Source: Alphaproteobacteria bacterium (GTDB lineage: Bacteria; Pseudomonadota; Alphaproteobacteria; Rickettsiales; SXRF01). From it: a stretch of 64,000 nt of DNA. Positions 1 through 64,000 of this stretch are shown piece by piece (position 1 is the stretch's first letter; every line of letters starts with the position of its first letter). A program made the position numbers and the translations under genes. The stretch lies in NCBI GenBank assembly GCA_025360605.1, contig JANYBV010000018.1, positions 62,001 through 126,000 on the forward strand. The letters run 5' to 3'. The notes beneath the pieces were generated by a model. It saw only the letters and a program-made list of their open reading frames with translations. It searched no databases and was not told the origin of the DNA.

Positions 1-1363
1 ATTCTTGTGTGCATCAGGCTTATTTGCGCTGGTCATGCTTTTTGTTAACGACTCTGCTTTCGCACAGGAAGCAGCTACAGCAGCAGCGGCAGCTGCACCG
101 GCAGTGCCTCCGGCACCGGTCATTGATTCCGGCAGCACCGCATGGATGCTGGTTTCTACACTCCTCGTACTCATGATGACCATCCCGGGCCTTGCACTTT
201 TCTATGGCGGTATGGTGCATAAAGAAAGCGTACTTGCTACACTTATGCAAAGCTTCGTCGCCACCACACTCGTTACAGTTTTGTGGATGGTGTACGGTTA
301 TTCAATGATTTTCACCGAGCATAGCGGCTTCGTTGGCGGCATGAGTAAGTTCATGCTGGCAGGGGTCGGCGTGGCTTCCACATATGGTTCCGCGCCTGCG
401 GTCATTCCGGAAACCGTCTACATCATGTTCCAGTTGACGTTCGGTATCATCACCTGCGCACTGATTTTCGGTTCTGTTGCGACCCGCATTAAGTTTTCTT
501 CCGCTATTGCGTTTATAGCGCTGTGGTTCACCGTGGTATACATCCCCGTTGCTCACTGGGTTTGGGGTCCAAAAGGTATGCTCGGCGGCACTGGGATCGA
601 TGGTTACAAAGGCCTGCTGGGCTTTGGCGCTACGCTCGATTATGCCGGTGGTACTGTGGTGCATATCAATGCTGGTATCGCAGGCCTTATGGCGGCTATC
701 GTTCTTGGTCACCGTAAAGGTTTCGGCAAGGATGAAATGGCTCCTCCCTACAACATCGTGTTCAGCGTTATCGGCGCTTCCCTCCTTTGGGTCGGCTGGT
801 TTGGTTTCAACGCGGGTTCAGCCGTTGCTGCCAACGGCAACGCAGGTATGGCCATGTTGGTTACGCATGTAGCAACCGCTACTGCCTCACTGGCGTGGAT
901 GTCTGCTGAATGGTTCACGCGTGGCAAGCCAAGCGTTATCGGCATCATTTCCGGCGCAGTTGCCGGTCTGGTGGCGATTACTCCTGCTTCCGGTTTTGTG
1001 GATTTTCAGGGTGCTTTAGCCATTGGCTTTGTAGCTGGTGCGGTTTGCTTCTGGGCTTGTAGCCTCAAATTCAAATTCGGATTTGATGACTCGCTCGACG
1101 TGTTCGGTGTTCATTGCGTAGGTGGTATTATCGGTGCGTTGCTCACGGGCATCTTTGCTGTAAAAGAAATTGGCGGTACTGAAGGCAGCTTCACCCAGTT
1201 CCTTGCGCAGTGTGAAGGTGTAACGGTTACCGTTGTGTATTGCGGCGTTATGTCGTTCATCATTCTCAAATTGATTGATGTGGTTATGGGGCTTCGCGTG
1301 GATCAGGCGACTGAACATGCTGGGCTTGACCTCATCATTCATGGTGAAGGCTTACACGCATAA
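1..1363 (+). CDS. amtB: Ammonium transporter AmtB, 5' end outside the window
   Basis: Membrane channel of the Amt/Rh family that passes ammonium/ammonia across the inner membrane. The readable part starts inside a hydrophobic, signal-peptide-like segment, followed by an Ala/Pro-rich linker and then about eleven membrane segments. Family hallmarks are visible: 'PGLALFYGGMV' near the first helix of the mature protein, 'DYAGGTVVHINAG' in the middle, and 'GVHCVGGIIGALLTG' with one of the twin pore histidines. The frame is open to the left edge; a TTG at 5 could be read as a start, but a normal signal peptide needs a few more residues, so I treat the gene as 5'-truncated by the window. glnK/glnB, the usual upstream partner, would lie outside. 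A terminator follows. Confidence 0.95.
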   Translation, partial: FLCASGLFALVMLFVNDSAFAQEAATAAAAAAPAVPPAPVIDSGSTAWMLVSTLLVLMMTIPGLALFYGGMVHKESVLATLMQSFVATTLVTVLWMVYGYSMIFTEHSGFVGGMSKFMLAGVGVASTYGSAPAVIPETVYIMFQLTFGIITCALIFGSVATRIKFSSAIAFIALWFTVVYIPVAHWVWGPKGMLGGTGIDGYKGLLGFGATLDYAGGTVVHINAGIAGLMAAIVLGHRKGFGKDEMAPPYNIVFSVIGASLLWVGWFGFNAGSAVAANGNAGMAMLVTHVATATASLAWMSAEWFTRGKPSVIGIISGAVAGLVAITPASGFVDFQGALAIGFVAGAVCFWACSLKFKFGFDDSLDVFGVHCVGGIIGALLTGIFAVKEIGGTEGSFTQFLAQCEGVTVTVVYCGVMSFIILKLIDVVMGLRVDQATEHAGLDLIIHGEGLHA

Positions 1364-1380
1364 TTGTTTTGGCTTTAAGG

Positions 1381-1413
1381 AAGGCGGCTTGAGTAATCAG
1401 GCCGCCTTTTTTT
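1381..1413 (+). terminator. Rho-independent terminator after amtB
   Basis: Stem AAGGCGGC (1381-1388) pairs with GCCGCCTT (1401-1408) around a 12-base loop, and a run of seven T ends at 1413. It lies 18 bases after the amtB stop codon, so it separates amtB from the next gene. Confidence 0.9.
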
Positions 1414-1442
1414 AGAAAAATTCTACATTTTAAGAAGATAAT

Positions 1443-2516
1443 ATGTCTAACAGCCAGATTACCAACATCATCACATCCATTCAGGATGAAATTCATAAAT
1501 TTTCCTCCACCATTGAAAAAATCGCCAGCCAGACGAATATGCTGGCGCTGAACGCGACCATCGAGGCTGCGCGCGCCGGAGAAATGGGACGGGGATTTGC
1601 TGTGGTTGCTGCTGAGGTGAAATCACTCGCCAACCAGACATCTTCCAACGCAAAGGAATTCCGCACCACTGTGTTCAGTGGAATCAAGGCCCAAACGGAA
1701 AAACTGGCCGATGAATTTCAGGAGCGTGACTGCCAGCGTCTTTCGGAAATGTCACAAACACTGGTTCAGCTCATTGTACGCAATCTCTATGAGCGCACCG
1801 CTGACGTTCGCTGGTGGGCCACGGATGATGCATTTTATAAATGCCTTGAAAATATGACGGCTGAGAGCATGGCATATGCCACTAAAAGGCTTGGTATCAT
1901 CAATAAATTCTATTCGGTGTACATGAACCTTGTCCTCACTGACCGCAATGGCAAGGTGGTGGCTGTTTCGCAGCCATCAGCCTATAGAATGGGGCAGGGG
2001 GCGGATGTGTCACGCCTTGACTGGTTTTCCCGCGCAATGCAGACGACAGCGGGCGACCAGTATGTTGTCGATGATATCTACGATGATCCCTTGCATAATG
2101 ACAAGCCTGCGGCGGTGTATGCGGCAGCGGTGCGTCGTGGTGGCGAGATGCACGGCGAAGTGCTGGGCGTGCTGGGCGTATTTTTTGACTGGCAGGAGCA
2201 ATCACGCTGTATCGTGAAGGATGAACCTAATTTGAGCGAAGCGGAGTGGAAACGTTCCCGCGTGATGTTACTCGACAATGCCGGACGCATTATAGCCTCA
2301 TCGGATGGCCAGAATCTCTACAAGCATTACGTTCTCGACCAATCACAGGGCACGAAAGGCACGTTCACTGATTCGCAGGGTAATATCGTGGCGTATGCGC
2401 GCACCCTCGGCTATCAGGAGTTTGACGGCCTCGGCTGGCATGGCGTGATCGTTCAGAAGCCCGAAGGTGCAGCTATCAGCGCTTCAGCAGGCGTAAGCGT
2501 AGCGCGTTCAGCTTGA
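1443..2516 (+). CDS. Soluble methyl-accepting-chemotaxis-like protein with C-terminal Cache-like domain
   Basis: The protein (357 aa) opens almost directly with the conserved chemoreceptor hairpin tip: '[20 protein letters not shown]' at about residues 27-46, then '[17 protein letters not shown]'. After a helical linker comes a sensor-like part (about 155-345) with '[20 protein letters not shown]', '[20 protein letters not shown]' and a second sub-domain '[19 protein letters not shown]', which reads like a Cache fold. I see no membrane segment and no HAMP domain, so it should be cytoplasmic. Sensor after signalling domain is the reverse of the usual order. The amtB terminator lies just upstream, so the short N-terminus looks genuine and not a lost 5' end. 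It overlaps argG tail to tail by 41 bases. Ligand unknown. Confidence 0.8.
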
Positions 2517-3678
2517 TGAATCCGGCAGCATCTTTCTGATCGTATGCGCCGTGGTCATCTTCAAACGTCACGTGCTTTTCGCTGTACAGGCTCATCGGTG
2601 ATTTGCGGCCAACAACAGACACACTTCCTTTAAACAGTTTCAGCTTCACTGTGCCGGTGACATTGGTTTGTGACTTATCGATCAGCGCCTGCAACATTTC
2701 GCGCTCGGGGCTCCACCAGTAGCCGTTATAGATCAGCTCGGCGTAGCGGGGCATCATTTCATCTTTCAGATGCCCCGCTCCACGGTCCAGCGTGAGCGAT
2801 TCGATGCCGCGGTGCGCCGCAAGCAGGATGGTTCCACCGGGGGTTTCGTAAATCCCGCGTGACTTCATGCCTACATAGCGGTTTTCAACGAGGTCAAGGC
2901 GGCCGATGCCGTTCTTGCCGCCGAGTTCATTCAGTTTGGTGAGCAGCGTGGCAGGTGACATGCGTGTGCCGTCAATGGCCACTGCATCGCCTTTTTCAAA
3001 ATCGACTTCGATAAAGGTTGGTTCGTTAGGTGCTTTTTCCGGTGAAACCGAGCGCACGAACATGTCCTCATGCGGCGCTTCCCATGGATTTTCCAGTACC
3101 TTGCCTTCATACGAGATGTGCAGCAGGTTGGCATCGGTGGAATAGGGGGCTTCGCCACGCTTGTCCTTGGCGATTGGGATCTGGTGTTTTTCGGCGTATT
3201 CGATCAGTTTGGTGCGGCTGGTTAAATCCCATTCGCGCCACGGCGCAATCACCTTGATATCCGGTTTGAGTGCATAATAACCAAGTTCAAAGCGCACCTG
3301 ATCGTTGCCTTTGCCGGTGGCACCGTGGGACACGGCATCCGCACCGGTCTGAATGGCAATTTCAATCTGGCGTTTGGCAATCAGCGGGCGGGCGATAGAC
3401 GTGCCCAGTAGATAGGTGCCTTCATAAAGCGTGTTGGCGCGGAACATCGGGAACACATAGTCACGGACGAATTCTTCGCGTAAATCTTCGACGAAAATTT
3501 CTTTCGCACCCATCAATTCCGCTTTCTTGCGGGCGGGCTCGATTTCTTCGCCCTGACCGAGATCGGCAGTGAAGGTGACGACTTCACATTCGTAGGTGTC
3601 CTGCAACCAGCGCAGGATAATGGAGGTATCCAGACCGCCGGAATAGGCGAGTACTACTTTTTTTATTTTTTTGCTCAT
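2476..3678 (-). CDS. argG: Argininosuccinate synthase
   Basis: Joins citrulline and aspartate with ATP to give argininosuccinate, the penultimate step of arginine synthesis. The ATP-pyrophosphatase loop 'AYSGGLDTS' is at residues 11-19, and '[17 protein letters not shown]' and '[14 protein letters not shown]' are typical of the family. Length 400 aa is normal. I start at 3678 (MSKKIKK) because AGGAGA lies just upstream; an in-frame start 33 bases earlier has no such support. The last 41 bases overlap the 3' end of the chemoreceptor-like gene on the other strand. No other arg gene is in the window. Confidence 0.96.
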
Positions 3679-3783
3679 GAAAGTCTCCTGACGAATGCTA
3701 AAGCTGTCCAATTAGTGGGCACAGCCATATAACAAGTCTTGCAGCAATTCAAGGACTCGATTATAAAGGAGAAAAGTAGTTTT

Positions 3784-5250
3784 ATGTCCGACAGCACCGA
3801 AGTCATCACGCAAGATAAGGCCGAATCGAGCAAGTCTGCGCAGCGCTCCAGCCTGTCGCATTTGCGCCGCCGCACGGTGGTCGGGCTGCTTAGGACATGG
3901 CGGGAAGTCAAGGGAACCGCCCGTCACGCCATTGGTGCCGAGGTCCGCCCCGGTCTCCCCAAAGAAGATATCGAGCATCTCCATAAGCAGATGCAGCTGT
4001 GCTTTGACTCCCCTGGCGGCGAGATCACCGAACGTGCCCATACGGTGGAGTTGGGCCGTACCTATCTCGGGTTAAACGAGGCGGGGCGCGCACGCTTCCT
4101 TAAAGTGCTGGCAGCGGATTTTGACTTGGATAAGAGTAAGTTAAGTAAACTAACTAAGTCCTATAGTGTGGCTACCGCACCCGCCGATTTGCTCAAGCTG
4201 GAGATGGAACTTCGTCAGGCGCTTATCACCCCGCGCAACACCATTTTGCGCCATTTCACCGCATTGCCGGACGGGTTTAAGTTCCTCGTTAATATGCGTG
4301 CCGATTTGCTGCCACTAATTGGCAAGGATACGGCGCTTAAGGGGCTGGAATCGGACTTGAAGACGATTCTCTCTTCGTGGTTTGACATCGGCCTTTTAGA
4401 CCTCATTGAAATTACGTGGAATTCTCCGGCGGCTCTTTTGGAAAAGCTGATTGAGTATGAAGCCGTTCACCGCGTTACTTCGTGGGACGATTTAAAAAAC
4501 CGCCTTGATGCCGACCGGCGCGTGTTCGCCTTCATCCATAACAAAATGCCGCTTGAGCCGCTGATTTTTGTCCACGTGGCGCTGGTGGAAGGGATGAGCG
4601 ACAATATCCAGCACCTGCTGGATGTAAAAAGCCCGCTCTCGGATACTGAAAAAGCAGATACTGCTATCTTTTATTCCATCTCCAACGCCCAGAAGGGATT
4701 GGCGGGTATAAGCTTTGGTAACTTTCTGATTAAGCGTGTCGTTAGCGAACTAACTAATGATATGAAAAACATCAAAACCTTTGCTACTCTCTCGCCGGTT
4801 CCTGGTTTTAGGGGCTGGCTGGACCCGCTCTTGCAAAAGGGTGATGAGTCGGTGTTGCTGCCGGAAGAAAAAAATCTGCTGCAAAAGATCAAGCCGCAAG
4901 GACATCCGGCCAAGAACCTGTTTGATATGTTAGAAGGCAACTGGCCTCATGATAAACTGTTGGTAGATAAGTTAAAAAATATACTGATGCGCTTGGCTGC
5001 CACCTATCTGGTGGAGCAGAAGAAATCGGGTAAACCCTTGGATCCTGTGGCCAATTTTCACCTTTCCAACGGGGCGCGGCTGGAGCGCATGAACTGGCTG
5101 GCGGACACTTCGGCCAAAGGACTGAAGCAATCCGCGGGGATCATGGTGAATTACCATTATAAATTGTCCGATATTGATGATAATCATGAAGAATTTGTGA
5201 CAGGCGGAAAAGTAGTTGCAGGCCGCCAAGTTCGGGGCTACCTTAAGTAG
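3784..5250 (+). CDS. Malonyl-CoA decarboxylase
   Basis: Converts malonyl-CoA to acetyl-CoA and CO2 in the cytoplasm. After a polar N-terminus and a helical domain, the C-terminal catalytic part shows family motifs: 'EAVHRVTSWDDLKNRLDADR' at about residue 225, 'MPLEPLIFVHVALVEGM', and 'FYSISNAQKGLAGISFGNFL' followed by 'PVPGFRGWL'. The 488-aa length fits the bacterial MatA/MCD family. I start at 3784 (MSDS), 12 bases after an AAAGGAG; an ATG at 3739 is possible but lacks a site. No malonyl-CoA synthetase or malonate transporter is adjacent, so the supply of malonyl-CoA is not evident here; the gene may balance fatty acid synthesis or feed acetyl-CoA. Confidence 0.9.
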   Translation: MSDSTEVITQDKAESSKSAQRSSLSHLRRRTVVGLLRTWREVKGTARHAIGAEVRPGLPKEDIEHLHKQMQLCFDSPGGEITERAHTVELGRTYLGLNEAGRARFLKVLAADFDLDKSKLSKLTKSYSVATAPADLLKLEMELRQALITPRNTILRHFTALPDGFKFLVNMRADLLPLIGKDTALKGLESDLKTILSSWFDIGLLDLIEITWNSPAALLEKLIEYEAVHRVTSWDDLKNRLDADRRVFAFIHNKMPLEPLIFVHVALVEGMSDNIQHLLDVKSPLSDTEKADTAIFYSISNAQKGLAGISFGNFLIKRVVSELTNDMKNIKTFATLSPVPGFRGWLDPLLQKGDESVLLPEEKNLLQKIKPQGHPAKNLFDMLEGNWPHDKLLVDKLKNILMRLAATYLVEQKKSGKPLDPVANFHLSNGARLERMNWLADTSAKGLKQSAGIMVNYHYKLSDIDDNHEEFVTGGKVVAGRQVRGYLK

Positions 5251-5331
5251 GCAGAAAGAATAACAGGGGTGTTTACCGGTTCGTAAATACCTTCGACTGA
5301 ATACAATAAATAATAAAAAAAGGATGCCCAC

Positions 5332-5607
5332 ATGGCTGGAGAAAAATCACAGAATATTCAGGATGTATTTCTCAATACACTTCGCAAAAAAAAGATTCCC
5401 GTCACGATTTTCTTATCCAATGGCGTAAAGCTGCAGGGGAATATCACCGGTTTTGATAATTTCTCGGTGCTGCTGCGCCGTGGCCCGCAAGTGCAACTGG
5501 TATACAAGCACACAATTGCAACGGTGGTTCCTTCCGCTCCGGTGGTGTTGTACGAAGAAGAAGGTCTGGATCAGGCGCAAGCCATGGCCATGGCGACCCA
5601 CGAGTAA
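5332..5607 (+). CDS. hfq: RNA chaperone Hfq
   Basis: Small Sm-like RNA chaperone (91 aa) that forms a hexamer and helps small RNAs pair with mRNAs. Both Sm motifs are visible: '[19 protein letters not shown]' with '[18 protein letters not shown]' (Sm1) and '[12 protein letters not shown]' (Sm2; usually YKHAIST). The ribosome binding site AAAGGA is about 10 bases upstream. hflX follows 74 bases later, which is the standard hfq-hflX arrangement in proteobacteria and supports both calls. The acidic C-terminal tail is short, as in other alphaproteobacteria. Confidence 0.97.
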
Positions 5608-5681
5608 TATTCTCCCTTGGGACTCTCTTACGCAGTTGGGTGATAGACGTTTTCCAATCTTGTTGACTGTTTAGCCCTGAC

Positions 5682-6959
5682 ATGACCACCCACTCGCGCG
5701 CTTTCATTCTGCATCCCGCCCTCAAACAACCGCAGACGGCGCTGGCACGTCTGCCGGAGGCCTGCCTTGAAGAAGCCATAGGGCTGGCGCACGCCATTGA
5801 CCTTGTGATTGCCGATGCGGTGATCGTGCCGCTGGCAAAAATCACTTCGGCGACGCTTCTCGGTTCCGGAAAAATTGAAGAACTTAAAGGCTCTATTGCG
5901 GAGGTGGAAGCCGACCTCGTCATTATCAACCATTCCCTAAGTCCGATACAGCAGCGCAATCTTGAGAAGGCATGGGGGGTAAAAGTCATTGACCGCACCG
6001 CCTTAATTCTAGAAATTTTTGGCGCACGTGCCCGCACCTACGAAGGTAAGTTGCAGGTGGAGCTGGCGGCGCTGGATTACCAGAAAGGCCGCCTTGTGCG
6101 TTCATGGACACATCTGGAACGCCAGCGGGGTGGCTTCGGGTTTCTGGGCGGGCCGGGGGAATCGCAGATTGAAATCGACCGTCGCCTGATCCGCGATCGC
6201 ATGGCCAAGCTGAAAAAACAGCTGGAGCAGGTGACGCGCACGCGTGAACTGCACCGCAAGGTGCGCCGTGAAGTGCCCTATCCGATTGTAGCGCTGGTGG
6301 GCTATACCAACGCCGGAAAATCAACCCTGTTTAACAAGCTGACAGGTGCCGATGTGTTGTCGATGGACAAGCTGTTTGCCACCCTCGACCCGACCATGCG
6401 CCAGATGTCACTTCCGGGTGGCGGCAAGGTGATTTTATCGGATACGGTGGGATTCGTGTCCGACCTGCCGACCGAGCTGGTGGCGGCGTTCCGTGCGACA
6501 CTGGAAGAGGTGCTGGGTGCCGACATATTGCTCCATATCCGCGATTGCTCGCATGAGGATTCCGAAGCCCAAAAACGCGATGTCGAGGATGTGCTGAAGG
6601 CGCTTTTTAAAAGCGACCACCTGCCGGAGAACGTAACGGAAGTATACAACAAGGTCGACCGACTGGATGATGACCGCAGAGCTGCGCTCAAAGAGCGTGG
6701 AATGCTTGCTATTTCAGCGGTGACAGGCGAGGGGATTGACCAATTGCTGGCGACCGTCAATGCCGAGATGGCCAAAAGTTTTTACACTTCGCGTTCCTAT
6801 TCATTGCCGGTAGGGGACGGAAAATTGCTCGCATGGCTGCATGCGCACGGCAAAGTGATGGAACAAAGCGTAGAAGGCGAGTATATTCATGTGACAGTCC
6901 AGCTGTCTGAAGAGAACGTCCGCCGCTTTGAGTCCATACACCATGTTGCAAGTCACTAG
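5682..6959 (+). CDS. hflX: Ribosome-associated GTPase HflX
   Basis: GTPase of the Obg/HflX group that binds the large ribosomal subunit and can split stalled ribosomes under stress. The N-terminal HflX domain contains the glycine-rich linker 'GGFGFLGGPGESQIEIDRR'. The G domain follows: G1 'GYTNAGKSTLFN' at about residue 207, G3 'DTVGFVSDLP', and G4 'NKVD'. 425 aa is a normal length. It follows hfq, as usual. Its last 17 bases overlap the start of the ModA-like gene, suggesting one transcript for all three. Confidence 0.95.
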   Translation: MTTHSRAFILHPALKQPQTALARLPEACLEEAIGLAHAIDLVIADAVIVPLAKITSATLLGSGKIEELKGSIAEVEADLVIINHSLSPIQQRNLEKAWGVKVIDRTALILEIFGARARTYEGKLQVELAALDYQKGRLVRSWTHLERQRGGFGFLGGPGESQIEIDRRLIRDRMAKLKKQLEQVTRTRELHRKVRREVPYPIVALVGYTNAGKSTLFNKLTGADVLSMDKLFATLDPTMRQMSLPGGGKVILSDTVGFVSDLPTELVAAFRATLEEVLGADILLHIRDCSHEDSEAQKRDVEDVLKALFKSDHLPENVTEVYNKVDRLDDDRRAALKERGMLAISAVTGEGIDQLLATVNAEMAKSFYTSRSYSLPVGDGKLLAWLHAHGKVMEQSVEGEYIHVTVQLSEENVRRFESIHHVASH

Positions 6960-7722
6960 AGCCTTATTTTTTACCGTTTTGCTGGGTATATCCGGCTATG
7001 CGCTGCCCGCGCGTGCCATCACGTCGGTCACGGTCATGGCGGATAACACTATCAGCATGGCGATGGCGCAGATTGCGCGCAACTATTCCCGCGATAAACA
7101 GGTGGTAGTGAATGCCTCGTTTGCGTCGCCCGCAGCGCAGGAAATCCAGATTAAAGAAGGCGGCTCAGCCGATATCCTGATCACCCCCAAGCTCCCGTGG
7201 ATTGAACAGCTCAAAACACAAGGGCTGGTGGATGTGTATTCGCAATCAACCGTGGCGCGCAACCGCCTTGCACTCGTCGGGCCGGTTGACAGTGATTTGA
7301 AGGTGCATGTGGTAAAAGATTTCCAGACGGCAGGTCTAATTAACGCCATGGGCGGCGAGCAGGCATTTGTCGTTGGTAACCCGCAAAATCTGATGGAAGG
7401 TGTTTTTGGCAAGGAGGCGCTGCGCAATCTTGGCGTAGCGGACGACCTCGAACCCTACACACTGTACATCAAGCAATTCGACCAGATGTTTGACATGGTG
7501 GCGAAGCAGCATGCGTACGGTGTGTTCCTGAATTCGTCGATCATCAGCAAGGACGGTGTGCGTGTGATTGATATGCTGCCGGAAGATTCCCATCACCCGA
7601 TGGATTATTATGCGGTGGTGATTGCCGGAGACAATATGGCCGAAGCGCGCAAATTTATGGAATATCTCAAGAGCCCTGACATCAAACGCCTGCTGCGTGA
7701 AAATGGCTTTACGGTAGACTAG
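6943..7722 (+). CDS. ModA-like periplasmic substrate-binding protein
   Basis: 259 aa with a signal peptide (hydrophobic segment ending 'ALPARA' at about residue 24). The mature part resembles the ModA molybdate/sulfate-binding group: 'VTVMADNTISMAMAQIARNY', 'VVVNASFASPAAQEIQIKEG', 'SADILITPKLPWIEQL', and 'TVARNRLALVGP'. The ATG at 6943 lies inside the end of hflX and is preferred over a TTG at 6928. No ModB permease or ModC ATPase is present, and the gene is coupled to hflX. Molybdate is only one possibility; an orphan binding protein of another anion or organic ligand is equally open. Confidence 0.7.
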   Translation: MLQVTRALFFTVLLGISGYALPARAITSVTVMADNTISMAMAQIARNYSRDKQVVVNASFASPAAQEIQIKEGGSADILITPKLPWIEQLKTQGLVDVYSQSTVARNRLALVGPVDSDLKVHVVKDFQTAGLINAMGGEQAFVVGNPQNLMEGVFGKEALRNLGVADDLEPYTLYIKQFDQMFDMVAKQHAYGVFLNSSIISKDGVRVIDMLPEDSHHPMDYYAVVIAGDNMAEARKFMEYLKSPDIKRLLRENGFTVD

Positions 7723-7725
7723 GCT

Positions 7726-8745
7726 CTAGCCGTAGAGCGGCCAGCGCGCCCGTGGCTCAAAATCAAGCCCGTCCGTCATACCTAATTTAAAGCGCTCCAT
7801 GCCTGCCCACGCGATCATGGCGGCATTGTCGGTGCAAAGCTTGATGGGGGGTGCCACCAGCGTCATGCCAAATTCCGCTGCCAGTGTTTCCAGTTTGCCG
7901 CGCAGATACTGGTTCGCCGCCACACCACCCGCCACGACGAAATGCTTGCTGTTGGGATAATGGCCGGAAAATAACTGCAGCGCGTGGCGTGCGCGGTCGC
8001 ACAGGCTTTCAGCGGCGGCAAACTGAAACGAAGCGCAGATATCTGCACGTTGTTGTTCACCGAGCGCGCCGATCTCCTGAATTTTCTGGCGCACGGCGGT
8101 TTTTAGCCCTGAAAACGAAAAATCACAGCCCTCACGGCCTTTCATCGGCACTGGAAACGTATAGGCGCGCTCGTTGCCTTTGCGTGCGAGCACTTCCACT
8201 GCAGGCCCGCCCGGATAATCCAGCCCCATCATTTTGGCCGTTTTATCGAACGCCTCGCCGAGCGCATCATCCACCGTGCCGCCGAGTTTCTGGTATTGCC
8301 CGACATTCTTCACCATCAGAAACTGGCAATGCCCGCCCGACACCAGCAGTAATAAAAACGGAAATGGTACGTCGTTGGTCAGGCGCACCGTGAGGGCATG
8401 CCCTTCGAGATGGTTGACAGCGATGAACGGTTTTTTCTGTACCGCAGCAATGGCCTTGGCGGTCATCACGCCGACAATCACCCCGCCGATTAGCCCGGGG
8501 CCGCCGGTGACGGCAATCGCTGACATGTCGGATAAGCGCATGTTGGCTTCTGTGAGCGCCTGTTCAATCACGGCTTCAATATGGTCGAGATGCGCGCGTG
8601 CGGCAATTTCCGGCACCACGCCGCCATAAGGCACATGCTCGGCGGTTTGCGACAGCACCACATTCGCATGGATTTTCCTATCGTCGCTGACAATGGCGGC
8701 GGCGGTTTCGTCGCAACTGGTTTCTATTCCGAGGATGAGTGTCAT
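7726..8745 (-). CDS. tsaD: tRNA N6-threonylcarbamoyladenosine transferase TsaD
   Basis: Transfers the threonylcarbamoyl group to A37 of ANN-decoding tRNAs, working with TsaB, TsaE and TsaC. The N-terminus '[17 protein letters not shown]' and the metal-binding '[12 protein letters not shown]' (HxxxH, about residue 110) are diagnostic, as are '[12 protein letters not shown]' and '[15 protein letters not shown]'. 339 aa is normal. It ends 3 bases from the end of the ModA-like gene and is divergent from hemC, a common alphaproteobacterial neighbour pair. Confidence 0.97.
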
Positions 8746-8836
8746 AGTGCTTATTCTTAGGTTCGGGATTGTAAACTAAAGCAAGGCTGTTAGTATGTCT
8801 AGCTCACGTAACCCATGACTTATAAAGAATATCGCT

Positions 8837-9742
8837 ATGAAAACTATCAAAATTGGTACCCGCAAAAGCCCCTTGGCTATGGCTCAGGCCGAAGAAGTGC
8901 GCGCATTACTGCTGGAATTGGCTCCTGACCTTGAGGTGGAACTGGTATCGATGAGTACCAGCGGCGATAATTTTACCGACCGTCCGTTGTCTGAAATCGG
9001 CGGCAAGGGCTTGTTTACCAAGGAAATCGAAGAAGCTTTGCTGGACAAGCGCATCGATATTGCCGTGCATTCCGTGAAAGATATGCAAACGCTGCTGCCA
9101 GACGGGCTGACCATCGGCTGCGTGCTGGAGCGTGAAGACCCGCGTGACCGCCTGATCGGAAATAATCTCCATTCGCTGGATGACCTGCCCAAGGGCGCAC
9201 GTTTTGGCACGTCGTCGCTTCGCCGCGCTGCCCAGCTGCTCATGCTGCGTCCTGACCTTACCATTGTACCGCTGCGTGGCAATGTGCAGACCCGCCTTGC
9301 CAAGCTTGCCAGCGGCGAGATGGATGCCACCATGCTGGCGGTTGCCGGACTGAACCGCCTGCAAATGTGGGATGTTGCAGGGGTGACACTGGATACCAAC
9401 GTTTTCCTGCCTGCGATAGGACAAGGTGCGATTGGCATTGAGTGCCGCGAGGAGGATACCGCTATATTAGAATTGCTCTCGCCTCTGGCCGATATTGAAT
9501 CCGAAACCGCGATTATCTGCGAACGTTCCTTTTTGCAAGCACTCAACGGTTCGTGCCACACACCGATTGCCGGATACGCCACGGTTGAGGGAAAAGAACT
9601 GTCCCTGCGCGGCCTGATTATGCGTCCAGATGGTTCGGCGTATCACCGTATTGAGGTCAAAGGCAGCTGTGACGATGCTGAATCATTGGGCGTTTCCGCT
9701 GGGGAGCAGCTTTTGGCGAAGGCGGGTCAAGGATTTATCTAG
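8837..9742 (+). CDS. hemC: Hydroxymethylbilane synthase (porphobilinogen deaminase)
   Basis: Polymerises four porphobilinogens to hydroxymethylbilane in haem synthesis. Visible features: 'IGTRKSPLAMAQAEEV' at the N-terminus, 'DIAVHSVKDMQT', 'FGTSSLRRAAQLL', and the cofactor-attachment cysteine in 'LNGSCHTPIAGYA' at about residue 240. 301 aa is close to the family norm. It is divergent from tsaD. hemB is also in this window but 52 kb away, so haem genes are scattered. No hemD follows; the next gene is on the other strand and ends 2 bases away. Confidence 0.97.
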   Translation: MKTIKIGTRKSPLAMAQAEEVRALLLELAPDLEVELVSMSTSGDNFTDRPLSEIGGKGLFTKEIEEALLDKRIDIAVHSVKDMQTLLPDGLTIGCVLEREDPRDRLIGNNLHSLDDLPKGARFGTSSLRRAAQLLMLRPDLTIVPLRGNVQTRLAKLASGEMDATMLAVAGLNRLQMWDVAGVTLDTNVFLPAIGQGAIGIECREEDTAILELLSPLADIESETAIICERSFLQALNGSCHTPIAGYATVEGKELSLRGLIMRPDGSAYHRIEVKGSCDDAESLGVSAGEQLLAKAGQGFI

Positions 9743-9744
9743 TT

Positions 9745-10173
9745 TTATTGAAAGAAATGCCCTTTGGCGGTGTCATGTTCGCCTGCAATCAGTTGGGTGG
9801 CTTCTGTGGCCAGTTCGTCCAGTGCGGCTTTATCAAACGCAAATAATCTTTCGCTGCGCCATTGCTCGTTGAGCATTGCCAGTTCTTTCTTCACGTCGTG
9901 GAGGAATTCGTGGATGGCTTTTTCGGGTGGCATACGCCGGAAATGTTCATGTTCGTATTTCAGGTTGGCATGGGTCTTAACACAGGCGCGTATCTGGTTG
10001 ATCTGCGCGTCGCTGGGGGCGTAGCCTTTGAGTTTGGCATCGTCGACGTTGTTGATTCCGGCCAACTTTTTTTTAAAGGCGCTGGTGTCGTCCAGCTTTT
10101 TCTGGATAGCCTCGTTGAGGTGCTTTTTTAAAAGCGTGGCGTAATAATCGCCGATGGTTTTATGATTTTTCAC
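9745..10173 (-). CDS. Hypothetical helical protein downstream of TPR lipoprotein
   Basis: 142 aa, strongly charged and helical, without signal peptide or membrane segment; I recognise no family. It begins 11 bases after the stop of the TPR lipoprotein gene on the same strand, so the two are probably co-transcribed. Features seen: several Lys-rich helices ('LLKKHLNEAIQKKLDD'), one Cys, and a His-rich stretch 'THANLKYEHEHFRRM'. Function unknown; context suggests only that it is made together with the lipoprotein. Confidence 0.75.
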   Translation of the reverse strand: MKNHKTIGDYYATLLKKHLNEAIQKKLDDTSAFKKKLAGINNVDDAKLKGYAPSDAQINQIRACVKTHANLKYEHEHFRRMPPEKAIHEFLHDVKKELAMLNEQWRSERLFAFDKAALDELATEATQLIAGEHDTAKGHFFQ

Positions 10174-10184
10174 TGTTTCAGCAG

Positions 10185-11234
10185 TTATTCAGTGGCCGGA
10201 ACGGCGGTGTCAGGTGCTTTGGTGCTCGGCAATTCCACTGACGGGAACAGGTCCGCCGGCATTTTGGTGGTAGGGGAAGGCGGTTTTTTTGCGCTGGTTA
10301 TTTTGGCGCGGTTACTGGCGCGTGCGGGGGTGTTTTCATTCCCGTTAGCGGAAATATCCTGCAGGTTGTCCCATGCCTTGGCGTAGTACACTTTGCTTTC
10401 CATGAGCGCCATGTTCAGATAGGCGCGTGCCATCTGGTCATCCTTGGCAAGGTGGGCATACAGCCCGAGATTGTTGTTCAGTGCTGCCCCGTCGAGGTAG
10501 GTTTCGGCAATTGCCTTGGCATCGTCAAGTTTGCCAGCGCTGGCATACACCAGTGCGAGATTCAGGTCTATGCGCTTACGTTCCGACGTTGCCGTATTAG
10601 CGAGGCCGGATGCGCGTTGCAGGGAGTGGATCGCATCATCGAACTTGCGGGTGAGTGCCTGTGACAAACCGAGGTTGTTATAAATGCTGGCGCTGTCGGC
10701 ATGATATTTCAATGCTTCGTTGAAATATTGCTGCGCTTCGGTCTGGAGGTTGCGGGTAGAGAATAAAATGCCAAGCGCGTTCAGGGTTTTCCAGCGGGTA
10801 GGGTCATCCTTAAGCACCGATTCGAACAGTGGTGTAGGGGTTTCAAAATCGCCTTTGGCGATGAGTGCAAGGCCTTTGCTTTCCTTCGCAGCAATCATTT
10901 TAGGGTCTTTCGCCACCAGCCTGTCATAAATCAGGATGGCTTTATCCGGTGATCCGCTTCGGCGCAAGCATTCTGCCAGCGAAAACGCCAGATCTTCGTC
11001 ATCCGGTTTTTTCTCGATGAGTTGTTCATAATATTGAATAGCGGACTTGAAATCGCCGCTGTCTTCAGCTTTTTTGGCGGAAGCTTTCAGCGTTTCTTCC
11101 ATGGTCATCACCTTGGGACCATCCAGCTCTTTAAGTAGTTTCTTGGAATCCACAGGCATAACGCCGCCATTGCAGGCAACAACCGTCATGGTTGCCAGTA
11201 GCGGGAGGGCCAACAAAAATGTTCTCTTGATCAT
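10185..11234 (-). CDS. TPR-repeat lipoprotein, TadD-like
   Basis: 349 aa. The N-terminus is a lipoprotein signal: positive start, hydrophobic core and a lipobox ending in Cys ('TMTVVAC', residue 21). From about residue 50 to 280 there are tandem tetratricopeptide repeats ('AIQYYEQLIEKKPDDEDLAF', 'AILIYDRLVAKDPKMIAAKE', 'ASIYNNLGLSQALTRKFDDA'). The tail is rich in Pro, Ala and Thr. Such proteins resemble TadD of the Flp pilus assembly system or general outer-membrane assembly scaffolds; no tad/flp genes are in the window, so the specific role is open. It is divergent from pyrB. Confidence 0.8.
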   Translation of the reverse strand: MIKRTFLLALPLLATMTVVACNGGVMPVDSKKLLKELDGPKVMTMEETLKASAKKAEDSGDFKSAIQYYEQLIEKKPDDEDLAFSLAECLRRSGSPDKAILIYDRLVAKDPKMIAAKESKGLALIAKGDFETPTPLFESVLKDDPTRWKTLNALGILFSTRNLQTEAQQYFNEALKYHADSASIYNNLGLSQALTRKFDDAIHSLQRASGLANTATSERKRIDLNLALVYASAGKLDDAKAIAETYLDGAALNNNLGLYAHLAKDDQMARAYLNMALMESKVYYAKAWDNLQDISANGNENTPARASNRAKITSAKKPPSPTTKMPADLFPSVELPSTKAPDTAVPATE

Positions 11235-11339
11235 AATTAGAAACTACCCTTAAATGCGCTAACTACAAGTATTTTTATAGTATAAAAATATACTATTTCT
11301 TATTTGCCTAAACCGTAAACACTGATTATGTTTAGACTC

Positions 11340-12293
11340 ATGAATCATACAATGGCGGCAACCCCATCGCAAACTTTCAATCACCGGCACTTGCTGGGCA
11401 TTGAGGACTTAACGCGTGACGATGTGTACCACATCCTCGAACGCGCCGGTTATTACATCGAAAAAAACCGCGAGCCGGATAAAAAGCACGCCATCTTAAA
11501 AGGCCGCACCATCATTAATTTGTTTTTTGAAAACTCTACCCGCACCCGCACGTCGTTTGAGCTGGCGGGCAAGCGCCTCGGCGCGGACGTTATTAACATG
11601 TCGGTGGCGAACTCATCGGCCAAAAAAGGCGAAACGCTGATTGATACAGCCATGACGCTTAATGCCATGCACCCTGACTGCATCGCCGTCCGCCATCCGG
11701 AATCGGGTGCGGTGCATCTGCTGGCGCGTAAGGTAAACTGCTCGGTCATTAATGGTGGTGATGGAATGCACGAGCATCCCACACAGGCGCTGCTCGACGC
11801 GTTGACCATTTTGCAGCACAAAGGCAAAATCGAAGGGTTAACTGTTGCCATCTGCGGCGACATCCTGCACAGCCGCGTGGCGCGCTCGAATATCAAGCTG
11901 TTAAACCTGCTGGGTGCCAAGGTGCGCATCATTGCGCCACCCACCCTCATGCCCGCTGCTGTGCATTCTTTCAATGTCGAACCGTTTTACGACATGCGTA
12001 AAGGCCTGAAGGATTGTGATATCATCATGATGCTGCGCCTGCAGATGGAGCGTATGGAAGGCAATTTCATTCCCAGCGTCCGCGAATATTTCCATTTCTG
12101 GGGGCTGGACGAGGAAAAACTGAGTTACGCCAAGCCCGACGCGCTGATCATGCATCCGGGGCCGATCAACCGTGGTGTCGAAATTGACAGCAAGCTGGCC
12201 GACGATTTAAACCGCAGCGTTATCTTGCAACAAGTCGAGATGGGCGTGGCGGTGCGGCAGGCTGCGTTGGAATTGTTACTTCATTCCCAATAA
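11340..12293 (+). CDS. pyrB: Aspartate carbamoyltransferase catalytic subunit
   Basis: Condenses carbamoyl phosphate and aspartate in de novo pyrimidine synthesis. The carbamoyl-phosphate site '[20 protein letters not shown]' is at about residue 65; '[14 protein letters not shown]' and '[12 protein letters not shown]' are also typical. About 317 aa is normal. The start is uncertain: ATGs at 11328, 11340 and 11352 are all in frame and none has a strong ribosome binding site. It heads an operon with the next four genes; no pyrI or dihydroorotase-like pseudo-subunit is adjacent. Confidence 0.96.
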
Positions 12294-12295
12294 TA

Positions 12296-13789
12296 ATGAT
12301 GCCGCCACAGGTCAAGCAGTGGACGGTAAGGGTAGGGAATCTCCTGCATTGGTGCTGCCTTACAGGGGCCAACTGGTTTATCCTCGTTTTTATGTATGTG
12401 GCGTTTTCGTCGCTGACCTATCCGTTTAATCTGGAGTGGATGGAAGGACAGACGATTGATGTCATGCAGCGCATCCTTAATGGCCAGCCGGTCTACACCA
12501 AGCCTTCGCTGGATTATGTGGCTTACATTTACACGCCGCTGTATTTCTACATAGCAGCTTTGGTGGCAAAAATCACCGGTATCGGGTTTTTTCCGGCGCG
12601 GCTGGTGTCGACACTGTCCATCCTCGGTGTGGCATATATTATGTTCCTGTGGATCCGCCGCAAGGACGGCGACTGGCAGGCGGGTGTTATTGGTGCGGGA
12701 CTTTTTTTAGCCACCTACCGTTTAAGCGGGCGTTGGTTCGATAATTCACGCGTGGATAGCCTGTTTTTGCTGCTCACCATGTCCAGCCTCTATACCTATA
12801 CTTTTTTTCGTGGATTTAAATACGCGTTGCTGGCGGCTTTGCTCGGTGCGGCGGCGTTTTTTACCAAACAGGCGGCGTTGTTCATGCTGACTCCGGTGCT
12901 GGTGGCGGGGCTGGTGCTGGAACGCAGGCACGCTTTTGTTACCGCAACTGCTTTAGTAGCGTTTCTTCTCATGGGCATTGTGGTTGCCAACTGGTGGTCG
13001 GATGGCTGGTTCAATTTTTTTGTATTTAAGGTTCCGTCGGGCCACGGCTTGGAACAAAAATACATAGTTGGATACTGGAAGGGTGACATGTTCAAAAGCC
13101 TGACTGCCCTCTGCCTCGCTACCATCTGGGTGTTAGCTGGGTGGTGTGTCACCGACCGCCGCACGGCCTTCCGCTACGGCGCACTGGCCAGCGGTTTTAT
13201 CATTTGCAGCTATATTTCGCGAATACACTGGGGTGGGTACATGAATGTGCTGATGCCGATGCATCTGTGCCTTGCGCTAATGACGGGGCTAGCCCTAAGC
13301 ACGTGGCGGCATTCCCGTCATGCTGTGGTGTTTATCGTCTTGGCGGTTGGCTCATTAACCCAGATGCGCGCGTTGTTTTACGACCCGCAACCTCTGATTC
13401 CCTCGCAGCAGTCGTGGGATGCCGGAAACCGTTTTCTGGAAGACCTGTCGAAAGTGCCGGGGGATATTTTTATTCCGGAATTACAGTATGTCCAGACCCG
13501 AGTCGGCAAAAAATCCTATACGCTTGGCATGGCGGCGTTCGATATTTTGCGCTCAGACCTCAAGGATCGTAATAACGTTAAAAAAGAACTGGAAGCTGAA
13601 TTAAATGACGCACTTGCCAGTGGCCGTTTCAATGCGGTGATTCCGGGGAGGCTTTTCCCCACCCCCATGCTGTATAAATACTACCAGCCAAGCCAGAAAC
13701 TCCATTTTCCGAGAGAATATGTGACGGGAGCAATAAATTTTTTGCGCACGGACCTTTTTGTGCGTATACCTGAGTCAAACCATCCATGA
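12296..13789 (+). CDS. Integral membrane protein, GT-C type glycosyltransferase-like
   Basis: 497 aa with about ten hydrophobic segments. The first periplasmic loop carries 'FNLEWMEGQTIDVMQRILNG' followed by 'PVYTKPSLDYVAYIYTPLYF', which is the layout seen in polyisoprenyl-phosphate-sugar dependent glycosyltransferases (ArnT/PMT-like, GT-C fold) where acidic residues of the first loop act in catalysis. The C-terminal soluble part (about 390-497) has no motif I know. It starts 2 bases after pyrB stops and ends 10 bases before pyrC starts, so it is inside the pyrimidine operon; it has no known role in pyrimidine synthesis. The donor and acceptor are unknown. Confidence 0.65.
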   Translation: MMPPQVKQWTVRVGNLLHWCCLTGANWFILVFMYVAFSSLTYPFNLEWMEGQTIDVMQRILNGQPVYTKPSLDYVAYIYTPLYFYIAALVAKITGIGFFPARLVSTLSILGVAYIMFLWIRRKDGDWQAGVIGAGLFLATYRLSGRWFDNSRVDSLFLLLTMSSLYTYTFFRGFKYALLAALLGAAAFFTKQAALFMLTPVLVAGLVLERRHAFVTATALVAFLLMGIVVANWWSDGWFNFFVFKVPSGHGLEQKYIVGYWKGDMFKSLTALCLATIWVLAGWCVTDRRTAFRYGALASGFIICSYISRIHWGGYMNVLMPMHLCLALMTGLALSTWRHSRHAVVFIVLAVGSLTQMRALFYDPQPLIPSQQSWDAGNRFLEDLSKVPGDIFIPELQYVQTRVGKKSYTLGMAAFDILRSDLKDRNNVKKELEAELNDALASGRFNAVIPGRLFPTPMLYKYYQPSQKLHFPREYVTGAINFLRTDLFVRIPESNHP

Positions 13790-13799
13790 GAAGTTCATC

Positions 13800-15131
13800 A
13801 TGAAACAACATTTCGCCCTGCCTACCCACACCAACGACCCCAACCATAAGGTCGCATATATCAATGCCCGCCTGTTCGACCCTGCATCCGGTCTGGACAG
13901 TAAGGGGGCACTGCTTACCATCGGCAACCAGATTGCGGATTATGCGCCGACATTGTTTAACGGCGGTGTGCCCGAAGGCATCGAAGTGGTGGATTGCAAG
14001 GGGCATCTGCTCACCCCCGGATTGCTCGATATTCAGGTGCATTTCCGTGAACCTGGTCAGGAACATAAAGAAACTATCGCCACCGGTAGCCGCTCCGCCG
14101 CTGTAGGCGGCGTTACCACCGTGGTGTGCATGCCCAACACCAAACCGGTGATTGACGATATTTCCGTGGTGGCCTTTATTTTCCGCCGCGCGCGTGAAAC
14201 CTCCTATATCAATGTCCATCCGTATGCCGCCATCAGCAAAGGCATGAAAGGGCAGGAAATCACCGAAATGGGCCTGCTTATGGAAGCCGGAGCTGTTGGA
14301 TTCACTGACGACGGTCTTCCGGTGATGAATGCAGGCGTGATGCGCAAGGCATTGGCCTATTCCAAGGAATTTGGCATACCTGTGGCGCAGCATGCCGAGG
14401 ATTTGAATTTATCCTGCGGCAGTTGCATGAACGAGGGCAAAATCTCCGCACATCTCGGGCTTCCGGGCTATCCCAACGCTGCCGAAGCGGTGATGGTGGA
14501 GCGCGACATTATCCTCACTGAACTGACTGGTGGCCGCTACCATGTGCTGCACATCTCCACCGCCGAAGCGATTGACGCGGTGCGCCGCGCCAAGCACAAA
14601 GGCCTGCGCGTGACGTGCGAAGCCGCACCCCACCATTTCACCCTGACGGAAGAAGCGGTGCTTGGTTACCGCACCTTTTCGAAGATGAATCCGCCGCTGC
14701 GTGCGGAAAAAGATCGCCTTGCCGTGATCGAAGGTTTGAAAGACGGCACCATTGATGCCATCGCGACCGACCATGCGCCGCATGACGAGGAAAATAAACG
14801 GGTGCCGTTTACGTCTGCCGCCAACGGCATTGTCGGCCTTGAAACCATGCTGCCGCTTTCTCTTTCCCTATACCACAAAGGTATTATGCCGCTGCGCGAC
14901 GTGATGGCTGCGATGACCTATAAACCTGCTGACATTATCAACCAGCCGGTGGGCCGCCTGAAAAAAGGCGCGCGCGCCGATTTAACGCTCATCGACCTCG
15001 ATGTGAAATGGACGCTGGACCCCAAGCAGTTCGCCAGCAAATCGCTGAATTCACCGTTTGATGACTGGGAAGTGCAGGGCCGCACGATTCGTACCGTGGT
15101 GGGCGGGGATACGGTGTATGTCCTTGACTAA
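13800..15131 (+). CDS. pyrC: Dihydroorotase
   Basis: Cyclises N-carbamoyl-aspartate to dihydroorotate; a zinc amidohydrolase of the longer (class I, PyrC/AllB-like) type, 443 aa. The metal-binding start 'DIQVHFREPGQEHKETI' (about residue 75), 'HAEDLNL', 'HISTAEAIDAV' and 'ATDHAPHDEENK' are present, so the enzyme looks active. I start at 13800 (MKQHFALP), as the longer reading begins inside the preceding gene. It overlaps pyrF by 14 bases, which points to translational coupling. Confidence 0.95.
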   Translation: MKQHFALPTHTNDPNHKVAYINARLFDPASGLDSKGALLTIGNQIADYAPTLFNGGVPEGIEVVDCKGHLLTPGLLDIQVHFREPGQEHKETIATGSRSAAVGGVTTVVCMPNTKPVIDDISVVAFIFRRARETSYINVHPYAAISKGMKGQEITEMGLLMEAGAVGFTDDGLPVMNAGVMRKALAYSKEFGIPVAQHAEDLNLSCGSCMNEGKISAHLGLPGYPNAAEAVMVERDIILTELTGGRYHVLHISTAEAIDAVRRAKHKGLRVTCEAAPHHFTLTEEAVLGYRTFSKMNPPLRAEKDRLAVIEGLKDGTIDAIATDHAPHDEENKRVPFTSAANGIVGLETMLPLSLSLYHKGIMPLRDVMAAMTYKPADIINQPVGRLKKGARADLTLIDLDVKWTLDPKQFASKSLNSPFDDWEVQGRTIRTVVGGDTVYVLD

Positions 15132-15843
15132 GAATCGCATCATCTGCGCTATTGATACTACGGATAAAGAAAAAGCAGCTAAATTAGCCTCCGATCTGTA
15201 TGGACATGTGTGTGCCATTAAAATTGGTCTCGAATTTTTTACTGCTCACGGAATTGATGGTATTATTCAACTGGCAGATATGGTGCCGGAGGAACGGCAG
15301 TGCCCTATTTTTCTTGATCTCAAATTACATGATATTCCCAACACCGTTGCCAAAGCGGTTAAGGCTACTGTGCGTATATGTCCATTTTTAATGACCGTTC
15401 ATGCCTCTGGCGGCAAAACAATGATGAAAGCTGCCATGGAGGCTGCGAAGGAAATCGAAATCAAATGGCTTTCACGTCCGATGATTGTGGGTGTGACGGT
15501 GCTTACTAGTTTCGATCAGAACGATTTAAACGGTATTGGTGTTGGCGCGCAAGTGTCAGATCAGGTGGTGCGTCTAGCTGAACTTGCCCGAGAAGCAGGC
15601 CTCGACGGTGTCGTCTGTTCTTCCCATGAAATAGAAGCAATAAGGAAAGCGTGTGGCGCAGATTTCAAACTCGTGGTTCCGGGCATCCGCCCTGCTGGTT
15701 CGGATGTGGGTGACCAGAAGCGTGTCCTCACGCCGAAAGAAGCGGTGTCCAAAGGCGCGGATTATCTGGTGATTGGCCGTCCGATTACCGAGGCCGCGGA
15801 TCCGAAAGCAGCAGCTCAGGCCATCTGGAAATCGATTCAGTAG
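15118..15843 (+). CDS. pyrF: Orotidine 5'-phosphate decarboxylase
   Basis: Last step of UMP synthesis. 241 aa, TIM barrel, with the catalytic signature 'FLDLKLHDIPNTVAKAV' (Lys/Asp tetrad) at about residue 60 and the phosphate-binding 'VPGIRPAGSDVGDQKR' followed by 'YLVIGRPIT'. The start at 15118 (MSLTKNR) is inside the end of pyrC. Codon choice in the first half is more AT-rich than in pyrC. pyrD and pyrE are not in the window. Confidence 0.95.
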   Translation: MSLTKNRIICAIDTTDKEKAAKLASDLYGHVCAIKIGLEFFTAHGIDGIIQLADMVPEERQCPIFLDLKLHDIPNTVAKAVKATVRICPFLMTVHASGGKTMMKAAMEAAKEIEIKWLSRPMIVGVTVLTSFDQNDLNGIGVGAQVSDQVVRLAELAREAGLDGVVCSSHEIEAIRKACGADFKLVVPGIRPAGSDVGDQKRVLTPKEAVSKGADYLVIGRPITEAADPKAAAQAIWKSIQ

Positions 15844-15853
15844 GTGTGGGCTT

Positions 15854-16159
15854 GTGACCTCCCAGAGTTATAGTTTCAAATCCAAAGTATGGTTGTATGA
15901 AGGCCCGCAGGCTTCGTGGCATTTCGTTACGTTAAGCGAAGGGCAATCCGATGAAATCCGTGTGGTGAATGCCGACCGTAAAAAGGGATGGGGATCCATT
16001 CCTGTCAAGGCCAGCATAGGGAAAACGACATGGAGAACCTCTATTTTCCCCTACAAAAAAGTAAGCGCGTACATCCTTCCGCTGAAAGCGGATGTGCGGA
16101 AGAATGAAAAAATCAAAGAGGGCGCAACCATCAAGGTCACGCTCGAGATCGGTGCCTAA
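15854..16159 (+). CDS. DUF1905 domain protein
   Basis: Small protein of about 101 aa with the DUF1905 pattern: 'FKSKVWLYEGPQASWHFVTL', 'GWGSIPVKASIGKTTWRTSI' and 'YILPLKADVRKNEKI'. It is a beta-barrel-like family of unknown function. I start at GTG 15854, 10 bases after the pyrF stop; no ATG exists at the N-terminus and reading further upstream would run into pyrF. It is the last gene of the pyrimidine operon and meets gapR tail to tail. Confidence 0.75.
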   Translation: MTSQSYSFKSKVWLYEGPQASWHFVTLSEGQSDEIRVVNADRKKGWGSIPVKASIGKTTWRTSIFPYKKVSAYILPLKADVRKNEKIKEGATIKVTLEIGA

Positions 16160-16165
16160 GCTTTG

Positions 16166-16438
16166 TTACGCCGCGTCTTCCATTTCTGGGAGCATGCCCA
16201 GCGCGTTGAGATAGGTGTCGAGGATGGTTTCGGCTTCTTCGCGTTCGGAAGCATCCATCTTGCGCATTTTGATGATGGTGCGGATGGCTTTGATATCAAA
16301 ACCGTTGCCTTTGGCTTCAGCAAATACGTCGCGGATGTCAGCGCTGATGCCTGATTTTTCTTCTTCAAGCTTTTCCACGCGGCCAATGATGGATTTCAAT
16401 TGATCGACAGCCACGCCGCCTACTTTTGCTTTCGCCAT
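16166..16438 (-). CDS. gapR: GapR family nucleoid-associated protein (DUF2312)
   Basis: 90 aa. The family pattern 'VAVDQLKSIIGRVEKLEEEK', 'IRDVFAEAKGNGFDIKAIR' and 'IIKMRKMDASEREEAE' matches DUF2312, of which GapR of Caulobacter is the studied member: it wraps overtwisted AT-rich DNA ahead of replication forks and stimulates topoisomerases. This family is characteristic of alphaproteobacteria and supports the placement of the window. The start has a GGAGA 7 bases upstream. Confidence 0.9.
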   Translation of the reverse strand: MAKAKVGGVAVDQLKSIIGRVEKLEEEKSGISADIRDVFAEAKGNGFDIKAIRTIIKMRKMDASEREEAETILDTYLNALGMLPEMEDAA

Positions 16439-16530
16439 AACGCATCTCCTAGAGTTGTAATGTAGTGTTGTAAATTAAAAGGGAGAACATCCTAACGCGT
16501 AAAAACGCATTCATCAACAGCATTAATGCA

Positions 16531-17913
16531 TCAGCTCTTTTGCTTCTTGAGTGTCTCTGCAATCAGGAATGCAAGCTCGAGTGATTGCGATGCGTTGAGG
16601 CGTGGGTCGCAATGTGTGTGATAGCGGTCACTCAGGTTGATTTCGGAAATCGCCTGCGCGCCACCTAAACATTCCGTCACGTCCTGTCCGGTCATTTCGA
16701 AATGCACACCGCCGGCAAATGTGCCTTCGGCTTTGTGGATGGCGAAGAACTGGCGCACCTCGGAGAGGATGTCGGTGAACTTGCGGGTTTTGTAGCCGTT
16801 CGGCGATTTAATGGTATTGCCGTGCATCGGGTCACACGCCCACACCACGTTCCGGCCTGCGTTTTTCACCGCGCGGATGAGCGGTGGCAGCAGTTCGCTG
16901 ATCTTGGCTGAGCCCATGCGCGAGATCAGCGTCAGTCGTCCGGCTTCGTTGTCGGGGTTCAGTATATCAATCAGCTTCAGCAGCCCGTCCACGGTCATGG
17001 ACGGTCCGACTTTGCAACCGATCGGGTTGGCTACGCCACGCAGGAATTCGACATGTGCTTCATCCGGTGAGCGCGTGCGGTCACCGATCCACAGCATATG
17101 CGCCGAGCAGGCGTACCATTTCTCGTCCGCTTCATCAAAGCGTGTCAGTGACGATTCATAGCCAAGTAGCAACGCTTCATGCGAGGTGAAGAAGCTGGCT
17201 TCTGAAAATTCTTCCACTTCGTCGAGCGGCAGGCGGCAGGCTTGGATAAAACCGATACATTCATTGATGCGGTCGATCAGTTCGCCAAAGCGCTTGCCTT
17301 GTGACGAGGTGTGGACAAATTCCATGTTCCAGCGGTTGATCTGTTTTAAGCTGGAATAGCCGCCGCGCGCCAGCGTACGCAGAAAGTTGAGGGTTGCCGC
17401 ACCTTGGTAATACGCACGCAGCAGGCGTTCGGGATCCGGTTCGCGGCCCTCGCTTTCAAAATCCATGCCGTTGACCATGTCGCCGCGATACGCGGGTAAT
17501 TCACAGCCATCCTTTTTTTCGGTATTTTCTGAACGGGGTTTGGCAAATTGTCCGGCAATACGGCCCACTTTAACAACGGGAACGCTGGCACCATACATGA
17601 GTGACATTGTCATCTGCAGCAGCACGCGGAAGAAATTACGCAGATTTTCTTCATTGAATTCGGCAAAGCTCTCGGCGCAGTCACCGCCTTGCAGCAAAAA
17701 CGCTTTACCAAAGGCGGCATCGGCCAGTTCACGTTTAAGCGCGCGTGATTCCCCTGGGGAGGCAAGCGGCGGAAAGCTGACCAGCGACTGTTCAACTTGC
17801 TGTAATTGCTTCAAATTCTTGTACTCTGGCTGCTGCTTGATCGGAAAATTCCGCCAGCTTTCAGGAGTCCAGAGTGCCGCTTTCGTAGGTAATCGCTTGG
17901 TCGTCATTTGCAT
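16531..17913 (-). CDS. 3-deoxy-7-phosphoheptulonate (DAHP) synthase, class II
   Basis: First step of the shikimate pathway, joining phosphoenolpyruvate and erythrose 4-phosphate. 460 aa, of the plant/actinobacterial-like class II: N-terminal '[16 protein letters not shown]', '[13 protein letters not shown]' at about residue 75, '[17 protein letters not shown]', and '[18 protein letters not shown]' near the C-terminus. It is divergent from pheA (prephenate dehydratase) 55 bases away, so two aromatic genes share a promoter region. Class II enzymes may be controlled by aromatic amino acids, but nothing in this sequence shows it directly. Confidence 0.95.
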
Positions 17914-17968
17914 TCGCTTAAAAACATGTTATGTGAATAGCGTTCTTATTTAGGGTTTATCACGTCTT

Positions 17969-18856
17969 ATGTCCAGTATAACTAATTCAGCCTCAGCAGG
18001 AAATGCTATGTTAGATCCCGAAAATACCATAGCTTTTATGGGCGTGGAAGGTGCAAATGCCGATCTGGCCTGCCGTCAGGCCGCGCCCTACATGCACACC
18101 ATCGGCGTTCCCTCATTTGAGGATGTATTTGAGGCGGTTGCCTCGGGTAAAGCCGCGCTTGGCATGATCCCGATCGAGAATTCGCAGGCCGGACGCGTGG
18201 CAGAAATACACCATCTGCTGCCCAAAACCAACCTGCATATTGTTGGGGAATATTTCCAGCCGATTGAACATTGCCTACTGGCTTCCAAGGGGGCAACCCT
18301 GCAGACCATTAAAGATGTTTATTCCCACCCGCAAGGGTTGCTCCAGTGCCGCGACCATTTGCGTGAGCTGGGCCTGACATCGCATACCTATTCCAACACG
18401 GCCGCTGCCGCTGCTGACGTGGCTAAATGGAACGACCCTACCAAGGCGGCCATTGCCTCGCCGCTGGCGGGGGAATTATACGGGCTGACTACCCTGCGTG
18501 AACATATGCAGGATGCGGATAACAACGTCACTGTCTTTATTATGATTGCCCGTGAACCGGTGGATCCCAAGCCAGATGCAGGGCGTGTGCTGACGACGTT
18601 ATTATTCGCGGTGCGCAATCTTCCGGCGGCATTGTACAAATCGCTCGGCGGTTTTGCTACCAACAGTGTCAATATCCTGAAGCTTGAAAGCTATATTCCG
18701 GGTGGTTCGGCGCGTGATTCGGCACAATTCTTCCTGACACTCGAAGGCCATCCGAGTGAGCGTTCCGTTCAGCTGGCACTGGAAGAATTAAGTTTCTTCT
18801 GCAAAAAAGTAACGGTGCTGGGTGTATATCCCGCCGATCCCAAGCGGTTCACCTGA
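17969..18856 (+). CDS. pheA: Prephenate dehydratase with ACT domain
   Basis: Converts prephenate to phenylpyruvate in phenylalanine synthesis; monofunctional (295 aa, no chorismate mutase domain). The catalytic domain has 'IAFMGVEGANADLACRQAAP' (normally GxxGxYSExA, so the tyrosine-serine pair is replaced by N-A), 'GMIPIENSQAGRV' and 'TTLLFAVRNLPAALYK'. The C-terminal ACT domain (about 205-285) includes 'LKLESYIPGGSARDS', where the usual ESRP is ESYIP. Phenylalanine feedback may therefore differ from the norm. The start could also be at 18008. The next gene starts 4 bases after its stop. Confidence 0.92.
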   Translation: MSSITNSASAGNAMLDPENTIAFMGVEGANADLACRQAAPYMHTIGVPSFEDVFEAVASGKAALGMIPIENSQAGRVAEIHHLLPKTNLHIVGEYFQPIEHCLLASKGATLQTIKDVYSHPQGLLQCRDHLRELGLTSHTYSNTAAAAADVAKWNDPTKAAIASPLAGELYGLTTLREHMQDADNNVTVFIMIAREPVDPKPDAGRVLTTLLFAVRNLPAALYKSLGGFATNSVNILKLESYIPGGSARDSAQFFLTLEGHPSERSVQLALEELSFFCKKVTVLGVYPADPKRFT

Positions 18857-18860
18857 TACT

Positions 18861-19961
18861 ATGCGTACTTTAGGTTCCGTATCCGACGAACGCTCAGGCT
18901 TTGGGCCCGGCTTCGATTTTGTTCGTATTGCGCTGGCACTTCTGGTGATGGGATTTCACGTAGCTTCCGTGCTAAACAAGTCGGATGCTTGGGAGTTGCA
19001 ACCATACTGGATTATATCTTATTCAATTGTTCCTATGTTTTTTGCGCTCAGCGGGTTTTTGATCAGCGCCAGCGCCATGCGCCTGAGCCTGTTTCAGTTT
19101 CTTTTAAATCGGGGCTTGCGCATCATTCCTGCTTTACTGGTTGAAATTGTATTATCAGCCGTTTTAATTGGCCCATTATTTACCAGCTTTTCGCTTAAGG
19201 AGTATTTTGCTGATCCGTTATTTCTACATTATTTCACCAATATCGTAGGGCTTATTAATTACCAGCTTCCCGGATTATTTCATGAAAACGGACAACCCGG
19301 CATTGTCAACGCTGCGCTTTGGACCATACCCTATGAAATTATCTGCTACGTAATTATTTCCGGTATCATCATACTAAGCCTGTTTAAACGCCCCGTCATT
19401 CTGGGGCTGGCTATTATGGCATTTACGATCTTTCCGGGTTTACTGCCTGCGGATACAAGAGACCATCTGGATCATATTCCTTTATTACACTGGTGGATAT
19501 TCGGGCGAGGGGCATTTTTATTTCCATCCTTTTTAATGGGGTGTTTATTTTACAGCATCCGCTACCGTATACCCTACCACTTCTCGATTTTTGCTGCATC
19601 TGTGGTAATTCTGGCAGGCGTTTCAATCTTTGCCGATCATAGTCTGGTCGCAGCATGGAATATTTCCTTTATCTTGTGTTTTTGCATCACCTATATCATG
19701 GCCTATGTTGGCATGGCCAATATGCCAAAAATTCCAGTCATATCGCGTGGGGATTACTCGTACGGGGTATATCTGTATCACTGCCCGATCGGCAATTGCG
19801 TTTATTACTTCATGCCGTGGGTACAAAGCGTGTGGTTTTTGTTTTTTGCCTGTGTGCCGCCCGTGGCTTTGTTTGCGGCATTTTCGTGGAATTTTATTGA
19901 AAAACCTATCTTGAAAATGCGCAAGAAATTCAGCTTTGTCGCCAAACGCCTTGACCACTAG
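18861..19961 (+). CDS. Acyltransferase family 3 membrane protein (OafA/YrhL-like)
   Basis: 366 aa, about ten membrane segments. The family start 'GFDFVRIALALLVMGFHVA' with the conserved His at about residue 30, 'VPMFFALSGFLISASAM', and 'YGVYLYHCPIGN' near the C-terminus identify the acyltransferase 3 fold, which transfers acyl groups (often acetyl) to cell-surface sugars. I start at 18861, 4 bases after pheA. Substrate unknown; the window's other surface-sugar genes (glycosyltransferases, ugd, galU) are not adjacent. Confidence 0.88.
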   Translation: MRTLGSVSDERSGFGPGFDFVRIALALLVMGFHVASVLNKSDAWELQPYWIISYSIVPMFFALSGFLISASAMRLSLFQFLLNRGLRIIPALLVEIVLSAVLIGPLFTSFSLKEYFADPLFLHYFTNIVGLINYQLPGLFHENGQPGIVNAALWTIPYEIICYVIISGIIILSLFKRPVILGLAIMAFTIFPGLLPADTRDHLDHIPLLHWWIFGRGAFLFPSFLMGCLFYSIRYRIPYHFSIFAASVVILAGVSIFADHSLVAAWNISFILCFCITYIMAYVGMANMPKIPVISRGDYSYGVYLYHCPIGNCVYYFMPWVQSVWFLFFACVPPVALFAAFSWNFIEKPILKMRKKFSFVAKRLDH

Positions 19962-19971
19962 TCGTTAGTGC

Positions 19972-20604
19972 TTACTTACGTCCAATCTGACGATTAATCA
20001 TGTCCTTCATCGGCGAATTATCCGGCAGCGAGCGGTACAGCTCCTTCATGTTTTTCATCGCTTCTTCGTTGTTGCCATCTTGCAGCATGCGCACGGTCAG
20101 TAGATAACGCGCTTCGGGGTTTTGCGGCTGTTGCAGCAGCACCATTTCCAGACTTTTTTTCGCATCATCGGTAATTTTTCCACCCGCATCGGAGATCATG
20201 GCGCTGGAATAGGCCAGCAGTATCAGCGGATTCCCTTTGGATAAAATGACCGCCTGTTTGAAAGCACTGGCCGCGCTTTTATATTGTCCCGCTCCCATAA
20301 AACTCTGGCCCAGCCGGATCCATGCCGCGAGGTCTCTGGGTGATGCCTTGATTGCGTCCGATGCTTCAGTGATGGTTTTTTGCAAGGCCGCCATTTCGGC
20401 GTTGTGCTTGTTGAGTAGCGGAACCATCTCCGGCGCGCCGAGGACAGAATAAATTCCGAAAAGCCCGATGGAAAACACCGCACCAATAATACCCACGGCC
20501 CGCTTGCGCACTGCGAAAGGAATGTCGCTATTTTTCCATAGCGGTAGTAGCAGTAGCCACAGGGCCGCTACCAGTAACACCGAAAAAATCAGGTACAGTA
20601 TCAT
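19972..20604 (-). CDS. ccmI: Cytochrome c maturation protein CcmI (TPR)
   Basis: 210 aa: two N-terminal membrane segments ('LYLIFSVLLVAALWLLLLPL' and 'AVGIIGAVFSIGLFGIY') followed by a periplasmic TPR domain ('LAAWIRLGQSFMGAGQYKSA'). CcmI chaperones apocytochrome c to the haem ligation complex CcmF-CcmH. The membrane part is shortened compared with E. coli-type CcmH fusions. Its start overlaps the ccmH stop by 4 bases. It is the last gene of the ccm operon and ends 10 bases from the acyltransferase gene on the other strand. Confidence 0.88.
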   Translation of the reverse strand: MILYLIFSVLLVAALWLLLLPLWKNSDIPFAVRKRAVGIIGAVFSIGLFGIYSVLGAPEMVPLLNKHNAEMAALQKTITEASDAIKASPRDLAAWIRLGQSFMGAGQYKSAASAFKQAVILSKGNPLILLAYSSAMISDAGGKITDDAKKSLEMVLLQQPQNPEARYLLTVRMLQDGNNEEAMKNMKELYRSLPDNSPMKDMINRQIGRK

Positions 20605-21008
20605 GGCGTTTGTGCGGGTTTTTTAGGGAAAAATAAACTACGGGCAAGCCACGCCGCATACGCCAGTATCAGCGCGGGTCCGCACCATAAAAACAACGTG
20701 GCGGGATTGAAGGGCGGTTTCATCCGGATGACATTGCCATAGTGGCTGGTGAGTTCGTTCAGAATGTCGTCGTTGCTGGCTCCGGCGGCGATTTGTTCGC
20801 GCACAGCACGGCGCATATCACCGGCGATCTGGGCGGGTGAGTCAGCAATCGATTCCCCTTGGCAGACCACGCAGCGTATGTCGCGGAACAGGGCTTTGGC
20901 GCGGGATTCCTGTGCGGCATCCGGCAAAGCGGTGTCGATATCAAACGCAAGCGCGGCGGTCGAGAAAAGAACCAAACCCATACAGATGATGTTAAGGAGT
21001 AGTCGCAT
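20601..21008 (-). CDS. ccmH: Cytochrome c maturation protein CcmH
   Basis: 135 aa: signal peptide, then the redox motif 'DIRCVVCQGESIADS' (RCxxCQ, about residues 44-50), which reduces apocytochrome c cysteines, and one C-terminal membrane anchor ('LFLWCGPALILAYAAWLA'). It overlaps ccmG by 17 bases and ccmI by 4. Short CcmH plus separate CcmI is the alphaproteobacterial arrangement. Confidence 0.95.
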   Translation of the reverse strand: MRLLLNIICMGLVLFSTAALAFDIDTALPDAAQESRAKALFRDIRCVVCQGESIADSPAQIAGDMRRAVREQIAAGASNDDILNELTSHYGNVIRMKPPFNPATLFLWCGPALILAYAAWLARSLFFPKKPAQTP

Positions 21009-21546
21009 GCGGGGCGCTTAAATGTTTGAGGATAGGAAGGATCTCGTCGGTGATGTCGTCCTCTGTGAGAGTCGAGCTGTGGTGAAACACAATCAGCCCT
21101 TTGGGGTCGACGATGTAGGTCTCCGGCACACCCGTCATGGCAAAGGGCAGGGTGGTCTTGCCTTCATGGTCATACCCCACCAGTGTATAGGGATTGCCGT
21201 GTGCATCCAGAAAACGGGTGATGTTTTCTTCCTTGTCTTTCCATGCGATGCCGTAAATCGGGACTTTAATTGTTTTGCTTAACTTTATTAAAATCTCGTG
21301 TTCGGCTTGGCAGGGCTCGCACCATGAAGCAAAAATATTGATCACTGCGATCTTTCCTTCCCATACTTTCGGAGAAAATTCTTTAAACGGTTTTCCCAGC
21401 TCTGTAATGACGAAGTTTTTTACTGGCTGTCCGAGCATGAGCGTTTTGTGTTTAGCAAATTCTCCCGACAGGTTGATTGCCAGCGCGACGGAAAGCATAA
21501 AGAGGAAAAACAGCGGAGCAGTTTTTTTACGGGTTTCAGGAGTCAT
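20992..21546 (-). CDS. ccmG: Thiol:disulfide interchange protein CcmG/DsbE
   Basis: 184 aa membrane-anchored periplasmic thioredoxin-like protein that keeps apocytochrome c reduced. Active site 'FASWCEPCQAEHEIL' (WCxxC), and the CcmG-specific 'PFAMTGVPETYIVDPKG' with cis-Pro. One N-terminal membrane segment. I start at 21546 (MTPETRKK), which overlaps the ccmF stop by 4 bases; a start 45 bases upstream would read into ccmF. Confidence 0.94.
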   Translation of the reverse strand: MTPETRKKTAPLFFLFMLSVALAINLSGEFAKHKTLMLGQPVKNFVITELGKPFKEFSPKVWEGKIAVINIFASWCEPCQAEHEILIKLSKTIKVPIYGIAWKDKEENITRFLDAHGNPYTLVGYDHEGKTTLPFAMTGVPETYIVDPKGLIVFHHSSTLTEDDITDEILPILKHLSAPHATTP

Positions 21547-23429
21547 ATTTTTCTTCTTATAAGGGACGCAATCCCACCTGATGCCATACATAGGCAGCCA
21601 AGCCAGATAAGGTTGATGAGTGGGTTATAATAGATGCGTGCTGCCGTGCGTTTGCCGTCGGCAGAGGTTTCGCCGATGACGGCATAAAGGTCATACAGTA
21701 GTGTGGAATGGATAGAGGCTGTGCTGGTGGATGTTTTACGGATGTTGTACGTCCGGTATTCCGGCGTAAGGTTGGTTATAAATGAACCGGAGCCATTTAC
21801 TACACGGAAACGCCCGTTCTTGGCGTGGTAATTTGGCGTTTCTTCAGACGATTGCTTGTCATACATCAGGTGGTATCCGGCGATATCGATGGTGTCGCCG
21901 ACACTTATGCCACGTTCGGCTTCTTCCTTCCACACGCTTGCACCCGTAACGCCTGCGATGACGGTGGCCGCCCCGATATGCCCGAGGAACACGGGCAGGG
22001 AGGCAAGGCCGATGCCTTGTTTACGAATCCACTGCACGCTGCATACTGCCAGCCACACCGACAGCATCAAACCGAGCGCACCCAACACCGCCTGCCCATG
22101 GGTGGTAGCCATGATGATAAATCCCGCCGCCGCCGAAGCAACCAATGCGGGTTGTGATTTTTTAAACACCAGCCGTACATCACCCTTGATCCACGGCATA
22201 AAAGGAGCAAGTCCAGCTGCCAGCAGCGGGAATGTGATCAGCGGAAGGAAGGTTGTATTGAAATACGGTGCACCCACGGTGATCCGGTCATCCTGCCACC
22301 ATTCCATCAGCATGGGATAGAGCGTTCCCAGTAGCACGGTGGCGCAGGCGGTAAGCAGAAACATGTTATTGATTATGATTAGACCCTCGCGCGATAACGG
22401 CACCATGCCATCGCCGGTTTCGCCTTCATCAACGGTGGCCGAACGGAAGGCGTAAAGCGCCAGTGCGCTGCCGACCACGATGACGATGTAGGCCAGAATA
22501 AAAAAACCGCGTTTGGGATCGCTGGCGAAGCTATGCACCGAGATCAACAGTCCCGAGCGCACCAGAAATGTGCCCAGCAGGCTCATGGCGAAGGTGATAA
22601 TGGACAGCAATAACACCCACGAATGCAACTGCCCGCGTTTTTTGAGCACGATATTGGAATGCAGCAAAGCAGTGCCGCACAACCAAGGCATCAGCGAGGC
22701 ATTCTCCACCGGATCCCAGAACCAGAAACCGCCCCAGCCCAGCACGCGGTACGCCCACCAGCTGCCCAGCCCGATGCCGATGGTGAGTGCGCTCCATGCT
22801 CCTAAAATCCACGGATGGGCGATATGCGCCCATTGCCTTGTCATTTTGCCTTCAATCAGCGCCGCTACAGCCAGCGAAAACACCAGCGAAAATCCGACAT
22901 AACCGAGATAAAGAAGCGGTGGATGGATGGATAATGCAACGTCCTGCAATATAGGATTGAGTGCCTCGCCGTCTGCAGGAGGCGGAAACTGGCGCGCAAA
23001 CGGGTTGGAGGTGCATAAAATGAACAGTAAAAATCCGGCGCACAGCACCGACTGGACGGCAATAGCGGTTTTTTTTATATCCGCCAGATGTGGCATGGGG
23101 GCAAAGGCAAGCGTGGCACCAAACCCCGTCAGCACCATCACCCACAAGAGCATCGAGCCTTCATGGTTACCCCATGTACCCGCAATTTTATACAACAGCG
23201 GCAGCGCCAGATTGGAATGTGCCGCCACCACCATCACGCTGAAATCCGAATCAAGGCGCAAGCCGACCAGCACGGCAAAGGCGAGGGTGATGCACAGCGC
23301 CTGAAGCCATGCGGCGGGAGCGAGACTTGGTTCTATGAATTTTTGTAATCGCGGTACAAGGAACGAGGCCTGAAAACATGCTGTCAGGAATGCGACGATC
23401 AGGAAAAACAATCCCAACTCAGCGGCCAT
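21543..23429 (-). CDS. ccmF: Haem lyase subunit CcmF
   Basis: 628 aa polytopic membrane protein that attaches haem to apocytochrome c with CcmH/I. The WWD haem-handling signature 'WGGFWFWDPVENASLMPWL' is clear, with 'GSWWAYRVLGWG' before it and conserved periplasmic histidines ('ALSIHPPLLYLGY'). I start at 23429 (MAAELGLFF), overlapping ccmE by 11 bases. Length is within the family range. Confidence 0.96.
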   Translation of the reverse strand: MAAELGLFFLIVAFLTACFQASFLVPRLQKFIEPSLAPAAWLQALCITLAFAVLVGLRLDSDFSVMVVAAHSNLALPLLYKIAGTWGNHEGSMLLWVMVLTGFGATLAFAPMPHLADIKKTAIAVQSVLCAGFLLFILCTSNPFARQFPPPADGEALNPILQDVALSIHPPLLYLGYVGFSLVFSLAVAALIEGKMTRQWAHIAHPWILGAWSALTIGIGLGSWWAYRVLGWGGFWFWDPVENASLMPWLCGTALLHSNIVLKKRGQLHSWVLLLSIITFAMSLLGTFLVRSGLLISVHSFASDPKRGFFILAYIVIVVGSALALYAFRSATVDEGETGDGMVPLSREGLIIINNMFLLTACATVLLGTLYPMLMEWWQDDRITVGAPYFNTTFLPLITFPLLAAGLAPFMPWIKGDVRLVFKKSQPALVASAAAGFIIMATTHGQAVLGALGLMLSVWLAVCSVQWIRKQGIGLASLPVFLGHIGAATVIAGVTGASVWKEEAERGISVGDTIDIAGYHLMYDKQSSEETPNYHAKNGRFRVVNGSGSFITNLTPEYRTYNIRKTSTSTASIHSTLLYDLYAVIGETSADGKRTAARIYYNPLINLIWLGCLCMASGGIASLIRRKI

Positions 23430-23868
23430 TGTTTGGGTCTCCCTTCCAGCGGCCAGAGCGCTTGAGCGCATCCACCACTTCGCGGGGCATATATTTCTCA
23501 TCATGTTTAGCAAGGATGCTTTTAGCTTCCAGCTGATTATTGGTAATGTTGCCTTCGGCGACAATACCCTGCCCATCGCGGAACAGGTTGGGCACGAGCC
23601 CTTTATAATGCACGCTTACTTTGCCTTTGCCGTCGGTGATAATGAAAGTCATGCTGTCATCATTATTATTACGCGCAATCGTGCCTGCTTCCACCAGTCC
23701 GCCGACGCGGATGAGTTGGGTAGGGGAAATGGTGTGTGATGCCAGATCGGAGGGGCTGTAGAAAAACACAAGATTGTCGCGGAACGCCCGCAGCGTAATC
23801 ACAACCGACAAGCACAGGAACACCACGCTGACGGTTATAAAAACCAGCCGTTGGTGTTTAGGCTTCAT
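23419..23868 (-). CDS. ccmE: Haem chaperone CcmE
   Basis: 149 aa: one N-terminal membrane anchor, then a beta-barrel with 'LIRVGGLVEAGTI' and the haem-binding motif 'LAKHDEKYMPREV' (HxxxY). The His binds haem covalently before handing it to CcmF. I start at 23868 (MKPKHQR). It overlaps ccmD by 11 bases upstream and ccmF by 11 downstream. Confidence 0.95.
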   Translation of the reverse strand: MKPKHQRLVFITVSVVFLCLSVVITLRAFRDNLVFFYSPSDLASHTISPTQLIRVGGLVEAGTIARNNNDDSMTFIITDGKGKVSVHYKGLVPNLFRDGQGIVAEGNITNNQLEAKSILAKHDEKYMPREVVDALKRSGRWKGDPNNGR

Positions 23869-24067
23869 TGTGTGAAGAGAAGGCGGCCGTTTGCTGCAGT
23901 TCAGCCAGAGTTTTTTGGGCTTTTCTGAGTGAGTGCATGCTTGCAATCACCATGGCAGACATTACAAGGGCTGCAACGATGAACGAAGGCCAGACATACA
24001 TGGCATATCCGCCCATCTCGAACGCATCGTGAGAAGGCGACGATAAAACTTCTGTTAACTTTTCCAT
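23858..24067 (-). CDS. ccmD: Haem exporter protein CcmD
   Basis: 69 aa, one membrane segment ('GGYAMYVWPSFIVAALVMSA') followed by a basic helix, the standard CcmD layout; it helps release holo-CcmE from CcmABC. I start at 24067. It is the first gene of ccmDEFGHI; ccmA, ccmB and ccmC, which often precede it, are absent here. The divergent virB8 starts 158 bases away. Confidence 0.88.
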   Translation of the reverse strand: MEKLTEVLSSPSHDAFEMGGYAMYVWPSFIVAALVMSAMVIASMHSLRKAQKTLAELQQTAAFSSHNEA

Positions 24068-24225
24068 GATACCAAGGTGTGATGTGTAATGTGCCGCAGG
24101 ATTAAACCGTGAGAGCCCCCTTGCTGTCAAGTAACAAAAAGGTAGTGTAATTCAGTATTTTATTGTACGTTCGTTGCGTATGTTTATGCCTTTATTCACT
24201 CACACAAGCGATTACACTAGTTTCT

Positions 24226-24966
24226 ATGCCTGATTTTGAGTCCCCACCGTCACCTGAAATGCAGCGTGAAATTAAAAGCCGCCTGAAGATTGCCGAAAAG
24301 GTGCGCACGGGTGAGTACTACCGCGAGGCGATGACGATGTACGATGTGAGCATCAACGACCCCATGTCGGAACGCTATATTTACATCTTTATTACCGGCT
24401 GTTCGGTGATTATATTTTTAATTTCGTATTTCGCCCTGCAGGGACTCTATCCGCTGGAAAGCGCTGTTCCGCTCACATACCTGACGCATGATAGTGTTGA
24501 AGATATGCCGCATGTCAAATCTCTTCAGGCGTTTAAAAATGAAAATCCAAGCGATGCGCTGCTGCGCTTTCTGATCAAGAACTACATCGTTATGCGTGAG
24601 GAATATGATATCAGTACCTTTGACCGTGATGTCAACGGTGTAAAAAGCCAGAGTACCGAGCCGGTATTTAAGGATTTTCAGCAATTTATTGATCCACGTA
24701 ATACAGAGAGTCCTATTAAGGTCTACCAGCGGCACTCCAAACGCAAAATTCGCTTGCTTGGCCCCCCGCGCCGTGTGCCGGAGGGAATGGAGGTTATCTT
24801 CGAAGCTCTGATTGACAGCCGTACCGATGTAAAAAAGTCTCACTGGAGGGCAAATATTTCTTTTGACTATAGTGGCATTGCACTTGACGAGAAATCAGAT
24901 ACAGTAAAGCCTATGAATTTTATCGTCACGGAGTATCATAGCAAACGATTGCAGGATATTAAATAG
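24226..24966 (+). CDS. virB8: Type IV secretion protein VirB8
   Basis: 246 aa inner-membrane assembly factor of the T4SS core. A cytoplasmic N-terminus ('LKIAEKVRTGEYYREAMTMY') is followed by one membrane segment (about residues 50-70) and a periplasmic NTF2-like domain. The sequence resembles Rickettsiales VirB8 more than the plasmid type. I start at 24226 (MPDFESPP); no clear ribosome binding site precedes it. virB9 starts 2 bases after the stop. virB10, virB11 and virD4, which usually follow, are not here. Confidence 0.82.
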   Translation: MPDFESPPSPEMQREIKSRLKIAEKVRTGEYYREAMTMYDVSINDPMSERYIYIFITGCSVIIFLISYFALQGLYPLESAVPLTYLTHDSVEDMPHVKSLQAFKNENPSDALLRFLIKNYIVMREEYDISTFDRDVNGVKSQSTEPVFKDFQQFIDPRNTESPIKVYQRHSKRKIRLLGPPRRVPEGMEVIFEALIDSRTDVKKSHWRANISFDYSGIALDEKSDTVKPMNFIVTEYHSKRLQDIK

Positions 24967-24968
24967 AC

Positions 24969-25778
24969 ATGGCCCCAAAAAAAATGAATCGTTTTACAAA
25001 AGTTTGCTCCGGTGTTTGCCTGATGGTCGCGCTTCTGCTTACAAATATTTCCACGCCTGCCTATGCAACGCGTGAATCCAAGCCGATACAAATTGATCAC
25101 CGCGTCCACCTGATCGTGTACCAGCCTGATGCTGTTTATAAATACACGGGTCATTACCGTTATGCATCGCAAATTGAATTCGCGCATGATGAAGAAATAA
25201 AAACTATTTCCATGGGTGATTCTACCGCTTGGTTGTTGAATCCGTCGGGTTTCCGTCTGTTCCTGAAGCCTGTTGAGCAGGATGCCACCACGAATATGAC
25301 GTTGATCACCAACAAACGTACCTACCTGTTCGAGCTGCACGCCCGCGAAACGGACGACATCGATGACAAGGACATGGTGTTTATCACCCGCTTTGTCTAT
25401 CCCAGCAGCAATGATGATCAGGGACAGACGGTCAGTAATTACCTTGATGCGGTGCCTAATCCTGAAGGCGAACCGCTCAAATATAACCTAAAATACTCTA
25501 TTTCCGGAACAGATGTGATCGCTCCCATCCGCATATTTGATGACGGTCAGTTTACCTATTTTCAGTTCCGCAACAAGAATGCGGATATACCGGCTTTCTT
25601 CATGACGGATGAAAAAGGTAACGAAGCGCTCATCAATTACCGCACCCGTGGTGATTATATTATTGTAGAGCGGGTAACGAAGCAGTTTACGCTACGTCAC
25701 GGCACCCAGATAGTATGCGTTTTTAATGATGCGTGGAATCCGGTGCCTGTGCTTCCTCCTGAAACAAAAGACAAATAA
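24969..25778 (+). CDS. virB9: Type IV secretion protein VirB9
   Basis: 269 aa. A signal peptide (cleavage after about residue 35, 'STPAYA') leads to the VirB9/CagX fold: 'YRYASQIEFAHDEEIKTISM' with 'STAWLLNPSGFRLFLKP' at the N-terminal domain, and 'QFTYFQFRNKNADIPAFFM' plus 'FTLRHGTQIVCVFND' at the C-terminal domain that packs against VirB7 and VirB10 in the outer-membrane ring. Coupled to virB8. The other T4SS genes of the window lie 28 kb away. Confidence 0.9.
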   Translation: MAPKKMNRFTKVCSGVCLMVALLLTNISTPAYATRESKPIQIDHRVHLIVYQPDAVYKYTGHYRYASQIEFAHDEEIKTISMGDSTAWLLNPSGFRLFLKPVEQDATTNMTLITNKRTYLFELHARETDDIDDKDMVFITRFVYPSSNDDQGQTVSNYLDAVPNPEGEPLKYNLKYSISGTDVIAPIRIFDDGQFTYFQFRNKNADIPAFFMTDEKGNEALINYRTRGDYIIVERVTKQFTLRHGTQIVCVFNDAWNPVPVLPPETKDK

Positions 25779-25792
25779 AGCCAGCACATTTA

Positions 25793-26818
25793 ATGGAACA
25801 GCCTCCGGTGAATACGAACAGTTATCGCGTAGGGGTTATTGGCGGCGGCGGCTGGGGAACGGCGCTGAGCATTTTATGTAACCGTGCTGGCAGTAGCGTT
25901 ATGCTCTGCACCCGAAACGCCAATGTTATCCAGTCCATCAAGGAACGGCGCGTCAACGAAATTTATCTGCCTTCGGTGTTTATTGACCCCAACATCGCGG
26001 TATCGGACAATCTGGCGGAAGCCTGTCGTGGCGATATATTAATCGTTGCGGTTCCCTCACACACGTTGCGTTCGGTGTGTATCGCCATGTCCGACCTGTT
26101 GCCGACCAATCTTCCGATCGTTCTCGCCAGCAAAGGCATTGAGCGTGGCAGCTTAATGCTCATGAGTGAGGTGGTGAAATCCATTCTTCCCAACAATCCC
26201 ATCGCTATTTTATCGGGGCCGAACTTTGCCGATGAGGTGGCGCGTGGCATGCCTACCGCCACGGCGATTTCGTGCAGTGACATCGGATTATGGGATATGC
26301 TGATGTATGCCATTGGCGGGCGTTTGTTCCGTCCCTATTTGTCGACGGACATGGTGGGAACGCAGATTGGCGGTGCCGTTAAAAACGTCATTGCGATTGC
26401 CTGCGGCATTGCCATTGGCAAAAATTATGGCGAGAACGCACGCGCCGCTATCGTCACGCGTGGCTTTGCCGAAATTGCACGCCTGACCCTTTCCAAGGGG
26501 GGGAAATACGAAACGCTGATGGGGCTGTCCGGTCTTGGTGATCTTATCCTCACCTGTGGTAGCCCTAAATCCCGCAACATGTCGTTTGGTATTGCGCTTG
26601 GGCAGGGAAAAACCAAGGATGAGATATTAAGTGAGCGTGGCCGCGTTGCCACCGAAGGCATTATTGCCGCAGAATCCGTGACCAAACTAGCCAAGAAAAT
26701 GAGTGTTCAGATGCCAATCTGCGAGGCGGTTTATCGTATATTGTATGAAAATTCTAATCTAGATCAAGTGGTTAGTGAATTGCTGGAGCGGCCATTCTCC
26801 GGCGAGGAAATTAAATAG
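25793..26818 (+). CDS. gpsA: Glycerol-3-phosphate dehydrogenase [NAD(P)+]
   Basis: Makes sn-glycerol 3-phosphate from dihydroxyacetone phosphate for phospholipid synthesis. 341 aa; dinucleotide-binding 'GVIGGGGWGTALSIL' at about residue 14, 'VPSHTLRSV', 'ASKGIERGSL', 'ILSGPNFADEVARGMPTA' and 'KNVIAIACGIAIG' match the family. It starts 14 bases after virB9, so it may be carried on the same transcript, but this is not a usual T4SS neighbour. Confidence 0.96.
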   Translation: MEQPPVNTNSYRVGVIGGGGWGTALSILCNRAGSSVMLCTRNANVIQSIKERRVNEIYLPSVFIDPNIAVSDNLAEACRGDILIVAVPSHTLRSVCIAMSDLLPTNLPIVLASKGIERGSLMLMSEVVKSILPNNPIAILSGPNFADEVARGMPTATAISCSDIGLWDMLMYAIGGRLFRPYLSTDMVGTQIGGAVKNVIAIACGIAIGKNYGENARAAIVTRGFAEIARLTLSKGGKYETLMGLSGLGDLILTCGSPKSRNMSFGIALGQGKTKDEILSERGRVATEGIIAAESVTKLAKKMSVQMPICEAVYRILYENSNLDQVVSELLERPFSGEEIK

Positions 26819-26849
26819 TTAACACCGCCACCAGTATTTAGTATACTGG
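26819..26849 (+). promoter_or_regulatory. Promoter-like element with inverted repeat before nadA
   Basis: TTAACA (26819-26824) and TATACT (26842-26847) are 17 bases apart, a good sigma70-type pair, 25 bases before the nadA start. The -10 hexamer overlaps a perfect inverted repeat, CCAGTAT (26831-26837) and ATACTGG (26843-26849), so a dimeric repressor bound there would block the promoter. Which regulator binds is unknown. Confidence 0.5.
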
Positions 26850-26871
26850 CATCATTTCCTAGTGTGAACAT

Positions 26872-27873
26872 ATGTTACCCATTGATAGCGAACAACAAAA
26901 AATAAACTCTCTATCGTCTGCCACCCGCGTTGATTATGAGGAAGAAATACATCGCCTGCGCAAGCAGATGAATGCGGTGATTCTGGCGCATTATTATCAG
27001 GATGACGAGATTCAGGATCTCGCCGATTATGTTGGCGACTCACTGGAGCTTGCGCGCCGTGCAGCGGATACCAAGGCTGATGTCATTGTGTTTTGCGGTG
27101 TGCGTTTCATGGCGGAAGGAGCAAAGCTTTTAAACCCTGAAAAGCTGGTGCTGATACCGGACATGAAGGCAGGCTGCTCGCTGGAAGATTCCTGTCCGCC
27201 GGAGGCATTTAAGGCATTTAAGGAACAGCATCCCGACCATCTGGTGGTTACCTACATCAATTGCTCGGCAGCAGTAAAAGCGTTATCGGATATCATCGTC
27301 ACTTCGTCGAATGCCGAGGCGATAATCCGCCAGCTGCCACACGATCAGAAAATTATTTTTGCCCCTGATAAATATTTAGGCGCATACCTCAATAAAAAGA
27401 CCGGCCGCGACATGCTGCTGTGGAACGGCACCTGTATGGTGCATGAGCGTTTTTCTGAAACCGAACTGGTGAAACTAAAAACCCGTCACCCTGAAGCTAT
27501 CGTGATTGCTCATCCGGAATGTCCGGAGCATCTGCTGGCCTACGCGCAACATATCGGTTCAACTTCTTCATTAATCCAATACAGCGCCGAACATGCCGGT
27601 AGCAGCTTCATCGTACTCACCGAACCGGGAATCATGCATGAGATGAAAAAACGCTCGCCCAACAGTATATTCTATGACGTACCGGGAATGTCCGGTGGTG
27701 CTTGTATTTCTTGCAATGCCTGCCCGTATATGAAACTCAATACGCTGGAAAAAATCTATAAAGCCATGGTCAGTCACAGCCCTTCCATTGAATTATCACC
27801 GGAATTAATGGTGCGTGCCCGTAAGCCGCTGGAGCGTATGCTGGAAATGAGCAGGGCGATCGGGCGGAATTAG
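26872..27873 (+). CDS. nadA: Quinolinate synthase A
   Basis: Condenses iminoaspartate with dihydroxyacetone phosphate to quinolinate for NAD synthesis; a [4Fe-4S] enzyme. 333 aa. Seen: 'AVILAHYYQDDEIQDLADYV', 'VVTYINCSAAVKA', 'WNGTCMVHERFS', 'HPECPEHLL' and the C-terminal cluster cysteine region 'GACISCNACPYMKLNTLEK'. nadB and nadC are not adjacent. Likely has its own promoter (26819-26849). Confidence 0.96.
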   Translation: MLPIDSEQQKINSLSSATRVDYEEEIHRLRKQMNAVILAHYYQDDEIQDLADYVGDSLELARRAADTKADVIVFCGVRFMAEGAKLLNPEKLVLIPDMKAGCSLEDSCPPEAFKAFKEQHPDHLVVTYINCSAAVKALSDIIVTSSNAEAIIRQLPHDQKIIFAPDKYLGAYLNKKTGRDMLLWNGTCMVHERFSETELVKLKTRHPEAIVIAHPECPEHLLAYAQHIGSTSSLIQYSAEHAGSSFIVLTEPGIMHEMKKRSPNSIFYDVPGMSGGACISCNACPYMKLNTLEKIYKAMVSHSPSIELSPELMVRARKPLERMLEMSRAIGRN

Positions 27874-27923
27874 TACAGTTCCAAAGAAACCTCTGTAGCT
27901 TTTCGTACCCTTTGGTGAATTAT

Positions 27924-27954
27924 AACCAATTGATTCCATAGACTATAATTGGTT
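27924..27954. repeat. Inverted repeat AACCAATT/AATTGGTT
   Basis: AACCAATT at 27924-27931 and its complement AATTGGTT at 27947-27954 enclose a 15-base spacer in the AT-rich gap after nadA. No T run follows directly, so it is not an obvious terminator; it may be an operator or a weak hairpin. Confidence 0.6.
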
Positions 27955-28009
27955 CATTAATTACGGCTTGATAACCCCCCCCAATTCATTATCCTTATAG
28001 GTGATGTAA

Positions 28010-28039
28010 CCTTTGGTAACCGATTCGAATCGGCAAAGG
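28010..28039. repeat. Interrupted palindrome upstream of acidic orphan gene
   Basis: A perfect 14-base palindrome CCGATTCGAATCGG (28020-28033) is flanked by CCTTTG (28010-28015) and CAAAGG (28034-28039), its complement, with a four-base interruption on the left side. It lies 62 bases before the start of the orphan gene and could be an operator or a recombination site. Confidence 0.7.
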
Positions 28040-28044
28040 ACATT

Positions 28045-28070
28045 CTCTGGAGGACTACAAACTCTGGAGG
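28045..28070 (+). repeat. Direct repeat CTCTGGAGG x2
   Basis: CTCTGGAGG occurs at 28045-28053 and again at 28062-28070, start to start 17 bases, in the leader of the acidic orphan gene. Each copy contains a ribosome-binding-like GGAGG, but no start codon follows at proper distance. Confidence 0.6.
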
Positions 28071-28100
28071 GCCAGATTGCTCGCATGTAGGAGATACATC

Positions 28101-28523
28101 ATGCGTTTGCAGCTGTTTGCGGGGAATTGGGCGGTTGCGGATGTCAAGTCGGCCGAAGACAAATCGGGCCTCCGGCTCGAGACGATCGACGGCAAGCTCA
28201 AGGTCACCAACGTCCGCATGGACTTGGCGATCTCGGGTGGCATCTACGACTGCTACGACCTCGAGGAAGTCGACACGAACGGCGATCTCGCCGACGTGAT
28301 CCCGACGGAAGAGTTCACCCTCGAACCCCGGGATTCGGTCGAGTACGATCTCAGCGGTCACTACCTGCTCCGCTCGTACAACACCGAGGACACCATCGAC
28401 GCCGTGAACAACTCCGATCTCCCCGACGAACTCGTCGATGAGATCGAAAACCACGTCGAGGATGGCAACTTCCCCGCCACCTACCAGGTTAAGGAGGTGA
28501 ACGTCTTCTTTAGCGTCCTTTAA
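28101..28523 (+). CDS. Acidic orphan protein, unknown function
   Basis: 140 aa, no family recognised. By hand count 31 Asp/Glu against 10 Lys/Arg, so the protein is extremely acidic; no signal peptide or membrane segment. The start at 28101 has AGGAG 7 bases upstream. Codon choice differs from the neighbours: CTC, GTC, GAC and ATC dominate, where surrounding genes favour CTG, GTG and GAT, and GC is about 60%. It has its own terminator downstream and a palindrome and direct repeats upstream, so it is a self-contained unit, probably acquired from another genome. Such acidity is seen in DNA-mimic proteins, in phage anti-restriction proteins and in salt-adapted proteins, but nothing here proves any of these. 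The opposite-strand reading (27957-28454) lacks a start site and is a shadow. Confidence 0.75.
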   Translation: MRLQLFAGNWAVADVKSAEDKSGLRLETIDGKLKVTNVRMDLAISGGIYDCYDLEEVDTNGDLADVIPTEEFTLEPRDSVEYDLSGHYLLRSYNTEDTIDAVNNSDLPDELVDEIENHVEDGNFPATYQVKEVNVFFSVL

Positions 28524-28567
28524 GGGATGCTGGGGAAGAAATTAAGCACAACCCGTCAAAAGGTTGG

Positions 28568-28604
28568 AGAAACAGGGCCGCCACAAGCAGCCCTGTTTCT
28601 TTTT
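28568..28604 (+). terminator. Rho-independent terminator after acidic orphan gene
   Basis: AGAAACAGGGC (28568-28578) pairs perfectly with GCCCTGTTTCT (28590-28600) around an 11-base loop, and four further T follow to 28604. It stands 45 bases after the orphan stop codon. Confidence 0.92.
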
Positions 28605-28639
28605 GTACTCGGATCATGCGGTTATTTTTTAGACAGCAC

Positions 28640-29947
28640 TCAGGCCGCTTCGTTTTCCGGCTCAGCGGACGTAGCCGCTGATGCATTAATGGAAGTTGCC
28701 TGTTTAGAGGCGTTCGGTTCCAGCAGCTCTTCATACACATCGAGCGTCTGCTGGCACATGGCATCGAGCGAGAAGCGGCGCGCATTCATCACCGCCTGTT
28801 CGGCCATCCAGTGCATGGTTTCATCATCAATCGACAACGCATAATCAATACATTGCGACAACACATCCACATCCCCTGGTGGAATCAGCCAGCCGGTGGC
28901 ATCATTAATCACCGTTTCCTGTGGGCCGCCATGGTTGGTGGCGATGACAGGCTTGCCCATGGCCTGTGCTTCCAGCACCACGCGGCCAAACGCCTCCGGT
29001 TCCAGTGAGGTGGCCACCACCACCTTGGAAAGCATATAGGCTTCACTGACATAATGGGTGTGGCGGGCAATGCGCACATGGCCTTCAAGTTCTGACTTGG
29101 TGATCAACGCTTCGAGTTCCTGACGGTAAGATTCATGCCCTTTATCGTCACCCAGAATCACGGCGAAGAATTTACGGTGCGGCAGGCGGGCAAGTGCGCG
29201 AAGAAATACGTCCTGACCTTTCCAGCGGGTGATGCGGCCAGGGAAAAGAATGAGCGGAAGTTCATCTGGCAAGCGCCACTGGCGCGTCAGCTCGATCATG
29301 CGCTGCGGCGAATGGGCGAAAGGATTGAACCATTTTAAGTCGACACCGCGGTGGATGACACGCAGGCGCTCGGGGTCAATTTTATAATGTTTGTTAATGT
29401 GGTCGGCGATGAAATGCGAAATAGCGATGACGCGCTCGCCGCGTGCCATGATGCTGTTGTAGCGGCGCTTGAATAATCCTTTGAGGCCGTAGGTTCCGTG
29501 AAAGGTGGTCACGAAGTGGCACTTGGTTTTTTTAGCCGCCATCCATGCGCTCCATGCCGGTGCGCGGGAACGGGCATGAATGATATCGACGTTATATTTT
29601 TTAATGATCTTGGCAAGCTTTCGGCTGTTGCGCCAGATGCGAAAAGGATTTTTGCTGGCCAGAGGCAGGGTAATGTGGGTTGCGCCGCAATGCGCCAGCT
29701 GCGAGGTCATGGTGCCGCCGGAAGAGGCAACCAGCGCCACGCCTTCGGCTTTCATGATAGCGCGGGCAATTTCCACCGTGCCGCGTTCGACACCGCCGCT
29801 ACGGAGTTCTGGCAATACCTGCAAAATAACCGGAGGTTTTTCAGTTGATTTTTCTTTTAGTTTTTCTGGCAGCGTCTCTGACACCGGAGATTTCTCGGGC
29901 GTTGAACCGGCGGGCAGGGTATTTTTTTCTGCTGTTTGCATTTGCAT
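28640..29947 (-). CDS. Glycosyltransferase family 4 protein
   Basis: 435 aa from the chosen start. GT-B fold: the N-terminal domain opens with 'VILQVLPELRSGGVERGTVE', the nucleotide-sugar domain has 'LFPGRITRWKGQDVFLRAL' and the donor-binding 'EPEAFGRVVLEAQAMGKPV' (Glu at both ends of the EX7E motif) followed by 'ATNHGGPQETV'. It resembles enzymes of lipopolysaccharide or exopolysaccharide assembly. A charged Lys/Glu/Pro segment of about 40 residues precedes the domain, and the tail is rich in Ala and Ser. It stands alone, divergent from the hydrolase at 29988. Confidence 0.88.
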   Translation of the reverse strand: MQMQTAEKNTLPAGSTPEKSPVSETLPEKLKEKSTEKPPVILQVLPELRSGGVERGTVEIARAIMKAEGVALVASSGGTMTSQLAHCGATHITLPLASKNPFRIWRNSRKLAKIIKKYNVDIIHARSRAPAWSAWMAAKKTKCHFVTTFHGTYGLKGLFKRRYNSIMARGERVIAISHFIADHINKHYKIDPERLRVIHRGVDLKWFNPFAHSPQRMIELTRQWRLPDELPLILFPGRITRWKGQDVFLRALARLPHRKFFAVILGDDKGHESYRQELEALITKSELEGHVRIARHTHYVSEAYMLSKVVVATSLEPEAFGRVVLEAQAMGKPVIATNHGGPQETVINDATGWLIPPGDVDVLSQCIDYALSIDDETMHWMAEQAVMNARRFSLDAMCQQTLDVYEELLEPNASKQATSINASAATSAEPENEAA

Positions 29948-29987
29948 CTGAGCTATCTTATACACGAAGTATGAAAAGGCTGTAAAC

Positions 29988-30782
29988 ATGAACACACAAA
30001 CCGTCAAGAACGAATCCGATATTTCACCATCTTTTATTCCCCCGTCGTACCAAGAATTTCCGGACGGGCGTCGCATTGCCTACCACCTGACCGAGGGAAG
30101 TCTTCCGGGGGTGGTGTTTTTGGGTGGGTTCAATTCCGACATGAACGGCTCCAAAGCGCTTCATCTTGAAGCAGTCTGCAAAGCAAAGGGGCAGCGTTTC
30201 CTGCGCTTTAATTACACCGGACACGGCAATTCATCGGGGCGTTTTATCGAAGGAACGATTGGCGGATGGAAGCGTGATGCCGTTGATATGCTTGATACAT
30301 TGGCTGCCGGTAAAAACATTCTCGTGGGTTCCAGCATGGGCGGATGGATCATGTTGCTGGCGGCGCTGGAGCGCAAAGAAAACGTATCAGGTTTGCTGGG
30401 TATTGCCAGCGCTCCGGATTTCACAGAAAACCTGCTCTGGGAAACCGCAACGGAAAAGCAAAAAGTGCAATTTTTGGAAGAGGGGGTGATTCAGGTTCCC
30501 AATTGCTATGGTGGCGACCCGTATCCCATTACCTACCAGCTCATTCAGGAAGGGCGTAAACATTTGTTACTGGACGGCGATATACCCCTCGATATGCCGG
30601 TACGCCTGATTCATGGCACGCTGGATGAGGATGTGCCGTTTATGATGTCGCAGCGCCTGATGCAGCGGCTGACCTCCACGGACGTAACCCTTACACTGGT
30701 CAAAAACGCCGGACACCGTTTATCCGAGCCCAGCCAGTTGAATATGATCGCTAACCTGTTATTTTCTTTACAAAATAGTTAA
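29988..30782 (+). CDS. Alpha/beta hydrolase, ABHD10/palmitoyl-thioesterase-like
   Basis: 264 aa. Nucleophile elbow 'ILVGSSMGGWIMLLAAL' (Ser at about residue 108), oxyanion region 'GVVFLGGFNSDMNGSKA', 'FNYTGHGNSSG', acid 'HGTLDEDVP' and catalytic His 'NAGHRLSEPSQL' are all in place. The pattern is close to the mitochondrial ABHD10 thioesterase group. No signal peptide, so cytoplasmic. Substrate unknown, probably an acyl thioester or ester. Confidence 0.85.
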   Translation: MNTQTVKNESDISPSFIPPSYQEFPDGRRIAYHLTEGSLPGVVFLGGFNSDMNGSKALHLEAVCKAKGQRFLRFNYTGHGNSSGRFIEGTIGGWKRDAVDMLDTLAAGKNILVGSSMGGWIMLLAALERKENVSGLLGIASAPDFTENLLWETATEKQKVQFLEEGVIQVPNCYGGDPYPITYQLIQEGRKHLLLDGDIPLDMPVRLIHGTLDEDVPFMMSQRLMQRLTSTDVTLTLVKNAGHRLSEPSQLNMIANLLFSLQNS

Positions 30783-30832
30783 TTTATGTTAAGGCTGCTG
30801 TCTTAATAATAAAAAAATAGCAGGAGTTACCC

Positions 30833-31210
30833 ATGGTCGAAAACCGAAACGGAGAAGCGCCCCCGCAATCCCGCCGCACTCAGGCGGGCAATAGAACCAG
30901 AGGGTACGGTGAGGGCAATGTTGCCATTCAGGCATGGATGCAAAAATTGAAATGGGAACAGCATGATGGCTATTATTCCGCTGACATTCCTGATAATTTT
31001 GTTGACCGCATCCATAAGTTCTTTGAAACCAAAGGCAAAGAGCTTCGCAATGATGGTGTTGAATTCGCCGATATTGAAAAAGACGGAAGCCGGATTGTTA
31101 CAACCGACAGGGAAGACGTTGGCAGCCGCACGAAATTCCAGCATGAAATACGCCTCAGTGATGACGATATGAAAGCGCTTGATATCAATCCGGCCAGACG
31201 TGAGCGCTAA
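30833..31210 (+). CDS. Hypothetical hydrophilic protein
   Basis: 125 aa, charged, without signal peptide or membrane segment; I recognise no family. The first 35 residues are basic and likely disordered ('RRTQAGNRTRGYGEGN'), followed by a compact part with 'LKWEQHDGYYSADIPDNF' and 'FADIEKDGSRIVTTDRED'. A purine-rich AGCAGGAG stands 8 bases before the ATG. It lies alone between the hydrolase and serC. Confidence 0.7.
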   Translation: MVENRNGEAPPQSRRTQAGNRTRGYGEGNVAIQAWMQKLKWEQHDGYYSADIPDNFVDRIHKFFETKGKELRNDGVEFADIEKDGSRIVTTDREDVGSRTKFQHEIRLSDDDMKALDINPARRER

Positions 31211-31289
31211 TTATTACTGCAAAAATTCTTTGCTTTTATCGCTTTGATTAGCTAATCCTAGCCTTTATTTTTTTGAAACAGGACAACAC

Positions 31290-32453
31290 ATGAAACCTAC
31301 TGCAAAGCCTAAGAACCCTTGTTTTTCCTCTGGCCCTTGCGCAAAGCGCCCGGGCTGGGCATTAGATAATCTTAAAGATGCCGCAGTAGGCCGCTCCCAC
31401 CGCGCTAAAATTGGCAAAACCAAACTGGCGGAAGTCATCGACCGGAGCAAAAAAATCCTCGGCATCCCAGACAATTATCTGGTGGGTATTGTGCCAGCTT
31501 CCGACACCGGTGCTATTGAAATGGCCATGTGGTCGCTCTTGGGCGCGCGCGGCGTTGATGTATTGGCGTGGGAAAGCTTCGGTTCCGGCTGGGGTGGCGA
31601 TTGCAAAAACCAGCTCAAGCTCACCGACCTGAATGTCATTAAGGCCGATTACGGCAAAATCCCTGACCTGTCGAAAGTCAGCTGGGACCGCGACGTGGTG
31701 TTTACATGGAACGGCACCACTTCCGGTGTGCGCGTACCAAACGGTGACTGGATTAAAGCGGACCGCAAGGGTCTTGCCATCTGCGACGCTACCTCTGCCG
31801 TGTTCGCTATGAACATGCCGTGGGACAAGCTGGACGTGGTTACATGGTCGTGGCAGAAAGTACTCGGCGGTGAAGCCGCACACGGTATGATCGTGCTGTC
31901 GCCACGCGCTGTTGAGCGTTTAACCACCTATACTCCGGCATGGCCGCTACCTAAAATTTTCCAGATGACCAAAGGCGGCAAACTGATCGAAGGTATTTTT
32001 AAAGGCGAAACCATCAACACCCCGTCGATGATTGCGGTGGAAGATGCGATTGACGGCCTGAAATGGAGCGAATCCGTAGGTGGTATCGCCGGACTGGTCA
32101 AACGTTCGGAAGGCAACCTGAAAGCCATCGAAGAATGGGTAGCAAAATCCAACTGGGCGGCTTTCCTTGCGGAAGACGCAAAGATCCGTTCCTGCACATC
32201 TATATGCCTGAAAATTACCGACCCGTGGTTCACGGCATTAGCGCCGGATGCACAGGCAGAAGCAGCGAAGAAAATCGCAAGCCTTCTCGAAAAAGAAAAT
32301 GTTGCCTATGATATCGGTGCCTACCGCGATGCACCTCCGGGACTTCGTATCTGGGGTGGTGCCACCGTGGAAACCAGCGATATCACAGCACTGTTCCCAT
32401 GGCTCGACTGGGCATGGGGTGAGGTTAAAAACTCAGCAGCAAAGGCAGCATAA
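31290..32453 (+). CDS. serC: Phosphoserine aminotransferase
   Basis: Makes 3-phosphoserine from phosphohydroxypyruvate and glutamate (PLP enzyme). 387 aa of the alphaproteobacterial/archaeal-type SerC: '[19 protein letters not shown]', '[18 protein letters not shown]', '[19 protein letters not shown]' and the PLP-lysine region '[15 protein letters not shown]'. serA follows 53 bases later with a strong ribosome binding site, so the pair is a serine operon. Confidence 0.96.
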
Positions 32454-32506
32454 ATTCAGTCGTTTTTTATCAACCATTTTCCCCAATAAAAAGTAAGGAG
32501 AATACC

Positions 32507-34087
32507 ATGTCTAAACCTAAAGTTCTTATCGCCGACAAACTATCCTCACAAGCCATCGACGTATTCAAGCAAAAAGGTGTCGAAGCCGATGTCAAAACCG
32601 GACTGACTCCTGAAGAATTGCTCAAGATTATCGGCGATTATGACGGCCTCGCCGTGCGCTCCGCCACCAAGGCGATTGCCGCTGTACTCGAGGCAGGCAA
32701 AAAACTCAAAGTAGTGGGCCGCGCCGGTATCGGGGTGGATAACGTGGATATTCCTGCGGCCACCGCATGCGGTATCGTGGTGATGAACACCCCGTTCGGT
32801 AACTCGGTGACCACCGCAGAACATTCCATTACCCTCATGATGTCGCTGGCACGCCAAATTCCTCAGGCGAATGCGTCGACCCATGCTGGTAAATGGGAAA
32901 AGAACGGTTTCATGGGCGTTGAGCTGGCGGGTAAAACCCTCGGCCTTATCGGTTGTGGCAACATCGGTTCTATCGTGGCTGACCGCGCTCAGGGTCTGAA
33001 AATGAAAGTCATCGTGTCGGATCCGTTCCTCACCAAAGAACGTGCCGAACAGATTCATGTGGAAAAAGTTGAGCTGGAAGATTTGCTCAAGCGTTCCGAT
33101 TTTATCTCGCTGCATACACCACTCACCGATTCGACCCGCAATATTCTGAACAAGGACTCGCTGGCAAAATGTAAAAAAGGCGTGCGCATCATCAACTGTG
33201 CGCGTGGCGGTCTGGTCAACGAAGCCGATATCAAAGTGGCTATTGAATCGGGTCAGGTTGCAGGTGCAGCCTTCGACGTGTTTGCAGAAGAACCGGCAAA
33301 AACCAACATCCTGTTTGGCATGCCGCAGGTGATCTGCACCCCGCACTTGGGTGCATCTACCACCGAAGCGCAGGAAAATGTTGCTGTTCAGGTGGCTGAA
33401 CAGATGGCAGATTACCTGATGACGGGTGCTATCACCAACGCGCTGAACATTCCGTCCATGTCGGCGGAAGATGCTGCGAAGCTGAAGCCATATCTGTTGC
33501 TGGCTGACCAACTCGGCAGCTTTGCCGGACAATTGACCGAAACCGGCCTGAAATCGGTGAAGATCGATTATGAAGGCAAGGTAGGCCATCTCAACACCAA
33601 GCCGCTGACCGCCGTTGCTCTCAAAGGCCTGCTGGCACCGCTGGTTGAAGGCGCAAACATGGTAAATGCTCCGGTGATTGCGAAAGAACGTGGCATCAAT
33701 GTCAGCACCACCTCGCACGAACGCGCGGGCGATTACAACACGCTGGTGCGTATCACGGTGGTCACCGAAAAACGTACCCGCACGGTGGCAGGCACGTTGT
33801 TTGCCGACAAGCCACGCATCGTTGAAGTCAACGGTGTGAAGCTGGAAGCCGGTCTTGGCAAGCATACGCTGTATGTGAACAATGACGACAAACCAGGGTT
33901 CATCGGTGCCCTCGGCAGCGTGCTTGGTAAAGCCAAAATCAACATTGCCTATTTCCATCTGGGCCGCAATGAAGCCGGTGGCGACGCAGTGTCGCTGGTG
34001 GAAGTGGACCAGCCGGTATCGGCGGATGTTCTGGCAGAAATCGCCGCGCTTCCAAGTGTGAAACAAGTGAAGCTATTGCAGTTTTAA
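32507..34087 (+). CDS. serA: D-3-phosphoglycerate dehydrogenase
   Basis: First step of serine synthesis. 526 aa, long form: substrate and NAD domains ('LGLIGCGNIGSIVADRAQG' at about 147, 'NCARGGLVNEADI', 'CTPHLGASTTEAQENVA' with the catalytic His), then an intervening domain and a C-terminal ACT domain ('DDKPGFIGALGSVLGKAKIN'), which often binds serine. AAGGAG lies 8 bases before the start. Its stop overlaps the start of the glutathione transferase gene by 1 base. Confidence 0.97.
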   Translation: MSKPKVLIADKLSSQAIDVFKQKGVEADVKTGLTPEELLKIIGDYDGLAVRSATKAIAAVLEAGKKLKVVGRAGIGVDNVDIPAATACGIVVMNTPFGNSVTTAEHSITLMMSLARQIPQANASTHAGKWEKNGFMGVELAGKTLGLIGCGNIGSIVADRAQGLKMKVIVSDPFLTKERAEQIHVEKVELEDLLKRSDFISLHTPLTDSTRNILNKDSLAKCKKGVRIINCARGGLVNEADIKVAIESGQVAGAAFDVFAEEPAKTNILFGMPQVICTPHLGASTTEAQENVAVQVAEQMADYLMTGAITNALNIPSMSAEDAAKLKPYLLLADQLGSFAGQLTETGLKSVKIDYEGKVGHLNTKPLTAVALKGLLAPLVEGANMVNAPVIAKERGINVSTTSHERAGDYNTLVRITVVTEKRTRTVAGTLFADKPRIVEVNGVKLEAGLGKHTLYVNNDDKPGFIGALGSVLGKAKINIAYFHLGRNEAGGDAVSLVEVDQPVSADVLAEIAALPSVKQVKLLQF

Positions 34088-34689
34088 TGCAGCTGTTTTT
34101 CGCCCCATTCTCGCCCTATGCCCGCAAATGTCGGGTTATGGTTATTGAAAAAGGGTTAGAAAAACGTGTTGAATTAGTGAATGTCGCGCCGATGGAGAAT
34201 CCTCCGGAATTGTTGGAGGTGAATCCATTGGCGAGCGTTCCTGCATTGCTTCTCGATAATGGCAAAGCACTGTGTGAAAGCCCTGTCATCTGCGAATATC
34301 TCGACACACTCTCGGACAAGCCTTCTTTATTTCCCGCTTTTAATTCGTCTAAACGTTTTGAAGTCCTTGGCGCCGCCGCGCTGGCGGACGGGGTGATGGA
34401 TGCGGCGGTATCGTGCGTGCTGGAAAGCCGCAAGCCTGATGATAAACGCTCGCCGGAATGGATTGCCCGCAAGGAAAATGCCATTAGGCGAAGCATCAAA
34501 ACGATTGCCAGACTTCCGCTGGATGCCAAAGCACCGCTGGACATTGCAACCATCGGTATTGTGATTGCGCTGGATTACATTGGTTTCCGTCTGCCGCATC
34601 TGGCGTGGCGGAGCGAACATGCTGCCCTTGCGGCATGGTTGGACGAGATATCCCAACGTCCGTCACTGGCCGACACAGCGCCACGCTGA
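34087..34689 (+). CDS. Glutathione S-transferase family protein
   Basis: 200 aa. N-terminal thioredoxin-like domain with 'FFAPFSPYARKCRVMVIEKG' (Ser/Cys near residue 10 as activating residue) and the glutathione-binding 'CESPVICEYLDTLSDKP'; the helical C-terminal domain ends at 'WLDEISQRPSL'. Translationally coupled to serA by a TAATG overlap. Substrate unknown. Confidence 0.9.
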   Translation: MQLFFAPFSPYARKCRVMVIEKGLEKRVELVNVAPMENPPELLEVNPLASVPALLLDNGKALCESPVICEYLDTLSDKPSLFPAFNSSKRFEVLGAAALADGVMDAAVSCVLESRKPDDKRSPEWIARKENAIRRSIKTIARLPLDAKAPLDIATIGIVIALDYIGFRLPHLAWRSEHAALAAWLDEISQRPSLADTAPR

Positions 34690-34691
34690 GT

Positions 34692-34961
34692 ATGCAGACC
34701 ATTATATTTTCCGGACATAAACAAAAAATCGCAGAATTTTCCGCCGAAACATTGAACTTTGTTCAGCAAGATGACGGCCTGCTTCTCACCGCCGAAGGCG
34801 AGATGCTGTTTCAGGATACGCCTTCGGTGGAAAATATGCTCAATACCAGCTCACCTGTTCATGTCACTATTGCCAAAGACGGTAATACTGTGATTGACCA
34901 GCCGTTTCAGGTGACATTTTTTACATTGGAGCCAGAAGCATTGGCTGTGCTTTTGAGCTGA
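34692..34961 (+). CDS. Small hypothetical protein in serA operon
   Basis: 89 aa; begins 2 bases after the glutathione transferase stop (ATG at 34692) and so is probably the last gene of serC-serA-gst. Beta-rich, with 'MQTIIFSGHKQKIAEFSAET' at the start and 'PVHVTIAKDGNTVIDQPFQV' later; no signal peptide. I recognise no family. Confidence 0.7.
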   Translation: MQTIIFSGHKQKIAEFSAETLNFVQQDDGLLLTAEGEMLFQDTPSVENMLNTSSPVHVTIAKDGNTVIDQPFQVTFFTLEPEALAVLLS

Positions 34962-34975
34962 TTGACAGGGGTGGG

Positions 34976-36601
34976 ATGCACACGCAGTTAAATAGCTGTA
35001 ACGATCAATCATCGAAGCAATCCTATGCAGCGCTGGCTGTTTTGGCGCTTGGTTATTTTGTCCTGCGTTCCTTCTTTTTTGACTACTTTCTCCTATGGGA
35101 CAATCGTGCTTATTACGACAATATCATCAATGCGCAGGCGCTGCCGTTCGATATTTTATATTACAGTACCAGCAATCACAACTCTCAGGCATGGAACCTG
35201 CTGGCGGGCATATCCAATTATTTTTTCCATCACAATTATTACGTTTATAATGCTTGGATTGCCCTGCTTTGCACTATAGGGGTGGTGACGTTTTATTTTG
35301 TTGTAGAGGAACTGACTGCCCACTCACTCGGGCTGTGCGCGCGGCTATTGGTAACGGCGATATTTGCTTTTCATCCTTCGCTTTTATCCAACGAAATTCA
35401 GGCCAGCGCTGATACGGGGCTGATGCTGTTCTGGGTCTGGTTTTTACTGGCGTTGCTAAAGGAAAAAATTGTTATTGCGACGGTGACGGGTATTCTTCTG
35501 GTGTTTTCCAAAGAGCCGGCGCTCATTCATTTGTGCATTGTGTTTATATTTTGCGCATTGCGCCAGCCGCATGATTTCCGGCTGCTATGGATGAAACGTT
35601 TTAGTAAGGTGGTGTGGATTCCACTGGCCTTCTACGGTGCTTTTTTAGGCTATAAACTGTATCGCGGACATTACCTTTTTTTTAAGGGATTTTTGCAGGA
35701 GCATACGGACTGGTCTCTTAAGATACTCCCTGACTATAGCCTCATCACCTTTACGATGATGGCTCTGGTGCTCAACTTTAACTGGGTGCTGACCTTGCTT
35801 GCGGTGGCGTTTACGGCCCTGCGGAAGCGGATTGGCGACACCGGTGACTATGCCATTTGCAGGCGGCAGGCGGGTGCGATGCTATGGCTTTTGCTGGCCA
35901 CGCTGGTGATGGTGCTGGCTGTGCGCCATTATTCGAATGTCCGGTACCTTCTTCCTATATTTCCTGTCATGATACTATATGTCGCACATCTGCTGCCCGT
36001 TATTACGCGCCCCAATGCCCGCATTGGCGTGTTGGTAGCGCTGTTGGCGTTGTTCGGCTGGCAGGATTTCCGTTCGGTTGACCCTGTTAGCAATATGGTA
36101 TTTTGCACGACACCATTTGGCAGCCACCGCGTGCTTTCCATTCCATCCTTTGGTAAAATTTGTACGGTGGGCGAGATGGTGCCAAGGCTTCTTGCCGACC
36201 GTTTGGTCTACAACCTTGAATTCACGCATGTTGCCAACCTGCTTGGGACGGCGATAAGGGATATTAATCCGGATAGTACTACCTCGTTTATGTTAGAGGA
36301 CGACTATAATTTTCTATTACTGTTCTGGCTGGATGAAGAAGGGCATTTTACCACCACCGATTCCAAAAAAGTTCCGCGCATTTATGCCACCAGCGCACTA
36401 CGCAAATGGAACCAGTTGGATTCACCCCCTGACACGTTGTATTATTTCAGGCTTCCGACAGAGCCCAATAATCCTAACGTCGCAGACTTCCTTGCGCGTT
36501 ACAGCACATTCACTGAAAAAACATATAACGATGATGGGTACGAACTAACCGTGGTGACGTATGAACACAAAAATAGCGGTGAGTGGTGTGATGCCCGCTA
36601 A
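34976..36601 (+). CDS. Polytopic membrane protein, GT-C glycosyltransferase-like
   Basis: 541 aa. About ten membrane segments follow a short polar N-terminus. The first loop carries 'YFLLWDNRAYYDNIINAQAL', with the acidic residues placed as in GT-C glycosyltransferases, and a soluble C-terminal domain of about 160 residues follows the last membrane segment. No clear family; it resembles the gene at 12296 in layout but not in sequence. It starts 14 bases after the small gene of the serA operon. Donor and acceptor unknown. Confidence 0.65.
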   Translation: MHTQLNSCNDQSSKQSYAALAVLALGYFVLRSFFFDYFLLWDNRAYYDNIINAQALPFDILYYSTSNHNSQAWNLLAGISNYFFHHNYYVYNAWIALLCTIGVVTFYFVVEELTAHSLGLCARLLVTAIFAFHPSLLSNEIQASADTGLMLFWVWFLLALLKEKIVIATVTGILLVFSKEPALIHLCIVFIFCALRQPHDFRLLWMKRFSKVVWIPLAFYGAFLGYKLYRGHYLFFKGFLQEHTDWSLKILPDYSLITFTMMALVLNFNWVLTLLAVAFTALRKRIGDTGDYAICRRQAGAMLWLLLATLVMVLAVRHYSNVRYLLPIFPVMILYVAHLLPVITRPNARIGVLVALLALFGWQDFRSVDPVSNMVFCTTPFGSHRVLSIPSFGKICTVGEMVPRLLADRLVYNLEFTHVANLLGTAIRDINPDSTTSFMLEDDYNFLLLFWLDEEGHFTTTDSKKVPRIYATSALRKWNQLDSPPDTLYYFRLPTEPNNPNVADFLARYSTFTEKTYNDDGYELTVVTYEHKNSGEWCDAR

Positions 36602-36606
36602 AGTCG

Positions 36607-37335
36607 TTATTCCATGTATTGGCCGCCGTTGATCGAGAGCGTTTCGCCGGTGATGAACGAAGCCTGATCTTCGGCAAGGAACAATACCGCGCGTGCCACT
36701 TCTTCCGGTTCGCCGAGGCGGCCGACAGGAATACCGGCAACAATGATTTTCATCACGTCTTCCTTAATCGCCTTGACCATATCAGTGGCGATATAGCCTG
36801 GTGCGATGGTGTTCACGGTGATGCCGCGTGAAGCGGTTTCACGGGCGAGGGCTTTGGTGAAACCAAAGATACCCGCTTTAGCAGCGGAGTAGTTGGTCTG
36901 GCCGAACTGGCCGAGCTGGCCGTTCATGGAGCTGATATTGATGATGCGGCCGAACTTGTTGTCGCGCATGCTGTCCAGCACCGCACGTGACATGTTGAAC
37001 ACCGAGGTGAGGTTGGTATCCACCACCATGTTCCAGCTTTCTGGCGTCATCTTGTGCATAGCGCCATCGCGGGTGATGCCGGCGTTGTTGACGAGAATAT
37101 CAACGGGGCCGCCGAGGTCGGTTGATACCATTTTTACGCCCTGCTGGCAGGCTTCGAAATCGCTGATGTCCCATTTGTAGGTGGCGATGCCGGTGACTTT
37201 GGCGAATTCTTTGGCGGCTACGTCGTTGCTGGCGTAGTTGGCGGCAACTTTATAGCCTGCGTTTTTAAGTGACAGCGAGATAGCGGCGCCAATGCCGCGT
37301 GTGCCACCGGTTACTAATGCAATACGTTGTGTCAT
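36607..37335 (-). CDS. phaB: Acetoacetyl-CoA reductase PhaB
   Basis: Short-chain dehydrogenase that reduces acetoacetyl-CoA to (R)-3-hydroxybutyryl-CoA with NADPH. 242 aa: 'ALVTGGTRGIGAAISLSL', 'NNAGITRDGAMHKM', 'ISSMNGQLGQFGQTNYSAAK' with catalytic Ser-Tyr-Lys, and 'APGYIATDMV'. It follows phaA by 22 bases, so both feed polyhydroxybutyrate synthesis; the polymerase phaC is not in the window. Confidence 0.94.
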   Translation of the reverse strand: MTQRIALVTGGTRGIGAAISLSLKNAGYKVAANYASNDVAAKEFAKVTGIATYKWDISDFEACQQGVKMVSTDLGGPVDILVNNAGITRDGAMHKMTPESWNMVVDTNLTSVFNMSRAVLDSMRDNKFGRIINISSMNGQLGQFGQTNYSAAKAGIFGFTKALARETASRGITVNTIAPGYIATDMVKAIKEDVMKIIVAGIPVGRLGEPEEVARAVLFLAEDQASFITGETLSINGGQYME

Positions 37336-37357
37336 TGATATTCTCCTGATTTTTTAA

Positions 37358-38542
37358 TTATACGCGCTCAACGCACATTGCAACGCCCATACCACCGCCG
37401 ATACAAAGGGTAGCGAGGCCTTTTTTCACGTCACGTTTGTTCATTTCATAGAGCAATCCGGTCAGCACGCGCGCACCGGAGGCACCCACAGGATGACCAA
37501 TAGCGATGGCACCGCCATTGACATTGACTTTGCTCAAATCCCAGCCCATTTCACGGTTTACTGCAATGGCCTGCGCCGCGAAGGCTTCGTTGGCTTCGAT
37601 CAGGTCGAGGTCGGTATGTTTCCAGCCGGCTTTTTCGAGTGCTTTGCGTGAAGCGTAAATCGGACCAACACCCATGATTGCGGGGTCAACACCGGCATGC
37701 GCCCATGATTTAATGGTCGCTAGTGGTTTCAGGCCGCGTTTGTCGGCATCTTTGCGGGTCATCAGCATGACTGCCGCAGCGCCGTCATTGATGGTGGAGG
37801 CGTTACCTGCAGTAACCGTACCTTCTTTGTCAAAGGCAGGGCGCAGCTTGGCGAGGCCTTCGAGGGTGGTTTCTGCGCGTGGGCCTTCGTCGTTTTCAAC
37901 GGTGACATCGCCTTTTTTGGACGCGATCACTACGGGTGCGATCTGGTCTTTGAACACGCCGTTTTTGATAGCGGCCGCAGCTTTATGCTGCGAGGCGAGG
38001 GCGAATTCATCTTGTTCCTGACGGGTAATACCGAATTTTTTAGCAACGTTTTCCGCCGTTACGCCCATGTGGATGTTATGGAACGGATCAACCAGCGCGT
38101 CATACAACATCGTGTCTACCATCGACGCGGTGCCCATCTTCACGCCGGAGCGCAGGGGAATGGCGTGCGGAGAAAGGGTCATGCTTTCCTGACCACCTGC
38201 GAGTACAATGGTGCTGTCACCGGTTTTGATCGCCTGATAGCCAAGGCATACAGCGCGCAGGCCAGAGCCGCACAGCTGGTTCATGCCCCATGCCGGAGTT
38301 TCTTTGGGAATGCCTGCATCGAGTGATGCGCGGCGGGCGGGGTTCGGGCCGCAATGGGCGGTGAGAATCTGGCCGAGGATAACTTCCGAGATATCTTCAG
38401 GAGCAACTTTGGTACGTTTCAGGATTTCCTTCAACACGGTTTCGCCGAGCTTGTGGGCGGGAACAGATGCGAGGGTGCCGTTGAATGATCCAACAGGGGT
38501 ACGAACCGCGCTTACGATAACTACGTCATTCTCAGAAGTCAT
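37358..38542 (-). CDS. phaA: Acetyl-CoA acetyltransferase PhaA
   Basis: Thiolase that joins two acetyl-CoA to acetoacetyl-CoA. 394 aa: 'VRTPVGSFNGTLASVPAHKL', active-site Cys in 'GMNQLCGSGLRAVCLGYQ' (about residue 90), 'GGQESMTLSPHAI', 'GGAIAIGHPVGASGAR' and the second Cys in 'TLCIGGGMGVAM'. The start has GGAGAG 5 bases upstream. Forms an operon with phaB. Confidence 0.95.
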   Translation of the reverse strand: MTSENDVVIVSAVRTPVGSFNGTLASVPAHKLGETVLKEILKRTKVAPEDISEVILGQILTAHCGPNPARRASLDAGIPKETPAWGMNQLCGSGLRAVCLGYQAIKTGDSTIVLAGGQESMTLSPHAIPLRSGVKMGTASMVDTMLYDALVDPFHNIHMGVTAENVAKKFGITRQEQDEFALASQHKAAAAIKNGVFKDQIAPVVIASKKGDVTVENDEGPRAETTLEGLAKLRPAFDKEGTVTAGNASTINDGAAAVMLMTRKDADKRGLKPLATIKSWAHAGVDPAIMGVGPIYASRKALEKAGWKHTDLDLIEANEAFAAQAIAVNREMGWDLSKVNVNGGAIAIGHPVGASGARVLTGLLYEMNKRDVKKGLATLCIGGGMGVAMCVERV

Positions 38543-38687
38543 AATCTACTCTCCAAAGGTTTTAGGCTCTACAGGATTAGGAGCCATGTATTTAGGGAGG
38601 TGACGGGGGATTGTCCAGTTTTTATTTCAATCATAACGCGCAGTCATGCTGCGTTGCAGCATAATTAGCGCGCTTGTTGTGGGGATG

Positions 38688-40055
38688 TCAGGCGGCCTTT
38701 TCGTCCTGCATATTCAGGTCGGCGATCCATGGTTGGCCGGGAACCACGTCCTGCCTGCCGATGGATACATAGTGGAAGCCATTTTCCATCATATCCTGAC
38801 GCTTATAGACATTGCGCAGGTCAACCACGAGTGGCGTGCCCATCAGTGCCTTTACCTTTTTGAGGTCGAGGCTGCGGAATTCGTTCCATTCAGTGATGAT
38901 GACCAGAGCATCGGCCTTTTCCATCGCATCATAGGCATCCTCACACCATTCGATATTGCCGGTAAGCTGTTTGGCAGCCTCTTTCATGCCGTGCGGGTCG
39001 TAAGCGCGGATTTTTGCACCTGCTTTCAGCAGTTCCGGCACGATCACGAGGCTTGCGCCTTCACGCATATCATCTGTTCCGGGTTTGAAGGTGAGGCCAA
39101 GCACGGCAATCGTTTTGCCTTCGACGGAGCCACCTGCGGCTGCGATTACTTTTTCTGCCATTTTTACTTTGCGCTTGGTGTTGCTCTGGATGGTGGCTTC
39201 TACAATCGAGATATTGCAACCGACATTGCGCGCCATTTCCTGAAGTGCCATCGTGTCTTTAGGGAAGCATGAGCCACCATACCCTGGGCCAGGTTGCAGG
39301 AATTTTTCACCGATACGGTAATCCATACCCACGCCTTTGGCGACATCGCGGATATTGGCTCCGGTTTTTTCGCAGAAATCTGCCACTTCATTAATCATGG
39401 CAATGCGCACTGCTAGCATGCTATTGGTGACGTATTTAATGGTTTCCGCGCTTTCAAAGGTAGTGAAAAACAGCTTCGCACCGTTGAGGCAGATCGGTTC
39501 ATACAACTTAGTCAGCATATCGCGGGCGCGCTTGGAGTCGATGCCAGCAACGATACGCTCCGGTGACATGAAATCCTCAATAGCCGCGCCTTCGCGCAGA
39601 AATTCAGGGTTGGACGCCACATCGAAATCCGCATCGGGATTGATCTCGGAAATAATTTTCACCAGCTTGCGGTTCGTGCCCACCGGAACGGTGGATTTAG
39701 TGATGACGAGGGTATAATTTTTCAGGTTTTTGGCGATTTCTTTGGCCGCAGCATTAATGTAGGTGAGGTTGGGCATGCCATCGGTATCGCCCTGCGGGGT
39801 TCCTACGGCAATGAAGACAACATCAGCCAGACCCACTGCTTCGGCAATGTCCGTAGAAAAGGAGAGGCGGGCGGCCTTACGGTTATTTTCGATCAGCTTG
39901 TCGAGACCAGGTTCGAAAATCGGCATGATGTGCTGCTGGAGTTTGGCGATTTTATCGGCATCCTTGTCCACGCAGGTGACTCTGAACCCGAATTCTGACA
40001 GGCAAACGCCCGTGACTAAACCCACATACCCCGTACCAATAACCGCAATCTGCAT
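38688..40055 (-). CDS. ugd: UDP-glucose 6-dehydrogenase
   Basis: Oxidises UDP-glucose to UDP-glucuronate for surface polysaccharides. 455 aa: 'QIAVIGTGYVGLVTGVCLSE', 'PIFEPGLDKLI', 'VGTPQGDTDG', the catalytic Cys in 'GPGYGGSCFPKDTMAL' (about 264), and 'LTFKPGTDDMREGAS'. It starts 8 bases after galU, which makes its substrate, so the two work in sequence. Confidence 0.96.
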   Translation of the reverse strand: MQIAVIGTGYVGLVTGVCLSEFGFRVTCVDKDADKIAKLQQHIMPIFEPGLDKLIENNRKAARLSFSTDIAEAVGLADVVFIAVGTPQGDTDGMPNLTYINAAAKEIAKNLKNYTLVITKSTVPVGTNRKLVKIISEINPDADFDVASNPEFLREGAAIEDFMSPERIVAGIDSKRARDMLTKLYEPICLNGAKLFFTTFESAETIKYVTNSMLAVRIAMINEVADFCEKTGANIRDVAKGVGMDYRIGEKFLQPGPGYGGSCFPKDTMALQEMARNVGCNISIVEATIQSNTKRKVKMAEKVIAAAGGSVEGKTIAVLGLTFKPGTDDMREGASLVIVPELLKAGAKIRAYDPHGMKEAAKQLTGNIEWCEDAYDAMEKADALVIITEWNEFRSLDLKKVKALMGTPLVVDLRNVYKRQDMMENGFHYVSIGRQDVVPGQPWIADLNMQDEKAA

Positions 40056-40063
40056 ACAATACC

Positions 40064-40978
40064 CTATTTTAATCCGGCGCGTTTAAAGACTTCTTTTAAT
40101 TCGTCGACAACCCGTTCTCTGGTTTCCGTACGTTCCAGCGAATAGGCCACGTTGGCGGCCACAAATCCGACCAGCGAACCGCAATCATAGCGAACGCCTT
40201 CAAAGCGGTAACCATGGACACCTTGTTTGCCGATCATCGAGCAAATGGCGTCGGTGAGCTGGATTTCTCCGCCTGCACCCGGTTTTTGCTTATCGAGAAT
40301 GCTGAATACGTCCGGTTGCAGGATATAACGGCCAATAATAGAGAGTGTGGAAGGTGCATCGGCTGGAGCGGGTTTTTCCACCAGTCCTTTAGCTTTCACG
40401 ATGCGCTTGTCTTTATTTTTTGCTGATTTGTCGATATCGACGATGCCGTAACTGCTGGTTTTTTCCAGCGGCACATCCATTACGCCGAGGATATTACCAC
40501 CTACGTCATCATACGCTTCGATCATTTGTTTCAGGCATGGTTGTTTGGAAAGCACCATATCGTCGGCAAGGATAACGGCGAAAGGCTCATTGCCAATCAG
40601 ATGGCGGGCGCACCATACGGCATGCCCCAGACCCATAGGTTCCTGTTGGCGGGTGAAGCTGACATTGCCGGCTTTGGGCAGCCAATTGCTGGTGAGTTCG
40701 AGTTCTTTTTTCTTATTTTTCTGGCTGAGCGTGCTTTGCAGCTCATAAGAATGATCGAAATGATCTTCGATAGCATGCTTGTTGCGTCCGGTGACGAAAA
40801 TAAACTGTTCGATGCCAGCGGCCTTGGCTTCTTCAAAAGCATAATGAATCAGCGGCTTATCAACCACCGGCAACATTTCTTTCGGCATGGATTTAGTGGC
40901 TGGCAGGAAGCGTGTTCCAAGGCCACCAACGGGAAATACGGCTTTGCGGACTTTCATGGGGGAGCGTGTCTGTGACAT
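40064..40978 (-). CDS. galU: UTP--glucose-1-phosphate uridylyltransferase
   Basis: Makes UDP-glucose. 304 aa: 'AVFPVGGLGTRFLPATKSM' and 'PKEMLPVVDKPLIHYAFEEA' at the N-terminus, 'GLGHAVWCARHLIG' and 'FAVILADDM' in the nucleotide-binding domain. It precedes ugd by 8 bases. Possible alternative start at 40960 (MKVRKAV). Confidence 0.96.
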   Translation of the reverse strand: MSQTRSPMKVRKAVFPVGGLGTRFLPATKSMPKEMLPVVDKPLIHYAFEEAKAAGIEQFIFVTGRNKHAIEDHFDHSYELQSTLSQKNKKKELELTSNWLPKAGNVSFTRQQEPMGLGHAVWCARHLIGNEPFAVILADDMVLSKQPCLKQMIEAYDDVGGNILGVMDVPLEKTSSYGIVDIDKSAKNKDKRIVKAKGLVEKPAPADAPSTLSIIGRYILQPDVFSILDKQKPGAGGEIQLTDAICSMIGKQGVHGYRFEGVRYDCGSLVGFVAANVAYSLERTETRERVVDELKEVFKRAGLK

Positions 40979-41097
40979 GGTTTCTTCGTTATATTATAAG
41001 GCTCAGGTTGAAATAAGGATGGTGCAATTAGGAGGAAAATACGCCAAAAGTCAAAATATTTAGCGATTGGCGGCGCATTTTCTGTGCAAGTTTATAC

Positions 41098-41125
41098 TTG
41101 ACAGGCTGCGCTTGCTGACTATGTT
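41098..41125 (+). promoter_or_regulatory. Sigma70-type promoter before rpmG
   Basis: Perfect -35 TTGACA (41098-41103), 16-base spacer, -10 TATGTT (41120-41125). It stands 32 bases before the rpmG start and would drive rpmG-yajC-secD. Confidence 0.7.
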
Positions 41126-41156
41126 ACTTGCCTCTTAGAACCGAAAAGGTAATGTT

Positions 41157-41324
41157 ATGGCCAAGAAAAATATTGTTTTAATTAAGCTGCTAAGCTCCGC
41201 TGATACCGGTTTTTACTATGTTGCGAAGAAAAACCCGAAAAAGCACACCGAAAAGCTGAAATTCACCAAGTATGATCCGGTGGTTCGCAAGCACGTTGTT
41301 TTCAACGAAGCCAAGATTAAATAA
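41157..41324 (+). CDS. rpmG: 50S ribosomal protein L33
   Basis: 55 aa, below the size where many gene finders call confidently. Translation reads [19 protein letters not shown]..., then '[20 protein letters not shown]' and '[16 protein letters not shown]', the classical zinc-free L33. A good promoter lies just upstream, and yajC begins 8 bases after the stop, an unusual partner for rpmG. Confidence 0.95.
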
Positions 41325-41332
41325 GTAGTTTT

Positions 41333-41740
41333 ATGGGTCAACCCATGACTGCTGCGGCAAAAGATGTGCCTGAAGCAAGCGCAGATGCAAAGGATGTGTC
41401 TGCTCAGGCTGGCATAGAACAAACGCCTTACGAATTGTCCCCTGAAAAGATGATGATGGATAACCTGTTTATCCTCGGCATGCTTTTCTTTATCTTTTAT
41501 TTTATTCTCATCCGTCCCCAGCAAAAACGCCTCAAGATTCAGCGTGACCTGATGAAATCATTGCAAAAAGGAAATAAGGTCATGACTTCCGGTGGTATCA
41601 TCGGGACGATTACGAAGCTGGAAGGCGATGATGTGGTGGTGGTTGAAGTGGCGCAGGGCGTAAAGCTCCGCATGGCCCGTTCGGCAGTCTCTGAAATCAT
41701 CAGTGATAAATCCTCCGGCGAAACAGCTAACGACAACTGA
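41333..41740 (+). CDS. yajC: Preprotein translocase accessory protein YajC
   Basis: 135 aa. After a polar N-terminus of about 45 residues comes one membrane segment ('LFILGMLFFIFYFILIRPQQ', with the family 'RPQQKR' right after it) and a cytoplasmic domain with 'GNKVMTSGGIIGTITKL'. Works with SecD-SecF at the Sec channel. Its stop overlaps the secD start by one base (TGATG). A second ATG at 41345 is possible. Confidence 0.95.
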   Translation: MGQPMTAAAKDVPEASADAKDVSAQAGIEQTPYELSPEKMMMDNLFILGMLFFIFYFILIRPQQKRLKIQRDLMKSLQKGNKVMTSGGIIGTITKLEGDDVVVVEVAQGVKLRMARSAVSEIISDKSSGETANDN

Positions 41741-43326
41741 TGCTTTACTTTGCCCGCTGGAAGATTCTGCTCATTTCAGGTTCATGCCTGTTATTTGTCC
41801 TATTGGCGATTCCCAGTTTTTTGAGTGATGCTACGCGCAAAGCTATTCCTGATTGGCTTCCCAAACACGCAGTCAACCTCGGTCTTGACCTTCAGGGCGG
41901 CTCCCAGCTTTTGCTGGAAATTGATTTCGATGCCTATGTGCATGAACAGCTCACTAATATGCTCGATGAGATCCGCACCACATTCCGCGAACAAAAAGTG
42001 GGGTATCGCGGGTTGGCGGTGGCCGATGAAAAAGTGCAGTTTACCCTTCGTGAGGATACAACTGCCGATGTTACCAAAATTCTCCATGACCTGAATCCTG
42101 ACCTTACGGTCGATAAAAACAGTGATGGCAACTACAGCCTGACCTTCAATGACAAATGGCAGAAAGTCAGCCGTGCGCAGATTATTGACCAGTCTTTAGA
42201 AATCGTGAACCGCCGCGTGAACGAGTCGGGCACGAAAGAGCCGATCATCCAACGTCAGGGCGATAAGCGCATATTATTACAGGTTCCCGGATTATCCGAT
42301 CCCGAACACCTCAAAAACCTTCTGGGCCGCACTGCCAAGATGACCTTTCATATGGTGGATGAAGCGATCAGCCCGCAGGATTTAAGCCACGGAGTGGTTC
42401 CGCCGGGTGAACGCGTGGTGCCATATGATGACCGTGGTGTAAAAAGTAAAGACGGTTTGGTGCGAAAGTATGCGATCAAGTCTCACGTTGAATTATCGGG
42501 TGATATGCTGGTCGACGCCCACACCGCGTTCGATGGTCAAAGTGGTGAACCAACAGTAACCTTCCGATTTAATAGTGTAGGCGCAAGGCGCTTTGCCGAA
42601 ATCACCACACAAAATGTCGGAAAATTATTCGCGATTGTACTAGATAACAAAGTGATCACCGCACCGGTCATCCGCTCGCCGATCATTGGTGGCAGCGGCG
42701 TGATCAGCGGTAGTTTCACCGTTGAATCAGCGAATGATTTATCATTGCTGTTGCGTGCAGGTGCATTACCCGCGCCACTCAAGATCATTGAAGAACGCTC
42801 GGTTGGCCCCAGCCTTGGTGCGGATTCGATTGCCGCCGGAACCAAAGCATCCATCATCGGCATTGGCCTTGTCGTCATTTTTATGATGGCATTTTACGGG
42901 TTGTTTGGCCTGTTTGCCGACATTGCAATGATCGTCAACGCGTTCATGACTATTTCGCTGCTCTCTTTGTTTGAAGCAACACTTACCCTTCCGGGTATTG
43001 CCGGTATCGTGCTTACGGTGGGGATGGCGGTAGATGCCAACGTACTTATCTATGAGCGTATGCGTGAAGAAGTGCGTAACGGAAAATCAGTTTATGCTGC
43101 AATTGAAGACGGATTCCGTCTTGCGTTCGGCACGATTTTCGATAGCCATGTGACCACGCTGGTGGCCGCGTTGTTGCTCTATCAGTTCGGTACGGGGACG
43201 GTGAAGGGGTTCGCGGTGACGCTGGCGGTGGGGATTATCTGCTCGCTGTACACAGCGGTGTTGGTAACGCGCCTGATGGTGGTGACGTGGCTACATAAAA
43301 CCAAGCCGAAAAAACTTCCGATTTAA
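41740..43326 (+). CDS. secD: Protein translocase subunit SecD
   Basis: 528 aa proton-driven Sec accessory protein. N-terminal membrane segment, 'AVNLGLDLQGGSQLLLEI' (D1 motif), large periplasmic domain with 'VNRRVNESGTKEPIIQRQGD', and a C-terminal RND-like membrane domain with 'LTVGMAVDANVLIYERMREE'. SecD is separate, not a SecDF fusion, but no secF follows; the next genes on this strand begin 500 bases later. Confidence 0.96.
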   Translation: MLYFARWKILLISGSCLLFVLLAIPSFLSDATRKAIPDWLPKHAVNLGLDLQGGSQLLLEIDFDAYVHEQLTNMLDEIRTTFREQKVGYRGLAVADEKVQFTLREDTTADVTKILHDLNPDLTVDKNSDGNYSLTFNDKWQKVSRAQIIDQSLEIVNRRVNESGTKEPIIQRQGDKRILLQVPGLSDPEHLKNLLGRTAKMTFHMVDEAISPQDLSHGVVPPGERVVPYDDRGVKSKDGLVRKYAIKSHVELSGDMLVDAHTAFDGQSGEPTVTFRFNSVGARRFAEITTQNVGKLFAIVLDNKVITAPVIRSPIIGGSGVISGSFTVESANDLSLLLRAGALPAPLKIIEERSVGPSLGADSIAAGTKASIIGIGLVVIFMMAFYGLFGLFADIAMIVNAFMTISLLSLFEATLTLPGIAGIVLTVGMAVDANVLIYERMREEVRNGKSVYAAIEDGFRLAFGTIFDSHVTTLVAALLLYQFGTGTVKGFAVTLAVGIICSLYTAVLVTRLMVVTWLHKTKPKKLPI

Positions 43327-43358
43327 TTTGGTTTAGTCGGTAAATATTATATTATTTA

Positions 43359-43637
43359 TCAACGCCCATCAGGAAATTGCGCCGGAGGGTTATTTGAATT
43401 AGGTGAAGTCCCTGCAGGATTTGGAGTTTGTGTGGTGGTTGCTGCGGCAGGAACCGGATTGCCAAGCAAAGCCAGACAACCCTTGGCGAAGTCTAACGTG
43501 AGATTAACCCCTAAAGTAGTTGGGTCGCAATTTAAAGTCTGCGGTGATTGGTTATCGTATGACACATATTCAGTATCTGCAAAAGCAGACGATACACTGA
43601 TGCCAAATATCACGATAGTAGCTGCGATAATTTTCAT
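43359..43637 (-). CDS. Small secreted hypothetical protein
   Basis: 92 aa: a signal peptide ('KIIAATIVIFGISVSSAFA', cleavage about residue 21) and a short mature part with two Cys ('LNCDPTTLG', 'AKGCLALLGNP') that may pair, then a Pro/Asn/Thr-rich tail. No family known. I start at 43637. It lies antisense in the gap after secD, where secF would be expected in related genomes. Confidence 0.6.
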   Translation of the reverse strand: MKIIAATIVIFGISVSSAFADTEYVSYDNQSPQTLNCDPTTLGVNLTLDFAKGCLALLGNPVPAAATTTQTPNPAGTSPNSNNPPAQFPDGR

Positions 43638-43821
43638 GGTGCAAGGCTCCAAATTGATTACATCTTAATTTTAGTTAAATTTGATTAATTAAATATTAAT
43701 TTGAGCGGTGCTTCTCGAGAAAATAGCAAATTCAATACTATACAACAGGTTGGAAATAATCATTGTAAAGTTTTCGAACTTGCCTACTAATCAAAATCGC
43801 ACCAGCGAGGAAATTTTGAGT
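43638..43821. other. AT-rich gap without a recognised gene
   Basis: 184 bases of very AT-rich sequence (TTTGATTAATTAAATATTAA at its core). I see no gene, tRNA or clear promoter. It could be a deletion scar at the secF position, which is inference. Confidence 0.4.
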
Positions 43822-44196
43822 ATGGACATCACGCCGCTAACTCCCAAAGGCAAGCAGGTCATCACCAGCTATGGCGGTGGTCAGTTTAAGATTTCAGGAC
43901 AGGTCTACACTACGTCCATTTTAGTCTTTCCAGACAGGGTAACCATCTGGGATATAAAACCGAACACTGCAATTTCTTTGGAAAATCTCAATGTGGTGCT
44001 GGAAGAAGAGGGATTTGTCGAAATCCTGCTCATTGGTTGTGGCAAAAAACAGGCGGTACTCCCACCTAAGATACGCATGGGCTTAAAAGAAGTCGGCATC
44101 GGCCTTGAGGTGATGGACACCGGCGCGGCCGTTCGCACGTATAATGTATTGTTGGCGGAAGGCCGCCGCGTGGCTGCTGCATTAATGATGGTATAA
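43822..44196 (+). CDS. Mth938-like domain protein (DUF498/NDUFAF3-like)
   Basis: 124 aa; 'MDITPLTPKGKQVITSYGGG', 'ILVFPDRVTIWDI', 'EILLIGCGKKQAVLPPKIR' and 'VMDTGAAVRTYNVLLAEGRR' match the Mth938/NDUFAF3 family, linked to respiratory complex I assembly in mitochondria. In many alphaproteobacteria it follows secDF and precedes a phytoene/squalene-synthase-like gene; both partners are found near here. I start at 43822, with GAGGAAA about 10 bases upstream. Confidence 0.88.
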   Translation: MDITPLTPKGKQVITSYGGGQFKISGQVYTTSILVFPDRVTIWDIKPNTAISLENLNVVLEEEGFVEILLIGCGKKQAVLPPKIRMGLKEVGIGLEVMDTGAAVRTYNVLLAEGRRVAAALMMV

Positions 44197-44197
44197 A

Positions 44198-44228
44198 AAA
44201 AACGGCAGGGAAACTCCCCACCGTTTTT
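44198..44228. terminator. Bidirectional terminator between Mth938-like gene and sodB
   Basis: AAAAACGG (44198-44205) pairs with CCGTTTTT (44221-44228); an inner GGG/CCC extends the stem with mismatches. A and T runs at both ends allow termination for both strands, fitting the convergent genes. Confidence 0.8.
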
Positions 44229-44252
44229 AAAGCCAATCCTTACTGATAGTAG

Positions 44253-44969
<717 letters not shown>

Positions 44970-45004
44970 ACCAGCTTATGTATGCTGCTACGCGTAAAAT
45001 TTCA

Positions 45005-45523
45005 ATGAGGAAATCAGTGACACAGGTTTTATCATATTGTGGGCAGGAGGTGTATCAGCATGACCGCGATCATTTCCTTTCTACGCTGTTTATCCCGATG
45101 GAGCATCGCGAGGCTTTTTTTTGCTTATACGCACTGAATCTGGAACTGGCGCGGGTGCGCGAGTTGGTCAGCGAAGAAATGATAGGCCATATCCGCTATG
45201 CGTGGTGGGCTGAGTCGGTGGAAGAAATATACAATGGAGGTAAGGCCAAGGGCCAGCCTGTATTACAGGCACTTGAACAATGTCGTATTCCGCAGTCGGT
45301 GGTGATGCCGCTGATTATCCGCTACCGCGAACATTTCCCCGAAATGCCCTGTGATATTGGCGATACGCTGGATCAGCTGGCGGCAACCCTTGTGCAAAGC
45401 CTGTGCCCTGAAGCTCTGAGAGTATGGACGAAAGCCTCCACCCTTATTCGTACCCACCGCCAGCGCCATGGGCGGCGCCTGCGCCCGTGGTTGATACTTA
45501 AGTTATTGATTATAAATATATAA
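45005..45523 (+). CDS. Phytoene/squalene-synthase-like protein, internally shortened
   Basis: 172 aa. The N-terminus 'DHFLSTLFIPMEHREAFFCL' with 'YALNLELARVRELVSEEMIG' and 'IRYAWWAESVEEIYNG' matches the NDUFAF6-like squalene/phytoene synthase family, which is normally about 260-290 aa. The C-terminus 'ALRVWTKASTLIRTHRQRHG' and 'RRLRPWLILKL' looks like the usual tail, so the missing 100 or so residues appear to be from the middle, including the second aspartate-rich region. It may be a degraded gene or a shortened functional form. I start at 45005. The sequence after the stop is strikingly AT-rich. Confidence 0.7.
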   Translation: MRKSVTQVLSYCGQEVYQHDRDHFLSTLFIPMEHREAFFCLYALNLELARVRELVSEEMIGHIRYAWWAESVEEIYNGGKAKGQPVLQALEQCRIPQSVVMPLIIRYREHFPEMPCDIGDTLDQLAATLVQSLCPEALRVWTKASTLIRTHRQRHGRRLRPWLILKLLIINI

Positions 45524-45641
45524 ATATATTTTTTTGCTGTCGCCGGAACGGGGTTGTCGCGAGAATGTCATGGAAATACCCTTTAATATTCGGCAATTTT
45601 GGTTATGATTGATAACGTTTAAGCACCCGTTCAGGAATCCT

Positions 45642-46049
45642 ATGTCAGACGATAAACCACAACTCTTCAGTGACGAACTCGCAAAGAACGCCAAAAAAGG
45701 GCGAGGCTCCGAGGTCATGGGGCTTGCCATCGGTGCGGGCATTGGTGCGGCATTTGCATCTTTATCCAAACTCAAAAGCACTGATTATATGATCAAAGTG
45801 TTTGATCTGGCGTTTTTTGGCATGTTGGGTGGCATGATTGGCCGACTCTGGAATGAACGCCGTGATAACCAGAATTCTGCTGTAAAGCTGGATTCTAAAA
45901 TGATGCACCTTGAGCATGAAAATAAATGGCTGAAACATGCGGTGGTGGAACTGGGCGGCGATGTGCCGGAGCTGAAGGATAACCACGCCGATAAAATCAA
46001 GTCTGACCGCGCCGCAGCGGAAGACTGCAAGTGTCATCTGAAAAAATAA
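45642..46049 (+). CDS. Hypothetical protein with glycine-zipper membrane segments
   Basis: 135 aa. A charged N-terminus precedes 'GLAIGAGIGAAFASLS' and 'VFDLAFFGMLGGMIGRLW', two short glycine-rich hydrophobic stretches, and the C-terminus is a charged helix ending 'CKCHLKK' with two Cys. I start at 45642 (MSDDKPQL). I recognise no family. Convergent with the phosphatase gene at 46056, 6 bases away. Confidence 0.65.
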   Translation: MSDDKPQLFSDELAKNAKKGRGSEVMGLAIGAGIGAAFASLSKLKSTDYMIKVFDLAFFGMLGGMIGRLWNERRDNQNSAVKLDSKMMHLEHENKWLKHAVVELGGDVPELKDNHADKIKSDRAAAEDCKCHLKK

Positions 46050-46055
46050 TAGCCG

Positions 46056-46826
46056 CTAAGAATTGATCTTTGCCAAGGCTGCCTGATGCAGTTCTTTGCT
46101 GGCGGCTGCCAGTACGCTACCGTCGCTATGGATGGTGAGTGGCTGGCCTTTCCAGTCGGTAATCAGCCCACCTGCACCTTCAATGACGGGTTTGAGTGCG
46201 CAGTAATCATAGGGTTTCATGCCGGCATCCACCACGATATCGATCTGCCCGCTGGCCAGCATGGCATAAGCATAGGCATCTCCGCCGAGTACGCCATTGG
46301 CACAGCTGCTTCTGAGCTTTTTGAACTGCTGAGATTGTTCGGGGGTGAAATAATCAATCGAGGTGGTGGCGATCACAGCTTTGGATAATTCCGTGCAGCC
46401 ACGGGTACGCACACTCTCGCCATTGAGGACGCTTTCAATGCCATAGGCTCCTACCCAGCGTTCACCGGAAATGGGCTGGTCGATCAACCCCAACACCGGT
46501 GTGCCGTGATAGGTGAGCGAGATCAGTGTAGTGAACAAAGGATAACCGGCAATAAACGAGCGAGTGCCGTCAATCGGGTCGATGACCCACTGGTAACGCG
46601 CTTCTGGCCTGATGCTGCCAAACTCTTCACCAATAATGCCGTGGTCGGGGTATTGTGCTTCGATGAAATCGCGCAGAGCGTTTTCAACGCTGCGGTCGGC
46701 GATGGTCACGGGGCTGGCATCGCCTTTGATGTCGATCACCATCGGCATGCGGTACACCCTCCGGAGGATTTTTCCGGCGCTGTCGGCCATTTGGTGGGCC
46801 AGTGCAATGAATTCTAGGTTGACCAT
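46056..46826 (-). CDS. hisN: Inositol-monophosphatase-family phosphatase, HisN-like
   Basis: 256 aa. The metal-binding motifs 'GIIGEEFGSI', 'WVIDPIDGTRSFIAGYPL' and 'DIVVDAGMKPYDYCALKPVI' (usual GxxWDxxP region) place it in the IMPase family, and the pattern is closest to HisN histidinol-phosphatase of alphaproteobacteria. I start at 46826 (MVNLEFIAL). No his gene is adjacent, so inositol or other phosphates remain possible; the gene symbol is provisional. Confidence 0.8.
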   Translation of the reverse strand: MVNLEFIALAHQMADSAGKILRRVYRMPMVIDIKGDASPVTIADRSVENALRDFIEAQYPDHGIIGEEFGSIRPEARYQWVIDPIDGTRSFIAGYPLFTTLISLTYHGTPVLGLIDQPISGERWVGAYGIESVLNGESVRTRGCTELSKAVIATTSIDYFTPEQSQQFKKLRSSCANGVLGGDAYAYAMLASGQIDIVVDAGMKPYDYCALKPVIEGAGGLITDWKGQPLTIHSDGSVLAAASKELHQAALAKINS

Positions 46827-46879
46827 GTTAAAACTGGCTATCGATAAAATAGGGTTTCCCAACAGGCAATTTTATTGCA

Positions 46880-47485
46880 ATGATGAAATTCATGGACGTT
46901 CATGCCCGAATTCACAGCTTTATGCAACAAAAGACCACCACGCCATTGGTGGGTGAAACCCTTACATTTCCTGACCAGCAGTACATGAAAGCAGGGGTGG
47001 TTCCCTTTATACGCCAGCCATCCCACATCTTGTATCTGATGATGAAACCCATCGCCAAAAGTAGTATGCTTCCCCCGCCCGCGTTCCAGATATGCAAGGG
47101 CACACGCATGTTTTTACACCGTGGCTCAGGCTGGCGGGACATGAAGGCAGGGGATGAGGAGGTAGAAAGCAAGGAACATCTGATGGTTACCGCCTTTCGT
47201 GAAGGCATCGAGGAGGTGGGGTTGATGCCGGAAGCCATTGTCAGCGTACAGGATGTCGGGCCCTACAAGTTTTTATCCGAAAGGACAGGCAAAAATAAAT
47301 ACATGTGGCTGTACACCGTCGAGCTTGCCTCGCCGGATGATATGCTGCCCATGAGCGATATTGCCAGCACTACAGCACAGCGTGAGTGGCTGACAGTTGA
47401 GCAGTTTGAAGCCGAGGGGCGGCTTGACCACCGCGCCATTGTGCGGGATATTGACGGCAAACTGCAAAAGGAGTTCGGTTATTAA
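46880..47485 (+). CDS. Nudix hydrolase
   Basis: 201 aa. The Nudix box reads 'GDEEVESKEHLMVTAFREGI' continuing 'EEVGLM' (GX5EX7REUXEEXGU) at about residue 92. Cleaves nucleoside diphosphates linked to another group; substrate unknown. An insertion-like segment lies before the box ('FQICKGTRMFLHRGSGWRDM'). A strong AAAAGGAG near its 3' end probably serves the next gene. Divergent from the phosphatase gene. Confidence 0.88.
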   Translation: MMKFMDVHARIHSFMQQKTTTPLVGETLTFPDQQYMKAGVVPFIRQPSHILYLMMKPIAKSSMLPPPAFQICKGTRMFLHRGSGWRDMKAGDEEVESKEHLMVTAFREGIEEVGLMPEAIVSVQDVGPYKFLSERTGKNKYMWLYTVELASPDDMLPMSDIASTTAQREWLTVEQFEAEGRLDHRAIVRDIDGKLQKEFGY

Positions 47486-49787
47486 GTCGCTTGAGAGCAA
47501 TCCGCGTTTCAGTAATCCGCTGGTGCATTCCACCAGCCCGTACCTGCGCCAGCACGCCCATAATCCAGTGTTCTGGTATCCGTGGGGCAAGGAAGCGTTG
47601 GGGCGCGCCCGCACCGAAAACAAGCCGATTCATTTATCCATCGGCTATTCTGCTTGCTACTGGTGCCATGTGATGGAGCGCGAGGTATTCGAGAATCTCT
47701 CCATCGCCTCGCTGATGAACCGCATGTGCATCAACATTAAGGTCGACCGTGAGGAACACCCGCAGCTTGATGAAATTTACATGGTGGCGCGTCAACTGCT
47801 AACCCATCAGGGCGGCTGGCCCAACACGCTGTTTTTAACGCCCGACCTCAAGCCGTTTTATGCGGGGGGAACCTATGCGCCGGATGAATCGTATGGCAAA
47901 ACCTCGTTCCCCAAATTGCTGGAATGGCTGAATACGGTATGGACGACGCAGGAAGAGGAGGTGCAAAAAATCGCCGAGCAATCGGTGTATCAGATGATTC
48001 CTTTTTTGGTCTACACACCGCCGGAAAATCCTGAAAAACCCAATATTGAAGAACGCAGCGGTCAGCTCTTTAAAGTGCTGAAACAGTTTTACGATCAGCG
48101 GGCAGGAGGCTTTTTCCAGTCCCCCAAATTCCCGCACGAATGCTACCTCGATTTCCTTCTGGGGTATTATCAGGCGAGTGACAGTGCCGAAGCGCTCGAC
48201 ATGGTCACCCTCACGCTGCGCCGCATGGCGGCAGGTGGCATCTTCGATCAGGTGGGGTGCGGCTTCCACCGTTATGCGGTGGATAAAGAATGGTATGTCC
48301 CGCATTTCGAAAAAATGCTCTACAATCAGGCGCTGCTGGCAAAATTATTTACCGATGCCGCGCGCATCACTACCAATCCTTACATGGCTGATATCGCCAA
48401 AGGTATACTGGAATTTGTCGGCGGGCCGATGACATCGGGTAATGGCCCGTTTTTCAGCGCCATTGATGCCGAAACCGACGGGGTGGAGGGCGCGCACTAC
48501 GCATGGACCCCCGAGGAATTTAAAGAGGTGCTGAGCGAACAGGAAATCACCATCCTGACCACGTTTTATGCACTGGCCGAAATTCCGCATTTTCAGGGGC
48601 ACAAGAAGGTAGAAGGGCAGGTGCTGATCCTGCGTAAACCGCTGGATGATGCTGCGCGCGAGCGCAAACTGCCGTATTTAGAATTATCCTCGATTTGCGG
48701 GGAAATCATGAACAAGCTGCTGCTGGTGCGCAACAAGCGCCCGCTGCCACGGCTGGATGATAAGATAATTGTCAGCTGGAACGGGCTGATGATTGATGCC
48801 TTTGCCCATGCCGGCAAGGTGTTCAACCGCCCGAGTTATACCGCAAGGGCGCGTGAAGCGTTGGACTTCCTGCTGGAAAACGCCATCGATAATAACGGCA
48901 AGCTGAAGCATGTGTATGCGGGTAACCGCCCGCAGTTGGATGCGGTGTTGGAAGATTACGCGTTTTTGGTAAAAGGGATTGTCAGCCTGCACCGTGTGAC
49001 ACCTGATCCGGTGTTACTGGAAGCTGCTCTTTCGCTGATGCAGCAGGCCGAAGATGCTTTTGCCGATAAGGCAGACGGCGTGTTGCAGGGCTATTTCTCT
49101 ACCGAGAATACGGAGGACATGGTCGTCCGCATCAAAAATTGTGATGATTCTTCTGTACCGAACGCCAATGCCGTCATGGCACATAACCTGATCGACCTGT
49201 TCGAAATCACACAGGACCGCAGCCATTTGTATAAGGCACAACAGCTGGTGGAATTTTTCCTGAGCGCCAACAGCCGCATGCAGGTGGAGCATGCGACCAT
49301 GATTCACGCTGGCATGCGCTGGCACATGCACGCGCAGGGTAAGAGCTTCAGGTCTTTGCCTGAGTCTTATGAGAATGAAACTTACGCGTTGGAGGATAAG
49401 CATGCGCCTGCGGATGTGATGACGGCCAGCGTCTGCTTATTCCCTGCCGATGCGCCTGCAGGCAGCCAGTGCGAGATACTCGTTTCGCTGGAGATCAAAG
49501 ATGGCTGGCATATCAATGCCTATGGCCAGCGTCAGGCCTTTTTGATCCCCACCCAGCTGGAAGTACAGGGGGCGGAGTTGCTCAAACTGGCGGTGCCCGA
49601 GCCTTTGCGCCGCGTGATGGATGAGGGCAACGAGCCGGTACTGGTCTATGAGGGGCTGGTGACTTTTACGGGGCTGATCAAGCTGCCAAAAGGCGAAAAA
49701 CGCAATAAAATCAAAGTGCATATACGGTATCAGGCGTGCAATGCCGGCAGTTGTTTTGCCCCTGTCAATGTGGTGCTGAGTGTGTAA
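47481..49787 (+). CDS. YyaL-type thioredoxin-fold/glycosidase-like protein with C-terminal DsbD-like domain
   Basis: About 768 aa. N-terminal DUF255 thioredoxin-like domain ('STSPYLRQHAHNPVFWYPWG', 'SIGYSACYWCHVMEREVFEN' with CxxC), then the six-hairpin glycosidase-like domain ('QSPKFPHECYLDFLLGYY', 'ILSWNGLMIDAFA'-like). After about residue 655 it has a beta domain with 'SLEIKDGWHINAYGQ' and 'IRYQACNAGSCFAPVNVVL', which resembles the DsbD alpha domain and its cysteine pair. The start is unclear: an ATT at 47481 sits 7 bases after AAAAGGAG and overlaps the Nudix stop; TTG at 47397 or 47451 and GTG at 47523 are alternatives. No signal peptide. Confidence 0.82.
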   Translation: MKSLESNPRFSNPLVHSTSPYLRQHAHNPVFWYPWGKEALGRARTENKPIHLSIGYSACYWCHVMEREVFENLSIASLMNRMCINIKVDREEHPQLDEIYMVARQLLTHQGGWPNTLFLTPDLKPFYAGGTYAPDESYGKTSFPKLLEWLNTVWTTQEEEVQKIAEQSVYQMIPFLVYTPPENPEKPNIEERSGQLFKVLKQFYDQRAGGFFQSPKFPHECYLDFLLGYYQASDSAEALDMVTLTLRRMAAGGIFDQVGCGFHRYAVDKEWYVPHFEKMLYNQALLAKLFTDAARITTNPYMADIAKGILEFVGGPMTSGNGPFFSAIDAETDGVEGAHYAWTPEEFKEVLSEQEITILTTFYALAEIPHFQGHKKVEGQVLILRKPLDDAARERKLPYLELSSICGEIMNKLLLVRNKRPLPRLDDKIIVSWNGLMIDAFAHAGKVFNRPSYTARAREALDFLLENAIDNNGKLKHVYAGNRPQLDAVLEDYAFLVKGIVSLHRVTPDPVLLEAALSLMQQAEDAFADKADGVLQGYFSTENTEDMVVRIKNCDDSSVPNANAVMAHNLIDLFEITQDRSHLYKAQQLVEFFLSANSRMQVEHATMIHAGMRWHMHAQGKSFRSLPESYENETYALEDKHAPADVMTASVCLFPADAPAGSQCEILVSLEIKDGWHINAYGQRQAFLIPTQLEVQGAELLKLAVPEPLRRVMDEGNEPVLVYEGLVTFTGLIKLPKGEKRNKIKVHIRYQACNAGSCFAPVNVVLSV

Positions 49788-49796
49788 CGTTATATT

Positions 49797-49825
49797 TTGA
49801 CAAACGCGCCCGCCCGCAGTAGTAT
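49797..49825 (+). promoter_or_regulatory. Sigma70-type promoter before rpsU
   Basis: Perfect -35 TTGACA (49797-49802), 17-base spacer, -10 TAGTAT (49820-49825); rpsU starts 59 bases further on. Confidence 0.65.
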
Positions 49826-49883
49826 CAACGTCCAACTTAATTCGTAACTACAACTAAATGCTTGAAAAGGGGGTATATTTCCT

Positions 49884-50087
49884 TTGGTAGAAGTCATCGT
49901 AAGAGACAATAATGTCGATCAGGCTCTGCGTGCGCTCAAGAAAAAGATGCAACGTGAAGGACTGTTTCGTGAAATGAAGATGCGTCGTCACTACGAAAAA
50001 CCCTCAGAGGCACGTGTTCGTGAATCTGCAGAAGCGAAGCGCCGCGCGCGCAAGCTTGCTCGTAAGCAATCCGAACGTAACGACTAA
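49884..50087 (+). CDS. rpsU: 30S ribosomal protein S21
   Basis: 67 aa: '[20 protein letters not shown]', '[16 protein letters not shown]' and a Lys/Arg-rich end match S21, which helps mRNA binding to the small subunit. The start is TTG (49884), with a GGGGG site 10 bases upstream; no in-frame ATG precedes it. A terminator-like hairpin follows. Confidence 0.96.
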
Positions 50088-50108
50088 TATATTCCCATCT
50101 ATTAGAAA

Positions 50109-50158
50109 CGCATGCACAGGCACACTATTTAACAGTAGTGGCTTGTCGTGCGTTTTTT
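50109..50158 (+). terminator. Terminator-like hairpin after rpsU
   Basis: CGCATG...ACAGGC (from 50109) pairs imperfectly with GCTTGT...CGTGCG (to 50152), with bulges, and TTTTTT follows at 50153-50158. The rest of the 289-base gap up to the next gene holds a promoter-like pair but no gene. Confidence 0.7.
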
Positions 50159-50309
50159 ATTTTTCATGAGAAAAATCATGCGCTTCAGCAATTAGTAGGG
50201 TGGATAGCGATGTTCATCCTCCTATTCTGGCCAGCCCCTTATTTGCGGATTGCTACATAATTCTGCATGGTTTTAAAAAATATTTTTTTCCTGTTGACGC
50301 GGATTGTGG

Positions 50310-50338
50310 TTAACAGTGTGGGCTAAATTTGCTATCCT
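50310..50338 (+). promoter_or_regulatory. Promoter-like pair before small orphan gene
   Basis: TTAACA (50310-50315) and TATCCT (50333-50338) are 17 bases apart, 38 bases before the ATG of the gene at 50377. Confidence 0.45.
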
Positions 50339-50376
50339 GAGAACAGTCGAGAAATAAATAAGTGTGTGGAGTCGTT

Positions 50377-50613
50377 ATGTACAAAACAGCTTTAGCCGTA
50401 GCTCTTCCAGCCAACCAGAATGACAATCCTTTTAAGGCTCTGGTGGAATCGACAGCAAATACAGCGGCGCTGGTCTTCGACTTCATGTACGGCACGCCCG
50501 AGCGCTGCAAAATCACCTATATATTCGCCATTGGCATGAGCCTTCTGGGACTCTGTATGGAGTCTTCGCAAGCCGTCGCCAGTATGCAGGATTGTCCTGT
50601 AGCTTCTCTCTAG
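50377..50613 (+). CDS. Small hypothetical protein
   Basis: 78 aa; ATG at 50377 with TGGAG 7 bases upstream. One hydrophobic segment ('ITYIFAIGMSLLGLCMESSQ') in the C-terminal half and three Cys. No family known. It stands alone between rpsU and the hydrolase-PAP2-dadA operon on the other strand. Confidence 0.55.
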   Translation: MYKTALAVALPANQNDNPFKALVESTANTAALVFDFMYGTPERCKITYIFAIGMSLLGLCMESSQAVASMQDCPVASL

Positions 50614-50628
50614 AGTTTTTGAGTTTTC

Positions 50629-51522
50629 CTAAGGTGTTTCAACCTGAGCGCTTATCCATTCGTGGATAAGCGCTATTTCTTTGTTCTCCATTAATGTCGG
50701 GGCGTGACCGCTCTCATGAACAATATGGAACTCGAAATACGGATGGCGCGATTGCATATCATGCACCGTGCGCTGCAATAAAATATCCGATTCAGCGCCT
50801 CGTATAACCAGCACAGGAACCGCCGCAACGGCTTTCCAAAGTGGCCATAAATCGACATCCTGAATTTCATCGTCCTTAGGGAAACCGATGGTGAATATAG
50901 CGGGGTCATAGGTAAATTCAGTCACACCACTGCCATGTTCGCGCAGGCCGTAAGTGAATAGATGTTGCCAATGATTTTCGTTGGTGATGCCAAAGCTGGC
51001 GCAGCGCTGGCGGTATGCATCTTCGGCTTCGGCGCGGGTTCGGTAGCTGGTTTTGAGGTCTGCGATATCGCGGATACGCTTTAAGCCTTCAGCGGGGATG
51101 AAGCAGCCAATATCATTCAGCACCAGTGAATGCAGCAGGTCAGGCATAGTGTTGGCGGCGAGAATTCCCATAATTCCACCCATGGAGGTTCCAATCCAAT
51201 GCGTCTTGCTGACATGCAGCGAGCGCAGGATCCACGCCACGTCATTCACATACGCAGTGTTATTGTAGCCTTGCGGGTTTTTAAGCCACGGGCTGTGGCC
51301 GCGTCCGGGCATATCGGGGCACAGTACATGGTAATCGCGCGAAAGCGAGCGTGCCAGATAGTCAAAGTCACGGCCGGTGCGTGTCAATCCATGGGCGCAC
51401 ACGACGGTGGGTTTGGATTGCGGGTCGCCCCACTGGTAACAGGCGATGCGGTGGCGGTTATTCGGCTGCGTGGTATCAGGAATGTCGAAGTGAAGAAGTT
51501 TTGGCTCTATAATAGTAACCAC
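50629..51522 (-). CDS. Alpha/beta hydrolase
   Basis: 297 aa. Nucleophile elbow 'THWIGTSMGGIMGILAAN' (Ser about 125), oxyanion 'VVCAHGLTRTGRDFDYLA', 'PDMPGRGHSPWL', acid 'RGAESDIL' and His 'HESGHAPTL' are complete. The start is GTG (51520-51522), directly next to the TAA of the PAP2 gene; the two genes and dadA form one operon. Substrate unknown, close to the lactonase/esterase group. Confidence 0.88.
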   Translation of the reverse strand: MVTIIEPKLLHFDIPDTTQPNNRHRIACYQWGDPQSKPTVVCAHGLTRTGRDFDYLARSLSRDYHVLCPDMPGRGHSPWLKNPQGYNNTAYVNDVAWILRSLHVSKTHWIGTSMGGIMGILAANTMPDLLHSLVLNDIGCFIPAEGLKRIRDIADLKTSYRTRAEAEDAYRQRCASFGITNENHWQHLFTYGLREHGSGVTEFTYDPAIFTIGFPKDDEIQDVDLWPLWKAVAAVPVLVIRGAESDILLQRTVHDMQSRHPYFEFHIVHESGHAPTLMENKEIALIHEWISAQVETP

Positions 51523-52167
51523 TTAGCATTTCCACTTGAAGAGCTTCGAGAATAGCGAATACAGGAAGAAGCGCACCATCAGCACAATCACAAAGCTGAC
51601 GAGCGTGCCGCCGATGACATCGGATGGAAAATGCATGCCCATTGCGATGCGCGACCAGCACACGGCAAAAATAAGGAATACACCGATGAGCGGCCCTTTA
51701 CCCGCCAAAATGGGCCATATGCTGGCCACAAACACGGTGATAAAAGATGCATGTCCGCTGGGGAAGCTATGATGGTCATCGCCCATCTTGGCATCCGCAA
51801 GCATATGTATATCTTGTGGCCCAAACACGACATAGGGGCGAGGGTAGGAGAAATAATCTTTCAGTAATTTTACCGCAAGGCCATCCACCGCATAACTGGC
51901 GGCGAATACAGACAATATGCCAATCCATACCACCAGAGAATGCTTGGCTCCGCCGCGTTTGGTCATCTTGCGGAAGGTGAAATCCAGTAGCGCATAGCCG
52001 ATAATGGCGACCGAAAACAAAGGAAAATTGGTGTGTTCGGCCAGATTGGTCAGGAACACCATCAGGGAATTATACGTCGGGTCGCCATCGAGTGAGTTGA
52101 TCGTTTTGAACAGCCATTCGTTGCCACCCACCCAGTCATACACTAGCTTCTTATCTACGGTGATCAT
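51523..52167 (-). CDS. PAP2-family membrane phosphatase
   Basis: 214 aa with about five membrane segments. The three PAP2 motifs are in place: 'LLKDYFSYPRP' (KX6RP), 'SFPSGHASF' (PSGH) and 'CWSRIAMGMHFPSD' (SRX5HX3D). Acts on lipid phosphates such as undecaprenyl pyrophosphate or lipid A phosphate; which one is not evident. Its start overlaps the dadA stop by 4 bases. Confidence 0.92.
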   Translation of the reverse strand: MITVDKKLVYDWVGGNEWLFKTINSLDGDPTYNSLMVFLTNLAEHTNFPLFSVAIIGYALLDFTFRKMTKRGGAKHSLVVWIGILSVFAASYAVDGLAVKLLKDYFSYPRPYVVFGPQDIHMLADAKMGDDHHSFPSGHASFITVFVASIWPILAGKGPLIGVFLIFAVCWSRIAMGMHFPSDVIGGTLVSFVIVLMVRFFLYSLFSKLFKWKC

Positions 52168-53417
52168 TTAACGTAACGCTCCAATGTTAATCCCTGTACG
52201 ATAATGCCAGGGGGTTTTCCTTCAATGGCGTCCGAAACAATAGCGGCACTGCCAGCGGCTTGTGTCCAGCCGAGGGTTCCGTGTCCGGTGTTTAAAAACA
52301 GGTTGCGGTAAGGAGTGTTGCCGATAATCGGTGGGCCATCGGGGGTAGAAGGGCGTATGCACGCCCATTTATCGATGGTCTGGCTCCAGTCCGCTTTCGG
52401 GAAAAGTTCTTTGGCGGCTGTGATAATATTACCAATGCGCTTTTCATTGAGCGACTGGTCATGGCCTGCGAATTCAGCCGTTCCTGCCACGCGCAGGCGG
52501 TTGCCCAGACGGCTGTAGACGATTTTATGCGTGCCGTCGGTGAGGCTGACATTGGGGCAGCCGTCGTTGGCATTGATGGTGATGCTGTAGCCTTTCATCG
52601 GATAGATAGGCACATCAATGCCGATGTTGCGCAGGATAGGCGCGCTGTACGAGCCCATCGCCATCACATAGCCATCAGCGGTCATGTCGCCCTCACTGGT
52701 TGATACCGCTACCACGGTTTTATTTTCCACCTTAATATCGTTGATGGTCACGCCGTATTTGAACTCAACACCGTAACGCTCTGTCGCTACCTTGGCGAGT
52801 GCATTGCAGAAAAGATACGGATCGCCGGTTTCATCTTCATGCGCGTGAATGCCGCCAACGACAGTGCGCGAACTATTGGTAAGAGTAGGTTCAAGGCGGT
52901 AAACCTCGTCCTTACTGAGCAGTTTCTGGTTACAGCCAAATTTCTCCTGAAACGTGAGGTGCTTTTTAGCGTGGTCGAAGTCTGCATCTGTACTGTAGAT
53001 ATGAAGGATGCCGCTATTACCAAAATCGAAGGAAATGCCGCTGTCTTTGCGGATTTCTTCCATTCTTTTTCGGCTATACAGGCCAAGGCGCAGCATATTC
53101 ACACAGTTCACATTAGCGCGTAAAGTGGTGCAGTTACGGAGGAATTTTACGCCCCAGCGGATCATCTGCCAGTCGGCGCGGAACTTGAACACCAGCGGCG
53201 CATCATCGCGGCCGATCCATTTTGGTAATTTAGGGATGACCGAAGGGCTGGCCCATGGTTCGGCGTGGCTGTAGCTCAGCTGGCCGCCATTGGCGAAGCT
53301 GGTTTCGCGGGCGCTTTCATGGTTGCGTTCTAATACGGTGACTTGGAAACCGCGTTTGCCAAGTTCATAGGCGGTGGTAACGCCTAACAGTCCGGAGCCG
53401 AGAATCAATACTTTCAT
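52164..53417 (-). CDS. dadA: D-amino acid dehydrogenase
   Basis: 417 aa FAD enzyme that oxidises D-amino acids (typically D-alanine) and passes electrons to the quinone pool. N-terminal dinucleotide fold 'MKVLILGSGLLGVTTAYELG', 'SFANGGQLSYSHAEPWASP' and 'RPSTPDGPPIIGNTPYRNLF' with 'NTGHGTLGWTQAAGSA' are DadA hallmarks. I start at 53417. No alanine racemase is next to it. First gene of dadA-PAP2-hydrolase. Confidence 0.94.
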   Translation of the reverse strand: MKVLILGSGLLGVTTAYELGKRGFQVTVLERNHESARETSFANGGQLSYSHAEPWASPSVIPKLPKWIGRDDAPLVFKFRADWQMIRWGVKFLRNCTTLRANVNCVNMLRLGLYSRKRMEEIRKDSGISFDFGNSGILHIYSTDADFDHAKKHLTFQEKFGCNQKLLSKDEVYRLEPTLTNSSRTVVGGIHAHEDETGDPYLFCNALAKVATERYGVEFKYGVTINDIKVENKTVVAVSTSEGDMTADGYVMAMGSYSAPILRNIGIDVPIYPMKGYSITINANDGCPNVSLTDGTHKIVYSRLGNRLRVAGTAEFAGHDQSLNEKRIGNIITAAKELFPKADWSQTIDKWACIRPSTPDGPPIIGNTPYRNLFLNTGHGTLGWTQAAGSAAIVSDAIEGKPPGIIVQGLTLERYVK

Positions 53418-53761
53418 AGAGGTCAGATGACGATGCTTAAGGGTGTTTATTTGGAAGGAAAATAATTCTATCAAGAGTAATAGAGATGGACGCAAATTTT
53501 GTCCAAAGATTTTTCCGGATAGTCAGTCGTTCAAGTTCAAAAATGAATCGGTGATGACAGGTAAAGGGATGCAACCTGTACGTGAAAAACTGTTGTGACA
53601 TAAAAATGACGATTTTAGCACTTTGGTTGAAAAACAGGGGATTTTACACCCCCATTGCAACAAAACTGCAACAAACTTGTGCTAAAATGAATACATCGTT
53701 AAATCATTCATCTTTTCTTAAATAACCTATTGTAAAATCATAGATCACAAAGGAAAAAATT
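53418..53761. other. Divergent intergenic region between dadA and virB3
   Basis: 344 bases, AT-rich, with no gene that I can support. It must hold the promoters of the dadA operon and of the T4SS cluster; the best candidate for the latter is the extended -10 at 53680-53688. Confidence 0.5.
53656..53688 (+). promoter_or_regulatory. Candidate virB3 promoter with direct repeat
   Basis: TGCTAAAAT (53680-53688) fits an extended -10 (TGnTATAAT). Upstream, TGCAACAAA occurs at 53656-53664 and 53667-53675, 11 bases apart, about one helical turn, over the -35 zone, where no good -35 is seen. A regulator binding the repeat could activate the T4SS cluster. Confidence 0.4.
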
Positions 53762-54061
53762 ATGTCTTCAGGTCGTCTTTCGTCTGATCCGCTCTTTCAG
53801 GGGCTTACCCGCCCTACCATGATCATGGGCGTAAGCTATATGTATTTCGTGATTAATTCGATTGTTTGCATGATCACATTCATCAACACGCAGGATTTTA
53901 AAATCCTTTTGCTGCTTGCTCCGACCGTGCATCTGATCGGGTTTTTGATCTGCCTTAAGGAGCCGCGGGCTATCGAATTATTCGTGATTAAGATGTCAAA
54001 AGGCTACAAGTGCGTCAATCGTGGCTTCCATGGATTCACAAATTCGTATGACCCGTACTGA
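53762..54061 (+). CDS. virB3: Type IV secretion protein VirB3
   Basis: 99 aa inner-membrane protein. 'SSDPLFQGLTRPTMIMGVSY' is the conserved VirB3 N-terminus, followed by two membrane segments and a short basic tail with two Cys-containing stretches. AAAGGAAA precedes the ATG. First gene of the T4SS cluster; virB4 follows after a 90-base gap with hairpins. Confidence 0.9.
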   Translation: MSSGRLSSDPLFQGLTRPTMIMGVSYMYFVINSIVCMITFINTQDFKILLLLAPTVHLIGFLICLKEPRAIELFVIKMSKGYKCVNRGFHGFTNSYDPY

Positions 54062-54068
54062 TTGGCTC

Positions 54069-54112
54069 CGGATAGCAATTAACAACTATTCCGTGAAATT
54101 TTCTTTTTTCAC
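54069..54112 (+). other. Two small hairpins between virB3 and virB4
   Basis: GGATAG...CTATTCC (about 54070-54092, one bulge) followed at once by GTGAAA (54093-54098)...TTTCAC (54107-54112) with a T-rich loop. They could act as an mRNA-processing or attenuation site that sets VirB3:VirB4 levels; this is inference. Confidence 0.35.
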
Positions 54113-54151
54113 TGGACGGCGGGCATTGAATTCTGGTTTGGTAGTTAGGCT

Positions 54152-56578
54152 ATGAATTTCACCATTTCACGTCGAAAAACTCAAAAAGCAGCCTACTCGA
54201 AACTTGAGGTTTCAGCGGCAACCTTTATCCCGTATGAATATCACTGGGACCGCGAGACTATTCTCACCAATAAAAAAGAATTTGTACAGATCCTGAAGCT
54301 GGAAGGTTTCTCGTTCGAAACCGCCGACGACGAAGATGTCGACATGAAAAAGCTGGTGCGTAACTCGCTGCTCAAGAGTATGGCAGACGGGACGTTCGCG
54401 GTCTGGTTCCACACATTGCGCAAGCGCCAGAGTGCCTATCCGGGCGGAAAACAACCGCCGGGTTTTGCCGCGTATGTGGACAAGCTTTGGCATGAGAAGC
54501 ATTCCAACAAAGATTCCTACATCAACGAAATTTACATCACCGTGGTACGCCGTGCGGATACCAAGGGTGCGGCCAAAGTGCATCACTATCTGAAAAAAGC
54601 ATCGGAAGCGGGCAACAAAGCCGCGCAGGTGGATGCCATGCGCGATGCACACAAGGAACTGGCGGAAGCCGTGGCGCGTCTTGGCGCAACGTTGAAAGAT
54701 TATGGCGCCAAGCTGCTCACCACCTACGAAAACGAACACGGCGTATTCTCCGAGCCGATGGAATTCCTCGCGATGATCATCAATTGCGGATTCACGCAGC
54801 CGATGCGTCTTACTGCCACCAACATGGCCCATTACCTGCCGCTGTACCGGTTGTATTTCGGCTCACGTGCTATCGAAGTCTCGGGTGCGCCGCGAAAACG
54901 TTTTGCCGGTCTGGTGAGCATCAAGGAGTATTCACCGGCGACGGCGGCAGGACTTCTGGATGGCTTTTTGCAATTACCATTCGAGTTCCTGATATCGCAA
55001 TCCTTCTCGTTCCATAACCGCAGCGTGAACATCAACCGCATGCAGATCCGCCAGCGTCGAATGATGGCGGCGGAAGATGCGGCGGTGTCGCAGATCGCTG
55101 AAATTTCCGATGCGCTTGATATGGCGATGTCGGGCCATGTGGCGTTCGGCCCGCACCATCTGACGGTGATGTGCTTTGAAGAAAGCCTGCCTGAGCTGGA
55201 AAAAGTATTATCGCTTGCCATTGCCGAGCTGGTGAACCTTGGCATAAACCCAGTGCGTGAAAAATTTGTGATGGAGCAGGCCTTCTGGGCGCAGCTTCCG
55301 GCAAATTTTGATTGCGTGGCACGCGGCGCGGACATCAATACAATGAACCTTGCGGGCTTCGCCAGTTTGCACAATTATCCGACCGGAAAAATTGCCAACA
55401 ATCATTGGGGTGATTCGGTGACGGTGTTCGACACATCTTCGGGCACGCCCTATTTCTTCAATTTTCACAACCGCGACGTGGGTCACACCACCATCATTGG
55501 GCCGACCGGTGCGGGTAAAACCGTATTGCTCAACTTCCTGTGCGCACAGGCACAGAAATTCAATTGCCGCGTTTTCTTTTTCGATAAAGACCGTGGCGCG
55601 GAAATCTTTATCCGTGCGATAGGTGGCAAGTACACCATCATCGAGCCAGGAGAAAAATGTAATTTCAATCCGTTGCATTTGCAGGATACCTCGGAAAACC
55701 GCACCTTTATCGCCGAGTGGATTCATACCATGGTGACGGTGCATGACGAGCCGTTCATGGCGGAAGACATGGAGCGCATCAACGATGCGGTGGCGGGTAA
55801 CTATAAGCTTGCCAAAAAAGACCGTATGCTGCGAAATATAGCTCCCTTCCTTGGGATTGAAGGTCCGGGAACACTCGCCGGACGACTGAAAATGTGGCAC
55901 AGTGGCGGGGCGTATGCCGGATTATTTGACAATGAAATAGACGTGGTGGATTTCAGCATTGGTAACTCATTCGGCTTTGAAATGGGTGAAGTGCTGAGAG
56001 AGCGTGTGAGCCTTGAGCCGACGCTGTTGTATCTCTTCCACCGTATCAACCTTGCGCTGGACGGAACTCCGACGATCATCATTCTCGATGAAGCGTGGGC
56101 ACTTATCGACAATAAAATTTTTGGTGGCCGTATCCGCGACTGGCTGAAGACGCTGCGTAAACTCAACGGCATGGTGGTGTTTGCAACACAATCCGTGGAA
56201 GACGCGACAAACAGTGCGATCAGTGAAACCCTGATCCAGCAAACGGCAACGCAGATATTCCTGCCCAACCCGAAGGCGACCGATGCGTATAAAAAAGCCT
56301 TCATGGTGAGCGACCGTGAATTCAATCTCTTAAAAACCACCGATCCGGGCAGCCGTTACTTCCTTGTAAAACAAGGTAAGGACGTGGTAGTCGCACGTAT
56401 CGATTTATCCGGTATGGATGACGTGATCAACGTTCTGTCTGCCCGTGCAGAAACCGTTTCAATACTTGACGAGGTTCGTGCTGAGGTGGGCGACGCACCG
56501 GAAGCATGGATGCCTCTGTTTCAAGCCAGAGTTAGACTGGAGAGAGAGAAGTTAACTACAAAAGAGAGCAAAAAATAA
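54152..56578 (+). CDS. virB4: Type IV secretion ATPase VirB4
   Basis: 808 aa. N-terminal VirB4-specific domain, then the ATPase: Walker A 'IIGPTGAGKTVLLNFL' at about residue 449, Walker B 'TIIILDEAWALIDNKIFGG' at about 641, and 'VVFATQSVEDATNSAISETL' (arginine-finger/sensor region). It powers assembly and substrate transfer at the inner membrane. The sequence is the Rickettsiales-like type. virB6 starts 1 base after the stop. Confidence 0.96.
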   Translation: MNFTISRRKTQKAAYSKLEVSAATFIPYEYHWDRETILTNKKEFVQILKLEGFSFETADDEDVDMKKLVRNSLLKSMADGTFAVWFHTLRKRQSAYPGGKQPPGFAAYVDKLWHEKHSNKDSYINEIYITVVRRADTKGAAKVHHYLKKASEAGNKAAQVDAMRDAHKELAEAVARLGATLKDYGAKLLTTYENEHGVFSEPMEFLAMIINCGFTQPMRLTATNMAHYLPLYRLYFGSRAIEVSGAPRKRFAGLVSIKEYSPATAAGLLDGFLQLPFEFLISQSFSFHNRSVNINRMQIRQRRMMAAEDAAVSQIAEISDALDMAMSGHVAFGPHHLTVMCFEESLPELEKVLSLAIAELVNLGINPVREKFVMEQAFWAQLPANFDCVARGADINTMNLAGFASLHNYPTGKIANNHWGDSVTVFDTSSGTPYFFNFHNRDVGHTTIIGPTGAGKTVLLNFLCAQAQKFNCRVFFFDKDRGAEIFIRAIGGKYTIIEPGEKCNFNPLHLQDTSENRTFIAEWIHTMVTVHDEPFMAEDMERINDAVAGNYKLAKKDRMLRNIAPFLGIEGPGTLAGRLKMWHSGGAYAGLFDNEIDVVDFSIGNSFGFEMGEVLRERVSLEPTLLYLFHRINLALDGTPTIIILDEAWALIDNKIFGGRIRDWLKTLRKLNGMVVFATQSVEDATNSAISETLIQQTATQIFLPNPKATDAYKKAFMVSDREFNLLKTTDPGSRYFLVKQGKDVVVARIDLSGMDDVINVLSARAETVSILDEVRAEVGDAPEAWMPLFQARVRLEREKLTTKESKK

Positions 56579-56579
56579 T

Positions 56580-58268
56580 ATGCAGAAGGTTGGTTTCCTT
56601 CGCTTACTGACTGGCATGATCAGGCCGTGTCTATGGCTTGCGTTGTTGTGCTTTGCTTTTTTTACGGCGGCTGGTTCAATTCCTGCCTACGCTCATGACT
56701 TTGATGACGTTACCTACCTGTTTGATACTACGACAAATGAAGCCTGTCCGGGACCTAATTGCAAAGATGTGCTGGGCAGCTCAAAGGTACATAAAGTAGT
56801 CGCTTGTCCGGGCAACGGGCTGGCACGGCGCGTCATTCCCTGCGTGAGGAGCGTGATCCTCAAAGGCACCAATGATTTCCTTATCCCGTTTTCTGCATAT
56901 ATTGCAAGTACAGTGCAGGTGTGCTGTATCCTTGCGGTGATTTTTTGGGCTGTACAGATGATTTCAGGCAGCGACACCGCGCCGCTCAAGGATTCGATGG
57001 TCATGGCGGTCAAGATTGGCTGCGTCATAACTTTTACCAATAATTTTGGTGGTAATTCACTGGATCCGGGGGATCATCATGGCGGCAACTTTGGGCTGGT
57101 GCTGGATATCATGGAAGAGATGGTCACCATCGTCTCTGGCTACGTCATCAATGCCAGCCAGTTTGGTCTGGAGGGTGATTGTCCTAAATTTGCAGATACA
57201 GATAAGATTTATCTGGTGTGGGATGCAGTGGATTGCGCTGTGAATACGCTGGTGGGGGGGATATTTTCTCCCTTATCCATAACAGCTGGCATCATCGGGT
57301 TTTTAACGGCCTGCCTTTTTTCCAACACTATCGGATTTACGATCGGAACGGCTGGCCTTTACCTGATTTACAAGCTTCTATATGCCATTTTTAAATGCTG
57401 CTACATCTTCCTCACGGCCTATATGGGCATTGCCTTTATGGTGGTTATTTCTCCTTTGTTCATTCCTACTATTTTGTTTAAATCGACGAAGTCGTATTTT
57501 GATAAATGGCTAAGGCTTTTTATCAGCTATATTATCCAGCCGATGGTGCTGTTCGCATATCTCGCTATGCTGTTATCCGCGTTCGATGTAACGGTGTTCT
57601 CCAATAAAAATAAAAACTCCCTGTATTATGCCATCGCCGGACATGATCCCTGTTTCTATGTCGCTGCGGATACGGGGTGCGGCACCGGCAATGGATTCGG
57701 CGGCAAGCTTGGTACGTGGATCATGACCAATGGGTTTTATACGAATGTAGATAAGGCCGGTCAGGCTATGGCGATTGACTCAAAAGCTATTAAGAATGCT
57801 GGTCTGATGCCTAAAGATGCAGACGAATTGGGTGCGGCAGGGAAGGTCACCCAGCAGATGCTGACGTATTTAGCTACCAAGCAAAAAGGTACGATCGGCT
57901 CGATGGGTACAGACGGCAAAAAACCAAACTTCTTTCAAATTGATATTCCGGAAAAAACGGTTGACTGGACAAAGTTGGCGCGGGCCAATCAGTTTGATGA
58001 TTCGACTCCGGCGCTCAGCACTACATCCTATGTTTTGAAAATATTAGTTTCCGCCTTCATGGCATTGCTGACGGGCTATATTTTTTCACAGATGCTTGAC
58101 GTTATTCCGTTTATCGGTAGCGGGCTTGCGATGGGTGGTGGTGGCATCATGGATGGCAAGGTGTCTTCAATAGGCTTAGGAGATATGAATATTTCCGCTT
58201 CAAAGGCGGACTTTACTAAAAATCTAAAGTTCGGGGCCAATAAAAACAAAGGGGCAGGATCCTTATAG
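56580..58268 (+). CDS. virB6: VirB6-family T4SS channel protein, copy 1
   Basis: 562 aa. Signal-like N-terminus ('LWLALLCFAFFTAAGSIPAY'), a cysteine-rich periplasmic part ('EACPGPNCKDVLGSSK'), then the TrbL/VirB6 membrane core with 'KCCYIFLTAYMGIAFMVVIS' and 'PLFIPTILFKSTKSYFDKWL' (conserved Trp), typical for Rickettsiales VirB6. The C-terminus is a small Gly/Met-rich segment and a charged tail. Followed 3 bases later by copy 2. Confidence 0.85.
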   Translation: MQKVGFLRLLTGMIRPCLWLALLCFAFFTAAGSIPAYAHDFDDVTYLFDTTTNEACPGPNCKDVLGSSKVHKVVACPGNGLARRVIPCVRSVILKGTNDFLIPFSAYIASTVQVCCILAVIFWAVQMISGSDTAPLKDSMVMAVKIGCVITFTNNFGGNSLDPGDHHGGNFGLVLDIMEEMVTIVSGYVINASQFGLEGDCPKFADTDKIYLVWDAVDCAVNTLVGGIFSPLSITAGIIGFLTACLFSNTIGFTIGTAGLYLIYKLLYAIFKCCYIFLTAYMGIAFMVVISPLFIPTILFKSTKSYFDKWLRLFISYIIQPMVLFAYLAMLLSAFDVTVFSNKNKNSLYYAIAGHDPCFYVAADTGCGTGNGFGGKLGTWIMTNGFYTNVDKAGQAMAIDSKAIKNAGLMPKDADELGAAGKVTQQMLTYLATKQKGTIGSMGTDGKKPNFFQIDIPEKTVDWTKLARANQFDDSTPALSTTSYVLKILVSAFMALLTGYIFSQMLDVIPFIGSGLAMGGGGIMDGKVSSIGLGDMNISASKADFTKNLKFGANKNKGAGSL

Positions 58269-58271
58269 CGC

Positions 58272-59714
58272 ATGTGTAGCAAAACCGGTATTTCAGGGCT
58301 GGCCGTTTCCAAAGCGATCATGGTGTTGTGCGTGATGCTGGTGGTGTGCTGCATGTCTGTAAAACCGGCATTTGCGGGTCCGCCTCCGACCTCACTAACG
58401 CTTAAGGCTTGCGCTGCTGCGGGCGGATTTCCGCCGGAGGCGCTTTCGGGGCCTATTGTCTATTGTGTACAGGATAAAATTAAATCGTCAGTCACAGGAG
58501 CGCTATCCAGTATCTCGACGTATTTCCAAAGCACAACCTACGTCTTATTCATTCTGGCAGTTACCATGCACGGCGCTAAAATGATCAGCGGGGAGAGGGG
58601 TATTAACGGCAAAAGCATGTTGCTCATGGTGAAGATAGCGCTCGTTGCTTTTTTTGCCAATAACCTCGGCGGATTTGCCGAAAAAGTCTTTAATATGATC
58701 GACGAAATCACTACGGATGTGGTGGGAGCCTATTCCCCGTGGAAGATGATAGACGATATATTGGGGACGCTGTTTGGGTTTTCTCCTGGAATTTTGCTTA
58801 CGCAGGGGCTTGTCTGGCTTGGTGCGGGGATGATGTCAGGCACGTCCGGCATCGCGTCTTCGTCGGCTCTGATCGTTATGTTTATAGAGCTGATTTTGTT
58901 TGTCATCGAGATCATCTACACCTTCCTGACCGCCTATATCGTTGTAGCGTTCATGCTTATCTTGTCGCCGATGTTTATTCCGCTGATTATTTTTCAGGCA
59001 AGTGAGCGCTACTTCAAAAAATGGCTGGATAATATTATCGGCGCCATGCTGGTGCCGGTACTGCTGTTTGCAGCGTTGTATTTTTCACTCGATCTTTTGA
59101 GCAATCGCATTGCCAAAATTTTTAAAGTGATTCTACCGGAATATAATTTCACTCTGCCGCCGGATCCTTCTCATCCGCCGGATTTCAGTTCGTTCTGGAA
59201 GATCAACCAATCATTGTTTTCGTATGATCTTGGGGTGGATCCCAATATGTATAACGCTGAAAAGAAAGTATTGGATACATCACCGGGTAAGACAGTGTTT
59301 GTACCTTCTGCCCATATCGTTATTAATCCGTTCAACCGTGGTGGTTTTGATGTTAATCCCTTCAATCCGCCGCAGGTAAATTTTGGTATTCATAACCGGA
59401 CAATTAATCAGGAGCTACTTCTTGCACTGATTACCTTGTGGCTCTTGATTGCTATTCTCAAACAACTTATTGAAAAAATGCCTGACATTGCTCAGGAAAT
59501 TGCCGGATCTGGTGCGGGGATTGCCCTCAGGCAGCCGAAATTACAGCAAAAAGTCGGGGAATTTAAACAAGATGCGGCCGGCGGTTTCGGAGTAATGGCG
59601 GGGGGAGTGATTGGTGGTCAGGCAGGTGCGGCTTCCGGCAGTGCGCGGGTGACAGAGGCAGGGGCCATTGGTGGTGGTGTGATTGGCCATATTTTAGCCA
59701 GGAAATCCGTATGA
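58272..59714 (+). CDS. VirB6-family T4SS channel protein, copy 2
   Basis: 480 aa with a signal-like N-terminus ('IMVLCVMLVVCCMSVKPAFA'), five to six membrane segments, and the VirB6 core 'IEIIYTFLTAYIVVAFMLIL' with 'SPMFIPLIIFQASERYFKKW'. The C-terminus has a glycine-zipper stretch ('GVMAGGVIGGQAGAASG'). It differs clearly from copies 1 and 3 outside the core, so the three are old duplicates, as in Rickettsiales. It overlaps copy 3 by 4 bases (ATGA). Confidence 0.85.
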   Translation: MCSKTGISGLAVSKAIMVLCVMLVVCCMSVKPAFAGPPPTSLTLKACAAAGGFPPEALSGPIVYCVQDKIKSSVTGALSSISTYFQSTTYVLFILAVTMHGAKMISGERGINGKSMLLMVKIALVAFFANNLGGFAEKVFNMIDEITTDVVGAYSPWKMIDDILGTLFGFSPGILLTQGLVWLGAGMMSGTSGIASSSALIVMFIELILFVIEIIYTFLTAYIVVAFMLILSPMFIPLIIFQASERYFKKWLDNIIGAMLVPVLLFAALYFSLDLLSNRIAKIFKVILPEYNFTLPPDPSHPPDFSSFWKINQSLFSYDLGVDPNMYNAEKKVLDTSPGKTVFVPSAHIVINPFNRGGFDVNPFNPPQVNFGIHNRTINQELLLALITLWLLIAILKQLIEKMPDIAQEIAGSGAGIALRQPKLQQKVGEFKQDAAGGFGVMAGGVIGGQAGAASGSARVTEAGAIGGGVIGHILARKSV

Positions 59715-61336
59715 AAATAAACATGCTATACACAACGCAGTATTCTTTTAAAAGGGCATCCTTTATGCGGTCTATATTAGTAATGATCATGATATGCCTG
59801 ATGATGCTTTCCTTATCCGCAAGTTCGGCGTGGGCGTGTACCCCCTCTTCACCATGCTTTGCGCCGCCTAACTATGAGCCGGGTATCTGCCAAAGCGATG
59901 GCACCTGTAAAGCCACCGGAGATTCTGACGGCGTATGTACGTCCGATCCGACCTACACCCCTAAAACGGCTGATCCGGGCAAGGGGATTATCTCGGTGGT
60001 GATTAAGGACATTAAAGACACCCTCAAACCTATGACTAAAAAGATGTTTGACGGCATTAGTCAGGATAGTGGCTTTAAGGGCGCGGTGTCGGCCGCGATG
60101 ACGCTTTATGTCATCATATACGCCATCAGCTTCCTGTTCGGGATGGTGCAGCTGACGGCGTTTGATTTCGTCATCCGCATGTTCAAAATCAGTGTGGTTG
60201 CCATGCTGATCAACGGAACCGGTTTTCAGGTATTCTCGGATATTGTCGTCAAGTTTTTTAACGAAGGTACGGATGCGCTGATCACTCAGGTATCGACCAT
60301 TGCGGTCAGTGGTACAACGCTGGGCGGCGAGCCATTTGACTGGATGGACAATGCCATTTTGGAACTTACGTCGGTGAAAATGCTGGTGACATTAATGGCA
60401 GCTGCACTGACCGGACCTTATGGATGGGTTATTATTGTAATACTGATGATCAGTCTTTATACCTTTATTAAAGCCATGCTCGGGGCGTTGTGGGTGTATA
60501 TTATGGCGTTGGTGTTGCGCACGCTGCTCTTTGGTTTGGCGCCACTGTTTCTGGCGTGCGTCATGTTCTCGCGCACCCGTCAGCTCTTCGATGGCTGGCT
60601 CAATCAGGTGGTCAATTCGTGTCTGCAGCCCATTTTCCTTTTTACCTTTTTTGCATTTTTTGTGCAGCTTATTAAAGCATCGCTTGAACAGGTGTTACAA
60701 ACCAATGTCTGCTGGACGCGTTTCGGGAGTGTCGCCGGTGCGGCATCTGCCGAGCATTACTGGCGCTTTGCCTTATGGAACTGCAATTCAAACCGTTGGG
60801 AGCCATTCGATGGTGTGTGGGGATTCACGGGTGCGGACAATGCGCCCGCCCACATGAGGGCAACCAAAGCCGATTGCGGGACGGGATCCCCGCCGGTTCA
60901 GCCACTCGGCATTATGCTGCCATTAATATTGTGGATCCTGTCGGATCTCGCTAAACGTTTTAATGAGATCGTGGTCAATATTGCGAAGGATATTGCCAAC
61001 GCTAGCACTGGCTTCAGTTATCAGGGACAAGGTTTCGGCGGTGACAAAGTCACGGGCGGCGGTAGTCCGGGCGGTGGAGCAGGTGGTGCCACACCGGGTG
61101 CTGGCGCAAGGCCGACACCGGGTGGTGGCGTTGGCGCTCCGGGAGCGCCAGCAGGTGGTGCAGCCGGTGGTTCAACTCCCGCACCAGGCAGCGTACAGGA
61201 TATGCTCAACCGGATGAGAGAAGCGGGCAGAAGGCCGGGAGTCGGAACTGGAACACCGCCAGCTCCACCAACACCGCCTGCCGGTGGTCCACCTGCAGCG
61301 CCTCCTGGGGGAATACCGCCTAAGCCACCCAAATAG
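59711..61336 (+). CDS. VirB6-family T4SS channel protein, copy 3, with Pro/Gly-rich tail
   Basis: 541 aa. N-terminal signal-like segment ('ILVMIMICLMMLSLSASSAWA'), Cys-rich periplasmic start ('CTPSSPCFAPPNYEPGICQS'), the membrane core with 'FGLAPLFLACVMFSRTRQLF' and 'DGWLNQVVNSCLQPIFL', then from about residue 435 a low-complexity tail of Gly, Pro and Ala ('GGGSPGGGAGGATPGAGARP', ending 'PPGGIPPKPPK'). Such tails are exposed and often bind proteins; PxxP patterns are frequent here. A small lipoprotein gene follows after 99 bases. Confidence 0.85.
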   Translation: MKINMLYTTQYSFKRASFMRSILVMIMICLMMLSLSASSAWACTPSSPCFAPPNYEPGICQSDGTCKATGDSDGVCTSDPTYTPKTADPGKGIISVVIKDIKDTLKPMTKKMFDGISQDSGFKGAVSAAMTLYVIIYAISFLFGMVQLTAFDFVIRMFKISVVAMLINGTGFQVFSDIVVKFFNEGTDALITQVSTIAVSGTTLGGEPFDWMDNAILELTSVKMLVTLMAAALTGPYGWVIIVILMISLYTFIKAMLGALWVYIMALVLRTLLFGLAPLFLACVMFSRTRQLFDGWLNQVVNSCLQPIFLFTFFAFFVQLIKASLEQVLQTNVCWTRFGSVAGAASAEHYWRFALWNCNSNRWEPFDGVWGFTGADNAPAHMRATKADCGTGSPPVQPLGIMLPLILWILSDLAKRFNEIVVNIAKDIANASTGFSYQGQGFGGDKVTGGGSPGGGAGGATPGAGARPTPGGGVGAPGAPAGGAAGGSTPAPGSVQDMLNRMREAGRRPGVGTGTPPAPPTPPAGGPPAAPPGGIPPKPPK

Positions 61337-61435
61337 CCATACGCAAAGAAAAATCTGTCAGCGGATGTTGAACGATGTTGCCATTTGGCTGTCGTGGGCA
61401 TACACTATTCGCCAGTGCATTTGATGTGAGGTTAT

Positions 61436-61585
61436 ATGACGAAATGGGTGCTGATTGCTTTGGCTCTGGTAACGCTTCCTGCCTGCTCCAACGCACAGAG
61501 GGATTTAACAAGCCCATGTGTTGGAACGGATGACAGCCCGTGTGCGCGCCGCCCTGTCAATGAATGGTGGACGCAAAAAGGCTAA
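61436..61585 (+). CDS. virB7: VirB7-like small lipoprotein
   Basis: 49 aa, easily missed because of its size. Signal with lipobox ('VLIALALVTLPACSNAQ', Cys at residue 17), then 'SPCVGTDDSPCARRPVNEWW' and a short end. The SPC...PVN.WW pattern and a Cys next to the C-terminal part fit VirB7 of the T4SS outer ring, which pairs with VirB9. GAGG stands 5 bases before the ATG. It directly follows the VirB6 genes on the same strand; its stop overlaps the hemB stop by 4 bases. Confidence 0.72.
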   Translation: MTKWVLIALALVTLPACSNAQRDLTSPCVGTDDSPCARRPVNEWWTQKG

Positions 61586-62586
61586 GCTATTTTTCCTGCA
61601 ATATCTAATGCGGCGTAAGTTAGGATCGCGCGTGCGCCCGCTCGTTTGAACGAGAGTAACTGCTCCATCATTACCTGATCGCCGTCAATCCAGCCATTGG
61701 CGGCGGCGGCCTTCACCATCGCATATTCACCACTCACCTGATAGGCCAGCACCGGAACAGGAAAACTGGTCGCCGCGCGGTAGACTATATCCAGATAACT
61801 GATGCCGGGTTTTACCATCACCATGTCGGCGCCTTCGTTGATATCCAGCGCTATTTCGCGGATGGCTTCATCGGAATTGGCGGTGTCCATCTGGTATTCG
61901 CGTTTATCGGCTGCTCCCAGTAATTTTTTGGAATCCACGGCATCACGGAACGGGCCGTAATGGTGCGACACATATTTGGCGCTGTACGCGAGTATGGAGG
62001 TGTCGCTCAGGTGTTCATGGTCGAGGGCTTTGCGTATCGCACCGATGCGCCCGTCCATCATGTCGGACGGGGCGACGATATCGCATCCGGCTTTCGCCTG
62101 AACAATCGCCTGTTTGCATAAAATATCGACGGTGATGTCGTTCATTACTTTTCCGTTTTCCACCACGCCGTCCTGCCCGTGCGAGGTGTAGGGATCGAGG
62201 GCGACATCGGTGATAATACCGATGTCAGGCACAGCGTTTTTTACTTCGCGGATAGCGCGGCAGACCAGATTGTCGGGAAACAACGCCTCGTCGCCGTAAG
62301 GGCTTTTGAGTTTGACATCCACCACCGGAAACAGGGCAATGGCGGGAATGCCAAGCTGTTTGGCTGACTTTGCTTTTTTTACCAGAATATCCAGCGTGAT
62401 ACGCGATACATCCGGCATCGACAGAATCGGGGTTTCGGTGTTGGAACCCTCCTGAATAAACAGCGGTAAAATCAGGTCGCTGGGGTGCAGGCGGTGTTCG
62501 GCCAGCATCTCGCGGCACCAGTGATTTAGCCGGTTACGGCGCAGGCGGGTGGTAGGGAAAGAGGCGGAAGAAGAGGGGGCGGTCAT
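61582..62586 (-). CDS. hemB: Delta-aminolevulinic acid dehydratase (porphobilinogen synthase)
   Basis: Joins two 5-aminolevulinate to porphobilinogen, the hemC substrate. 334 aa: 'LNHWCREMLAEHRLHPSDLI', 'DVALDPYTSHGQDGVVENG' (magnesium-type metal site, no Zn Cys cluster), the two Schiff-base lysines in 'ILAYSAKYVSHHYGPFRDA' and 'GADMVMVKPGISYLDIV'. Divergent from trpS 84 bases away. Confidence 0.97.
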   Translation of the reverse strand: MTAPSSSASFPTTRLRRNRLNHWCREMLAEHRLHPSDLILPLFIQEGSNTETPILSMPDVSRITLDILVKKAKSAKQLGIPAIALFPVVDVKLKSPYGDEALFPDNLVCRAIREVKNAVPDIGIITDVALDPYTSHGQDGVVENGKVMNDITVDILCKQAIVQAKAGCDIVAPSDMMDGRIGAIRKALDHEHLSDTSILAYSAKYVSHHYGPFRDAVDSKKLLGAADKREYQMDTANSDEAIREIALDINEGADMVMVKPGISYLDIVYRAATSFPVPVLAYQVSGEYAMVKAAAANGWIDGDQVMMEQLLSFKRAGARAILTYAALDIAGKIA

Positions 62587-62670
62587 ATCATTCGCGGGGT
62601 TTAGGGTTGACAGGCCTCATTGATATAGCAATAACTGCTGATAATAAACTAATTTTTGGATAATCAGCAC

Positions 62671-63837
62671 ATGTCGCAAGCCAACCGTATCCTCTCCGGC
62701 GTTCAGCCCACCGGCAATCTGCATCTGGGTAATTACCTCGGCGCGATACGCAACTGGGTAGCGTTGCAGGACTCCCACGAGTGCCTGTTTATGCTCGCGG
62801 ATTTGCATGCGATCACCGTGCCGCAGGATCCTGACAAATTGCGTACGTCGGTACGCGAAACGGCGGCGGCGTATATTGCGTGTGGGGTGAATCCCGATAA
62901 AAGCGCGATTTTCCACCAGTCAGCTGTCTCGGCGCACGCCGAACTGGGCTGGATCCTTTCCTGCCACACCCCGCTGGGTTGGCTCAACCGCATGACGCAG
63001 TTTAAGGAGAAAGCAAATTCTATTGAAGAGTCAGAACTTGAAAAAGTACTTAAACTATTAAAATATTTTATCGCTAATCCTGATGTGAATGCATCTCAAA
63101 AAGAGATGGACATAAATATAGCATCAGAACTAGTAAAAAAGATGCTTGAAGGTGGCAAGAACAAAGAAAAGGCCAATCTCGGTCTCTACAGTTATCCCGT
63201 GCTGATGGCATCTGACATCCTCGTATACAAAGCCACGCATGTTCCCGTGGGCCATGACCAGAAACAGCATTTAGAGCTGTGCCGCGACATCGCCGGTGCG
63301 TTCAACCGCGCCTATAACCCGAGCTATAATGTCACGGAAAACAAAGGCGGCTTTTTCCCGTTGCCGGAGCCGGTGATTATGGGTGAGGGCACACGCGTGA
63401 TGAGCCTGAAAGACGGCAGTAAAAAAATGAGCAAGTCCGACGAATCGGATTTGTCGCGCATCAACCTCACTGACGATAGCGATGCCATTGCCAAGAAATT
63501 CAAAAAATCGACCTCTGACAGTTTTCCCACCGTGGGCGAGAATAATGAGACCCGCCCCGAGGCCAATAACCTCGTCAATATCTATGCTGCACTAAAAGGC
63601 GTCACCCGCGCACAGGCCTTGGCGGAAGTAGGGGGATTGCAGTTTGGGGCTTTCAAGGGCGCGCTCACTGATGTGGCGGTCGAAAAACTTTCGCCCATTA
63701 CCAAAACCATGCGCGAGCTGGTGGCTTCGCCGGACTATATCGATCAGGTGTTGGCGAAGGGCGTGGCCAAGGCGCAGGCGATTGCCGGAGTTACGTTGAA
63801 GGAAGCGAAAAACCTGATCGGGTTTTTGCAGGGCTGA
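62671..63837 (+). CDS. trpS: Tryptophanyl-tRNA synthetase with AT-rich insertion
   Basis: 388 aa, longer than the usual 330-350. HIGH-type motif 'SGVQPTGNLHLGNYLGAIR' at the N-terminus and KMSKS 'DGSKKMSKSDESDL' identify it. An insertion of about 47 residues (roughly 116-162, bases about 63016-63156) separates 'FKEKA' from 'GKNKEKANLGLYSYP', which are adjacent in ordinary TrpS. The inserted part is helical and charged, and at about 28-32% GC it differs strongly from the rest. The reading frame is intact, so the enzyme may still work. I start at 62671 (MSQANRIL), with an earlier ATG at 62656 possible. Confidence 0.95.
   Translation: MSQANRILSGVQPTGNLHLGNYLGAIRNWVALQDSHECLFMLADLHAITVPQDPDKLRTSVRETAAAYIACGVNPDKSAIFHQSAVSAHAELGWILSCHTPLGWLNRMTQFKEKANSIEESELEKVLKLLKYFIANPDVNASQKEMDINIASELVKKMLEGGKNKEKANLGLYSYPVLMASDILVYKATHVPVGHDQKQHLELCRDIAGAFNRAYNPSYNVTENKGGFFPLPEPVIMGEGTRVMSLKDGSKKMSKSDESDLSRINLTDDSDAIAKKFKKSTSDSFPTVGENNETRPEANNLVNIYAALKGVTRAQALAEVGGLQFGAFKGALTDVAVEKLSPITKTMRELVASPDYIDQVLAKGVAKAQAIAGVTLKEAKNLIGFLQG
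63016..63156 (+). other. AT-rich in-frame insertion inside trpS
   Basis: About 141 bases with A/T-rich codons (AAA, TTA, ATA, AGT-type) that break an otherwise conserved TrpS segment. It holds a perfect small hairpin, CATCTC (63092-63097) and GAGATG (63103-63108), and two related stretches, TCAGAACTTG (from 63031) and TCAGAACTAG (from 63124). No long palindrome spans the whole insert. Confidence 0.6.
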
Positions 63838-63841
63838 TCGG

Positions 63842-64000
63842 TCAATCCCACGTTCCGCGGTTCATGTCGTCTTGTACCTGTTGTTGCAGAGCCCTGTCTA
63901 CAATGTCGACAGGTTTATGGAATTCTGCAGCCATGGCGGTAATCTTCCTGCATAGTAAATTGCTCCTGAGTTGGGGATCAGGGCATTCAATGCCAAGTTT
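63842..64000 (-). CDS. 3' end of an unknown gene
   Basis: Reading the minus strand, a frame open to the window edge ends at TGA (63842-63844) and gives 52 residues ('LGIECPDPQLRSNLLCRKIT', then 'MAAEFHKPVDIVDRALQQQ' and 'DDMNRGTWD'). The start lies outside the window. It is convergent with trpS, 4 bases from its stop. I recognise no family. Confidence 0.5.
   Translation of the reverse strand, partial: KLGIECPDPQLRSNLLCRKITAMAAEFHKPVDIVDRALQQQVQDDMNRGTWD

Follow-up and report, generated by a model that had tools for sequence, protein, structure and literature searches.

Genes of the kind known as ORFans are short, have no detectable relatives, occur as single genes and differ from their host in composition; many of those described are AT-rich, and a phage origin has been discussed for the short foreign ones. 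Polymorphic (nuclease) toxins have orphan immunity proteins that are small and acidic, each encoded by a solitary, foreign-looking gene in a slot of variable content, and such an orphan gene has, by definition, no adjoining toxin gene. T7 Ocr, a DNA mimic, has 116 residues, 34 of them acidic and 6 basic (PMC4872106). The gene described here shares small size and strong acidity of its product with Ocr and other DNA mimics, but the protein matches no family model, has more basic residues than Ocr and lies in no phage or plasmid context that we recognized. Like the ORFans, it is a short single gene with a host-unlike composition and without detectable relatives, but it is GC-rich in a mid-GC host and unusually acidic. 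With its small acidic product, its foreign look and its isolated place in a slot that varies, it resembles the usual picture of orphan immunity proteins, from which it differs in that the protein matches no Pfam immunity family (E limit 10) and that no cognate toxin gene lies nearby, its direct neighbors being nadA and a glycosyltransferase (GT) gene.

The gene occupies positions 28101 to 28523 on the plus strand of the window, by which we mean the whole 64,000-nucleotide stretch of DNA that was analyzed, from an uncultured bacterium of Rickettsiales type, and it encodes 140 aa, with an alternative in-frame start (TTG) at 28077. The GC contents of its first, second, and third codon positions are 0.62, 0.31, and 0.84, giving a strong three-base periodicity and a clear coding signature, and 140 codons remained open in a single random frame of the same composition in 0.7% of 2,000 simulations. 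The minus-strand open reading frame (ORF) opposite it (27957 to 28454) is best seen as its mirror. The ORF at 28101 to 28523 is a genuine, unexplained orphan gene of the ordinary sort. A preliminary description had reported a strongly acidic protein of 140 aa and net charge of about -21, encoded between nadA and a GT gene, and both points were confirmed. Translation gave 31 acidic and 10 basic residues, a net charge of about -21 and a computed pI of 4.05, and the protein was more acidic per residue than those of all 47 window ORFs tested. To the left lies nadA (quinolinate synthase, plus strand, 26872 to 27873), named by sequence recognition, and to the right a GT4-type gene (minus strand, 28640 to 30076; Pfam PF00534 and PF13439) that converges on nadA.

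The preliminary description knew of no homology for this protein, and the searches bore this out, with matches at chance level only. The profile search that it proposed, run with an E limit of 10 (a setting at which the HMMER filters remove most matches above about 0.1), returned 0 families from Pfam, PHROGs, NCBIfam and PADLOC. Among PDB sequences the best match had an E value of 0.45, and tblastn against 50,697 phage and 72,556 plasmid records gave no match better than E 0.3, the weak and partial ones including Vibrio phages (286 records; E 0.3 among the 20 matches listed) and Halorubrum at E 0.9. No relative was found in viral contigs with four protein scans and one DNA pattern or in genome contigs with one scan; the protein scans, that of genome contigs included, need an exact 8-residue match and therefore detect close relatives only. 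Rfam gave a single match, far under the gathering score. The same cassette was also sought in relatives, as had been suggested, but among 55 relatives' genomes the gene was present, at E values up to 0.01, in its own genome only and was missing from the other 54, two of them from the same genus. In wider sets, each of which, like the set of 55, includes the gene's own genome and overlaps the others, we obtained two matches at the level of the order (343 genomes; the own genome and one at E 0.005), four at that of the class (385 genomes; the own genome and three at E 0.004 to 0.08), and two at that of the phylum (398 genomes; the own genome and one of the three weak class-level matches). The weak matches were dismissed because chance expects such E values (0.004 to 0.08 per genome) over so many genomes; they fell in unrelated frames, recognized by eye as AMP-ligase-like, nucleotidase-like, FliD-like and HisA-like ORFs, and were rejected as relatives. 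Judged by these sequence comparisons, the gene qualifies as an ORFan within the collections searched. An AlphaFold model built from the single sequence without relatives reached a pLDDT of 51.9 and a pTM of 0.34, and Foldseek with this low-confidence model, BFVD included, gave no match under E 1.5; because the model is unusable, this outcome says nothing on the fold.

Codon choice had been described as unlike that of all neighbors, and this held for part of the evidence. The GC3 of the ORF (0.836) exceeded that of all 185 pieces of 140 codons each (maximum, 0.736) cut from 47 greedily chosen window ORFs, a control set that wrongly took in the antisense ORF at 27957 to 28454, and GC3 averaged over the window ORFs was 0.59. 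The ORF uses CTC and CTG at 10:2 and GTC and GTG at 9:3, whereas the share of CTC and GTC in these pairs is 30% in the window. The relative-codon-preference score, however, did not separate the gene from its host, 23% of window pieces being equal or below, and for this reason the claim of foreign codon use rests on GC3 and the CTC/GTC bias. These data support a foreign composition for the ORF. In a comparison limited to 140 codons and to crude gene calls in the references, six GC-rich references (two Myxococcota loci, Isosphaera, Sinorhizobium, Rhodococcus and Halorubrum) fitted the codons at 0.38 to 0.47 bits per codon versus 0.10 for the window, with the best fits, 0.47 and 0.44 bits, from the two Myxococcota loci. 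A locus of a same-genus relative (L050) also fitted at 0.34 bits, and two loci of Rickettsiales/Alphaproteobacteria type (L053 and L057) at 0.31 and 0.30 bits, much better than the window; a distant donor is therefore unnecessary, and the same-genus fit led us to lower slightly our estimate for a horizontal insertion. A haloarchaeal origin, an idea taken from the acidity, was set aside, as Halorubrum codons fitted no better than those of the five other GC-rich references and the protein includes 9 Asn and 5 Lys.

The nearest named relatives by nadA are metagenome-assembled genomes labeled Rickettsiales, Alphaproteobacteria or Pseudomonadota. The nadA and GT genes are near neighbors in nine genomes, namely 8 of the 15 searched (G000, G001, G002, G004, G006, G007, G008 and G009) and the genome of locus L055; of the remaining seven, four (G005, G018, G019 and G020) carry the two genes on different contigs, and in three (G003, G016 and G017) one or both escaped detection. 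By tblastn ends, the gap is nearly empty in G008 (about 12 bp, on a contig that stops inside the GT gene), G007 (about 70 bp) and G004 (about 100 bp). Measured from stop to stop, the filled gaps are 492 bp in L055, 766 bp here, 768 bp in G009, 1,124 bp in G006, 1,500 bp in G002 and 2,413 bp in G001. With families from Pfam, the gap of G001 encodes a sigma-54-type AAA protein and a 166-aa ORF, that of G002 a DUF7790 protein, and that of G009 a 239-aa protein to which no family was assigned. G006 has a rhodanese/YgaP-type protein and a 156-aa ORF, and L055 a 150-aa ORF that looks similar by eye. The gap is thus nearly empty in three genomes and filled, mostly with different contents, in six, indicating that this slot tolerates insertions. 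By eye, no mobile element, integrase or transposase was recognized among window ORFs of at least 170 aa, ARAGORN found no tRNA remnant, and short direct repeats around the ORF (for example, the 11-mers at 28098 and 28613, which agree at 10 positions) occur in about the number expected by chance by our own estimate. The window otherwise contains, as read from its ORFs by eye, housekeeping and type IV secretion genes. The latter form two groups, at 24163 to 25778 and 54152 to 61336, made up of VirB8 (Pfam PF04335) with a VirB9-like ORF and of a VirB4-like ORF and, after it, three VirB6-like membrane proteins, all but VirB8 named by eye.

The gene had been credited with its own leader, a good ribosome binding site (RBS) and a strong terminator, and all of these elements are present. 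An AT-rich stretch (36% GC) runs from the nadA stop to the leader (27874 to 28000) and holds a promoter-like site (27968 to 27995; TTGATA, 16 nt, TATCCT) at chance level, one being found versus 0.8 expected. A C8 run (27975 to 27982), whose length could vary, lies within the spacer of this site, the sole one of its kind upstream of the ORF; phase variation through the run was considered and rejected, since the window shows no excess of C7 runs and the promoter is no better than chance. The leader contains a perfect 14-bp palindrome, CCGATTCGAATCGG (28020 to 28033), separated from the ATG by 67 bases and flanked by the arms CCTTTG (28010 to 28015) and CAAAGG (28034 to 28039) of a wider inverted repeat, a putative operator or RNA hairpin. 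The direct repeat CTCTGGAGG follows in two copies (28045 to 28053 and 28062 to 28070) that also pair with each other in a predicted RNA hairpin. An AGGAG motif (28089 to 28093) serves as the RBS, with the ATG 7 nt downstream. In the predicted fold, CGCATG (28082 to 28087) can pair with CATGCG (28100 to 28105), so that the start codon would lie in the 3' arm of the stem and the RBS in the loop, and translation may therefore be controlled by this start-codon hairpin. Downstream, a predicted intrinsic terminator (28567 to 28604) consists of a hairpin at about 28567 to 28601, with 12 pairs and 2 inner pairs, and a T-run (28600 to 28604); an 85-nt stretch here folds at -30.4 kcal/mol (z score, -2.64). 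A simple terminator scan, whose three finds were all on the minus strand (0.9 expected), did not list the hairpin at 28567, probably because its stem has an internal mismatch. Against window controls, however, the leader structure was ordinary: its fold (z score, -2.35) ranked 4 among 34 picked gene starts, perfect palindromes 14 bp or longer number six in the window, CCGATTCGAATCGG included, and a comparably close 9-mer repeat occurs in 15 of 1,162 110-nt intervals, the leader site included. The leader was also sought in the other 54 of the 55 relatives at E values up to 0.1, with a sole match of 20 bases (E 0.03). A palindrome-binding repressor, another suggestion of the preliminary description, found no support beyond the palindrome itself, of which the genome holds one exact copy (in the leader) and one site at one mismatch.

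The reading that we favor, at a probability of roughly 30%, joins two parts: a horizontally acquired single-gene cassette, and an acidic product that inhibits a nucleic-acid-binding protein or a nuclease toxin. Horizontal insertion is probable; the inhibitory mechanism is plausible but tentative. A GC-rich source, either distant or a relative of higher GC content, would have supplied the cassette, which would have entered the permissive intergenic slot at which nadA and the GT gene converge. Its product would be a small acidic protein, presumably soluble, and its likeliest mode of action would be for the acidic face to bind and block a basic nucleic-acid-binding partner. Since no gene of a phage, plasmid or restriction system was recognized beside the ORF, we place orphan immunity to a nuclease toxin slightly ahead of DNA mimicry aimed at restriction enzymes or other proteins that bind DNA. 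The immunity reading would account for the same facts with no need of a phage and is, like mimicry, hypothetical. The codon-position GC pattern, a GC3 above all 185 pieces and the better fit of the six GC-rich references than of the window argue for this joint reading, as do the gene's restriction to 1 of 55 genomes, the varied gap contents among the nine genomes and a net charge of -21 in 140 aa, the most acidic per residue against the 47 window ORFs. Against it, nothing in homology, gene partners, fold or phenotype speaks for inhibition, for which acidity by itself is a weak pointer; neither an integrase or transposase, by eye, nor a tRNA was found, and flanking direct repeats are at chance number; and among host pieces the codon-preference score is unremarkable, while L050, L053 and L057 fit the codons much better than the window does. 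A bolder version, which we consider quite unlikely, holds that the protein is the first of a new family of acidic inhibitors, acting in nuclease immunity or by mimicry of nucleic acids. Their genes would move as single-gene cassettes, each with a structured leader that masks the start codon, and would insert at a permissive site in genomes of Rickettsiales type. If the inhibitory reading were true, the gene would add an unclassified defense- or competition-related protein; as things stand, it is another foreign-looking ORFan, and it mainly shows that the nadA-GT junction houses unrelated genes in different members of this bacterial family.

The alternative that survives best is that the gene is cargo of phage structural or other origin, now neutral or domesticated, and that its acidity has nothing to do with nucleic acids, as in a capsid decoration or secreted protein. 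This is possible though doubtful. The N-terminus MRLQLFAG may echo LNLQLFA, with which certain capsid and scaffold proteins of phages begin, and a phage origin is one discussed for short foreign ORFans, but PHROGs gave 0 matches, the four exact-8-residue scans of viral contigs found no relative, and Foldseek found none in BFVD under E 1.5, albeit with a poor model. The preliminary description had pointed instead to DNA mimics and anti-restriction proteins, which would make the gene a phage or plasmid remnant of a decayed element. The high negative charge stood, at a density (31 acidic and 10 basic residues of 140) to be set beside that of Ocr (34 and 6 of 116), and a lone, foreign-looking gene bearing its own terminator would fit; the four profile libraries, searched with 10 as the E limit, gave no known family, phage and plasmid matches were weak and partial (E 0.3 and 0.9), and no mobile genes were seen by eye in the window. 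What speaks for mimicry is the charge, and we judge this origin unlikely. Equally unlikely is a native gene, fast-evolving or newly arisen in the lineage, that was never acquired horizontally. It would agree with the lack of a donor relative and of any above-chance relative in the other genomes searched, with a codon-preference score inside the host range and with the same-genus codon fit (0.34 versus 0.10 bits for the window), but a GC3 of 0.84 where the window averages 0.59, the strong three-base periodicity and the gene's absence from two same-genus genomes argue against it. An assembly chimera or contaminating sequence, a concern already raised in the preliminary description, is very unlikely: the genome is in 57 contigs with a contamination value of 1.87 and the composition of the segment is unlike that of its flanks, but both flanking host genes are neighbors in relatives and lie here on one 243,642-bp contig, and the gap is filled in five of the eight other genomes. 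An integron gene cassette placed outside an integron, for which a single ORFan with a terminal hairpin and no promoter above chance might be taken, is hardly credible, since neither strand of 27870 to 28700 has an attC-like RYYYAAC...GTTRRRY pair and the integron integrase model TIGR02249 gave 16 matches in the gene's own genome with 0 over the cutoff, sub-cutoff matches occurring also in 14 of 14 control genomes.

A further observation concerns the palindrome TGTTTCACGTGAAACA, which we take to be a parS-type motif and which was sought at up to one mismatch in 11 genomes. It was absent from five of them, and a reversed-pattern control gave 0 in all 11; the window has no site within 3 mismatches. 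Four other genomes, the gene's own included, have three sites each, forming one cluster in each of G000, G001 and G007 and lying on two contigs in G002. The two genomes of genus g3 have far more, scattered over many contigs: 22 in G004 (all exact; loci L152 to L167) and 30 in G009 (28 exact and 2 with one mismatch). Most of the 22 sites in G004 have an A-rich left edge and a T-rich right edge in otherwise unrelated flanks, which suggests dispersed single sites rather than a transposon, and these sites perhaps serve a Noc-like ParB paralogue. One scattered site lies inside the nadA-GT gap of both genus g3 genomes (L049, 6072 to 6087; L051, 3909 to 3924).
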